Shown here: piece by piece, positions 1 to 39,343 of the stretch
Layout of the letters: each line of letters begins with the position of its first letter
Position numbering within the stretch: the stretch's first letter is position 1
Assembly: GCA_017512705.1 (NCBI GenBank)
Contig: JAFWEX010000086.1
Span: 1-39,343 of the forward strand
DNA: 39,343 nt
Reading direction: 5' to 3'
Origin: Paenibacillus sp.
GTDB lineage: Bacteria; Bacillota; Bacilli; Paenibacillales; Paenibacillaceae
The notes under the pieces: model-generated
The model's input: the letters and a program-made list of their open reading frames with translations, nothing else
Told to the model about the DNA's origin: nothing
The model's database searches: none
Made by a program: the position numbers and the translations under genes

Positions 1-35
1 AGTTTAGTGCTCGATTTGCCGCTCGACACACTCAT
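1..35 (-). CDS. 5' end of an unidentified gene, cut by window edge
   Basis: Only the first codons are visible. An ATG at 35-33 on the minus strand is preceded by a strong ribosome binding site (AAGGAGGGTA). It opens a frame reading M-S-V-S-S-G-K-S-S-T-K and running off the window. The product cannot be identified from eleven residues. The gene lies inside the mobile element and points away from the integrase, so it is probably an element gene. Confidence 0.5.
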   Translation of the reverse strand, partial: MSVSSGKSSTK

Positions 36-75
36 TACCCTCCTTGCGATTCAAAATGTTTCTCGGGCTTCTTCC

Positions 76-107
76 AAGAAGGAGGAGGCTATCCTCTTCT
101 TTTTTAT
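76..107 (+). terminator. Putative plus-strand terminator
   Basis: A ten-pair stem with one bulged G (76-86 with 92-101, loop GGCTA) runs into a T-rich tail at 100-107, reading on the plus strand. No plus-strand gene is visible to its left; the adjacent gene points the other way. It may end an antisense or unseen transcript. Confidence 0.4.
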
Positions 108-121
108 TTTATGGAACATTA

Positions 122-275
122 TCGGACTAACGTCCGAGCCTGCGTGTCTTTGACACTCGGCACTTATCCTCCCGCGAACAAGAGTGTTTACATATCCATT
201 CCTTCGCGAAGAATTACATAAGTAATGATGCTTTATTTTCTAGCTGCTGCGCGAGGAATAGTGCCTTTCTATTCC
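122..275. repeat. Cluster of short perfect hairpins
   Basis: The hairpins are: TCGGAC/GTCCGA (122-127 with 132-137); GTGTC/GACAC (144-148 with 152-156, inside an outer CCGAG/CTCGG pair at 134-138 and 156-160 that competes with the first hairpin); the self-complementary CTTCGCGAAG (202-211); and GGAATAG/CTATTCC (255-261 with 269-275). None has a terminator T-run. Such clusters occur at replication, transfer or recombination sites; here the role is unknown. Confidence 0.5.
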
Positions 276-290
276 GGAGCGCTATGTTTT

Positions 291-333
291 ATCTTGTTAA
301 TACTAGTTCTTGTTAAAACCTAGTTCTTCTTAA
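291..333. repeat. Three iteron-like direct repeats
   Basis: Three near-identical 10-mers, ATCTTGTTAA (291), TTCTTGTTAA (307) and TTCTTCTTAA (324), are spaced 16 and 17 nt apart. The last two sit in longer copies (CTAGTTCTTGTTAA and CTAGTTCTTCTTAA, 13 of 14 identical). The third copy overlaps the original 3' end of the decayed HTH gene. They could be initiator-binding iterons or a small tandem duplication. Confidence 0.5.
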
Positions 334-778
334 TGTCAAGTCCAGCCATGTCGGTTAGAGCTGACACGGTTCCAGCGGACACGGGACGTTATTTGTCCCG
401 ATCAAACATCGTCAATCCGCTGATCGGCAGCACTGTATACCGGTTGTTGTCGAACTTCCCCTCCTTCCGATATTTCACCGCGACCACCACCGGTTTTCCA
501 TTCCAGCGGTATTCCAAGAGCCGTTTGATGCGCTCGTTCGCGGCTTGTCTTGACGTACCTATCCCGCGAGCAATCTGCGTCTGTGTCGGGTAGCATTCGC
601 CCCTTTCGTTCATATATGACGCGATGACGCACAGTGTATGCCACATCTCTGCGCCCATGTCCGCGAGTAATCCGGATTTAACGGCGTCGACGTACATCTT
701 GACGAAGATACGCGTTTCGGACTGGCCGGACGTGACGGAGTATTCCGTTTGTGATTCGACTGATACGAGTCTATCGAT
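320..778 (-). pseudogene. Decayed replication-initiator-like helix-turn-helix gene
   Basis: The intact core frame is 389-697 (102 aa). It has a winged helix-turn-helix of the type found in plasmid and phage replication proteins: a helical segment (LCVIASYMNERGECYPTQ) and a recognition region (QIARGIGTSRQAANERIKRL), then a beta wing with VVVAVKYRKEGKFDNNRY. Two lesions are visible. Upstream, the same frame stays open and protein-like back to an AAAGGAGG site, but the codon at the right distance (778-776) is ATC instead of ATG, and the ATG that does follow the RBS hits a stop after four codons. Downstream, a TAA at 391-389 is followed in frame by 22 more plausible residues ending D-I-K-K-N-stop at 320. 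A short product from the internal ATG at 697 remains possible. The fold assignment is from pattern, not from a search. Confidence 0.6.
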
Positions 779-924
779 TGTGCATCGCCTCCTTTTACCC
801 CCTCTACAATAAATAGGTCACACACACGTGAGATATTGGGACATGATATCAAAAAATCTTTTATCACATCTCAGATACTGCTAGTTATGGTATGATTTAT
901 TCATTACGTATGGAGGTGACTTCT

Positions 925-1386
925 TTGAAATCAAAAGTAATTATCTTTATTCTTTTGATTACGCTGCTCAGTGGCTGTAATTTAGGTGCTTCTGAGAGTG
1001 CGGTGGATAAAGTGAAGGAATTAGTAAGTACATACCAAGAGAAGAGTGGTATTTCTGCAAAGGCCACAGACGTGGAATTTGACATGGCTAATCGTTTGGA
1101 TGATCCTTTCGTGATAGCAGGAACGGCATCGTTAAGCGATTACTACAACTACGGATATGAGTTCTTTGAGGATAAGTGGTTTAGTGTGAGACTGGATACT
1201 ATAGACAGACCTGGAAGTTGGTATCTATACTTCGATAGGAAGAGTGATAAAGCTCTTTTCGAAGAACTAAAGAATAACAACAAAGTCATCTTAGTTGCTG
1301 CTGCTTTTGTGCCAAAGAGTATCTACAACGAGAAACAAGGAAAAATGGCAGCCGCAACGACCCCAGTCTGGGTCGCGATAGACTAA
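925..1386 (+). CDS. Small secreted lipoprotein of unknown function
   Basis: A 153-residue protein starting at TTG 925, chosen because GGAGGTG sits 6 nt upstream; an earlier in-frame ATG at 892 lacks such a site. It begins with a lipoprotein signal: K-S-K, a hydrophobic core (VIIFILLITL) and the lipobox L-S-G-C, so the mature protein should be anchored by a lipidated Cys on the outer face of the membrane. The mature part is hydrophilic with many aromatic residues around 70-110 (YYNYGYEFF, WYLYF). No family is recognised. It lies between the decayed HTH gene and the integrase and ends at a shared bidirectional terminator, so it is likely cargo of the element. Confidence 0.75.
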   Translation: MKSKVIIFILLITLLSGCNLGASESAVDKVKELVSTYQEKSGISAKATDVEFDMANRLDDPFVIAGTASLSDYYNYGYEFFEDKWFSVRLDTIDRPGSWYLYFDRKSDKALFEELKNNNKVILVAAAFVPKSIYNEKQGKMAAATTPVWVAID

Positions 1387-1390
1387 ACGA

Positions 1391-1436
1391 AATAACCCTG
1401 ACTCGTAATCTTCTCGCGAGTCAGGGTTATTTTTTA
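1391..1436. terminator. Bidirectional terminator between lipoprotein and integrase
   Basis: A perfect 15-bp stem (1391-1405 with 1417-1431) is followed by a T-run on the plus strand. The integrase stop codon overlaps its right flank. It serves convergent genes: the lipoprotein from the left and probably the integrase from the right. Confidence 0.85.
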
Positions 1437-2417
1437 TTCTTCTACTACATCGCTCGTCAACCGTTCAAGCGGCGAGTATTTCTTGTGTTGTTTAACGACA
1501 TCGGTTCCGAAAAGGTTTACGTACATACGTACGATTTCAAGCGACGTGTGGCCTAGAATCTTTTGAAGGGAGAACGGGTCTCCCCCATTCATTACGTACA
1601 TTTTCGCGAAGGTATGTCGGAAAGTGTGAGGGGAAACGCGCACTCCTTGGATGCCCGCATCTTGTCCGTAAATACGAACATAATCCTGCATCGATCGCTT
1701 ACCAAGTGGACCGTTGTCGATATTCACGAATAGGAAGTCATGATCTAGCATGCCTCGGATAGAGACGTACTCCTTCAGGTGGCGGTGCAGTGTGCTTCCG
1801 AATGGCACGAATCGTTCTTTTCTACCCTTACCTCGCACTCGGACGTACCGATTATTCCAATCGATGTCCGTCAGCCTCATGCCCTCAACTTCTGCGATCC
1901 GAACGCCAGTGTCGGTCAATACCAGCATTATTACGTAATCGCGATATCCAGTAAACGTTGCTTTGTTCGGCGAGTTTAGAAGCTTATTAAGTTGGTCCTT
2001 TGTGAACGTCTCAATCACTTTCTTTTCGTAACGTAATGGCTTTATCGTCGCGGCTGGATTCTCTGGAAGATGTCCCTCATGATGCATGAAGTTAAAGAAC
2101 GCTTTCCATCCACGAAGCATTCGATCCACCGTTATCATTTTTACCTTGTCTTTCTTGTCGAGTATCGAGTCTTCAATATGACGCTTCTGCACGTCAATCG
2201 GACGAGTTACGTTTTGTATCGACATGTACTTTACAAGTTGCTTTAGTACGTCCTTATAGTACTTGATAGATAAATCGGCTAAGTTTCGCACTCTACATTC
2301 GCGCAAAAACTCTTCGATCGCTAGGTCGAAATCCGTTGAGATTGGCGATAAATCTGTTCCGTTTTGCTTCACCGATGATATGACATTTCGACGCCTGGAG
2401 CGAGGATTTGCAGACAA
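1434..2417 (-). CDS. Tyrosine recombinase (phage/ICE-type integrase)
   Basis: Site-specific recombinase that would integrate and excise the element. From the TTG at 2417 (327 aa) it has an N-terminal SAM-like core-binding domain (about 30-120) and a C-terminal catalytic domain with the full set of catalytic residues: R173 (TGVRIAE), K200 (GKGRKERF), H264 and R267 (SPHTFRH), H290 (LGHTS) and the nucleophile Y299 (RMYVNLF). It resembles the XerC/XerD-like integrases of Gram-positive elements. The frame is open to an ATG at 2519, but that start has no ribosome site, whereas GAGGGGTG precedes the TTG by 8 nt, so the shorter form is preferred. It lies about 180 bp from the interrupted tRNA-Leu, the usual place for an integrase next to its attachment site. 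Confidence 0.9.
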   Translation of the reverse strand: MSANPRSRRRNVISSVKQNGTDLSPISTDFDLAIEEFLRECRVRNLADLSIKYYKDVLKQLVKYMSIQNVTRPIDVQKRHIEDSILDKKDKVKMITVDRMLRGWKAFFNFMHHEGHLPENPAATIKPLRYEKKVIETFTKDQLNKLLNSPNKATFTGYRDYVIMLVLTDTGVRIAEVEGMRLTDIDWNNRYVRVRGKGRKERFVPFGSTLHRHLKEYVSIRGMLDHDFLFVNIDNGPLGKRSMQDYVRIYGQDAGIQGVRVSPHTFRHTFAKMYVMNGGDPFSLQKILGHTSLEIVRMYVNLFGTDVVKQHKKYSPLERLTSDVVEE

Positions 2418-2574
2418 AAGAAAAACACCCCTCTTCGTTAAATTTGTCGATAACAACGAACAAAACGAAGTGAGGTGCGTGATATTTCCGTATGTACTTT
2501 CGTAGGATTCACGCTGCATTCCCGTAAATGGCTATCGCATTGGCACCGTATAGGACTATAAAACCATCGAAAAT

Positions 2575-2589
2575 GTTACAAAGTGTAAC
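2575..2589. repeat. Small inverted repeat beside the attachment junction
   Basis: GTTACA and TGTAAC flank a 3-nt centre 7 nt inside the point where the tRNA identity ends. Its position suggests an integrase or excisionase arm-type binding site; this is inferred from location only. Confidence 0.4.
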
Positions 2590-2595
2590 GTCAAT

Positions 2596-2634
2596 TTTTA
2601 AGTCCTGTGCGTCTGCCAATTCCGCCACCCCGGC
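2596..2634 (-). tRNA. 5' half of tRNA-Leu(UAA), interrupted; element attachment site
   Basis: Read on the minus strand, the 39 nt match the start of a tRNA-Leu: acceptor strand GCCGGGG, a D-arm with GGCGGAATTGGCAGACGC, the 5' anticodon stem CAGGA and the whole loop CTTAAAA (anticodon TAA). The 3' stem strand TCCTG should follow. Instead the sequence becomes ATTGACGTTACA and does not resemble a tRNA. The anticodon loop is a known crossover site for tyrosine recombinases, so this is read as the attachment junction. Upstream lies a good promoter, so this is the chromosomal 5' half. Whether an intact copy is rebuilt at the other end of the element cannot be seen. Confidence 0.8.
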
Positions 2635-2664
2635 GTATGTACAACTTTCTTGGCGACAAGAAAT

Positions 2665-2693
2665 ATCTTACCATGAATAAATTAATAATGCAA
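2665..2693 (-). promoter_or_regulatory. Sigma-A-type promoter of the interrupted tRNA-Leu
   Basis: On the minus strand, TTGCAT (2693-2688), a 17-bp spacer and TAAGAT (2670-2665) lie about 30 nt upstream of the tRNA 5' end. It lies on the chromosomal side of the junction, so it probably still transcribes into the mobile element and could drive the integrase-side DNA. Confidence 0.65.
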
Positions 2694-2704
2694 CACTTTT
2701 TATA

Positions 2705-2749
2705 AAAAAAAAATGAAACAGGCACTGCAAGCATCAGCTCACAGTGCCT
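2705..2749 (-). terminator. Terminator downstream of the general stress protein gene
   Basis: An 8-bp stem AGGCACTG/CAGTGCCT (2720-2727 with 2742-2749) is followed on the minus strand by a long T-run at 2713-2705. It ends transcripts arriving from the gene at 2863-3312. Confidence 0.8.
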
Positions 2750-2752
2750 AGA

Positions 2753-2824
2753 AAGTCCGAGTTGCGGTCCCGGACTTCCGGTAAACCATCTATATTAAGG
2801 GAGGTGTAATATAAGAATACCTCC
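2753..2824. repeat. Two small hairpins in a 3' untranslated region
   Basis: AAGTCCG/CGGACTT (2753-2759 with 2771-2777) and GGAGGT/ACCTCC (2800-2805 with 2819-2824) lie between the stress protein gene and its terminator. On the minus strand the second exposes a GGAGGT that could act as a ribosome binding site, but no start codon follows at a usable distance. They may stabilise the mRNA end or form part of a small RNA. Confidence 0.35.
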
Positions 2825-2862
2825 TCAACATTAAAGAAACCTAAAATCAGCCTTAAATTAAA

Positions 2863-3312
2863 CTAAAAAAGCATAATTTGCTTCACACGCTCTGCTTGCT
2901 CATCGTTACACTCTACGAAAACCAGGATATGACCTTGCAGTAGCCAGTCCTCGTAATGACGTGCGTCTTTCTCCGGAATCCCTGCTTCTGTCAGTGTTAA
3001 AACCAGATCATCTGTCTCATTTCCAATCTCATTGCCGGCCAGTCTTCGAACCGCCTTCCCGATGGATGCGGTTTGATCCATTCGTCTCCCTAGTCCAGCT
3101 AAAATTCCCTTTAACGCTCCAAATACACCATCTGTGCCAGCACCTTTCAACGGTTTGGGCAGTCCTGTCTTCTCGCTAATCAGCTCCAGATCGAGCTGCT
3201 CCTTAGCTACAGCACCCAAGTACTGATCTTTAATCCCTTCCTTTTTCAAATTATTTATCAGAATAATCGCCTCATGCTCCGTTCGTGCCAGCCCAACAAA
3301 TAGTTTCGTCAT
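2863..3312 (-). CDS. General stress protein, YflT/GSP17M-like
   Basis: A 149-residue cytoplasmic protein starting at ATG 3312, which has GGAGGGG 6-7 nt upstream; an earlier in-frame ATG at 3360 has no such site. The N-terminal 60 residues (KLFVGLARTEHEAIILINNL, then DQYLGAVAKEQ) match the general stress protein 17M-like domain known from sigma-B-controlled proteins of Bacillus. A Gly/Ala stretch in the middle (AGTDGVFGALKGILAGLG) and a second alpha/beta half ending in HILVFVECND suggest a ferredoxin-like fold. The molecular activity of this family is unknown. A GTTTCT ... GGGATA pair lies upstream (3407-3380), but its 16-nt spacer is long for sigma-B, so stress control is only suggested. Confidence 0.75.
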   Translation of the reverse strand: MTKLFVGLARTEHEAIILINNLKKEGIKDQYLGAVAKEQLDLELISEKTGLPKPLKGAGTDGVFGALKGILAGLGRRMDQTASIGKAVRRLAGNEIGNETDDLVLTLTEAGIPEKDARHYEDWLLQGHILVFVECNDEQAERVKQIMLF

Positions 3313-3528
3313 TCGGGTCCCCTCCTCTTCTTCATACCCTAATATAACCCCGAAGTCCATGTTCAGTAACGATCATTTGTATCCCCTAAGTCAATGCACC
3401 TAGAAACACTTCATTCATTCTCTACTGGAAATCCATACCTAGTTCTGATAGACTATATAAAGAAGACAAATTAACCATTGAAAAATCAGACATATCGACA
3501 AATATCTTATAATCAGGAGCAATGACTT

Positions 3529-3753
3529 ATGAAAAAAGAGGTAGAAATTGCCATTCGACGCAATCAGCAGATTCTGGTTCGTAATACAAGCGGACAGACC
3601 GTAACCGGCTTCCCAGAGCGCTCAGCAGACAGTTCCATTCTCTCCCTACGTACGGTACAAGGAAGTGTGTGGATTCCGTTTGATGAAGTCGAACATGTCA
3701 CTCGCCTGTTAACCATTCGCTCTCATCATATGGATATTATGCAGCTCGTATAG
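3529..3753 (+). CDS. Small hypothetical protein, 74 aa
   Basis: A short soluble protein with the sequence pattern of a small beta-barrel: charged N-terminus (KKEVEIAIRRNQQ), a strand-turn-strand with TVTGFPER, and a strand followed by a helix (SVWIPFDEVEHVTRL). The layout resembles YolD-like and LSM-like small proteins (a strand leading into F-D-E-V), but no family is claimed. AGGAG lies 9-10 nt before the ATG. It stands alone on the plus strand and is followed by its own terminator. Confidence 0.65.
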   Translation: MKKEVEIAIRRNQQILVRNTSGQTVTGFPERSADSSILSLRTVQGSVWIPFDEVEHVTRLLTIRSHHMDIMQLV

Positions 3754-3877
3754 AGATCCTTGTATTCAACACGCTTGAATTCTTCTCATCTAATGATCGA
3801 GAACAGAGAACCACTCCTATATAAAGATTAGCTGTAACGAGAAGTTTATTATTTCCTTACAGCACTCCATATTCAAA

Positions 3878-3904
3878 AACCAGACGTTTCTGCGTCTGGT
3901 TTTT
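3878..3904 (+). terminator. Terminator after the 74-aa gene
   Basis: AACCAGACG pairs with CGTCTGGTT (3878-3886 with 3893-3901) and runs into a T-stretch. Flanking A and T runs make it usable in both directions, so it may also stop the nuclease gene from the right. Confidence 0.85.
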
Positions 3905-3989
3905 CTTACAATTTGGAATTCTGTGTACGTCCTCTCTCAATTAGAGAAAGCACTTCTCCTATGCCCAACATTTCATTACATCACCAGCA

Positions 3990-4475
3990 TTACTTCACCA
4001 CGAATCTGACACGTGTGCCATCCGGATATGTACTTAATTGATTTCCCACCCATGAGCCCGCACCGCGATTGTCCTTGGGCGTAATGTATTGGATATCCGC
4101 CCCTTCACCGCCTTCTGCACACATCGCCATAGGCCATTCATCTCGATCCTTGCCTTTTTTGATCGGTACACCTCTCAATGACCGTTCCCTGTTCTCTTCA
4201 GCGCCTTTTCTGTCAATTGTGCATACATCTGAATGCCCCGCTTGGATTGCCCTTCGTATGTGGCTGGCTGTCTCAGGATACCGATCTGCTGGAAAAGTAA
4301 TCGTGTAATCTATACCGCTGTTATCGGTTACTTTGAACGGAGAAGGTATATCCAGCGGCCATTCTCCCCCTGCCCATGCATAGAGAGCAATCAATATCAT
4401 GCTCGCTAACGTCAGTAATTTACCTCTGAATCCCCGTTTTCCTCTCTTACCCCTTCTGCCGCGTCTCTTACTCAT
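3990..4475 (-). CDS. NucA/NucB-type secreted DNA nuclease
   Basis: A 161-residue protein related to the sporulation nuclease NucB and the competence nuclease NucA, which cut DNA outside the membrane. The start at ATG 4475 follows GGGGAGG at 6 nt; an earlier in-frame ATG at 4514 has none. It begins with an extremely basic stretch ([18 protein letters not shown]) followed by one hydrophobic segment ([16 protein letters not shown]), so it is exported or membrane-anchored. The C-terminal half has the family signature: [14 protein letters not shown] (about 110-123) and [22 protein letters not shown] (about 126-147), with catalytic Asp/Glu and the Asn/Arg site. NucB itself lacks so long a basic N-terminus. 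It stands alone; role in spore formation or nutrient DNA breakdown is inferred. Confidence 0.85.
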
Positions 4476-4550
4476 GATGTTCCTCCCCCATGTAACACTA
4501 GCATCAAATAGCATTATATCAGAACGCCAGTTCGCAGAACAATAAATCCA

Positions 4551-4583
4551 TCAAAAAAAAGCAGCCAGATTCACCTGACTGCT
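4551..4583 (-). terminator. Terminator of the LOV histidine kinase gene
   Basis: An imperfect stem AGCAGCCAG/CTGACTGCT (4560-4583) is followed on the minus strand by eight T. It lies about 20 nt after the kinase stop codon. Confidence 0.8.
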
Positions 4584-4603
4584 GTCCTACACTTCGCCAT
4601 GTC

Positions 4604-5752
4604 CTACCCGGTATTCAAAATACTCTGACCACTTAGGAAAGGTATCGTTACACAAAATTCGGTCCCTTTTCCCTCAACACTCTCCACCGTAATACTACCG
4701 TTCATCAATCCCAGTAGTTCTTTACATATCGTCAATCCAAGTCCACTCCCACCAAACCTTCTCGCATGAGAAATATCGGACTGAGTGAAGGCTTCAAACA
4801 GCTGGCCTATCTGATCTGAAGGAATACCAATGCCAGTGTCCCTTACCAAGAACGTAATCATCGTCTGCTCATGTGAATGCTCTGTAACATCGACTTGAAG
4901 CTGCACTTCTCCTCGCTCAGTAAACTTGATGGCATTACTCAGCAAATTATCCAGCACCTGTCTTAGCCTTAGCGGATCTCCCCATAATACATCCGGAATG
5001 TTTAGATCAGCATGACAGAGTATACGAATTTGTTTATTCATCGCAGCGGGTTCATACGTTTTCATAATTTGCTGAATCAGCTTAATTGGCTGAAACTCGA
5101 TATACTCAATTCCCATTTTACCTCTGCCTAGCTTCGCAATATCCAGACTGTTGTTTACGATGTTCAGTAGAGCTTCGCCCGATTGACGCGCCAACTCCAA
5201 ATATTCTTTTTGCTCATCGGTCATATCTCCCATTCCCGCAAGTTCGATCATACCCATAATACCGTTCAGCGGTGTACGAAGCTCATGGTTCAACTTGCCG
5301 ATGAATTCCAGCTGTCCTCTGCTCGTTTTCTCAGCACTGGTTGCTGCAGTCTGTAGCTGTTGCTCAGCATATTTCCGTTCAGAGATGTCATATTGTATAC
5401 CTACAAAGTACAGACACTCGCCTGATTCGTTAAAAATGGGATCGATATTCAGTTCATTCCAGAACTTCTGGCCACTTTTAGTATAATTTAAAACCTCAAC
5501 CTTGATGGATTGTCGTTTACTTAATGCTTCCCGAATATATAAAACGGTTTCAGGATCTGTATCCGTCCCTTGCAAAAATCGGCAATTCCGTCCAATCGAC
5601 TCTTCATACGTATACCCGGTCAGCCAGGTAAAATGTTCGTTTACATACATGAGCGGAAGATCAGGCGAGGTAGCGTCCACTACCGTAACGGAGGATTTTA
5701 ATTTTGAGATAATAAATTCCCATTGCATGGGGAGTTGATTAAATAGACTCAT
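4604..5752 (-). CDS. LOV-domain (blue-light) sensor histidine kinase
   Basis: A 382-residue soluble kinase with no membrane segment. Residues 10-125 form a PAS domain of the LOV class: the photoactive cysteine motif GRNCRFLQG at 54-62 (C57), the flavin-contacting N89 (LNYTK), N99 (FWNELNIDP) and Q120 (VGIQYDIS). The layout is that of Bacillus YtvA. A short coiled linker (126-148) leads to the phosphoacceptor H156 (LNHELRTP) and an HATPase domain with N-box (LDNLLSNAIKF, 267-277), G1 (DTGIGI, 305-310) and G2 (GGSGLGL, 334-340). Light would form a flavin-cysteine adduct and change kinase activity; that is established for the family and inferred here. No response regulator gene is adjacent, so it is an orphan. 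GGAGGAGA lies upstream of the ATG. Redox sensing through the same flavin is an alternative. Confidence 0.92.
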   Translation of the reverse strand: MSLFNQLPMQWEFIISKLKSSVTVVDATSPDLPLMYVNEHFTWLTGYTYEESIGRNCRFLQGTDTDPETVLYIREALSKRQSIKVEVLNYTKSGQKFWNELNIDPIFNESGECLYFVGIQYDISERKYAEQQLQTAATSAEKTSRGQLEFIGKLNHELRTPLNGIMGMIELAGMGDMTDEQKEYLELARQSGEALLNIVNNSLDIAKLGRGKMGIEYIEFQPIKLIQQIMKTYEPAAMNKQIRILCHADLNIPDVLWGDPLRLRQVLDNLLSNAIKFTERGEVQLQVDVTEHSHEQTMITFLVRDTGIGIPSDQIGQLFEAFTQSDISHARRFGGSGLGLTICKELLGLMNGSITVESVEGKGTEFCVTIPFLSGQSILNTG

Positions 5753-5946
5753 ACCTTTGTCTCCTCCATCTCACATCCTTGACTCCAGATGGTATGTGTT
5801 GATATAAAACAATCTTTTTTATTGTACCACAGTTATTCAAACAATGTAGTTCTTGGGTAATAGTTCTTAAACTTATGAATTCATATCCGTTCACAATAAC
5901 CTGCCTGTCATATCAGAAATTAATGGTTGACGAGGAAGGAAGATCA

Positions 5947-6138
5947 ATGATGAAAACCCTCTTTTTTTTATTTATGGTCTTATGTATAATCAATCTCTGT
6001 TTTCCAAAGTTCGGTTGGTATCTTCGGTATGGCTGGATCGCAAGAGGAGAATCGGAACCAAGCAAATCGTACATGACTATGGTACGAATGTCTAGCTTGT
6101 TCATGCTTCTCATTGCTTTTACTCTTGCCATGGGATAA
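5947..6138 (+). CDS. Small membrane protein, DUF6199-like
   Basis: A 63-residue protein with two predicted membrane segments (TLFFLFMVLCIINLCF and MSSLFMLLIAFTLAMG). They are separated by a loop with GWYLRYGWIARGESEPSK that resembles the W-x-G-D/E-x-E-P-S loop of DUF6199 proteins. The start at ATG 5947 (a second ATG follows directly) is chosen because GAGGAAGGAAG precedes it; the frame is open further upstream without a site. The function of the family is unknown. It is likely a single-gene transcript, ended by the hairpin at 6184-6215. Confidence 0.65.
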   Translation: MMKTLFFLFMVLCIINLCFPKFGWYLRYGWIARGESEPSKSYMTMVRMSSLFMLLIAFTLAMG

Positions 6139-6183
6139 TGACAACCGCGGAGAAGACTTACGTGGAATAAAGAAATAGAAAAC

Positions 6184-6215
6184 AAAGACCATCTGCTTTT
6201 GCACAGATGGTCTTT
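6184..6215. terminator. Hairpin after the small membrane gene
   Basis: AAAGACCATCTG pairs perfectly with CAGATGGTCTTT (6184-6195 with 6204-6215). The T-tract is only three long, so termination may be weak. Confidence 0.6.
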
Positions 6216-6297
6216 GGCATACTCTGACGTGAATATGATAACTTTGTTTGTGGTGTTGCTGTAACATACGCCGTAAGATAAGGGATATAGATGTCTC

Positions 6298-6936
6298 GTG
6301 TTAGAAAGGACAACATGGAGTATGAACATCGCATTTTATCCATTCTGGGGTGCCAAAACACTCCACTCGCTCGTACAGGTTATTTCAGTGACGACAATGA
6401 CTTGCCTTGCATACAAACAAACTGAAATGATTCGTTATACGCTACTCTTTCTATGCGTTTATGTCATGGCCTATCTAGCCGCTAGTGTTATGTTCCAACC
6501 GCTGATCAAACGCTGTGCATTATCCAGACTAATGATCACAGTTCCTATGAACGGAACGTTATTGCTCATTGGGATGGCCTTCATCCTGCATCACCTGGTA
6601 TTACCGACTATACTTCTGTTCACAACTGGTCTGATCCTCTCTGTCATGATTCGCTGGGAATCACTATTACTGGAGGCCATCCAGCCCTTAGTGTTGGAAG
6701 GGGAGGACCTATTCAAAGCCAACAAGCTGCTCTCTTTTTCAACGTACACCATAACAGGTGCAGGACTGGCTATGGCAGCAATCATACTTGTATATCTGGG
6801 CATCACACAAGCACTTTGGGCTGTCTCGTGTCTGTCTTTCGTTGCACTGGTCCTGATTATGAACGTGAATCACCTGATAAACAGCTTCCAGAGCCCTTCG
6901 AATAAACGTTATGTCAGACCACGTGTCCATAAATAA
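6298..6936 (+). CDS. Six-helix membrane protein resembling half of an MFS transporter
   Basis: About 205-212 residues with roughly six membrane helices and a basic C-terminus (NKRYVRPRVHK). Between helices four and five, RWESLLLEAIQPLVLEGEDLFKANKLLSF resembles the loop of drug-exporter-like MFS proteins (the pattern is E-A-x-x-P-x-L-V-x-x-x-D-L-x-x-A-N-x-L). It therefore looks like one six-helix half of a 12-helix transporter, with no second half in the DNA that follows. The start is uncertain: GTG 6298, or ATG 6322 with AGGA about 11 nt upstream; neither is well served. It could be a remnant or a half-transporter that pairs with itself. A strong terminator follows. Confidence 0.6.
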   Translation: MLERTTWSMNIAFYPFWGAKTLHSLVQVISVTTMTCLAYKQTEMIRYTLLFLCVYVMAYLAASVMFQPLIKRCALSRLMITVPMNGTLLLIGMAFILHHLVLPTILLFTTGLILSVMIRWESLLLEAIQPLVLEGEDLFKANKLLSFSTYTITGAGLAMAAIILVYLGITQALWAVSCLSFVALVLIMNVNHLINSFQSPSNKRYVRPRVHK

Positions 6937-6970
6937 AAAAAGGACGCGCAGGCCAAGTCTGCTCGTCTCT

Positions 6971-6999
6971 ATACTGCTTCTCCCAGAAGCAGTATTTTT
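6971..6999 (+). terminator. Terminator after the half-transporter gene
   Basis: A perfect 11-bp stem ATACTGCTTCT/AGAAGCAGTAT (6971-6981 with 6985-6995), loop CCC, followed by TTTTT. Confidence 0.9.
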
Positions 7000-7062
7000 G
7001 TGTTTTCGCTCATTCGTTAATGAGGTAAGGTTCCCTCCGTACTTCTCAGCTTATCAATCTGT

Positions 7063-7392
7063 CTAATCCAATCGGTAATCGGTTAGCGGCTTGCCTTTCT
7101 TATAGTACAAACTCGGTGATAATATATTGAAAAAAATATGCACGTCCGGTAATTCAGCCTTCTCCAGAATAGACTGCATGGACGCTGCTATTCGATCGTG
7201 GATCTCCTGATCACGCTGAAACATTAAAATCTCTATGGATGCCGGAGAAGGTGTTAGAGCTTGTACATCATGACGCTCTGCTTTCATTCGTTCCTGCGGA
7301 ATATGAGTAATTAGAGCCATTTGCTCGGTAATTTGAGGTACAACTTCCTCTAGCTCAGAACCCGTGAAGCCTTTAAATCGTATAAACGGCAT
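7063..7392 (-). CDS. DUF1904 family protein
   Basis: A 109-residue protein matching DUF1904 by its start M-P-F-I-R-F-K-G-F, the Glu-Leu helix (ELEEVVPQITEQMALI) and a C-terminal half with strand pairs (SIEILMFQRDQ, DVHIFFNILSPSLYYKKGKPL). The family has the overall shape of tautomerase-like (4-oxalocrotonate) proteins. It often carries Pro after Met, as here, but no activity is established. GAAGGG lies 5 nt before the ATG. It stands alone on the minus strand. Confidence 0.8.
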   Translation of the reverse strand: MPFIRFKGFTGSELEEVVPQITEQMALITHIPQERMKAERHDVQALTPSPASIEILMFQRDQEIHDRIAASMQSILEKAELPDVHIFFNILSPSLYYKKGKPLTDYRLD

Positions 7393-7552
7393 TGCGATCC
7401 CTTCAATCTCTGTTAGTAGTCTCCATATGTGATTTTAAGCACATTGTTTACACTTGTCAAATGTCGCACATGTCATCTTCCGATCTGAAAACAAAGGGTC
7501 GAGCCCCACCAATGACTTGGTGAGGCTGACGACTTCATGCCTGATTGTTACC

Positions 7553-7666
7553 TTACAGCCAGAAAGATTTTGTGATGATCACGAGCAGGATGAAGAGAAC
7601 CAGGATTGCGCTAGTCGAAGTCCATGCTCCACCAACATTACCATAACCGTATCCGACATGACTCAT
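7553..7666 (-). CDS. YjcZ-family small (sporulation-associated) peptide
   Basis: A 37-residue peptide: a Gly/Tyr-rich start (MSHVGYGYGNVGGAW) followed by one hydrophobic helix (STSAILVLFILLVIITKSFWL). This is the pattern of YjcZ/YhbV-type peptides, annotated as sporulation-related in Bacillales, with the hallmark F-I-L-L-V-I-I. AAAGGAGG lies 7 nt before the ATG. The role is unknown; localisation to forespore or spore membranes is a family-based guess. A partly paired hairpin at 7502-7526 (AGCC..CACCAA / TTGGTG..GGCT) lies downstream and may end the transcript. Confidence 0.8.
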   Translation of the reverse strand: MSHVGYGYGNVGGAWTSTSAILVLFILLVIITKSFWL

Positions 7667-8090
7667 TTGATTGGCCTCCTTTGAATTTCAAGGTATGCCA
7701 TAACATATGCTTATTTTCAGGATGTGACCGGGCGAATTGGCAAGTTGAACAGCCCAATCCTCGGAGAGTCTGATGGTCAACTATAGTAAGCTTGATTCAA
7801 GACTAGTGCGTTACCTCTATAACAAAATCCGAATCCCCCTCTAGTTCGAGTATCACTCGACTTATTGTCCTCATTGTCCTATGTAACTAACTATTTATTC
7901 GTTCAATCTGATCATACAGCGCTTGTCCATCATAGCCAGTATCACATTCAAATCAATCCACTTCTGATTCTACAAAAAAGAGCCTGCTTAACAGAGTAGC
8001 AGCAGGCTTAGCAACAATCCAATTCCAGATAAAAAAACAAAAAACTTAGATCCAAGTGGTATCTCTGTTCATTTCAAGCAGAGAGCTAGA
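7667..8090. other. Gene-free stretch between the YjcZ gene and the 141-aa gene
   Basis: Apart from the ribosome site of the YjcZ gene and the terminator at 7974-8008, no open frame with a ribosome site, no RNA gene and no repeat was found. It may hold the promoter of the YjcZ gene. Confidence 0.5.
7974..8008 (-). terminator. Terminator of the 141-aa gene
   Basis: AGCCTGCT/AGCAGGCT (7981-7988 with 8001-8008) is followed on the minus strand by six T. It ends transcripts from 8091-8516. Confidence 0.85.
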
Positions 8091-8516
8091 TTAGTCAGAG
8101 TACAAGACACCGTCAAAGTTCTCTGGACCTACACGAACAGTACCCAGCAAGTTCGTACTGATAAACGCTGTATACGTTAATTGAGGTGTAATCGGCGGGT
8201 TGTAATCATCAGCTGAAAATGTGATGACTTGTGGTGCAAGGACACTCAAGCTAAATGTGGACGTCGCAGAGTATATAACCGGGTCCGTCGCCACTGTACC
8301 CCGTACTACCGTAATGGTTACACCAACAAGCGCCAATGGAAGCTGAACGGACACTGTTCCTTTGAATTGAACACGCGGGTTCGCTCCTATACCAGCTGTT
8401 GTCACCAAACCAATCTGTCCAAACAATTGGGGTGTATTAATGACGAGAATCGGAATCGCGATGGAGTTGGCCAAACTCGCATTTTGCGACGTTCTTGCAT
8501 CAATTAATTGAGTCAT
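8091..8516 (-). CDS. Beta-rich hypothetical protein, possible spore-surface component
   Basis: A 141-residue protein with no signal peptide, almost no Lys (one in total) and many Thr, Val and Ala in alternating patterns (VSVQLPLALVGVTITVVRGT, FSLSVLAPQVITFSADDYNP, LTYTAFISTNLLGTVRVGPENF). The pattern predicts a beta-sandwich or jelly roll. Such compositions are seen in exosporium or coat-surface proteins such as the C-terminal domains of BclA/ExsF. The sequence itself is not recognised as one of them, so this is a guess from composition. AGGAGGT lies 7 nt before the ATG. It is a single gene with its own terminator. Confidence 0.6.
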   Translation of the reverse strand: MTQLIDARTSQNASLANSIAIPILVINTPQLFGQIGLVTTAGIGANPRVQFKGTVSVQLPLALVGVTITVVRGTVATDPVIYSATSTFSLSVLAPQVITFSADDYNPPITPQLTYTAFISTNLLGTVRVGPENFDGVLYSD

Positions 8517-8678
8517 GAAATCTACCTCCTATACATGGGATTGAGATAGTATATGCGAGACTCATCATCTGGCATGGACATACATACCTTTATCGAAAAA
8601 ATACATAGATCCGCAAACCAGCAGATTATTCATGTTTTATCTTCCTAGTACTGTCCATGTATTTATATCTATGAAAAA

Positions 8679-8706
8679 GAAAAAAACTCTTGCCATCGCA
8701 AGAGTT
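8679..8706 (-). terminator. Terminator of the tRNA pair
   Basis: AACTCTTGC/GCAAGAGTT (8685-8693 with 8698-8706) is followed on the minus strand by a T-run. It lies 9 nt after the tRNA-Ile2 gene. Confidence 0.85.
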
Positions 8707-8714
8707 CTAAGATA

Positions 8715-8788
8715 TGGGCCCTACAGGACTCGAACCTGTGACCAATCGGTTATGAGCCGACCGCTCTAACCAACTGAGCTAAGGGCCC
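8715..8788 (-). tRNA. tRNA-Ile2 (CAU anticodon, lysidine type)
   Basis: A complete 74-nt cloverleaf: acceptor GGGCCCT/AGGGCCC with A73, a D-arm with AGCTCAGTTGGTTAGAGC, anticodon stem TCGGC.../...CCGAT framing the loop with CAT, and a T-arm CACAGGTTCGAGTCCTGTA. CCA is not encoded. A CAT anticodon could mean elongator Met or Ile2. The loop context GGCTCATAACC and the body are closer to Bacillus tRNA-Ile2, whose C34 becomes lysidine through TilS. Elongator Met remains the alternative. Confidence 0.85.
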
Positions 8789-8847
8789 TAGACAAATAAT
8801 ATATAACAGTGCAGGATGACCGCTGTAAATCATCCGATAAAGCTATA

Positions 8848-8921
<74 letters not shown>

Positions 8922-8951
8922 TCGTTAAATATAATAAACAGCGACTTAATT

Positions 8952-8981
8952 AATATACACTATTACTCCATTATAAGTCAA
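8952..8981 (-). promoter_or_regulatory. Sigma-A-type promoter of the tRNA pair
   Basis: On the minus strand, TTGACT (8981-8976), an 18-bp spacer and TATATT (8957-8952) lie about 30 nt upstream of tRNA-fMet. Confidence 0.75.
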
Positions 8982-8990
8982 GGGGGAATC

Positions 8991-9155
8991 TCAGGGAATA
9001 AATCGCACACCATACCGACCTTTCCGCGAACGATATACTTCTACTTCTTCAGGCTCGTTGTGTCCATAGATCCATCCATCCTGTTCCATTCTTTTGGCCA
9101 GACATCCTGCCTGAAATTTCGTTGTGTACAGCTTACTGAAATACACCCATTTCAT
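8991..9155 (-). CDS. Small basic hypothetical protein, 54 aa
   Basis: A complete frame of 54 residues starting at ATG 9155 with AGGACGAGCAGG upstream. The sequence starts M-K-W-V-Y-F-S-K-L-Y and contains KFQAGCLAKRMEQDGWIYG and EVEVYRSRKGRYGVRFIP. The strand-helix-strand-strand pattern resembles small ribbon proteins, but no family is recognised. It ends just upstream of the tRNA promoter. The ribosome site and protein-like composition support it as a real gene. Confidence 0.6.
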   Translation of the reverse strand: MKWVYFSKLYTTKFQAGCLAKRMEQDGWIYGHNEPEEVEVYRSRKGRYGVRFIP

Positions 9156-9218
9156 CCTGCTCGTCCTTTCTCATCACTTCATCATCCTGCTGCTAATTGT
9201 AGAATACCCCCTTTTCAT

Positions 9219-9256
9219 CAAAAATAGCCGCCAGAGATAATAAAATCTCCAGCGGC
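9219..9256 (-). terminator. Terminator of the ABC-transporter operon
   Basis: An imperfect stem of about 12 bp, GCCGCCAGAGAT/ATCTCCAGCGGC (9227-9256), has five T following on the minus strand. It lies about 70 nt after the solute-binding protein gene. Confidence 0.75.
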
Positions 9257-9327
9257 CAATCTGCTGCAATCATGGTGAAGTGAAATTAGATCACAAGCAG
9301 CATGTTACTACTTCACCATTAGATAAC

Positions 9328-10776
9328 TCATTGGAATGTAGCCTTAGGGTCTTTTTTAATTTTGGCAAGCATCTCATTCCCTTTCGCTGCCCATTCAGCC
9401 AGAGCTTCTTTTGGTGTTTTCTTGTTATCTAGCACCTGATCAAAGTATTGCATACCTTTTTCGTTTATCTGCCACAAGCCAGGACTTTTCTGGTACATCT
9501 TATCCAGATTCGTACTGGTTGGAGGTACAGGCTTCAATTTGTAGAATGCCTGAATATTGTAGTCCAGACCATCCTTCGGTTTGATGAAGCTCTTCCGAGA
9601 TACCATCTCATAGCTGCTGCGTGCCTTGATCTTCGCCCAATCTTCGCTATTCATATACTTGATTAATTCCCAAGCATCCTCAGGATTCTGAGCTGAGCTG
9701 TTGATTGCCATTAAACTGCTCAGATAGATGGTTCCGCCAATCTCAGGAGCCTCTGGGTGGACTGGTGGTGTAACAACGTCCCATTCTACTTTTGTAAAGT
9801 CTTTCATTTTATCTGCATTTTTATTAGCGTCAATTAGCTGATTGATGTAATTGTAATCTCCGATCGCCATAGCCGTCTTACCTGACAGGAACAAGTCACC
9901 TTGGAGCGGATTGTAACGCCCTTCCGATTGCTGCTCCTGCGGCTCGTCACCTCGAGGGATAACCTTATCCCTTGCCAGCTTGCTGACCGTACTCCACACT
10001 TTTTCCCATTGCGGTGAGTCCACAGTCATCTTTTCTGCCTTGTCGTCAAACACTTTCAACTGCAGTGAGTTATAATATTGCTGCATGGAGTAATATGGAG
10101 ATCCGCCTTGATACGTAGTGAACGCCATGCCGAAGACATGATCCTTACCTTCCCCTTTGGTAAGACGTGTCGCCAGGTTAAAGACATCGTCCCATGTCAT
10201 ATTGTCCGTTGGGGGCTCAACACCTGCTTTTTCAAACATCCCTTTATTATAAAATAAGGCTGATGACATAAACGTTGGTGTCAGCGCATAGATGTTTTGA
10301 TCGCCCAGATCCTTAATTCCTTCAATTACACTTGGCACGAAATCACTGGTATCGAATTTGTCTTCTTGTATTAATGGATCCAGCTGTTTAACCATATTTT
10401 CCTGGATTAACGACTTCATCGTGGAGGAATCCGCAACAACGACATCGACTGGATTGTCTCCCGTCATAATTTTTTTCAAGCTCTCTACCGTATCCGGTAT
10501 CTCCTGATTCTCGTCATATCCATAACCATACATACTGCCCTGATCGATCGCAGGCACAATTTCGATGGTAACATTTTTATGCGTAAGCTCAAAAGCATCG
10601 GTGAACTGCTGACGGAAGTAGCTGTCATCCTGCCCGCCCCAGAGAGTAGCTACGCGCAGCACCCGCTGTTCATTTTCATTACTCTCACTTGCTGTACATC
10701 CTGCAATGAGTGGCAGTGCCAGCGTTGCTGTTGCCATAAGGGCCAGCACCCGTTTTCCCCACAACCTGTTCTTCAT
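9328..10776 (-). CDS. Extracellular solute-binding lipoprotein (family 1 type)
   Basis: 482 residues from ATG 10776 (GAGGGGG upstream; a TTG six codons earlier is less likely). The signal peptide ends in the lipobox L-I-A-G-C, so it is membrane-anchored outside the cell. The mature part has the fold signature of sugar-type family 1 binding proteins: LRVATLWGGQDDSYFRQQFTDAF, VDVVVADSSTMKSLI, a FYNKGMFEKAGVEPPTDNMTWDD segment, SGKTAMAIGDYNYINQL and SAQNPEDAWELIKYMNSED. Such proteins normally feed MalFG-type importers. Here it is the last gene of an operon with a MacB/FtsX-like permease and no importer permease, beginning 21 nt after the ATPase gene. The ligand is unknown; a sensing or cell-envelope role is possible. 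Confidence 0.85.
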   Translation of the reverse strand: MKNRLWGKRVLALMATATLALPLIAGCTASESNENEQRVLRVATLWGGQDDSYFRQQFTDAFELTHKNVTIEIVPAIDQGSMYGYGYDENQEIPDTVESLKKIMTGDNPVDVVVADSSTMKSLIQENMVKQLDPLIQEDKFDTSDFVPSVIEGIKDLGDQNIYALTPTFMSSALFYNKGMFEKAGVEPPTDNMTWDDVFNLATRLTKGEGKDHVFGMAFTTYQGGSPYYSMQQYYNSLQLKVFDDKAEKMTVDSPQWEKVWSTVSKLARDKVIPRGDEPQEQQSEGRYNPLQGDLFLSGKTAMAIGDYNYINQLIDANKNADKMKDFTKVEWDVVTPPVHPEAPEIGGTIYLSSLMAINSSAQNPEDAWELIKYMNSEDWAKIKARSSYEMVSRKSFIKPKDGLDYNIQAFYKLKPVPPTSTNLDKMYQKSPGLWQINEKGMQYFDQVLDNKKTPKEALAEWAAKGNEMLAKIKKDPKATFQ

Positions 10777-10797
10777 CTCCCATTTCCCCCTCAATAA

Positions 10798-11661
10798 TTA
10801 TCTTGGCGGTGTAATTACAATACGTTCACCGTCAAATTCCAATGTAGCTCGGCTATCAATAGACAAAGCCTCCAGATATTCTTTAGGAACCTGAAGTCTT
10901 CCAGCGCGATCAATAATGACAAAAGCTTCATGAATGTCAGGAGTACCTGCTTCAGACAGTCCCTGATCATCGTCCAGATTTGGATTGCGTTTCACAAATT
11001 CAGTACTCGTCAATCCATCTCGGATCGCAACGATCCGATCGACTTTACCGGCAAGCGTCAAGTCGTGGGTAACGATAACAATCGTTACCCCGAGTTCCTT
11101 ATTCATTTTGCGAAAAATATTCATGATCGTATCACAAGTCTCTGAATCGACTGAACCTGTCGGTTCGTCCGCCAGCAGAATTTTAGGTCGATTAGACAAG
11201 GAGATCGCAATCGCTACACGTTGCTGCTCTCCTCCCGACAGCTGATGCAGCTTATTATGCATGCGATCTTTCAGACCAACCCATTCGAGCAGCTGCATGG
11301 CATAAGCACGATCACGCTTGCCTCCCAAGATCATCGGTGTCTCTACATTCTCCAGTGCGGTCAGATAAGGCAGCAGATTGCGACCGTTATTTTGCCAGAT
11401 GAAACCGACAGTATGGCGTTTGTATTCGACTAATTGAGCATCCGTCATTTTGAGCAGATCCCAGTCTCCAACAACTGCCGTTCCTGCGGTAGGACGATCC
11501 AGACCGCCTAGAATGTTCAGCAACGTCGATTTGCCGCTACCGCTGTTACCGATGATCGCCATCATTTCCCCTTGATTGACAGTCAGATTGAGACCTTGAA
11601 GGGCAACGACTTCCACATCGCTGGATTTAAAAATTTTGACAAGTCCTTCGCATTGAATCAA
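10798..11661 (-). CDS. ABC ATPase with C-terminal AbrB/MazE-like domain
   Basis: 287 residues starting at TTG 11661, two nt after the permease stop, with GGAGAGGAG inside the end of the permease gene. An upstream in-frame start at 11721 would overlap the permease by 58 nt and is unlikely. Residues 1-225 are a LolD/MacB-class nucleotide-binding domain: Walker A GNSGSGKST (38-46), the signature LSGGEQQ, Walker B ILLADEP and the switch THD. After a linker, the last 42 residues (FVIIDRAGRLQVPKEYLE...LSIDSRATLEFDGERIVI) follow the swapped-hairpin AbrB/SpoVT/MazE pattern: D-x-x-G-R-x-x-V-P-x-E, then L-x-I, then L-E. This fusion is unusual for an ABC ATPase; it may serve dimer formation rather than DNA binding. 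It likely energises the adjacent FtsX-type permease. Confidence 0.88.
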   Translation of the reverse strand: MIQCEGLVKIFKSSDVEVVALQGLNLTVNQGEMMAIIGNSGSGKSTLLNILGGLDRPTAGTAVVGDWDLLKMTDAQLVEYKRHTVGFIWQNNGRNLLPYLTALENVETPMILGGKRDRAYAMQLLEWVGLKDRMHNKLHQLSGGEQQRVAIAISLSNRPKILLADEPTGSVDSETCDTIMNIFRKMNKELGVTIVIVTHDLTLAGKVDRIVAIRDGLTSTEFVKRNPNLDDDQGLSEAGTPDIHEAFVIIDRAGRLQVPKEYLEALSIDSRATLEFDGERIVITPPR

Positions 11662-11663
11662 GT

Positions 11664-14567
11664 CTACCTCTCCTCTCCCATTTTGACCGCTTGATGCACC
11701 CGCAGCCTGCGAATCTGCCACAGTAGCATCGATGCTCCAATAATCAGCATGACCACAGTAACGCCATACAGCTGCAACATATCTTGCTCTTCAAAGACGA
11801 TGCGGAATGGCGGAACCTGTGCAGACACGTTATCTGTCGTTTGCAGGAATGGTAAGAAGAGCCTGCTGGAAACCTGACCAATACCGATTCCCAGCATAAT
11901 CGATAGACCAGCGGTAAATACTTGTTCCAGTAATAACATACCACTGAGCTGTGCTCTGGATAGACCCATTGCCCGCAGGACACCAAACTGTACTACACGT
12001 CCCGAGAGGTTAAAGAACCAGTAGAGCACGTAACCGATTAACGAGATTATCACCGATACTAGGAAACCTAGACTCAGAATCCCGAACACCCCGCCTCGTG
12101 ATGGATGTTTCCCTTGCGTAACCAGTTCGCTCCGCACATCACGGACAGAGGATAGTTCAATGCCTTCTGCCGCAAGTTTCTCCATTAATGGAGCCACCTT
12201 GGCGTCCGGTTTCATTTTCAACCATACCTCGTAAGGTATTAGAGGCACTTGATCGTAGATATAATCCAGATTGGCCACGAAGAATGGCATCTGATCCGGG
12301 TATTGCGAAGGCCAATATGGAATGATGCCAAAAACAACAAATTCTATGGCTTGACCCTGTATCCCGATGGAGACCATGTCCCCTGTTTTGAGCTTGAATT
12401 TGTCAGCAAATTTGGAGGAAATCAGAACAGCTCCTTCATATTTACCAAGCAAATCAAGATACTTATAAGGATGTGCAGGGAATAAGTCGTTTCGGAACCA
12501 GGCCACTTGGGCGAAGTCCACGTTATCTATGCCGACGAGCATCCCCTGTCCACCGGATTTACCAGATACAATAATGTTGCCCTTCGTTTGCAGCACCCGT
12601 GCAGCATGCTCCACACCGTTTAATTGGCGGAACACTTCAAATGGCGGCTCGGAGTAAATCATTTTGGTTGGCTGTGATGAACCGCCACCTCCACCACCAG
12701 GAGCTCCTCCACCGGCACCTCCGCCGCCTCCACCTTGCTGGCCTCCACCTTGCTGGCCTCCGCCTTGTCCGCCGCCCTGTCCAGAACCTCCGGGTTTAAC
12801 CTCGGGTGTTCCTTCCCATACCGTCTGCATAATAACATCCGAGCCGTAACGGTATAGCGTGCGTTCTGTCGAATTCAAATCAATGGTTCGCGCTGCAGCC
12901 GAGTTATACACTCCAAGACCGAGCGTCAGCACCAACAGAATCATCAGCGGATAATAGGATGAAGACGAACGTGATAACTGCGTTAATGTCAGATACAGCG
13001 GTACTGGCAGCAACTTGCGTCCAATGAGCTGAATCAGTTTTAATATCCACGGGAATAACCGCAGGAAAAACAGTCCAAGCGCAAAGATTGCAAGTGCAGG
13101 TACAAAGAACAGAAATGGCTGTACTTGTAACTGATCCGTTGTCATTCCTGTCTGAAATGTCAGCATCTGGCGTTCATAAAACAGATAGTATCCATAACCG
13201 GCCAGACCCAGTAGTCCCACATCGATGAACCAGCGTTGCCACAGGGGCGCACGATCGGTACGAGCTTGGCGCCGTTTAGCAGATACAATGGTTGCACGTG
13301 CATAAGTAATCGCCGGGATCAGTGATGCAATAATAGCTACCAATACAGCTGCCATACCTAGCAGAATTGCTTCCTTGGATACGCCAATCGGAATCGACTT
13401 CCGATCTACGAAGGATAGAAATCCACTTGCTGAGCCGATACTCTTGGCCATAAACCACCCAAGAAAAGGTCCCATAATCAGTGCAACAGCACCCAAGAAA
13501 ATACCTTCAAGCAGATAGAGCGAGAAAATTTGACGAGCCGAGGCTCCGCGGCTGCGCAGCACCGCAATGTCACTCTCCTGTTTTTGCAGTGATTGTCTGG
13601 CATTCATCGCTATAAAATAGAAGACCATAGCAATCATCGGTGCCGCGAGCGTAAACAGCATGGTCTGCAGTTGCAGGCTCTGGCTGCGGAATTGCTTGAG
13701 CAGATCACCGAAGGTAATATCCACTTTGGTATCCTTAAGGCGTTGATACAGATCAATATCCAGTCGTTCCAGCATAGAGCTAAGGCCAGACAGCTGACTG
13801 GTTTGAACCTCTTTCAGATCAAAAGCATAGTACCAACGTGAATTCTGAAGCGGCATCCCCTTTTCTTTGAGTATTACGTCATTAAAAACGGAATCATTCA
13901 CATAAAGACCGTTCATCATGCTGTCAAAGCCTTGAACCCAATAAGGACTATTCGGATCATCAGCCTTGAAAGAACCTGTAATTTTGACGCGCAGGGTGAT
14001 ATCCAAACCGCTATAGATTGGATATTCGAGAATATCTCCTACGTGCAGATCATTACGATACATCCCTTCTTCCAACATGACGGCTTCAATGATGTCGTCC
14101 TTGACCTGATTCCCAGGTTTAACGCCAGCTGAGTAATTCACCTGTTCGTCGAGTCCGCTCATCGTTCCCAATGTCATGCTCCGCACACGGCTTGCATCCA
14201 CTTTGGTAGGATCTTCAGGACTGACCTCTGTACTGCGAATGGATCTCGAATTCATATACGTTTGGAATGGAAACCCGATATCGCGAGGTACATCCTCACG
14301 AATATAGCGGTCCACCTCATCGAGTCCTCTTATATCTGTCTTGGCACCCCCGGGTGCCTGATAACTCATCAACAGCGATCCCGCTGGTAATCCCTCACTG
14401 TTATCCTGCAGCGTCTGCGCGACAACCCGTTTCAGTGCACCATCGGCATACATTGGAATACTGACGGTGAACGCTACCGCCACAATCAAGCCGATTAATG
14501 TACTGAAGGTCATCCAGCGCGTGTTCCACATTTTGCGGAACAGTAGCCGAAGCAATGGCAGCCCCAT
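11664..14567 (-). CDS. Large FtsX/MacB-type ABC permease with Gly/Gln-rich insert
   Basis: 967 residues, about twice the size of a single MacB permease. The layout is: a first helix (about 20-40), a large extracellular domain (45-300), three helices (about 300-430), more helices (about 450-560), a second extracellular domain (about 565-810) and three last helices (about 830-960). This is the ten-helix duplicated form seen in large FtsX-domain exporters. In the second outer domain, residues 592-632 are almost only Gly with Gln and Ala (12,672-12,794), a flexible linker. ATG overlaps the adaptor stop (TAATG), giving translational coupling. Such permeases do not pump through a classical pore; by conformational change they drive export, lipoprotein transfer or sensing. 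The substrate is unknown. Confidence 0.88.
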   Translation of the reverse strand: MGLPLLRLLFRKMWNTRWMTFSTLIGLIVAVAFTVSIPMYADGALKRVVAQTLQDNSEGLPAGSLLMSYQAPGGAKTDIRGLDEVDRYIREDVPRDIGFPFQTYMNSRSIRSTEVSPEDPTKVDASRVRSMTLGTMSGLDEQVNYSAGVKPGNQVKDDIIEAVMLEEGMYRNDLHVGDILEYPIYSGLDITLRVKITGSFKADDPNSPYWVQGFDSMMNGLYVNDSVFNDVILKEKGMPLQNSRWYYAFDLKEVQTSQLSGLSSMLERLDIDLYQRLKDTKVDITFGDLLKQFRSQSLQLQTMLFTLAAPMIAMVFYFIAMNARQSLQKQESDIAVLRSRGASARQIFSLYLLEGIFLGAVALIMGPFLGWFMAKSIGSASGFLSFVDRKSIPIGVSKEAILLGMAAVLVAIIASLIPAITYARATIVSAKRRQARTDRAPLWQRWFIDVGLLGLAGYGYYLFYERQMLTFQTGMTTDQLQVQPFLFFVPALAIFALGLFFLRLFPWILKLIQLIGRKLLPVPLYLTLTQLSRSSSSYYPLMILLVLTLGLGVYNSAAARTIDLNSTERTLYRYGSDVIMQTVWEGTPEVKPGGSGQGGGQGGGQQGGGQQGGGGGGAGGGAPGGGGGGSSQPTKMIYSEPPFEVFRQLNGVEHAARVLQTKGNIIVSGKSGGQGMLVGIDNVDFAQVAWFRNDLFPAHPYKYLDLLGKYEGAVLISSKFADKFKLKTGDMVSIGIQGQAIEFVVFGIIPYWPSQYPDQMPFFVANLDYIYDQVPLIPYEVWLKMKPDAKVAPLMEKLAAEGIELSSVRDVRSELVTQGKHPSRGGVFGILSLGFLVSVIISLIGYVLYWFFNLSGRVVQFGVLRAMGLSRAQLSGMLLLEQVFTAGLSIMLGIGIGQVSSRLFLPFLQTTDNVSAQVPPFRIVFEEQDMLQLYGVTVVMLIIGASMLLWQIRRLRVHQAVKMGEER

Positions 14568-15682
14568 TAGCGTCCCACAACTTTCTGACCAACTGTCAGA
14601 CCTTTCAGAATCTCAACATCGGTCGATGTCTGCTGCCCAACCTCAACATCCACTTCACGCTTGCTGCCATCACTCTCAATAACCTGTACATAGGTTCTGG
14701 AACCGATGGAGCGCAGAGCAGATACAGGAATGACAATCGCGTTCTCTGTGCGCTGGGTTACAATAGCAACCGTTAATGGCGTGCCGCGTTCTACATTTTT
14801 AGGCATTTTGGCGAGGGTCACAATAACATACTGATCAAGCGTTTCTTTCGCCGGAGGTGAGCCTCCCTCGCCTTGGCCCGATCCACTGCCATTATTGTTA
14901 CTTGAGGCATCAGCCGTAGGCATCGCTTTGATCTTGCCAGCTACCTTACCGGCACCATTGATGTCAACTTCTGCCTTCATGCCAGCCGTAAATTTGTCCA
15001 AATCTTCCTTGCCAAATGTAGCCGCTACTACCAGATTGGACGTATCCGCAATGGTGGCGATCGGATCATATGCCTTGACGGCTGCACCCTTTTCCACTTG
15101 AACCGCAATAACGGTCCCGCCAAACGGTGCTGTCAACGTAGATTGACCTATCTTCTCCTCTAGGTCCGCAAGCTCCTGACGTAGTTCTTCAAAAGCAATC
15201 GTCGCTTCTTCGAACTCCACAGGGTCCATCTCGTCCTTCTTGCGCAGGGTTTCCTTCATCTGTACTTCCGATTTGCGAATCTGGAGGCGCTTGCTGCGAA
15301 TTTCCTTCTCTACATCTTTAACATCGAGGACAGCCAGAACCTGCCCTTTCTTCACTTTGTCCCCCGTTTTTACATTCAACTCTTTGATGTGCATGCCATC
15401 CAGCGTAAAATACACCTTTTCTTCACGCTGACTCATCATCTTGCCACTGCCACTGACCTTCTTTTCCAAAGTCTCCGTCCGGACTTCATATTCCGGTTTC
15501 TTGGAGATGGTTGGAGGTGTGATTGGTGGTAGAACCTCTTCCTCCGACTCCGATGGCAGCAATGAACAGCCTGACATCGTTGCAGCTAATATTGCACCTA
15601 GTACAATAAGAGCTGCGCGTTTCCCCCTCTTCGGAACGGCCCCTTTACTTGAGAAATCTGCCGTCCGCCATTTCATAAACAT
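14567..15682 (-). CDS. HlyD/MacA-like membrane-fusion lipoprotein adaptor
   Basis: 371 residues from ATG 15682 (GGAGG 9 nt upstream, inside the end of the preceding ATPase gene). A basic N-terminus and hydrophobic core end in the lipobox T-M-S-G-C, so it is a lipoprotein rather than the usual single-helix form. The domains run in the order of RND/MacA adaptors: a lipoyl/barrel-sandwich half (MHIKELNVKTGDKVKKGQVL), a coiled-coil hairpin (about 125-180, KRLQIRKSEVQMKETLRKK and EELRQELADLEEK), the second lipoyl half (TAPFGGTVIAVQVEKGAAV), and beta-barrel domains with a disordered Ser/Asn/Gly linker (ASSNNNGSGSGQGEGGS). In Gram-positive cells such adaptors work with MacB-like transporters without an outer-membrane channel. 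It overlaps both neighbours. Confidence 0.88.
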   Translation of the reverse strand: MFMKWRTADFSSKGAVPKRGKRAALIVLGAILAATMSGCSLLPSESEEEVLPPITPPTISKKPEYEVRTETLEKKVSGSGKMMSQREEKVYFTLDGMHIKELNVKTGDKVKKGQVLAVLDVKDVEKEIRSKRLQIRKSEVQMKETLRKKDEMDPVEFEEATIAFEELRQELADLEEKIGQSTLTAPFGGTVIAVQVEKGAAVKAYDPIATIADTSNLVVAATFGKEDLDKFTAGMKAEVDINGAGKVAGKIKAMPTADASSNNNGSGSGQGEGGSPPAKETLDQYVIVTLAKMPKNVERGTPLTVAIVTQRTENAIVIPVSALRSIGSRTYVQVIESDGSKREVDVEVGQQTSTDVEILKGLTVGQKVVGR

Positions 15683-16592
15683 GGTCCGCAACCTCCAAAA
15701 TTGTAGGATCGTGTGTAGTCATACATATCGTTACTTGTTCTACTTCAATGATATTGCGGAACACAGCCATGACCTGTGCACCCATCTTCGAATCCAGCTC
15801 TGCCGTCGGCTCATCCGCAAGCAGCAAGCGGGGTCTATGTGCAATCGCTTTAGCGATAGCCACCCGTTGCTGCTCCCCCCCGGACATTTCAAAAGGCCGG
15901 TGCTTCACGCGTTTGGTCAGTCCAACCAAATCCAGACAATGACCTACTCTGTCTTTCCATTCGGATCGCGGTACATCCGCCATGCGGAGCGAGAGCTCTA
16001 CATTTTCCCAAGCAGATAATAAGGGCATGAGTGCATACGCCTGAAAAATAAACCCGATCTCCTTGCGCCGCAAAGCAGTTCGTCGTTGATCTCCCCAATC
16101 CTGAAGTGGCTGTCCAGAAAATAAAATCTCGCCGCTAGAAGGCTGATCTAGTCCGCCAAGCATGTTCAGCAGTGTCGTTTTACCCGAACCTGACCGTCCT
16201 TTGAGCATAACCAGCTGCTGCGACTTCACTTCCATATCAATGCCTTTGAGCACATGAATGATGCGACTGCCTGTCTGAAAGCTGCGATGAACATTACGAA
16301 CTTCCAATACAGGTCCATCATACGGAGGTAACAGTTCTTTCTTCGGCTTCGTTTTGGCCTGTTGAGGTGTTTCCCCTGAAGCTACAGCAACTGCAGTCTC
16401 TTCCAAGGCAGATAACTCATCCGTCATGGCGGCTTCGGTGTCTAAATGTCCGGGCGGTGTTATGTATGAATGTTCTTCCGATGCAGCCCTTTCCTCCGGT
16501 CTAGGTTGGTCTTGTGGGTCCTCATCGCCCGATTGACTCTTGGCAGGTCTTATTTTTGAAAATAACTTTTTCATGCCAGCAATCACGCTCAT
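15645..16592 (-). CDS. MacB/LolD-type ABC transporter ATPase
   Basis: 315 residues. The first 85 or so are a charged, low-complexity extension (rich in Glu, Pro, Ala) not found in typical family members of about 230 aa. The ATPase core follows: Walker A GRSGSGKTT, Q-loop FIFQAY, signature MSGGEQQ, Walker B LLLADEP and the switch THD. ATG 16592 directly follows GAGAGG; GTG 16586 has better spacing and is an alternative start. It is the first gene of the operon and overlaps the adaptor gene by 38 nt. With a second ATPase encoded three genes later, the transporter may be a hetero-ATPase complex, or the two ATPases may serve different states. A TATAAT at 16678-16673 is a weak promoter candidate; no good -35 was found. 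Confidence 0.9.
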   Translation of the reverse strand: MSVIAGMKKLFSKIRPAKSQSGDEDPQDQPRPEERAASEEHSYITPPGHLDTEAAMTDELSALEETAVAVASGETPQQAKTKPKKELLPPYDGPVLEVRNVHRSFQTGSRIIHVLKGIDMEVKSQQLVMLKGRSGSGKTTLLNMLGGLDQPSSGEILFSGQPLQDWGDQRRTALRRKEIGFIFQAYALMPLLSAWENVELSLRMADVPRSEWKDRVGHCLDLVGLTKRVKHRPFEMSGGEQQRVAIAKAIAHRPRLLLADEPTAELDSKMGAQVMAVFRNIIEVEQVTICMTTHDPTILEVADHVYEMADGRFLK

Positions 16593-16745
16593 CCTCTCTT
16601 GTTATGCCACGCATTTTCCTTCATGCGCCCTAAAACTAGAAATCTGTTCCATCCTACACTGAATTATAAACGACTGCTCTCCACTAAAAGTTACAAGCTT
16701 TTTACATCGTCAGTAGAAAAAAGTTAATATTTCGATGAACATCAC

Positions 16746-16772
16746 AAAAAAGCACCCCAACTTATGGGATGC
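16746..16772 (-). terminator. Terminator of the pyr operon
   Basis: GCATCCC pairs with GGGGTGC (16772-16766 with 16758-16752) including a G-T pair, followed on the minus strand by six T. It lies about 95 nt downstream of pyrE; nothing else is visible in the interval. Confidence 0.8.
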
Positions 16773-16865
16773 CTCCTGAAAACTTAATTGTTTGCCATCG
16801 TGGCACTGATCATTACAATTTTGATACCGTTTGCTATACAGCAGTTCAATCATTGTCGAATGATA

Positions 16866-17507
16866 TTATTTACCAAATGAAGAAGGATCTTCACGCCATG
16901 ACTGAAGCAATGCGAAGTCACTCTCCTGAATCGTACCTTGAGCCAAAGCGACATCCATCAATGCGGTATAATTGGACAAAGTTTGCAGTGGAATACCAGC
17001 TTCCTCGAATGCTTTTACCCCTTTATCCAGCTGATAACTGAAGATGGCAAGAACGGCGAGCGGCGTTGCTCCCGCGGCACGTACAGCTTCTGCTGCTTTA
17101 ATGGAACTTCCACCTGTTGAGATCAAGTCCTCAATGACGACCACTTTTTGACCTTCACGGATTAAACCTTCAATCAGATTCTCCTTGCCATGTCCCTTCG
17201 CTTTATCGCGGATATAAGCCATCGGCAGATTCAGCTTCTGCGCTACCCAAGCTGCGTGAGGGATGCCTGCTGTAGCTGTTCCTGCAATTACCTCTGCATC
17301 CGGATACTGGTCACGAATTATGGCCGCAAACGCTTCAGCAATATCCTCTCGAATCTCAGGATACGACATCGTCAGACGATTATCACAATAGATTGGTGAT
17401 TTAATCCCGGATGTCCAAGTAAATGGCTGCTGCGGACGCAGCGCCACCGCTTTGATTTTTAATAAGTGGGATGCAATATGGTTAGGAATTTGGCTAAGTT
17501 CGATCAT
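16866..17507 (-). CDS. pyrE: Orotate phosphoribosyltransferase
   Basis: Makes orotidine monophosphate from orotate and PRPP, the fifth step of UMP synthesis, in the cytoplasm. 213 residues, the normal length. Visible motifs are the flexible catalytic loop [10 protein letters not shown] (101-110) and the PRPP-binding motif [14 protein letters not shown] (122-135); [12 protein letters not shown] near 39-50 is the orotate-side segment. ATG overlaps the pyrF stop in ATGA, so translation is coupled. It is the last gene of the operon. Confidence 0.97.
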
Positions 17508-18244
17508 GCGTTCAACATCTCCTTCAAAATGGTTTCTGCCGCTTCACGTGGGTTCGTCGAGCCGGTTATAGGTCTACCTACAACAATGTAATGACTGCCT
17601 CTACTGATCGCTTCACCGGGTGTTAAAACACGTGTCTGGTCTCCAAGACCACTACCTGCCGGACGAATTCCAGGGGTTACTGTGTGAAAATCACTGCCAC
17701 ACGCTTCCCGAATGGCTGGTACTTCCAGCGGGGAAGCTACCACACCATCGAGCCCTGACATCTGTGCAAGTTGTGCATAACGAACAACCGTCTGCTCCAC
17801 ACTTCCAGGGATGCCAATCTCGTTATTCATCGTCTCAACGCTGGTGCTGGTCAGTTGTGTCACAGCAATAATCTCAGGTCTCTTCAGCGAAGGATCAGCA
17901 GCAAGCGCCGCTTCTGCGCCTTCTCGTGCTGCACGCATCATGCTGGCTCCACCCGCTGCGTGCACATTAAACATGTCCACTCCAAGACGCGTAATGCTCT
18001 CAGCTCCGCCACGCACCGTGTTAGGGATATCATGCATTTTCACATCAAGAAACACAGCGTAGCCTTTAGCTTTTAAGTCCCGAATAAAGTCTGGCCCTGC
18101 CGCATAGAAGAGCTGCATACCGACCTTGATATAACAAGGAATGCCCTCGAGGGCCTGTACCAGCTTATGCGCTTCTTCCACTCCAGGATAATCCAGTGCA
18201 ACCATCAGACGTCCAGCCATCTCATTGAAATTCGGGTGATTCAT
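17504..18244 (-). CDS. pyrF: Orotidine 5'-phosphate decarboxylase
   Basis: Converts OMP to UMP, the last step of the pathway. 246 residues from ATG 18244, chosen because GGAAGGGG lies 9 nt upstream; an in-frame ATG nine codons earlier (18271) is less supported. The TIM-barrel catalytic array is visible: [12 protein letters not shown] with D67, K69 and D72. The phosphate-binding segments TPGIRP and IVVGRPIT are near the C-terminus. It follows carB directly, with 106 nt between them containing a hairpin, and no pyrK or pyrD intervenes. Confidence 0.96.
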
Positions 18245-18294
18245 AACCCAGCGCCCCTTCCGCGTGCTCATTTTTTCCGTTTTTGCCCGATATA

Positions 18295-18333
18295 AAGGAC
18301 ATCTCGCCAGCCCGCAGGCTGACTGATGTCCTT
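18295..18333 (-). promoter_or_regulatory. Hairpin between carB and pyrF
   Basis: AAGGACATC/GATGTCCTT (18295-18303 with 18325-18333) encloses a second stem CAGCC/GGCTG (18308-18312 with 18317-18321). Only TTTATAT follows on the minus strand, so it is a weak terminator at best. An RNA-processing or stability element that tunes pyrFE expression is plausible. Confidence 0.5.
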
Positions 18334-18350
18334 CATCATGTGACTATTCA

Positions 18351-21300
18351 TTATACTAAGGCTGGCATAGCCTCCGAAGAGAAGTTGATCGTTTGCAGCA
18401 TAATCAGCAGCGCACGAATCGTATCCAGGGAAGTCATACATACCACACCATTCTCTACCGCTTCACGACGGATACGGAATCCATCACGCTGTGGCGTTTT
18501 ACCCTTAGTCAGGGTGTTGAACACAAAGTTCGCTTCACCACTGCGGATCATATCGAGAATGTTAGGTGAGCCTTCGCTCAATTTATTCACAGTCGTTACT
18601 GGAATGTTCGCTGCTTCAAGCGCCGCTGCCGTTCCTCCGGTAGCCATAATTTTGTAACCCAGTCTGTAGAAACCTTCGAGCAGTGGTACAGCTTCGTCCT
18701 TGTCTTTGTCTGCCACAGTAACCACAATGGCTCCAGTTGCCGGAATCTTCATGCCAGCACCGATAAGACCTTTGAACAACGCTTTGGCGTAATTCGGGTC
18801 ACGACCCATTACTTCTCCTGTTGATTTCATCTCAGGTCCAAGGGTTGGCTCAACACGACGCAGCTTCGCGAAGGAGAATACCGGAACTTTGACAGATACA
18901 TGATCCGACTCAGGCCATAGCCCATCAACATAACCAAGATCTTTCAGCTTCACACCCAAGATCGCTTGTGTTGCCAAATTCGCCATCGGGATATTGGTTA
19001 CTTTGCTCAAGAATGGTACGGTACGGGATGAACGTGGGTTCACCTCGATGATGTACACTGTACCATCATGGATAACAAACTGAATGTTAACCAAACCAAC
19101 CGTTTTCAGTTCTTTCGCAATCTTGATTGTAATCTCTACAATTTTCTCTTTCAAATCTTGGGACAGATGCTGTGGCGGGTATACTGCGATAGAGTCACCA
19201 GAGTGAACCCCAGCGCGCTCGATATGCTCCATGATGCCTGGAACCAATACCGTCTCCCCATCGCAGATCGCATCAACCTCAACCTCTTTACCCATCATAT
19301 AACGGTCAATCAGAACCGGATGTTCCGGATTGATTTTCACCGCTTGTTCCATGTAAGTCAACAATTCCGCGTCAGAGTATACGATCTCCATTGCACGACC
19401 GCCCAGCACGTATGATGGACGCACGAGTACCGGGTATCCGAGGGATTGAGCAGTTTCCACAGCATCATCTACCGAAGTGACCGTTTTCCCCTTCGGCTGT
19501 GCAATCTCCAGACGAGACAGCAGGCGCTCGAACTTCTTGCGATCCTCGGCTTCATCAATACTTTCAAGGTCGGTCCCGAGAATCGTTACTCCTGCATTAC
19601 GGAGCGGTGCTGCCAGATTGATTGCCGTTTGGCCACCGAACTGAACGATAACTCCTACCGGTTGCTCTTGTTCAATGACGTTCATGACATCCTCGAAAAA
19701 CAGCGGTTCAAAGTACAAGCGATCCGATGTATTGAAGTCTGTAGATACCGTCTCAGGGTTATTATTAATAATAACCGCTTCGTAACCAGCTTTTTGCAGA
19801 GCCCATACTGCGTGTACAGTGGAGTAGTCGAATTCAATACCTTGCCCAATCCGAATCGGACCAGAACCCAGCACCACGACTTTTTTCTTATCTGATGGGA
19901 TGACTTCATTCTCAGTCTCATATGTCGAGTAGTAGTAAGGCGTTGTTGCTTCAAACTCTGCCGCACATGTATCTACCATTTTGTATACCGGACGCAGGTT
20001 CTCTTCTTGGCGGCGTGTTCTGATTTCGGCTTCGGTAGTCAGTGTACCGCCAGGCTGACCTTCGGCACGCAATTCAGCAATGGCACGGTCTGTGAAACCG
20101 AGATGTTTCGCCTGATACAGCGTCTCTGAAGTCAACTCGGATTCTTTGCGAACGCGATCTTCGAATTGAATTATGCTCTCGATTTTATCCAGGAACCACC
20201 AGTCGATCTTGGTCAGATCCTGCAATTGTTGCAGAGTATATCCTCTACGGAATGCTTCAGCAATCAGGAACATCCGCTCATCGTCCGCTTTTACAAGGCG
20301 TTCGTTTAGCGTAGCTTCATCCAGCGTTTCTGCATCTTTCAGATAGAGTCGATGCACACCGATTTCCAGAGAACGAACCGCTTTATGGATAGACTCTTCG
20401 AACGTACGTCCGATCGCCATGACTTCGCCTGTTGCTTTCATCTGTGTTCCTAGCTTACGGTTCGCCGACGTGAATTTGTCGAACGGCCAGCGAGGAATTT
20501 TACTTACGATATAGTCAAGTGTTGGCTCAAAGCAAGCATACGTTTGGCCTGTAACCGGGTTAACAATCTCATCTAGCGTGTAACCCATCGCAATTTTAGC
20601 CGCCATCTTCGCAATCGGATACCCTGTTGCTTTGGAAGCCAGCGCAGAGGAACGGCTTACACGAGGATTAACCTCGATAACGTAGTATTGGAAGCTGTGC
20701 GGATCAAGCGCGAACTGTACGTTACATCCTCCCTCAATGTTTAGGGCACGAATAATTTTCAAGGATGCCGAGCGCAGCATTTGGTACTCACGGTCAGACA
20801 GCGTCTGGCTTGGCGCCACAACGATACTGTCTCCTGTATGAACCCCTACTGGATCGAAGTTCTCCATGTTGCAGACAACGATACAGTTATCGTTCTTGTC
20901 ACGCATAACCTCGTACTCCACTTCTTTCATACCTGCGATGCTTTTCTCTACCAGACATTGGCCGATCGGGCTGTAACGCAGTCCAGCAGCAACCGTTTCA
21001 CGAAGTTCTTCTTCGTTCGCACAGATCCCTCCACCTGTTCCACCCAGCGTGTAGGCAGGACGCACGATGATTGGATACCCGATCTCACCAGCGAATTGAA
21101 GTGATTCTTCAAGCGTTGTAACGATGACACTCTCAGGTACTGGCTGTTCCAGCTCACGCATCAGATCACGGAACAGATCCCGGTCTTCTGCTTTCTCGAT
21201 GGAAGTCAGCTGTGTTCCGAGCAATTTTACATTCTCTCTTTCCAGTACGCCCGCACGTGCCAATTCTACAGCCATGTTCAGTCCTGTTTGACCGCCCAGC

Positions 21301-21566
21301 GTTGGCAGCAAGCCGTCTGGACGTTCTTGACGAATGATCTGTGTTACAAAATCCAGTGTAATTGGCTCAATGTACACTTTGTCAGCCATATTTGTATCCG
21401 TCATGATGGTTGCAGGGTTACTGTTAATGAGTACAACTTCCACGCCTTCTTCTTTCAGAGCCTGGCAAGCTTGCGTACCTGCATAGTCGAACTCGGCCGC
21501 CTGACCGATGACGATTGGACCGGAACCAATCACCAGGATTTTTTTGAGATCTTTGTTAATCGGCAT
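18351..21566 (-). CDS. carB: Carbamoyl-phosphate synthase, large subunit
   Basis: 1,071 residues, the standard size (pyrAB type). It makes carbamoyl phosphate from bicarbonate, two ATP and ammonia delivered by CarA. The two homologous halves are visible: first phosphate/ATP segment [19 protein letters not shown] near residue 12, the repeat [19 protein letters not shown] near 560, ATP-grasp motifs VEVNPR in each half, and the C-terminal MGS-like regulatory domain ([19 protein letters not shown]) where UMP and PRPP act in relatives. AAAGGAG in the end of carA lies before the ATG, and only one base separates the two genes. Being in the pyr operon, it is the pyrimidine-side synthase. Confidence 0.97.
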
Positions 21567-21567
21567 G

Positions 21568-22710
21568 TTATTGTGCTCCTTTCACTGCGGCTGCCAGTAC
21601 AGCTTGGCGCGGCTTTTGCGGGTTAGTGATCTTATGCTCGCGAATCATTTCGATGAAACGATCAAACAAATAGCTGTTATCGTAAGGTCCTGGCGCTGCT
21701 TCCGGGTGATATTGTACGGAGAAGGCAGGATATGTTTTATGTTTCAGACCTTCAATGGTTTTGTCATTATTGTTGACATGTGTAACTTCCAGATCTGTGT
21801 TCTTCACAGACTCTTCGTTTACGGTATAACCGTGATTCTGGGATGTGATGAAGCAACGTCCACTCTCTAGCTCTTTAACCGGGTGATTACCTCCGCGGTG
21901 TCCGAACTTGAGTTTTTCCGTGTCTGCGCCTGCTGCCAGAGCAAACAGCTGATGACCGAGACAGATGCCGAAGATTGGATATTCACCCAGCAGCTCGCTG
22001 ATCATTTTCACGGCATGTGGAACGTCTTTCGGGTCCCCAGGGCCGTTGGACAACTGAATACCATCTGGATTCAGGCGGCGAATCTCGTCAGCCGTTACGT
22101 TATGCGGTACAACAACAACATCACAGTTCCGTTTACTGAGTTCACGTAAAATCCCTGTTTTTGCACCGTAGTCTACGAGTACAATACGCTCTGCTGTCCC
22201 AGGACTGTTGTAAACATGCTCTGTGGACGTCAGTGGAACTTGGTTACGCAGCTCGGCAATTGTCGTATCGCCCATCATCTCCAGCAGTTCTTCGACAGGT
22301 TTAGATCCTGTTGTGAGAATCCCCTTCATTGTGCCATGATGACGAATCCGGCGAGTCAACATCCGTGTATCAATCTCGCTAATTCCTACGATGCCATATT
22401 CCTTTAACAGGTTATCCACACTGTATTCTGCACGCCAGTTGCTTGGCGTTGGCTCATGGCGTCTTACCACGAAACCGTGCACGTATGGTCGAATTGACTC
22501 AAAGTCATCCCGCGTGATCCCGTAGTTACCGATCAGTGGATACGTCATCGTAACGATCTGGCCGCAATATGAAGGGTCTGAAAGCACCTCTTGATAGCCT
22601 GTAATTCCCGTATTAAAAACGACCTCTCCTGTGGTTTCACCTTCAGCACCAAATGATTTTCCGGTGAACAGTGTGCCGTCTTCCAACAATAATCTTGCCT
22701 GTCCCTGCAT
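21568..22710 (-). CDS. carA: Carbamoyl-phosphate synthase, small (glutaminase) subunit
   Basis: 380 residues. It releases ammonia from glutamine and channels it to CarB. The N-terminal CPSase_sm domain has [17 protein letters not shown]. The C-terminal class I amidotransferase has the nucleophile C250 (FGICLGHQL) and the pair H335/E337 (QYHPEAAPG). GAGGAGTGAG precedes the ATG. Upstream lies the 210-bp palindromic element rather than a direct junction with pyrC. Confidence 0.97.
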
Positions 22711-22737
22711 CCCATCTCACTCCTCTGTGTTTATCAA

Positions 22738-22948
22738 AGTTAAATGGCCTTGGGTTGAACGTTGAGTTACTTTAGCGTGTTACTTCGTGGACAGAAAACC
22801 CTTCGATCGCTGTTATCCCCGGATTACTTTTTTTCCATTTTTCAAATGGGGTAATCCGGGGATAAAGGCGAGCGCTTCGCTTCTCCGGGTCTTTTCTGTC
22901 CACTCCGCAGCTAATGTGGTGCTCAAAGTTCAAAAAGTACATTTAACT
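22738..22948. repeat. Long palindromic (MITE-like) element inside the pyr operon
   Basis: A nested inverted repeat spans about 211 bp. Arms from outside in: AGTTAAATG/CATTTAACT (22738-22746, 22940-22948); TTGAACGTTGAG/CTCAAAGTTCAA (22755-22766, 22922-22933, 11 of 12); GTGGACAGAAAA/TTTTCTGTCCAC (22787-22798, 22892-22903, perfect); TTATCCCCGGATTAC/GTAATCCGGGGATAA (22813-22827, 22851-22865, perfect); CCATTT/AAATGG at the tip. No gene is inside. No clear target duplication was found. It would form a long hairpin in the pyrC-carA transcript. The rest of the interval (22949-23102) holds nothing recognisable, and no second PyrR site. Confidence 0.85.
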
Positions 22949-23102
22949 ATTTTTGTTTTGTATGTTGGGCTCTCAGCATGACTTGCCTTGAGTTTGTATA
23001 TAGAAAGAAGTTACTGATTAAAGCTGGTAGTTCAGAAAAAATAATATGTTATGAGTACTGATGTATATATTTAACGATGTATTACGTCAGCATAGCGCTG
23101 TT

Positions 23103-24407
23103 TTATTGCTGTAACGTGTTAACCCACACGCTTTTGCCATCCACCCATGTTTGTACCGGCCAGCCTTTCAGCTTCCATCCTGTGAACGGTGTGTTTCTAC
23201 CCTTTGTTGCAAATGTTGCCGGATCAACAGCCTTCTCTTGATCCAGATCGATCATGGTCAGATCTGCAGGTGCTCCTGCTTCCAGTCTGCCGGTATCTAG
23301 TCTAAATACACGAGCTGGATCAGCTGTCATACGTTTAACTAGGAAGTCCAGAGTCCATAATCCCGTTTCAACAAACTTCGTATACAGTAGTGGAAAGGCC
23401 GTTTCGAATCCAACGATACCGAATGGCGCAAGCTCCATGCCTTTTGCTTTCTCTTCTTCGCTATGCGGTGCATGGTCGGTCACGATCATATCGAGTGTTC
23501 CGTCCAGCAATCCTTCAATACAAGCCTGCACGTCCCGTGGTGAGCGCAGTGGAGGATTCATTTTCCAGTTCGCGTCCATACCCGGAATATCCTCATCGGA
23601 CAGCACCAAGTGGTGCGGGCATACCTCTGCGGTGACCTTGATACCGATCGATTTTGCCAGACGAATGAGACGAACGGATTGTTCTGTGCTGACGTGGCAC
23701 ACATGGTAGTGTACACCTGTTGCTTCTGCAAGAAGGATGTCGCGTCCTACGTGAATTGCTTCAGATTCATTCGGAATGCCTTTGATACCATGACGTTTAG
23801 AGAACTCACCTTCGGTGACATATCCGCCAACCACCAGAGAATCATCTTCACAGTGGGCAATCACAGGCATATCCATGCTGGCTGCAAGGCTCATGGCATC
23901 CTTCATCATCTGTGCGTTCTGTACACCTACCCCATCGTCCGTGAAGCCGATCGCGCCTGCTGCTTTTAATGCAGCAAAGTCCGTCAATTCGCGGCCTAGT
24001 TCGTTTTTGGTAATCGCTGCATAGGGCAGCACCTTAACCAGATCCGCTTCCTTCGCTTTGTTCAGTACCAGCTCTACAACCTCAGGTGTATCCGTTACCG
24101 GTCTTGTATTCGGCATGCAGGCAATGGTTGTAAAACCACCTTGTGCAGCGGACTTTGCTCCCGTTTCGATCGTCTCTTTATGTTCGAATCCAGGTTCGCG
24201 CAGATGTACGTGCATATCTATTAATCCTGGAATGACAAGCTTACCTGTCGCATCCGTTACATTTTGCGCTGACTTCTCGGCGTTCCGTACAACTTCATTA
24301 TCCGGGTCAGCGATCGTTTTAATTTTACCTTCTTCTATAAGAATGGTTTTCCGTTCAAGTTCCCCTTGTCGATTCAAGACGTTTGCGTTTTTAATCACCT
24401 GTACCAT
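23103..24407 (-). CDS. pyrC: Dihydroorotase
   Basis: Cyclises N-carbamoyl-aspartate to dihydroorotate, the third step of the pathway. 434 residues, the type I (Bacillus-like) size. The metal-binding motif DMHVHLREPG (H66, H68) opens the amidohydrolase barrel. Further expected ligands are visible in IAHCEDD, HYHVCHVST and VTDHAPH. The C-terminal beta segment (GRNTPFTGWKLKGWP) closes the N-terminal sandwich. AGCGGAGG lies 6 nt before the ATG. There are 124 nt between pyrB and pyrC. Confidence 0.97.
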   Translation of the reverse strand: MVQVIKNANVLNRQGELERKTILIEEGKIKTIADPDNEVVRNAEKSAQNVTDATGKLVIPGLIDMHVHLREPGFEHKETIETGAKSAAQGGFTTIACMPNTRPVTDTPEVVELVLNKAKEADLVKVLPYAAITKNELGRELTDFAALKAAGAIGFTDDGVGVQNAQMMKDAMSLAASMDMPVIAHCEDDSLVVGGYVTEGEFSKRHGIKGIPNESEAIHVGRDILLAEATGVHYHVCHVSTEQSVRLIRLAKSIGIKVTAEVCPHHLVLSDEDIPGMDANWKMNPPLRSPRDVQACIEGLLDGTLDMIVTDHAPHSEEEKAKGMELAPFGIVGFETAFPLLYTKFVETGLWTLDFLVKRMTADPARVFRLDTGRLEAGAPADLTMIDLDQEKAVDPATFATKGRNTPFTGWKLKGWPVQTWVDGKSVWVNTLQQ

Positions 24408-24531
24408 AATTGACCTCCGCTTCGGTTCTGTCCAGCAGTTGAATCCGCTAGATGAATAATTTATCGTTCACGATCTGTATTGGTCTGCAAGAACATGGTC
24501 TCGTCAGCCTATGAATCTATGCTAGCCCCTG

Positions 24532-25442
24532 TTACAGCTTCATTGCACGTTCCATAACCGCCATGCGGATTGGAACGCCATTTGCCATCTGTGGGAAAAT
24601 TCGTGAAGCTTCACTCTCAACAACCGCGTCGTCTACCTCGACGTTACGGTTCACAGGAGCAGGGTGCATAATAATCGTATTCGGCTTAAGGCGCGACGCC
24701 CGCTCTTCCGTCAATCCGTAGTGTTCGCGATAATCCTCAGCTGAAGTGATCAGGCCATGTTGATGACGTTCCAGTTGAACCCTTAGCATCATGACTACAT
24801 CAGCATTCAGCGCTTCTTCAAGACCTACATAAGGTGCGTGCTGCGCAAGCTCAGGTGCCTGCATGGTTGGCGGTGCGCAGAAGCGTACATCTGCACCAAA
24901 CTTTTGCAGTGCCCACAAGTTGGAGCGTGCTACTCGGCTGTGCAAGATATCTCCGATAATGGAGACACGCAAACCTTTCAGTTCACCAAATGCCTTCCGC
25001 ATTGTGTAGAGATCAAGGAGCGCTTGCGTCGGGTGCTCGTTATTTCCATCTCCTGCGTTAACAAGTGGCACACTCACCTTCTGTACGAGCTGCTGCAAGA
25101 CACCTGCTGGTTTCAAGCGAATGACCCCTGCATCAATGCCCATGGATTCGAGCGTTCTTACCGTATCGTAGATCGACTCTCCCTTTTCTACACTGGATGC
25201 GGCTGCCGTGAAGTTCAGTACCTGAGCCCCCAGTCGTTTCTCTGCCATCTCGAAGGAAAAGCGAGTGCGAGTGCTGTTCTCGAAGAACATGTTGGCTACA
25301 AAGCGGGACTCAAGGATCGGCACCAACTTTTCCTTCTGCGCTTCCCAGTGGGCTGCGCGGTTCAGAATAGATTCGATCTCGTCACGGCTAATCTCTTTCA
25401 ATCCAAGCAAGCTGCGGTCTTTCAACGCTGTCTGTGTAATCA

Positions 25443-25443
<1 letters not shown>
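24532..25443 (-). CDS. pyrB: Aspartate carbamoyltransferase, catalytic chain
   Basis: Joins carbamoyl phosphate and aspartate, the first committed step. 303 residues from ATG 25443, which overlaps the pyrR stop in TGATG; a GTG one codon earlier is an alternative. Carbamoyl-phosphate motif FENSTRTRFSF (STRTR at 57-61) and the aspartate-side segment MHPAPVNRNVEVDD are visible. No pyrI regulatory chain is present, as usual in Bacillales; control is at the RNA level by PyrR. Confidence 0.97.
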
Positions 25444-26150
<707 letters not shown>

Positions 26151-26191
26151 TTATCATGCCGCAGCAAATAAACGATGCATCGTTCACGTTA

Positions 26192-26220
26192 CCTTGCCAG
26201 TCTCACGGGACTGATTTAAA
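26192..26220 (-). promoter_or_regulatory. PyrR-binding anti-antiterminator hairpin
   Basis: On the minus strand the segment contains CAGTC CCGTGAG ACTGG followed by CAAGG, framed by AGCACCTTTAAAT upstream. This matches the PyrR-binding loop of Bacillus pyr leaders (a stem with a purine-rich C-x-G-x-G-A-G loop). UMP-PyrR binding should stabilise it and let the terminator at 26063-26100 form; without PyrR an antiterminator would form. Only this one site was found. Confidence 0.85.
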
Positions 26221-26291
26221 GGTGCTATTCATGTCGTGCATAGGAGGAACCTCACAGGGTTCTTTCTCGTTATGCCCGTTTGTCTTCATGA

Positions 26292-26320
26292 ATTATGACA
26301 GAAAGCAATCCCTCTGTCAA
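26292..26320 (-). promoter_or_regulatory. Promoter of the pyr operon
   Basis: On the minus strand TTGACA (26320-26315), a 17-bp spacer and CATAAT (26297-26292) form a near-consensus sigma-A promoter. The transcript would start near 26,285 and carry a leader of about 280 nt containing the PyrR site and attenuator. Confidence 0.85.
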
Positions 26321-26345
26321 CACCCTGCCATCTCAGATTTAAATC

Positions 26346-26592
26346 CTCTGCTTCGTCTTGAATGAAATGAGCAATTAGGCGAAAAAACATCCAAGTCACA
26401 TCACATGTCATTTGTCATTAATAATTATACATCATTACTGTATAATTATCCATAGACAAATGCAATGTATCTTTCTAAATGTATTTCCTATATCGTAAGT
26501 GGATGGCATTGCTAAAATTCGTTGCAGCTCTCCGAAACAAGTCGTACTTTATTCACAGGTTTGAAAGTATCGCATCTGATCTTAGTCCAATC
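26346..26592. other. Gene-free stretch upstream of the pyr promoter
   Basis: No gene was found. It holds a perfect 11-bp AT-rich inverted repeat, ATAATTATACA/TGTATAATTAT (26421-26431 with 26439-26449, 7-nt loop), about 100 bp upstream of the pyr promoter. This could be a repressor operator or simply an AT-rich hairpin. Confidence 0.5.
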
Positions 26593-26628
26593 AAAAAAGC
26601 CCCTTGAACCCGATGTTCAAGAAGCCTT
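26593..26628 (-). terminator. Terminator after the small membrane ORF
   Basis: A stem of about 14 bp including G-U pairs, with core CTTGAAC/GTTCAAG (26615-26628 with 26595-26609), is followed on the minus strand by six T. It ends transcripts from the dapL side before the pyr promoter. Confidence 0.8.
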
Positions 26629-26655
26629 GTTTTAAATAATGGTAATGTAGCCTGT

Positions 26656-26828
26656 TCATTGTTGGACAGAACTCTGCTGTTCCAGCTGTTCATAAGATTG
26701 CTTAATCGTTGACAGCGTTTCGACATGACGATCGATGTTGTTCCCCACTGTAACGAGCAGGGATGCTGCGAGCAGTCCTGTCAGTACCTTTAAAAAAAGA
26801 CCGTCCCCGGTCTCCTTTCACATTTCAT
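26656..26828 (-). pseudogene. Small membrane ORF that needs a frameshift to start
   Basis: A protein-like frame ends at TGA 26656. It encodes F-L-K-V-L-T-G-L-L-A-A-S-L-L-V, a membrane helix, then a hydrophilic tail (NNIDRHVETLSTIKQSYEQ). It has no ATG, GTG or TTG before the helix. Upstream, ATG 26828 opens another frame that reaches GTC TTT TTT TAA. Slipping back one base on the run of seven T (T-TTT-TTA) joins the two into about 57 residues. The T-run is also the tail of the dapL terminator. It may be a decayed gene, a gene using slippage, or one with a non-canonical start. No good ribosome site precedes ATG 26828; AAAGGAG lies 10 nt downstream of it. Confidence 0.35.
26792..26813 (-). terminator. 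Terminator of dapL
   Basis: AGACCG/CGGTCT with a four-base loop (26798-26803 with 26808-26813) is followed on the minus strand by seven T, 38 nt after the dapL stop. The T-run doubles as the slippery stretch of the small ORF. Confidence 0.75.
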
Positions 26829-26850
26829 CGTTTATTTACCGATGTTTACT

Positions 26851-28104
26851 TTAAAATTCAAACGTTACATCACTCAGACGGCGTTTGATTTCAGCAATAA
26901 CAAGCTTCTCTTCCTCTTCGCCATTTGCGATAAACGTAACCGAGAAACGCACAAAATTCCCCGCATCGTCCCAAGGTACGGATGAGATCAGTTTCTCACG
27001 AATCAGAAATTGCGAGAAATCTTCACCTGACTCGAAGCGGCGTCCACCAACAATCCCTTTTGGAGCTTCAACATAAAGGAAGAAAGAGCCTTTCGGTTTC
27101 TCAGCCTGGAAGCCCAGTTCATTCAGTGCGGCAACCAGCATATCGTGCCGGCGGGAATACTTCTCTGCGATTTTTTCCGTAATTTCAGGATGATTCAACC
27201 CGTAAGCCGCTGCTTTTTGAATCGCGATGAATTGACCGGAATCATTATTGTCTTTCACATCACTGAATGCTTTGACAATCAGCGGATTACCCGCAACAAA
27301 GCCAATTCTCCAGCCAGTCATGTTGTATGATTTGGATAGGGAGTGTAGTTCTACACCTACATCCTTGGCACCTGGTACCGACAGGAAACTGAATGGTTTT
27401 GATCCATCATATGTTAAGGCCGCATATGGCGCATCATGCACAACAACCACATTGTATTTTTTTGCCCATTCAACGACCTCAGTAAAAAACTCCACTGTTG
27501 CACTTGCACCAGTCGGGTTGTTCGGATAGTTCAAATAGAGCAATTTTGCACGTTTAGCAATATCTTCTGGGATGCCTCCAAGGTCAGGCAAAAAGTTATT
27601 CTCTTTCGTTAATTGAACATTGAATACTTCTCCACCCAGATATTTCGTATGTGTACCCATTACCGGATAACCAGGAACGGTCATAATTGTGACATCACCC
27701 GGATTGATGAAGCAAGAGGGGAGCATCGCGAGAGCCGGTTTGGAACCGATAGAGTGTACGATCTCTGTGTTAGCATCGATACCTTCCACGTTAAATACAT
27801 CCTTCAGGTATGTTGCTGCCGCTGCTTTGAACTCTGGAATACCGTTATCGGCATAGCCACGGTTCTCCGGTTTGGCTGCTTCTGCAGCAAGAGCAGCAAC
27901 GATCCCTGCGTCCGCCATCTCATCCGGTTCACCTACTCCAAGGTCAATTAATTCGAGATCGGGAAAGTCTTTTTTTGCTGAAGCTTTAGCACGTTTGATT
28001 TTCTCAAATTTATAGATGTTAGTGTCCTTACCATAGTTGGAACCGCCGATACGGTCGGCAAAATTAGTTTGGATATATGTTTCCTGATATTTATCAATAC
28101 TCAT
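26851..28104 (-). CDS. dapL: LL-diaminopimelate aminotransferase (class I PLP aminotransferase)
   Basis: 417 residues from ATG 28104 (GAGGAGATG about 12 nt upstream; the frame opens earlier at 28182 without a site). The family turns tetrahydrodipicolinate plus glutamate directly into LL-diaminopimelate for lysine and peptidoglycan. Typical features are DLGVGEPDE (54-62), the NYPNNPTGA motif (192-200), D224 (HDAPYAAL), the PLP lysine K258 in HSLSKSYNMTGWR, and R266. NYGKDTNIYKFEKIK near the start fits the DapL group. It sits between the RluD gene and pyrR, with its own terminator. Another substrate such as alanine or glutamate cannot be excluded by sequence alone. Confidence 0.82.
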   Translation of the reverse strand: MSIDKYQETYIQTNFADRIGGSNYGKDTNIYKFEKIKRAKASAKKDFPDLELIDLGVGEPDEMADAGIVAALAAEAAKPENRGYADNGIPEFKAAAATYLKDVFNVEGIDANTEIVHSIGSKPALAMLPSCFINPGDVTIMTVPGYPVMGTHTKYLGGEVFNVQLTKENNFLPDLGGIPEDIAKRAKLLYLNYPNNPTGASATVEFFTEVVEWAKKYNVVVVHDAPYAALTYDGSKPFSFLSVPGAKDVGVELHSLSKSYNMTGWRIGFVAGNPLIVKAFSDVKDNNDSGQFIAIQKAAAYGLNHPEITEKIAEKYSRRHDMLVAALNELGFQAEKPKGSFFLYVEAPKGIVGGRRFESGEDFSQFLIREKLISSVPWDDAGNFVRFSVTFIANGEEEEKLVIAEIKRRLSDVTFEF

Positions 28105-28214
28105 AATGTTGTTCATCTCCTCATTTGACACAAATTTCTCATGTTTAATATGAAGCATATGAACATTCAACACCATGGACAAAATATCCGAACATTTGTA
28201 CTTTCTTTAAACCA

Positions 28215-29186
28215 TCAGCGGCTTCTTAACGAAGCCAGTACATCTTCCATATCCTGCGGGATCGGCGCAGTGAATTCCATGTACTCTCCTGTTGTAGGAT
28301 GCACAAAACCAAGGGTAGCGGCATGAAGAGCCTGTCCATTCATTTTGATTCCTTTATTACGTCCGTATGTCGGATCACCGACAAGTGGATGACCTATAAA
28401 TTTCATATGCACGCGAATCTGGTGAGTACGTCCTGTTTCCAACTTTAACTCAAGCAAGGTGTAGTCGTTGATACGTTCAGTCACAGTAAAATGCGTCACT
28501 GCATGTTTGCTGTTACGCTCTGTGACGGTATACATTTTACGGTCGTGCGTATCCCGTCCAATCGGGGCATCAATGGTGCCTTGATCGTGGCTTAAATGAC
28601 CATGAACCAGCGCAATATAACGTCTGTTTACACTGTGTTCTTTCAACTGTGCAGCAAGCGAAGCATGTGCACGATCATTTTTGGCAGCCATGATCAAGCC
28701 AGACGTATCCTTGTCAATCCGATGTACGATCCCAGGACGCAATTCTCCGTTAATACCGGATAGATCCTTGCAATGATACATCAAAGCATTCACCAGTGTA
28801 CCGGAAGTATGTCCCGGTGCTGGGTGGACGACTAGTCCGCGCTGTTTATTAATGACGATCAGATCACTATCTTCGTAAACCACTTCAAGCGGGATATCTT
28901 CTGCAACAATCTCCACGGCCTCCGGCTCAGGAACCTGTAATACAATCTGGTCCCCCTCGGACAGCTTCGTGTTAGCCTTGGCTACAGCTCCATTCACCGT
29001 GACTGCTCCGTCTGCAATCCATAGCTGGACTTGAGAGCGAGAGACGTTATCTACAGCCTCAGTAATGTATTTATCTAGACGTTCTTTCTTATGTTCAGCG
29101 GCAACGATCCATTCCATACGTTGTTCATCATTATGTTGTTCTTCGTTGTTCAACTCTTCTTCGTGTAAATTACTCAGTTTGCTCAT
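28215..29186 (-). CDS. ylyB: RluD-family ribosomal RNA pseudouridine synthase (YlyB)
   Basis: 323 residues from ATG 29186, which overlaps the lspA end by 17 nt; a start a little downstream is possible because GAAGGGA abuts the ATG. An acidic extension of about 25 residues precedes an S4 RNA-binding domain (about 35-85, RLDKYITEAVDNVSRSQVQ). The catalytic domain follows, with D158 in GIVHRIDKDTSGL, then HQIRVHMKFIGHPLVGDPTYG. It isomerises uridines in 23S rRNA in relatives. The lspA-ylyB arrangement is the same as in Bacillus. Confidence 0.93.
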   Translation of the reverse strand: MSKLSNLHEEELNNEEQHNDEQRMEWIVAAEHKKERLDKYITEAVDNVSRSQVQLWIADGAVTVNGAVAKANTKLSEGDQIVLQVPEPEAVEIVAEDIPLEVVYEDSDLIVINKQRGLVVHPAPGHTSGTLVNALMYHCKDLSGINGELRPGIVHRIDKDTSGLIMAAKNDRAHASLAAQLKEHSVNRRYIALVHGHLSHDQGTIDAPIGRDTHDRKMYTVTERNSKHAVTHFTVTERINDYTLLELKLETGRTHQIRVHMKFIGHPLVGDPTYGRNKGIKMNGQALHAATLGFVHPTTGEYMEFTAPIPQDMEDVLASLRSR

Positions 29187-29676
29187 TCCCTTCAGTCTTC
29201 GCAGCCGCTTTTTCACGACGTCCTTCAAGCAATGTTTCCACAATTATTAGTGCTACACCGACGCATATAGCCGAATCGGCAATGTTGAAGATTGGAAACG
29301 TATAGCTTCCAAAATTAAGCTGCACAAAGTCCACAACTTCCCCCGTTAATGCACGATCAAGAAAGTTACCAATCGCTCCCCCAAGTACCAGACTAAGAGC
29401 TACGGGAAGCAATTTATGTGGAGTATCTTTCACCTTTTGCAAATACCAAATCAAGGCAACAACTACAATGATCGTCACCACAATAAAGAACCAACGCTGG
29501 TCCTGTAATATACCAAATGCAGCACCTGAATTACGATGGGAGGTAATGACAAAAAAATTGCCAATGACCGGAATCTCTTCTCTAAGCTCCATCCGGGTAG
29601 CAATCAGGTACTTCGTTCCCTGATCCACTAAAAATACGATAAAAGCAAGGATATAATACACCACGTTTGTTGTCAC
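29170..29676 (-). CDS. lspA: Lipoprotein signal peptidase II
   Basis: 168 residues with four membrane helices. It cuts the signal peptide before the lipidated Cys of prolipoproteins. The catalytic aspartates are D116 (GEVVDFVQL) and D134 (FNIADSAI). Conserved N49/G51 (SHRNSGAAFG) and N104/D107 (GNFLDRA) are present. It would process the lipoproteins encoded in this window. The tail (EGRREKAAAKTEGNEQ) is charged. Its gene overlaps ylyB. Confidence 0.97.
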   Translation of the reverse strand: MTTNVVYYILAFIVFLVDQGTKYLIATRMELREEIPVIGNFFVITSHRNSGAAFGILQDQRWFFIVVTIIVVVALIWYLQKVKDTPHKLLPVALSLVLGGAIGNFLDRALTGEVVDFVQLNFGSYTFPIFNIADSAICVGVALIIVETLLEGRREKAAAKTEGNEQTE

Positions 29677-29818
29677 TCCGTTCTTGTCTTTTCCAGCGAT
29701 ACCAAACTTTCGCCAGACTTATTTTATTGTAGCACAGCTATTCAAAGATCGTCCATGACGTGGAATAGAAGCTGAGTCATATACAGCTTGGAAAAAGTGA
29801 TAACTAACATTTGCCTTA

Positions 29819-29847
29819 TGTAATCCCGTCCAAAAAGGTACATCCTA
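29819..29847 (+). promoter_or_regulatory. Candidate sigma-G-like promoter of ylyA
   Basis: TGTAAT (29819-29824) and CATCCTA (29841-29847) with a 16-nt spacer roughly match forespore sigma-G elements (a -10 of CATnnTA), about 50 nt upstream of the ylyA start. The match at -35 is partial, so this is a suggestion. Confidence 0.3.
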
Positions 29848-29895
29848 GTATGGAGACTACAACCGGATTCCAGATGGAACAGAAAGGGGAAAACC

Positions 29896-30630
29896 ATGTC
29901 ACATTTTACATCTGAGCAATTGCGTTCTCTACGTTCCCAGCTTATGTCCGACAAACATGATATCGAACATCGGCTTTCAGACAACGAACACTATGGGCTG
30001 GGAGATTCTTTAAAACTCCAGACCGGTGAACTGTCACCTATTGATAATCATCCCGGCGATCTTGCCACAGAGGTATACGAACGAGGAAAAGATATTTCCC
30101 TTCTAGAGCATGATGAATTCCAACTCGAACGTATTGATTCAGCCCTGCACGCGATGGAGGAAGGCCATTACGGTATATGTGCAGTCTGCCAACAACCTAT
30201 CCCATATGAGCGAATGGAAGCCGTCCCCTACACAAAATATTGTAAAAAACATCAACCGGAGACAGTCGTTTCGGAGAATCGGCCTGTAGAAGAGGAATTC
30301 CTGGCTCCATCGTTTGGACGTACCAGTCTGGACGAGCGGGAAGATCAGAATGGCTTTGACGGCGAAGATGCCTGGCAGATCGTAGAGAGCTGGGGCAACT
30401 CCAACTCCCCTGCAATGGCAGAAAACGGTGATATCGATAGCTACGATGTTATGGCTATTGAAGCTACTGAAGAGATGGACGGCTTTGTTGAAGCTTACGA
30501 GAGCTTTGTCGCAACGGATATTTATGGTCATGATGTATCCATTGTCCGTAATCGCCAGTATCGTAAGTATCTAGAAAATGGCGAAGGCGAAGGCCTGCTT
30601 GAACCCGAATCCATGAATGATGATCTGTGA
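29896..30630 (+). CDS. ylyA: DksA/TraR-type zinc finger protein, YteA family (YlyA)
   Basis: 244 residues. An N-terminal helical part (RSLRSQLMSDKHDIEHRL) is followed by a zinc finger with ligands C95, C98, C116 and H119 (CAVCQQPIPYERMEAVP...CKKH), the C-C-C-H pattern of YteA/YlyA proteins. The C-terminal 110 residues are acidic and include DAWQIVESWGNSNSP and the YteA-type end YGHDVSIVRNRQYRKYLE. DksA relatives bind the RNA polymerase secondary channel. YlyA of Bacillus occupies the same ileS-lspA interval and is reported to act in forespore transcription. AAAGGGG precedes the ATG. Here it is the only plus-strand gene of the cluster. Confidence 0.88.
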   Translation: MSHFTSEQLRSLRSQLMSDKHDIEHRLSDNEHYGLGDSLKLQTGELSPIDNHPGDLATEVYERGKDISLLEHDEFQLERIDSALHAMEEGHYGICAVCQQPIPYERMEAVPYTKYCKKHQPETVVSENRPVEEEFLAPSFGRTSLDEREDQNGFDGEDAWQIVESWGNSNSPAMAENGDIDSYDVMAIEATEEMDGFVEAYESFVATDIYGHDVSIVRNRQYRKYLENGEGEGLLEPESMNDDL

Positions 30631-30652
30631 CTCTGCTTCCAATTTTATGGAA

Positions 30653-31012
30653 TCAATAGGTGGTCATATCAAGCTGCCGCTGAACGATTCGTACAATATC
30701 AGCGATATAATCTCCAACGATCGGCAGGTTTAGAGCGCCAAGAAGTTGTAACACATAGATAATGGTTGCAGCGAAAACAGTAAACCCGATCGCAATGCCT
30801 ACACCTCTGGCCGTGCCGGACAACAGATTTAACCCGATAAGCTTCCATGGTCGATTCAGCAGTTCGGTATATTGCGCAATTCGTGAACGCTCCAGTTCAT
30901 TAGCAATTCGGCTCGTTAATGTATGTAACTCTTCAATTTTATCATGCGATGTGTCTGCGGTTCCCGGTGATGCTGATTTAATGGATTCCGCCAACTGTTC
31001 TTGTTTGCTCAT
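30653..31012 (-). CDS. DUF5665 membrane protein
   Basis: 119 residues from ATG 31012 (GGAG 6 nt upstream; the open frame extends to 31081). An N-terminal hydrophilic helix (about 1-60, Glu/Ser/Arg-rich) leads to LNRPWKLIGLNLLSGTARGVGIAIGFTVFAATIIYVLQLL, the DUF5665 signature with one strong membrane helix, and a C-terminal amphipathic helix (YIADIVRIVQRQL). The function is unknown. It converges with ylyA and lies downstream of the ileS terminator. Confidence 0.78.
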   Translation of the reverse strand: MSKQEQLAESIKSASPGTADTSHDKIEELHTLTSRIANELERSRIAQYTELLNRPWKLIGLNLLSGTARGVGIAIGFTVFAATIIYVLQLLGALNLPIVGDYIADIVRIVQRQLDMTTY

Positions 31013-31102
31013 GGTTCGCTCCATTCCTTGCATGAGTATAGATAAATCTAATTGAATAAAAGCAATCCAAAGGAACTGCACAATTTAAGCATTGCCTTTT
31101 CT

Positions 31103-31158
31103 GCAAAAAAACAAACGAGCCCAGCTTCGGGAATTGCTTCCTTAGCTGCGGCTCATTT
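31103..31158 (-). terminator. Terminator of ileS
   Basis: AAATGAGCC.../...GGCTCGTTT (31158-31150 with 31121-31113) with an inner AGCT pair, followed on the minus strand by seven T (with one G before). It lies about 55 nt after the ileS stop. Confidence 0.8.
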
Positions 31159-31210
31159 ATTGATGATTCTTATAGATTTACGTTACCTATGACAGGAAAT
31201 GCTCTAAATG

Positions 31211-34200
31211 CTAGGCTTCAATGTGAATTCCGATTGTTTTGCCACCGGCTTCCACGCGCTCCATTGCATCGGTTGTACCAAATGAAACGTCGGTCACCAG
31301 TACATTTTCACGAAGCACATCGTCAAATGCTTGTATCGCCTCTTGAAGATCTGCATCTACATCCAGCATCAGACGCACTCTTTTTTCAATTGGCAGATCC
31401 AGACGTTTCCGTGTATCCTGAACCGCTCGAACAACCTCACGCACCCAGCCTTCTTGCTCCAGTGCCGTTGTGATCTCTGTATTCAGTGCAACGGTCAGTC
31501 CATAACCGGACGCCGAAGCAAACCCCGATTTAGCCTGCTTCTCAACCAACAACTCCTCTTCCGTCACCTGCAGCTCCTCTCCCTCCGGAGAAACGACGTT
31601 GAATACACCTTCCGATACCACTTTCCGTGTCTCATCAGCCGTCATGCCTTTAAACAGGTTTTGCAGGAAACCTACGTTTTTACCGTATTTTTTACCTGCA
31701 ACTTTGAGATTCAGCTTAAGTGTAAAATCAACGAATTCCGCATCGTTATGCTCTGTACGGATTCCTTTAACGTTGATCTCTTCCTTGATGATCTCTTCAT
31801 AACTTGCCAGATCAAAGCCTTTATCAAGAGAAACGATCAACTCGGACAGCGGCTGACGTGTTTTGATCCCGGTCTCGTTACGAACGTTACGTGCAAGCTC
31901 AACGACACGACGAGCGGTTTCCATATCTTGCTCCAGAGCCGCATCAATCAAGGCTTCATTGGCTACAGGATAGTCATCCATATGCACGCTCTCACCAGTA
32001 GTCAGGTTGAGATAGATATCTTCAGCCAGCATTGGTGTGAACGGCGCAACCAGCTTCGCTGTAGTCACCAGCACTTCTGTAAGAGTACGATACGCATCCA
32101 GTTTATCCTCTGTCAGTCCACTTCCCCAGAAGCGGTCACGGGAACGGCGAATATACCAGTTACTGAGCTCATCTACAAAAGCTTCAATTGCCTTGGAAGA
32201 ATTGAGGTAGTCGTTCACTGACAACGCTTTTTCTACCACAAGGATCAGGCTGTTCAGTCTGGATAAAATCCAACGATCCAGCTTGTGTGCAGACACTTGG
32301 AATGGATGCTCTTGTGGATCGAATCCATCGATAGTCGCATACAGCGTCAGGAATGCATGAGTATTCACCAACGTATCCACCATTTTGGATTTCGCTTCAG
32401 CTACGATACCTTTGGAGAAACGTTTGCTGTTCCACGGTGCACTATCAGACAACAGCGCCCAGCGGAATGCATCCGTACCGTACTCCTCAATTACTTCCCA
32501 AGGGTCGATAACATTGCCTTTGGATTTGGACATCTTCTGTCCGTTTTCGTCCAGTACGTGTCCAGTTGCCATAACCGCTTTATAAGGCGCTTTGCCTGTC
32601 AAAAGGGTAGACACAGCGAGCAGGCTGTAGAACCAGCCGCGCGTCTGGTCAATTCCTTCACAGATCATATCCGCCGGATATTGCTGCTCAAATACTTCTT
32701 TATTTTCAAAAGGATAATGTTGCTGTGCAAACGGCATGGAGCCGCTATCGAACCAAACATCGATTACTTCAGGCGTGCGCTTCATTTCATATTTGCCACA
32801 AGAACTGAGCACTTTCACTTCATCTACATATGGCTTATGCAATTCGAGATTTTCAGGCACATCGCCTACAGCGCGTGCACGTAGTTCAGCGATGCTGTGC
32901 GGAGCAAACTGTTCGCCAGTCTCCTCACATACCCAGATGTTCAGCGGCGTTCCCCAGTAACGGTCACGACTGATATTCCAGTCCACGAGGTCTTCCAGGA
33001 ATTTTCCGAAGCGACCTTCACGCACATGACCCGGATACCATTCTACTTCGCTATTGTTGGCAATCAACTGATCCTTGATCGCGGTTGTCTGGATAAACCA
33101 GCTGTCCATCGCATAGTACAACAGTGGTGTGTCGCAGCGCCAGCAGAACGGATAGCTGTGCTCATACTTCTCTTTGCTGAACAAGCGTCCATTCTCAGAC
33201 AGATATCTCACGATATCGATATCGCAATCCTTCACGAAACGACCCGCAAAATCCGTCACTTGTTCTACAAACTTACCTTCCAGATCGACCATGTTCACAA
33301 AACTGATGCCATTCTCACGGCATACACGATAGTCGTCTTCACCATGTGCTGGCGCCATGTGTACGATCCCCGTACCACTTGCATCCGTAACAAATCCTGC
33401 ACCCAAGACCATGTTTGTTTTCTCTGCCTTAACATAGTTAAATGGCGGGCTGTATGTTTTACCGACCAGATCTGCACCTTTTAGTGCCCCAATGATCTCA
33501 TATTCACCTTTACTGTCCTTCATCACTTTTTCTACAAGATTGGTTGCCATGATATACACTTCATCATTCTGACGTACACGGGAGTAATCCATTTCTGGAT
33601 TGACAGCCAGAGCCACGTGAGAAGGGAGTGTCCAAGGCGTTGTCGTCCACGCCAGAATGAATTCACCGCTGTCATCCAGCTTGAATTTGGCTGTTGCACT
33701 CAGATCTTTAACATCTTTGTACCCTTGTGCTACTTCATGCGAGCTTAGTGTGGTCTGACAAGAAGGACAATAAGGGCTTACGCGGTGACCGCGATACAGC
33801 AGTCCTTTCTCATGGATCGTTGCAAGGATGTTCCACACACTCTCAATGTAGTTGTTGTCAAGTGTGATGTACGGGTTATCCATATCCGTCCAGTACCCGA
33901 TACCTTCAGTCAGGTCTCGCCACTGTTGTTCATATTCGAATACGCTCGCTTTGCATTCGTTGATAAATTTTTCAACACCATAATCTTCAATTTCCCATTT
34001 GTGCGAGATGCCTAATTTTTTCTGTACTCCAAGCTCTACGGGCAAACCATGTGTATCCCAGCCGGCTTTACGCACAACACGATATCCCTTCATCGTATTG
34101 TAACGTCCTACAAAGTCTTTGATTACTCGCCCAAGAACGTGACCGATATGCGGTTTACCGTTCGCTGTAGGCGGGCCTTCATAAAATACGAAATTAGGCT

Positions 34201-34309
34201 TACCTTCCCGGTTCTCGATCGAGCGTTTAAAGGTATTCTCCGTTTTCCATTTATTTAGTACACGCAATTCTCTTGCACGTGCTTTCTCTTTGACATCAAC
34301 TCGTTGCAT
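31211..34309 (-). CDS. ileS: Isoleucyl-tRNA synthetase, type 2 (eukaryote-like)
   Basis: 1,032 residues from ATG 34309 (GGAAG 9 nt upstream), longer than the roughly 920 of the usual Bacillus enzyme. The ATP-binding HIGH motif is at 54-57 (GKPHIGHVLG), followed by VIKDFVGRYNTMKGYRVVRKAGWDTHGLPVE, which is the wording of the eukaryote-like type 2 group. The editing domain (TTTPWTLPSHVALAV), the tRNA-acceptor segment (ICEGIDQTRGWFYSLL), KMSKSKGN and an anticodon-binding helical domain follow. Type 2 enzymes elsewhere go with mupirocin tolerance; that is not shown here. It charges tRNA-Ile. Expression is controlled by the T-box leader upstream. Confidence 0.95.
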   Translation of the reverse strand: MQRVDVKEKARARELRVLNKWKTENTFKRSIENREGKPNFVFYEGPPTANGKPHIGHVLGRVIKDFVGRYNTMKGYRVVRKAGWDTHGLPVELGVQKKLGISHKWEIEDYGVEKFINECKASVFEYEQQWRDLTEGIGYWTDMDNPYITLDNNYIESVWNILATIHEKGLLYRGHRVSPYCPSCQTTLSSHEVAQGYKDVKDLSATAKFKLDDSGEFILAWTTTPWTLPSHVALAVNPEMDYSRVRQNDEVYIMATNLVEKVMKDSKGEYEIIGALKGADLVGKTYSPPFNYVKAEKTNMVLGAGFVTDASGTGIVHMAPAHGEDDYRVCRENGISFVNMVDLEGKFVEQVTDFAGRFVKDCDIDIVRYLSENGRLFSKEKYEHSYPFCWRCDTPLLYYAMDSWFIQTTAIKDQLIANNSEVEWYPGHVREGRFGKFLEDLVDWNISRDRYWGTPLNIWVCEETGEQFAPHSIAELRARAVGDVPENLELHKPYVDEVKVLSSCGKYEMKRTPEVIDVWFDSGSMPFAQQHYPFENKEVFEQQYPADMICEGIDQTRGWFYSLLAVSTLLTGKAPYKAVMATGHVLDENGQKMSKSKGNVIDPWEVIEEYGTDAFRWALLSDSAPWNSKRFSKGIVAEAKSKMVDTLVNTHAFLTLYATIDGFDPQEHPFQVSAHKLDRWILSRLNSLILVVEKALSVNDYLNSSKAIEAFVDELSNWYIRRSRDRFWGSGLTEDKLDAYRTLTEVLVTTAKLVAPFTPMLAEDIYLNLTTGESVHMDDYPVANEALIDAALEQDMETARRVVELARNVRNETGIKTRQPLSELIVSLDKGFDLASYEEIIKEEINVKGIRTEHNDAEFVDFTLKLNLKVAGKKYGKNVGFLQNLFKGMTADETRKVVSEGVFNVVSPEGEELQVTEEELLVEKQAKSGFASASGYGLTVALNTEITTALEQEGWVREVVRAVQDTRKRLDLPIEKRVRLMLDVDADLQEAIQAFDDVLRENVLVTDVSFGTTDAMERVEAGGKTIGIHIEA

Positions 34310-34390
34310 GCTGCTCAACTTCCTTCCTTATATTTAATGATACCCTTGTAGGACGTCCACAACACGCCTAACCAATCACCGTTTTGGAAC

Positions 34391-34712
34391 ACAAAAAAAC
34401 CTCCTCCCTGGAAAGGGACGAGGTTCTGCTCGCGTTACCACCCTAATTCTGTTCATCACAAACCACATTCAGGTACCCTGAGTATGCTCTGTCATCAACA
34501 GCGCTTAAGCCCCCGCTAAACTAATACGAGGTACCGTTATAACGTACGGCTTACGGTTCAGCTTACACACGGCGATACGTCCACCGCTTCAGCATCACTT
34601 CTCCGGGAAGATATTCGGCTATATCTCATCCGTTGGTTTTCACCAGACACCAACTCTCTGAGGGATGAGATCATAACGTACTGAGCCCGTCATGGAATCA
34701 CTATTTAATATG
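34391..34712 (-). promoter_or_regulatory. T-box riboswitch of ileS
   Basis: The T-box sequence AGGGTGGTAACGCG lies at 34444-34431. It is followed by the terminator ACCTC.../...GAGGT (34424-34399) and T-run 34399-34393. Stem I is recognisable at about 34600-34690, with the AG-bulge/GGTG-type segment CAGAGAGTTGGTGTCTGGTG and a candidate specifier codon ATC (Ile) at 34612-34610. Uncharged tRNA-Ile should stabilise the antiterminator and allow ileS to be read. It fills most of the gene-free interval between divIVA and ileS. Confidence 0.9.
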
Positions 34713-34718
34713 AATATA

Positions 34719-34747
34719 GTTATAGCTTCTTTGCCCGCAAAAGTCAA
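34719..34747 (-). promoter_or_regulatory. Promoter of ileS
   Basis: On the minus strand TTGACT (34747-34742), a 17-bp spacer and TATAAC (34724-34719) lie directly upstream of the T-box leader and 13 nt downstream of the divIVA stop codon. Confidence 0.8.
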
Positions 34748-34759
34748 CCGGGCGACAGA

Positions 34760-35269
34760 CTAATAAATTTCTTTCATCTCCCGCTCACGGTCACGTACTT
34801 CCTGTTCACGGCTCTCCAGTGCTTCCCAACCATCCTGTGTCAACAGTTCCAGCTGAGCTTCAACAAGCGTACGGAAACGCGCACGATAGATGGAAGCTTG
34901 CTTCTTAAGCTCTTCCACCTCTAGGGCAATCTTACGTGATTTACCAAGGGCTTCGTTAACGATTCGGTCAGTATTTTTCTCTGCTTCCTTCACGATTAAC
35001 TGAGCTTCTTTCTTCGCGTTATTTTTGACATCGTCAGCAGCTTCCTGTGCAATGATGATCGTTTTGCTCAGAGTTTCCTCAATGGTAGCAAAATGATCCA
35101 GCTTCTCCTGAACGGACAGCAACTGATTACTCAGCTCTTTATTCTCGCGAATGACGCCTTCATAATCTTTGATGACTTGATCCAGAAATTCATTGACTTC
35201 ATCCTCGTCATACCCGCGCAAACGTCGGGAGAATTCCTTGTTATGTATGTCCAGCGGCGTTAATGGCAT
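34760..35269 (-). CDS. divIVA: Cell-division and polarity protein DivIVA
   Basis: 169 residues from ATG 35269 (AGGAGGTGG 7 nt upstream; the longer frame to 35368 crosses a terminator-like hairpin). The N-terminal lipid-binding domain has PLDIHNKEFSRRLRGYDEDEVNEFLDQVI, the DivIVA signature; F13 and R15-R18 are the membrane-touching positions in relatives. Nearly all of residues 35-165 is coiled coil. It gathers at curved membranes (septa, poles) and recruits division and chromosome-anchoring proteins. It follows ylmH, as in Bacillus. Confidence 0.96.
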   Translation of the reverse strand: MPLTPLDIHNKEFSRRLRGYDEDEVNEFLDQVIKDYEGVIRENKELSNQLLSVQEKLDHFATIEETLSKTIIIAQEAADDVKNNAKKEAQLIVKEAEKNTDRIVNEALGKSRKIALEVEELKKQASIYRARFRTLVEAQLELLTQDGWEALESREQEVRDREREMKEIY

Positions 35270-35285
35270 GCTGTCCACCTCCTGT

Positions 35286-35313
35286 AAAAATTCCTTCTCG
35301 CTCTTAGAGAAGG
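35286..35313 (-). terminator. Terminator-like hairpin in the divIVA leader
   Basis: CCTTCTC/GAGAAGG (35313-35307 with 35299-35293) with a seven-base loop is followed on the minus strand by AATTTTT, only 17 nt before the divIVA start. A second hairpin TTTGGG/CCCAAA lies at 35324-35339. It may end the ylm transcript before divIVA or act as an attenuator. Confidence 0.6.
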
Positions 35314-35508
35314 TTTGCAGCATTTGGGTTCCACCCAAAGGGCCGTAATCAGCTGCCAAGTGGAGCAACTTGTACGGAATGGACCTGCCTTCGCATTGTC
35401 AGAGATCCATCTCACATCTTGTACTTTAATGTATATCGGAAGGACCGAGTATTTTTTTACCCTTTACGTTTAACATTCGACAAGAATTCGGATTATCCTG
35501 CATCAACC

Positions 35509-36291
35509 TCAAGCAAATTTCCCTATTTTCACGCGGCAGCGACCTTTTTTGGTCATTCCATCTTGTTCCAACACTTTAAAACGGCCAAAACCCTGGATAG
35601 ATACTACATCGCCCGCTTTCAGTGGCTTCGAAGGATCTTCCACCACTTTCCAGTTCACTTTGCAACGCCCTGCCTTAATCGGATTCAGTACCTTACTTCG
35701 GCTAAGTCGATACACATCCGCACAGATCCCATCCAACCGCATTGAAGCAACAGTGATATCAACCGTATCCAGTTTGGTTTCCGTCCATTTCATCTGGTCC
35801 AGTGGTAACAGCTCTGTGAACACATGCAGACGATGAACCTGATTCAATTGAAGCGATAAAAAAGCGCCGGTTTCCGCTGCCACTACCGTGTGGCAACCAT
35901 CTTCCAGCACTTGAATATCTCCGATCTTACCTCTTTTCATCCCGAGTCCAAGCAGGGAACCCATATAGTCCCCATGCTCGAGTTCCGAGATTTTCTGATC
36001 GTCAGACGTAATACTGAGCACCTGCATCCCCATGTCCTCTTCGTCGAGATAACGATAATCGGGTGCAATCAATGCACGCTTGCGTTCAGCAGCCTCGTAT
36101 CCACCATCCAGACGAAGCTGGACGTCTTGGCTGCGATTGACCAGGGATTGCAGAATAAACACCTGTCTTGGATCAAGAAAATCGGTGAGCTTGGTATCAT
36201 GATACTTGCTCGCCCGTTCCACCCAATCGGAAGCTTTATCTACAAAGTCCCGCTCATCATGGCTAAAATGTTCGTAAATATCACCGCTCAT
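35509..36291 (-). CDS. ylmH: YlmH, S4-domain RNA-binding protein
   Basis: 260 residues. An N-terminal YlmH domain (DIYEHFSHDERDFVDKASDWVERAS ... FLDPRQVFILQSL) and a middle alpha/beta part are followed by a C-terminal S4 domain (about 183-245: LDGICADVYRLSRSKVLNPIKAGRCKVNW). YlmH binds stalled 50S-peptidyl-tRNA and can replace RqcP in ribosome rescue in Bacillus. Its gene sits in the division cluster upstream of divIVA. AGGGTGA precedes the ATG. Confidence 0.92.
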   Translation of the reverse strand: MSGDIYEHFSHDERDFVDKASDWVERASKYHDTKLTDFLDPRQVFILQSLVNRSQDVQLRLDGGYEAAERKRALIAPDYRYLDEEDMGMQVLSITSDDQKISELEHGDYMGSLLGLGMKRGKIGDIQVLEDGCHTVVAAETGAFLSLQLNQVHRLHVFTELLPLDQMKWTETKLDTVDITVASMRLDGICADVYRLSRSKVLNPIKAGRCKVNWKVVEDPSKPLKAGDVVSIQGFGRFKVLEQDGMTKKGRCRVKIGKFA

Positions 36292-36306
36292 CTATGTCAC
36301 CCTAAC

Positions 36307-36579
36307 CTATAGTAAAAAATACTGAACGATAGAGAGTAACCCTACAAGCGCGAGTCGAAGGACTAATAGCGCAATAATCGGGGAAATATCCAGTACACCG
36401 AATAAAGGCGGGATAAATCGGCGGAATGGACTTAAATAGGGTTCCACAAATTTGCCTAACAATTCACCGATGAAGCTTTCCCGTGCGTTGGGAAGCCATG
36501 ACATCAATATGTAGACAATGACCATGTAAAAATAAATCTGGTATACCGTTAACAATATGCCTTCAATCATCTGATACAA
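36307..36579 (-). CDS. ylmG: YggT-family membrane protein (YlmG)
   Basis: 90 residues with two hydrophobic hairpins (about 5-28 and 60-88). Signature residues YILMSWLPNARES and VEPYLSPFRRFIPPLFGVLDISPI are typical of YggT/YlmG. Relatives take part in division-site and chloroplast nucleoid or membrane organisation; the exact task is unknown. TTG 36579 is preferred because AGGTGA lies 7 nt upstream; ATG 36570 has it 16 nt away. It is separated from sepF by 7 nt. Confidence 0.92.
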   Translation of the reverse strand: MYQMIEGILLTVYQIYFYMVIVYILMSWLPNARESFIGELLGKFVEPYLSPFRRFIPPLFGVLDISPIIALLVLRLALVGLLSIVQYFLL

Positions 36580-36586
36580 AAGCGGC

Positions 36587-37054
36587 TCACCTCATTCTGT
36601 TATAATCTTGCTCGCTGTCAGCCAGTATTTCCGTAATCGTTCCCTGAATTTCAACCGTATCTGGCGTACAGAGAAAAATGTTGCCGCCGATTTTAGATAT
36701 ACCGCCACCTAATGCATACACCGTACCGCTTAGAAAATCAATCACACGTAAAGCCTGATCCTGTCGGATCCGCTGAAGATTCACCACGACGGTGCGATGT
36801 GAACGCAGATGATCAGCAATCTCCTGTGCTTCATCATAGGAACGAGGCTCATAAAGGACAACTTTCACATTTTTCTGGGAATGAATGCTAACCACATTAT
36901 TACCCCTTTGGTTTTTACGTTTATCGAATGGCGACGTTTCATTTTCTTGCTGTTCAGGCTCTTGTTCTTCCTGTGCAGCAAGTCGTTCCCGCTCCACAAC
37001 CTCTTCCTCTTCCTGAAGACCCAGAAAATTCATAAATTTATTCATTACACCCAT
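36587..37054 (-). CDS. sepF: Cell-division protein SepF
   Basis: 155 residues from ATG 37054 (AAGAGGAG 8 nt upstream; an earlier in-frame start at 37102 lies inside ylmE). The N-terminal amphipathic membrane-binding helix MGVMNKFMNFLGL is followed by a Glu/Gln-rich linker (15-40). The SepF core follows: KVVLYEPRSYDEAQEIADHL, VVVNLQRIRQ, and GTVYALGGGISKIGGNIFLCTP. It ties FtsZ filaments to the membrane. It overlaps ylmE by 10 nt. Confidence 0.95.
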   Translation of the reverse strand: MGVMNKFMNFLGLQEEEEVVERERLAAQEEQEPEQQENETSPFDKRKNQRGNNVVSIHSQKNVKVVLYEPRSYDEAQEIADHLRSHRTVVVNLQRIRQDQALRVIDFLSGTVYALGGGISKIGGNIFLCTPDTVEIQGTITEILADSEQDYNRMR

Positions 37055-37755
37055 CGTGTGCTCTCCTCTTTTCCTACGAGAATTGATCCAAGACGAACCC
37101 AAGTTGCCCCTTCTTCAATGGCCACTTCGAAATCATTGGACATGCCCATGGACAGTTCAGTTATCGGTTCTGTAGTTAGTGCTTGTCCATTCAACTCATC
37201 TCTAAGCTCACGCAACCCCCGAAATACAGGACGCGTCATCTCAGGATCTTCTTCATAAGGTGCCATCGTCATTAGACCAATGACCTTAAGGTTTTCAAAC
37301 GATTGAATATCTTTCAGAAAAGAACTCGCCTGTTCAGGCTGCAAACCATATTTGCTCTCTTCACCAGAAATATTCACTTGCATAAACGTATTCACCTTAA
37401 TTCCAAGTGAAGCAGCCTTTTTGTTCAATTCTTTGGCCAGTGACAGACGATCCAGTGAATGTATGTATGCGAACTTGCCAATGACATCTTTCACCTTGTT
37501 TGTCTGCAAATGGCCGATAAAATGCCAGATGCCTTTCTGTCCAAATGCTTCCCATTTCGCTTGTGCATCTTGCCAGCGGTTTTCTCCAATATGCTCAAGA
37601 CCGTGATCCAATACAGCCCCCGTCGTTTGCAATGAAACATATTTCGTGACCGCAATCACATTCACATCCTCAAAACGACGATTACTGCGCTTACACGCGT
37701 CTTCAATCTTCTGATTAACTTGTTGTACACGCTCCTCCAATGACAAAGAGGTCAC
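37045..37755 (-). CDS. ylmE: YggS-family PLP homeostasis protein (YlmE)
   Basis: 236 residues. A PLP-binding TIM barrel without known catalysis; the lysine is K38 (VIAVTKYVS), with HFIGHLQTNKVK, QVNISGEESKYG, GLMTMAP and LSMGMSNDFEVAIEEGATWVRLG as family markers. It keeps free PLP in balance in relatives. GTG 37755 overlaps the pgeF stop (GTGA) and is preceded by GGAAGAGAGG. Confidence 0.95.
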   Translation of the reverse strand: MTSLSLEERVQQVNQKIEDACKRSNRRFEDVNVIAVTKYVSLQTTGAVLDHGLEHIGENRWQDAQAKWEAFGQKGIWHFIGHLQTNKVKDVIGKFAYIHSLDRLSLAKELNKKAASLGIKVNTFMQVNISGEESKYGLQPEQASSFLKDIQSFENLKVIGLMTMAPYEEDPEMTRPVFRGLRELRDELNGQALTTEPITELSMGMSNDFEVAIEEGATWVRLGSILVGKEESTRWV

Positions 37756-38654
37756 CTCTCTTCCAGCCCAATCCAGCTTGCCATCCTTCCGGTTACTCCA
37801 TTCTCCTTACGATAGGAGAAAAAAAGTTCGGGATGACAACTTGTACACCATGTTGTACATTCGATATGATCCGGCAATATTCCTGCTTTCATCATAATGT
37901 GTCGATTACATTCTTTCAAGTTTAACATCGATTTACCATTTGCAGCAGGGGTATATATATTGTTGCTGGAAACAGTATACTCGTATTCATCATTACCCTC
38001 ACGTTCATCGAGCCAAACCCGTACATGCTGCATAACAGCCTCATCCACCTCATAGCAGCAATCCCCAATGGACGGACCAATGGCTGCACGGATATCTTCT
38101 CTCCGGCTTCCATACTCTCGTTCCATCGTCTCCACTATAGAGACGGCAATACCTGCAACGGTGCCTTTCCATCCGGCATGTGCAAGACCAACCGCCTGCT
38201 TCACTGGATCATAAAAATACAAAGGAACACAGTCGGCGTAAAATGATGTTAACAGCACACCAGGTACGTTGGTCACTAACCCATCCGTTCCCTGTAATGC
38301 TGATTGCCGATCCATCAATCCTCTGCCCCGATCTTGTGCTGTAATCACAGCCACATGTTTACCATGCACCTGTTCTCCACAAGTCCATGCTTCCAGTGGA
38401 AATGAAATCTTCCCGGTAACAAGTCGGCGATTACTCAATACAGCTTCGGGATCATCCCCAACATGATATGCACAATTAAGCGTAGCATAGGGTTCTTGAC
38501 CCACACCGCCGTGTCTCGTTGTGAACCCTGCCTTCATGCCTTCAAATGAACGTTTCCATGGTTCAATATATAAAAGTAACGGGTCATGATGATTACAATC
38601 CATTTGCCCCACTAGTTCCTTACTTCTATTTTTGTCCAATACAAATGGTTCCAT
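37752..38654 (-). CDS. pgeF: Peptidoglycan editing factor PgeF (YfiH/YlmD, DUF152)
   Basis: 300 residues. The zinc triad H97 (CGEQVHG), C142 (FYADCVPL) and H159 (GLAHAGWKGT) is intact. PgeF relatives hydrolyse wrongly built UDP-MurNAc-L-Ser and thereby keep L-Ala in the wall; some act as purine nucleoside or laccase-like enzymes. The Bacillus equivalent, ylmD, has the same position ahead of ylmE. GAGGTGAGGGA precedes the ATG. The first 30 residues are an ordinary leader to the DUF152 core. Confidence 0.92.
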   Translation of the reverse strand: MEPFVLDKNRSKELVGQMDCNHHDPLLLYIEPWKRSFEGMKAGFTTRHGGVGQEPYATLNCAYHVGDDPEAVLSNRRLVTGKISFPLEAWTCGEQVHGKHVAVITAQDRGRGLMDRQSALQGTDGLVTNVPGVLLTSFYADCVPLYFYDPVKQAVGLAHAGWKGTVAGIAVSIVETMEREYGSRREDIRAAIGPSIGDCCYEVDEAVMQHVRVWLDEREGNDEYEYTVSSNNIYTPAANGKSMLNLKECNRHIMMKAGILPDHIECTTWCTSCHPELFFSYRKENGVTGRMASWIGLEER

Positions 38655-38706
38655 TCCCTCACCTCACATCTTCCAGTGTACCAAATGCAGACGCATTCTG
38701 TCTCAT

Positions 38707-39099
38707 TTATATCGTTCTTCGTTGATTACGATTCATTCGTTCCAATCGTTCCGTGCGTTCACTGCGGCTCTGCTGCTGCTCATCATACAATCGCGCTTCC
38801 CGTTCACGCTCGTCGTATCCATGTTCCTTAACTTCATCCATTTTAACCAGAATAACATCTGAACCAATCTTCACAATATTTCTCCAAGGAATGATCAGAT
38901 CTGTTCCCCCGCCAAATAACACCATAAAACGGCTATAACCCGGCACAATGATCGCTTCGATCCGCCCCTGCTTAAGGTCTAGCTCCAGATCACTGATCTG
39001 GCCAAGGCGTTTACCATCTGTAATATTGATGACATCCTTCGTTTGAAAATCAGAAATTTTCATACCGCGTGATATGGAATCACCTGTGCTCGTTCTCAT
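38707..39099 (-). CDS. ylmC: PRC-barrel protein, YlmC/YmxH family
   Basis: 130 residues. A PRC-barrel of about 80 residues (MKISDFQTKDVINITDGKRLGQISDLELD ... IPWRNIVKIGSDVILV) is the YlmC/YmxH sporulation family pattern. It carries an added C-terminal tail rich in Arg, Glu and Gln (YDEREREARLYDEQQQSRSERTERLERMNRNQRR), probably a long charged helix or disordered. The start at ATG 39099 has GGGGGG 7 nt upstream; ATG 39063 is where Bacillus YlmC would begin. Relatives are expressed in the mother cell during sporulation; function is unknown. Confidence 0.85.
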   Translation of the reverse strand: MRTSTGDSISRGMKISDFQTKDVINITDGKRLGQISDLELDLKQGRIEAIIVPGYSRFMVLFGGGTDLIIPWRNIVKIGSDVILVKMDEVKEHGYDEREREARLYDEQQQSRSERTERLERMNRNQRRTI

Positions 39100-39252
39100 C
39101 CTTCCGCCCCCCGTTAACGCTCATCTGCCCGATCTTCATGCTTCTATATTAATATATGTCCTGTAGGCGAAAAATGTCCTCTTTTTGCTCGGATGCTGCA
39201 AAACCTTACTCGACAACCCCAGCTTTCATTCCTATCCCCTTCCTTCGGCACC

Positions 39253-39304
39253 GCACAAAAAAAGACGATCATTGGCGTTGTCATCCGACCGATCGTCTTT
39301 TTGC
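39253..39304. terminator. Bidirectional terminator at the edge
   Basis: A perfect stem AAAGACGATC/GATCGTCTTT (39261-39270 with 39291-39300) flanked by an A-run and a T-run. It separates ylmC from the next gene on the right, outside the window (in Bacillus this would be the sigE/sigG region). Confidence 0.85.
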
Positions 39305-39343
39305 TTTATATCCTACTACGATTTCACATGTTTCTGCATCTGC

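Follow-up and report, generated by a model that had tools for sequence, protein, structure and literature searches.

A conserved five-gene locus of Paenibacillus relatives encodes a predicted type VII ABC machine with a solute-binding lipoprotein

Introduction

Several described ABC systems resemble the locus reported here. Systems of the YbbAP kind have ten helices and two outer domains in one chain, and YbbAP-TesA of E. coli, a type VII ABC system, combines one ATPase, YbbA, with the hydrolase TesA. MacAB-type pumps encode a MacA/HlyD-type adaptor in their operon and fuse the ATPase to a four-helix permease, and LolCDE joins the separate FtsX-type permease parts LolC and LolE to LolD-type ATPases and the partner LolA. 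In the usual view, ABC machines of the exporter type pick up their substrates in the membrane, and a solute-binding protein (SBP) is read as the marker of an ABC importer or a sensor. According to the available part of its description, yknWXYZ of the Gram-positive B. subtilis belongs to the core sigma-W regulon and is a detoxification system resembling MacAB (PMC3498285).

The locus lies on Paenibacillus sp. contig JAFWEX010000086.1; all coordinates are positions in the window, i.e., the whole stretch of 39,343 nt that was analysed. An initial annotation had read it as a ligand-gated export or sensing machine. A literature search limited to one open-access library returned no such system.

Results

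The five-gene system described in the initial annotation was recovered in full: ATP1, MFP, PERM, ATP2 and SBP follow one another in this order on the minus strand at 9328-16592 (Table 1). The proposed gene joints were all reproduced with the chosen start codons, namely TAATG at 14567 between MFP and PERM, a 38-nt overlap of ATP1 and MFP (given the MFP start at ATG 15682) and a 2-nt gap between PERM and ATP2 (given the ATP2 start at TTG 11661 behind GGAGAGGAGAGG). The most probable start of SBP is ATG 10776, leaving a 21-nt gap, rather than TTG 10794, since the former has a GAGGGGG ribosome site and an alignment of 40 homologues shows its Met to be almost invariant. The single terminator also inferred at the outset corresponds to a terminator-like hairpin closing the operon. 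On the upstream side, another hairpin likely ends the pyr operon and separates pyrE from the five genes; its sequence is conserved in loci L049 and L050, and it was found in one of two hairpin analyses and is unlisted in the other scan. A functional linkage to the pyr operon was rejected, as no pyrE/pyrF match was seen at many named loci, mostly of Cohnella.

Table 1. Positions of the genes and signals of the five-gene locus in the window.
Feature	Position	Strand	Description	Pfam match
ATP1	15645..16592	-	MacB/LolD/FtsE-type ABC ATPase with ~90-aa N-terminal extension	ABC_tran 5e-34
MFP	14567..15691	-	MacA/HlyD-like adaptor lipoprotein, lipobox MSGC; likely start ATG 15682	
PERM	11664..14567	-	967-aa type VII permease with two FtsX halves	
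ATP2	10798..11721	-	ABC ATPase; likely start TTG 11661	ABC_tran 8e-33
ATP2 C-terminal domain	10801..10935	-	AbrB/MazE-like, swapped-hairpin type	
SBP	9328..10776	-	Family 1 solute-binding lipoprotein, exporter-linked subfamily	SBP_bac_1 4e-31
Operon terminator	9225..9258	-	Hairpin of 14 pairs, then T5	
Likely terminator of upstream pyr operon	~16747..16777	-	Hairpin (-17.8 kcal/mol) and run of six T	
ECF-sigma-type promoter motif	16667..16695	-	TGTAACTTTT-N13-CGTTTA, ~75 nt upstream of ATP1	

The gene identities given initially were borne out as well: SBP matches SBP_bac_1, both ATPases match ABC_tran, the permease matches FtsX (3e-20) and MacB_PCD (2e-8), and the adaptor matches Pfam HlyD_D23 (2e-13) and, above its cut-off, NCBIfam RND_mfp (8e-34). 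The catalytic motifs of both ATPases are intact, as checked in relatives, and the first 110 aa of ATP1 are without a Pfam match. In structure comparison the core of the ATP2 model matches ATPases of the MacB, YbbA and LolD kind. The PERM model has ten long helices, two outer domains and a disordered Gly-rich stretch (593-632), and its best match among the structures listed is YbbP, across model residues 4-960. Two features of the type VII ABC superfamily are thus present: a LolD/MacB-type ATPase with intact motifs and, from Pfam, model and structure match, an outer domain between helices 1 and 2 in an FtsX-type permease. By likeness to this superfamily, the five-gene set would be a type VII (MacB/YbbP-kind) ABC machine, for which mechanotransmission without substrate passage is the predicted trait.

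ATP2 carries an additional C-terminal domain, modelled as beta-beta-alpha-beta-beta with a monomer pLDDT of about 60-69. A profile built from 21 tails finds AbrB, Abh, MazE, PemI-like and AbrB-family proteins as its eight top PDB matches (E 0.0015-0.0046; next 0.056); the Pfam families PF04014 and PF02381 score under their cut-offs. The tail probably dimerises, an interleaved homodimer being typical of swapped-hairpin domains, and would thereby pair two complexes. In AbrB, the available text of PMC4022651 proposes R8, R15, R23 and R24 for DNA binding; AbrB residue numbers and the R8 position were placed on the ATP2 tail by eye. In the alignment the GR arginine is kept and the two ELRR arginines are lost, and DNA binding by the tail is thought unlikely. 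The net charge of the tails ranges from -5 to +1.

SBP belongs to its family with 109.5 bits against an SBP_bac_1 cut-off of 26, and the lipobox cysteine is present in all 44 SBPs of five-gene loci. Various sugar-type binders make up most of its PDB profile matches, which permits no choice of a ligand. In agreement with the initial statement that a MalFG-type permease is absent, there is no BPD_transp_1 (PF00528) match at 1e-5 on the contig; in this genome, which holds 126 BPD matches, 48 of the 54 SBP_bac_1 matches lie within 6 kb of one. The core-linked SBPs of five family codes, including those 5' of the core, form one clade (support 100) apart from the 20 tested of this genome's 54 SBPs.

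The neighbourhood survey called for initially shows that the placement of the SBP gene is no coincidence. All 70 inspected family loci, from 68 genomes, keep the five genes in this order, and a same-strand SBP adjoins the core at 76 of 80 named loci, 58 times downstream and 18 times upstream, so that the link has survived rearrangement. Tandem SBP copies also occur beside the core. On a tree of 47 permeases, SBP presence requires one change; the resulting SBP clade comprises 25 rows (support 99), each permease with an adjoining SBP, and the lipobox pattern is found in 49 of 50 adaptors of this clade. No constant fifth partner was seen in the loci read for cores without SBP, where neighbours vary. 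The core without SBP is probably the older state, and a core of four genes that recruited an SBP is the more fitting description of the unit. These data support a conserved machine of Paenibacillus relatives and a real SBP-exporter association.

Strict co-occurrence of SBP and permease, the test proposed initially, holds in one direction only. In 16 genomes of genera g7 and g13, SBP stands alone at the same site after pyrE with the other four genes gone, and thus has a use of its own. No permease match was found anywhere at 1e-30 in 15 of these 16 genomes; in the remaining one (G179) the sole core is a paralogue that lacks SBP. The orphan SBPs of 6/16 genomes have no lipobox cysteine and hence no lipid anchor, and a sensor-like GGDEF gene follows the g7 orphan SBP in 6 of 10 loci. 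An ancestral orphan SBP beside which the core was inserted later is not favoured, as the five-gene state is basal and the orphans are nested on the carB tree, a quick tree with values of 81-98 at the forks concerned, several under 95. The g13 orphans fall within the five-gene SBPs in the SBP subfamily tree.

After four controls, SBP distances covary with those of the outer domains and MFP (0.46-0.52) and not with those of the helices or ATPases (0.11 or less). MltG, an unlinked outer protein, reaches 0.52 with SBP, almost as much, before controlling for MltG, and housekeeping genes reach 0.26-0.46 with the other two controlled. The covariation is therefore weak evidence, and as proof of SBP contact it was rejected after the MltG control.

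An ECF-type promoter motif, TGTAAC-N15-17-CGT, precedes the operon at 24 of 40 five-gene family loci (0.45 expected), strict matches being missing at the other 16. Five loci of four other family codes gave one strict and four relaxed matches, and the strict match is missing in 34/54 named 3' loci, 17/17 5' paralogues and 16/16 orphans. Within the window, TGTAACTTTT-N13-CGT occurs once, with 0 occurrences in 100 shuffles. Genome-wide, TGTAACNTTT-N13-CGTYTA has two matches, the other of which sits 259 nt before the ORF of an ECF sigma factor whose end is overlapped by a zf-HC2 ORF, i.e., before an ECF sigma/anti-sigma pair. In this one genome the operon and an ECF sigma gene thus have the motif in common. 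Judged from these motifs, the operon is probably switched on by an envelope-stress ECF sigma regulator.

Discussion

We propose, with about even confidence, that the five genes encode a type VII ABC machine of the MacB/YbbP kind that is induced by envelope stress and has a solute-binding lipoprotein dedicated to it. Sequence and promoter suggest that an ECF sigma factor would turn the operon on. From what is known of the family, ATP1 and ATP2 would form a heterodimer beneath the two halves of one ten-helix permease, and ATP binding and hydrolysis would move the outer domains by mechanotransmission. Together with the MacA-like adaptor, these domains may extract a compound from the wall space or the membrane's outer leaflet and drive it outward, off the membrane. 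SBP, tethered by its lipid anchor at the outer assembly, would bind either this compound or a signal ligand of glycan type; it could act as acceptor or chaperone, as LolA does for LolCDE and TesA for YbbAP, or as a receptor tuning the pump.

The closest competitor is the initial reading, in which SBP acts as a receptor for its ligand and, with no handover of substrate, gates the permease or uses it for signalling: once loaded, it would dock on the outer domains and alter ATPase activity or signalling further downstream. Stimulation of transmembrane receptors by SBPs is known (available part of PMC9602780), and BceAB, a ten-helix type VII relative among the structure matches, is filed under sensing and detoxification in the available part of PMC5985334. 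The GGDEF gene would fit such a role, yet it accompanies orphan SBPs only, and the cluster itself has no kinase or other output protein; we regard this reading as rather unlikely. A passenger SBP, working by itself or for a MalFG importer encoded far away and sharing only operon and stress promoter, would account for the 16 orphan genomes and the six that lost the lipobox cysteine, and with no neighbouring importer it could borrow a permease behind one of the genome's BPD matches. It is nevertheless improbable in the face of the 25/25 SBP-clade permeases with an adjoining SBP, the link in two gene orders, the separate SBP subfamily and the tandem copies beside the core. That family 1 SBPs serve importers, as the MalFG-type neighbours of most SBPs in this genome illustrate, would suit an importer of unusual design, with SBP delivering to the YbbP-like permease. 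We consider this very improbable, as type VII systems typically pass no substrate across the membrane (available part of PMC12646458), the adaptor is of the exporter type and the core without SBP is probably the older state.

The envelope-stress machine with a dedicated SBP can be extended, at somewhat less than even confidence, to a type VII ABC machine reliant on a family 1 SBP lipoprotein of its own. An SBP lineage would have been captured once and then duplicated, moved and diversified with the core, induction by the ECF sigma factor would be autoregulated, and the AbrB-like module on the ATPase would couple two complexes. If true, SBPs have roles beyond import and sensing. The marker rule would no longer hold if a YbbP/MacB-type machine had an SBP dedicated to it, and the annotation of such binding-protein genes in Paenibacillaceae would need correction. 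Nature offers a ready comparative experiment in the graded losses from five genes to SBP alone, to SBP without its anchor and finally to nothing, and with a sigma factor predicted, the inducing condition can be tested directly.

Compared with known systems, PERM shares the single-chain architecture of the YbbAP kind. The five-gene set differs from YbbAP-TesA by two different ATPases, by an SBP in the place of the hydrolase, with only adaptor and SBP as the other operon genes, and by its MacA-like adaptor, AbrB-like tail and ECF-type promoter motif. The adaptor is shared with MacAB-type pumps, whereas the ATPases are separate and the permease has ten helices. Two FtsX-type permease parts and LolD-type ATPases recall LolCDE, which has no SBP or adaptor. 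BceAB-type systems differ in having one outer domain only, no adaptor and the histidine kinase BceS as partner, according to the available parts of PMC12646458 and PMC11466899. MalEFGK-kind importers are similar in the SBP_bac_1 match and in the profile matches to binding proteins of solved structure, mostly of the sugar type; they differ in the MalFG-type permease, absent from this contig, and SBP lies in a separate subfamily (20 genome-mates tested). YknWXYZ of Bacillus, which acts in SDP toxin resistance, is likewise Gram-positive and has a MacA-like adaptor, a MacB-type permease, a separate ATPase and reported sigma-W control, comparable to the ECF-type motif found here (available parts of PMC3498285, PMC5985334 and PMC4887032). 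Unlike the five-gene set, it uses a four-helix permease dimer with one kind of ATPase (available part of PMC11466899), and it has the membrane protein YknW where the five-gene set has SBP.

Organization and Conservation of the Five-Gene Locus

The joints of the operon are those described in the initial annotation: MFP (MacA/HlyD-like adaptor) and PERM (FtsX permease) meet at TAATG, the first ATPase gene ATP1 overlaps MFP by 38 nt, and the second, ATP2, follows PERM after a 2-nt gap. The solute-binding lipoprotein (SBP) gene probably begins at ATG 10776, as the corresponding Met is nearly invariant in an alignment of 40 homologues. Hairpins with a T run lie both in the pyrE-ATP1 interval and 3' of SBP, so that the five genes look like a unit of their own. 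Following helix 7, PERM has a Gly-rich disordered stretch (residues 593-632), with 10-32 Gly per 40 residues in permeases with a 3' SBP and at most 8 in most others, the exceptions being L089, L104, L123 and L126.

Features and their coordinates
Feature	Location	Remark
ATP1, MFP, PERM, ATP2, SBP, in that order	window 9328-16592, minus strand	gene calls and profile matches
Likely MFP start	window 15682	ATG
PERM gene	window 11664-14567	
Likely ATP2 start	window 11661	TTG
Two tRNA-Met genes	window 8715-8921	downstream of operon terminator
Integrase-family gene	window 1434-2519	near window start
NucA/NucB-like DNase gene	window 3990-4514	near window start
PAS histidine kinase gene	window 4604-5752	near window start
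ECF sigma gene and overlapping zinc-finger anti-sigma-like gene	L303:1927-3497; genome contig C140:35426 onward	downstream of the second of the two sites that the operon's promoter motif has in the genome
Large secreted-looking proteins encoded after SBP genes	L101:3884-5956; L102:13707-16211; L106:9579-12650	three other families; N-terminal part alike by eye; L102 and L106 weakly DUF4352-like, under cut-off
Large GH10-GH43-CBM enzyme beside four-gene cores without SBP	L111:12075-15272; L112:12007-15192	Pfam on L111 only
Putative GGDEF sensor gene (membrane protein, by eye)	L080:6256-7827	same strand, downstream of orphan SBP in 6/10 g7 loci; similar places in L079, L081, L083, L084 (two pieces), L085

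A PERM match at E 0.001 or better is present in 272 of the 295 genomes of the family, a figure that includes low-scoring hits on other permeases, above all in g7 and g13, two genera of the family. The initial annotation had suggested looking for the gene order in other Paenibacillaceae, and all 70 inspected family loci share order and strand of the five genes. These come from 68 genomes (30 from the search and 40 chosen from its list, two genomes being in both sets); in the 30 short loci SBP ends at about residue 203, where the locus is cut. The strict co-occurrence of SBP and permease, put forward there for testing, holds in one direction: SBP accompanies the permease in 70/70 loci, but occurs without the core (ATP1-MFP-PERM-ATP2) in 16 genomes.

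Six distant permeases were aligned and used to query 84,980 species, each represented by one genome, which yielded 103 relatives. The best 80, taken further as named loci, belong mostly to Paenibacillus and Cohnella; the set also includes other Paenibacillaceae, a record labelled Bacillus and a Candidatus Carbobacillus. In 76 of these 80, one or more same-strand SBPs adjoin the core, 3' of it in 58 loci and 5' in 18, adjacency being judged by order of profile matches rather than by distance. Two or more 3' SBPs occur in 15 loci, the copies in L215 and L245 being fragments; the four loci without an adjoining SBP are L226 (close to a contig end), L243, L246 and L247. Some named loci duplicate records of the other set of loci (e.g., L222 is L105 and L212 is L089), so the two sets are not independent.

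Evolution of the SBP Link

The SBP matches Pfam SBP_bac_1 at E 4e-31. A BPD_transp_1 match lies within 6 kb of 48 of the 54 SBP_bac_1 matches of this genome; a profile search found none on the whole contig of this SBP, in agreement with the earlier remark that no MalFG-type permease is present. In a midpoint-rooted tree of 64 SBPs, a single clade (support 100) unites core-linked SBPs, orphans (SBPs kept at the same site without the core) and three relatives in L090/L091, apart from the 20 of the genome's 54 SBPs that were included, all of them among the higher entries of the list.

At 1e-30, PERM was found in 44/398 genomes of the class survey, 24 of them from the window's family, and in 13/398 of the phylum survey, nine from other classes. 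In five loci read from families f3, f13, f20 and f26, one to four SBPs stand directly 3' of the core. The remaining cores (14 loci within the class, nine in other classes) have no SBP profile match beside them; for L107 and L108 a weak match (30 bits) lies about 6 kb off. Neighbours of other cores without SBP include SLH proteins (L104) and, in L119, a HINT-domain protein of 1597 aa. A permease tree was built from 47 sequences: 17 of the 40 long family loci, L118, the window and distant ones, the split L123 being left out. On it SBP presence needs one change, and a branch with support 99 sets the 25 SBP-linked permeases apart from the rest. The core probably predates its SBP link; that SBP was gained and not lost depends on the choice of L130 as root, and L130 is a long branch joined to a second long branch, L128.

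Permease and SBP matches are both absent from seven genomes of the window's genus, and an SBP match at 1e-114 or better stands without the five-gene permease in 10/16 tested g7 and 6/14 tested g13 genomes. Of 37 genomes tested as lacking the permease, 34 gave no PERM match; the other three (G102, G118, G179) matched through paralogous cores that have no SBP. In each of the 16 orphan genomes the SBP lies directly behind pyrE, and the other four genes are missing from the surrounding 18-kb stretch; the site is empty in 12 further genomes, including the seven of the window's genus (the L165 stretch shows just 3 kb). As the five-gene state is basal and the orphan and empty states are nested on a carB tree (62 rows, other families as outgroup), the orphan genomes have most likely lost the core and retained SBP. 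The lipobox cysteine is kept in 44/44 SBPs of five-gene loci and 10/10 g7 orphans and in none of the six g13 orphans (L073-L078). The leaders of these six seem to be of signal-peptidase-I type, with a WA-type signal at their end. The lipid anchor was thus given up where its carrier had lost the membrane partner, though not in g7. The three g13 SBPs of L090/L091, relatives of 5' SBPs, likewise lack the cysteine and seem to carry such leaders.

After control for pyrE, pyrF and carB in 26 genomes, distances between SBPs track those of the outer domains (correlation 0.60, 0.63) and MFP (0.57), and do not track those of the helices (0.24) or ATPases (0.04, 0.18). The unlinked outer protein MltG reaches 0.52, and each housekeeping gene, the other two controlled, 0.26-0.46. 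With MltG as further control, the outer domains retain 0.46 and 0.52 and MFP 0.47, helices and ATPases falling to 0.11 or less. The covariation thus weakly favours a link of SBP with the outer domains and MFP.

Promoter, Candidate Regulator and Proposed Role

Upstream of ATP1, TGTAAC-N15..17-CGT occurs in 24 of the 40 loci compared (the window and 39 others), which are related and hence not independent; Markov resampling gave 0.45 expected and a maximum of 3 in 200 draws, and the opposite strand of the same loci has none. The spacer varies between genera, TGTAACTTTT and CGTTTATAAT or CGTCTAT being kept in most. Other clade-A families show the strict form in L100 and candidate sites of the form TG[CA]AAC-N16/17-CGT in L101, L102, L105 and L106; this relaxed form is also found in L170, L217 and the 5' paralogue L224. 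Strict matches occur in 20/54 named 3' loci (three within the ORF start as called), and in 0/17 5' paralogues, 0/16 orphans and 0/14 cores without SBP.

The pattern TGTAACNTTT-N13-CGTYTA, derived from these loci themselves, has two occurrences in the window's genome and none when reversed. The second is 259 nt upstream of an ORF that carries Sigma70_r2 and r4_2 and whose end overlaps the next ORF, which has a zf-HC2 domain. ECF sigma factors usually control their own genes, and with the motif twin upstream of its sigma ORF this pair is the likely regulator of the operon.

Its stress-type promoter, adaptor and dedicated SBP taken together, the machine would most likely deal, at the membrane's outer face, with a compound that is harmful or is being recycled, with SBP as its ligand partner that may deliver, accept or sense. 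Type VII machines act via partner proteins outside the membrane (PMC12646458), MacAB-like systems of Gram-positives give protection against peptides (PMC5985334), and the MacAB-like yknWXYZ of B. subtilis belongs to the core sigma-W regulon (PMC3498285).
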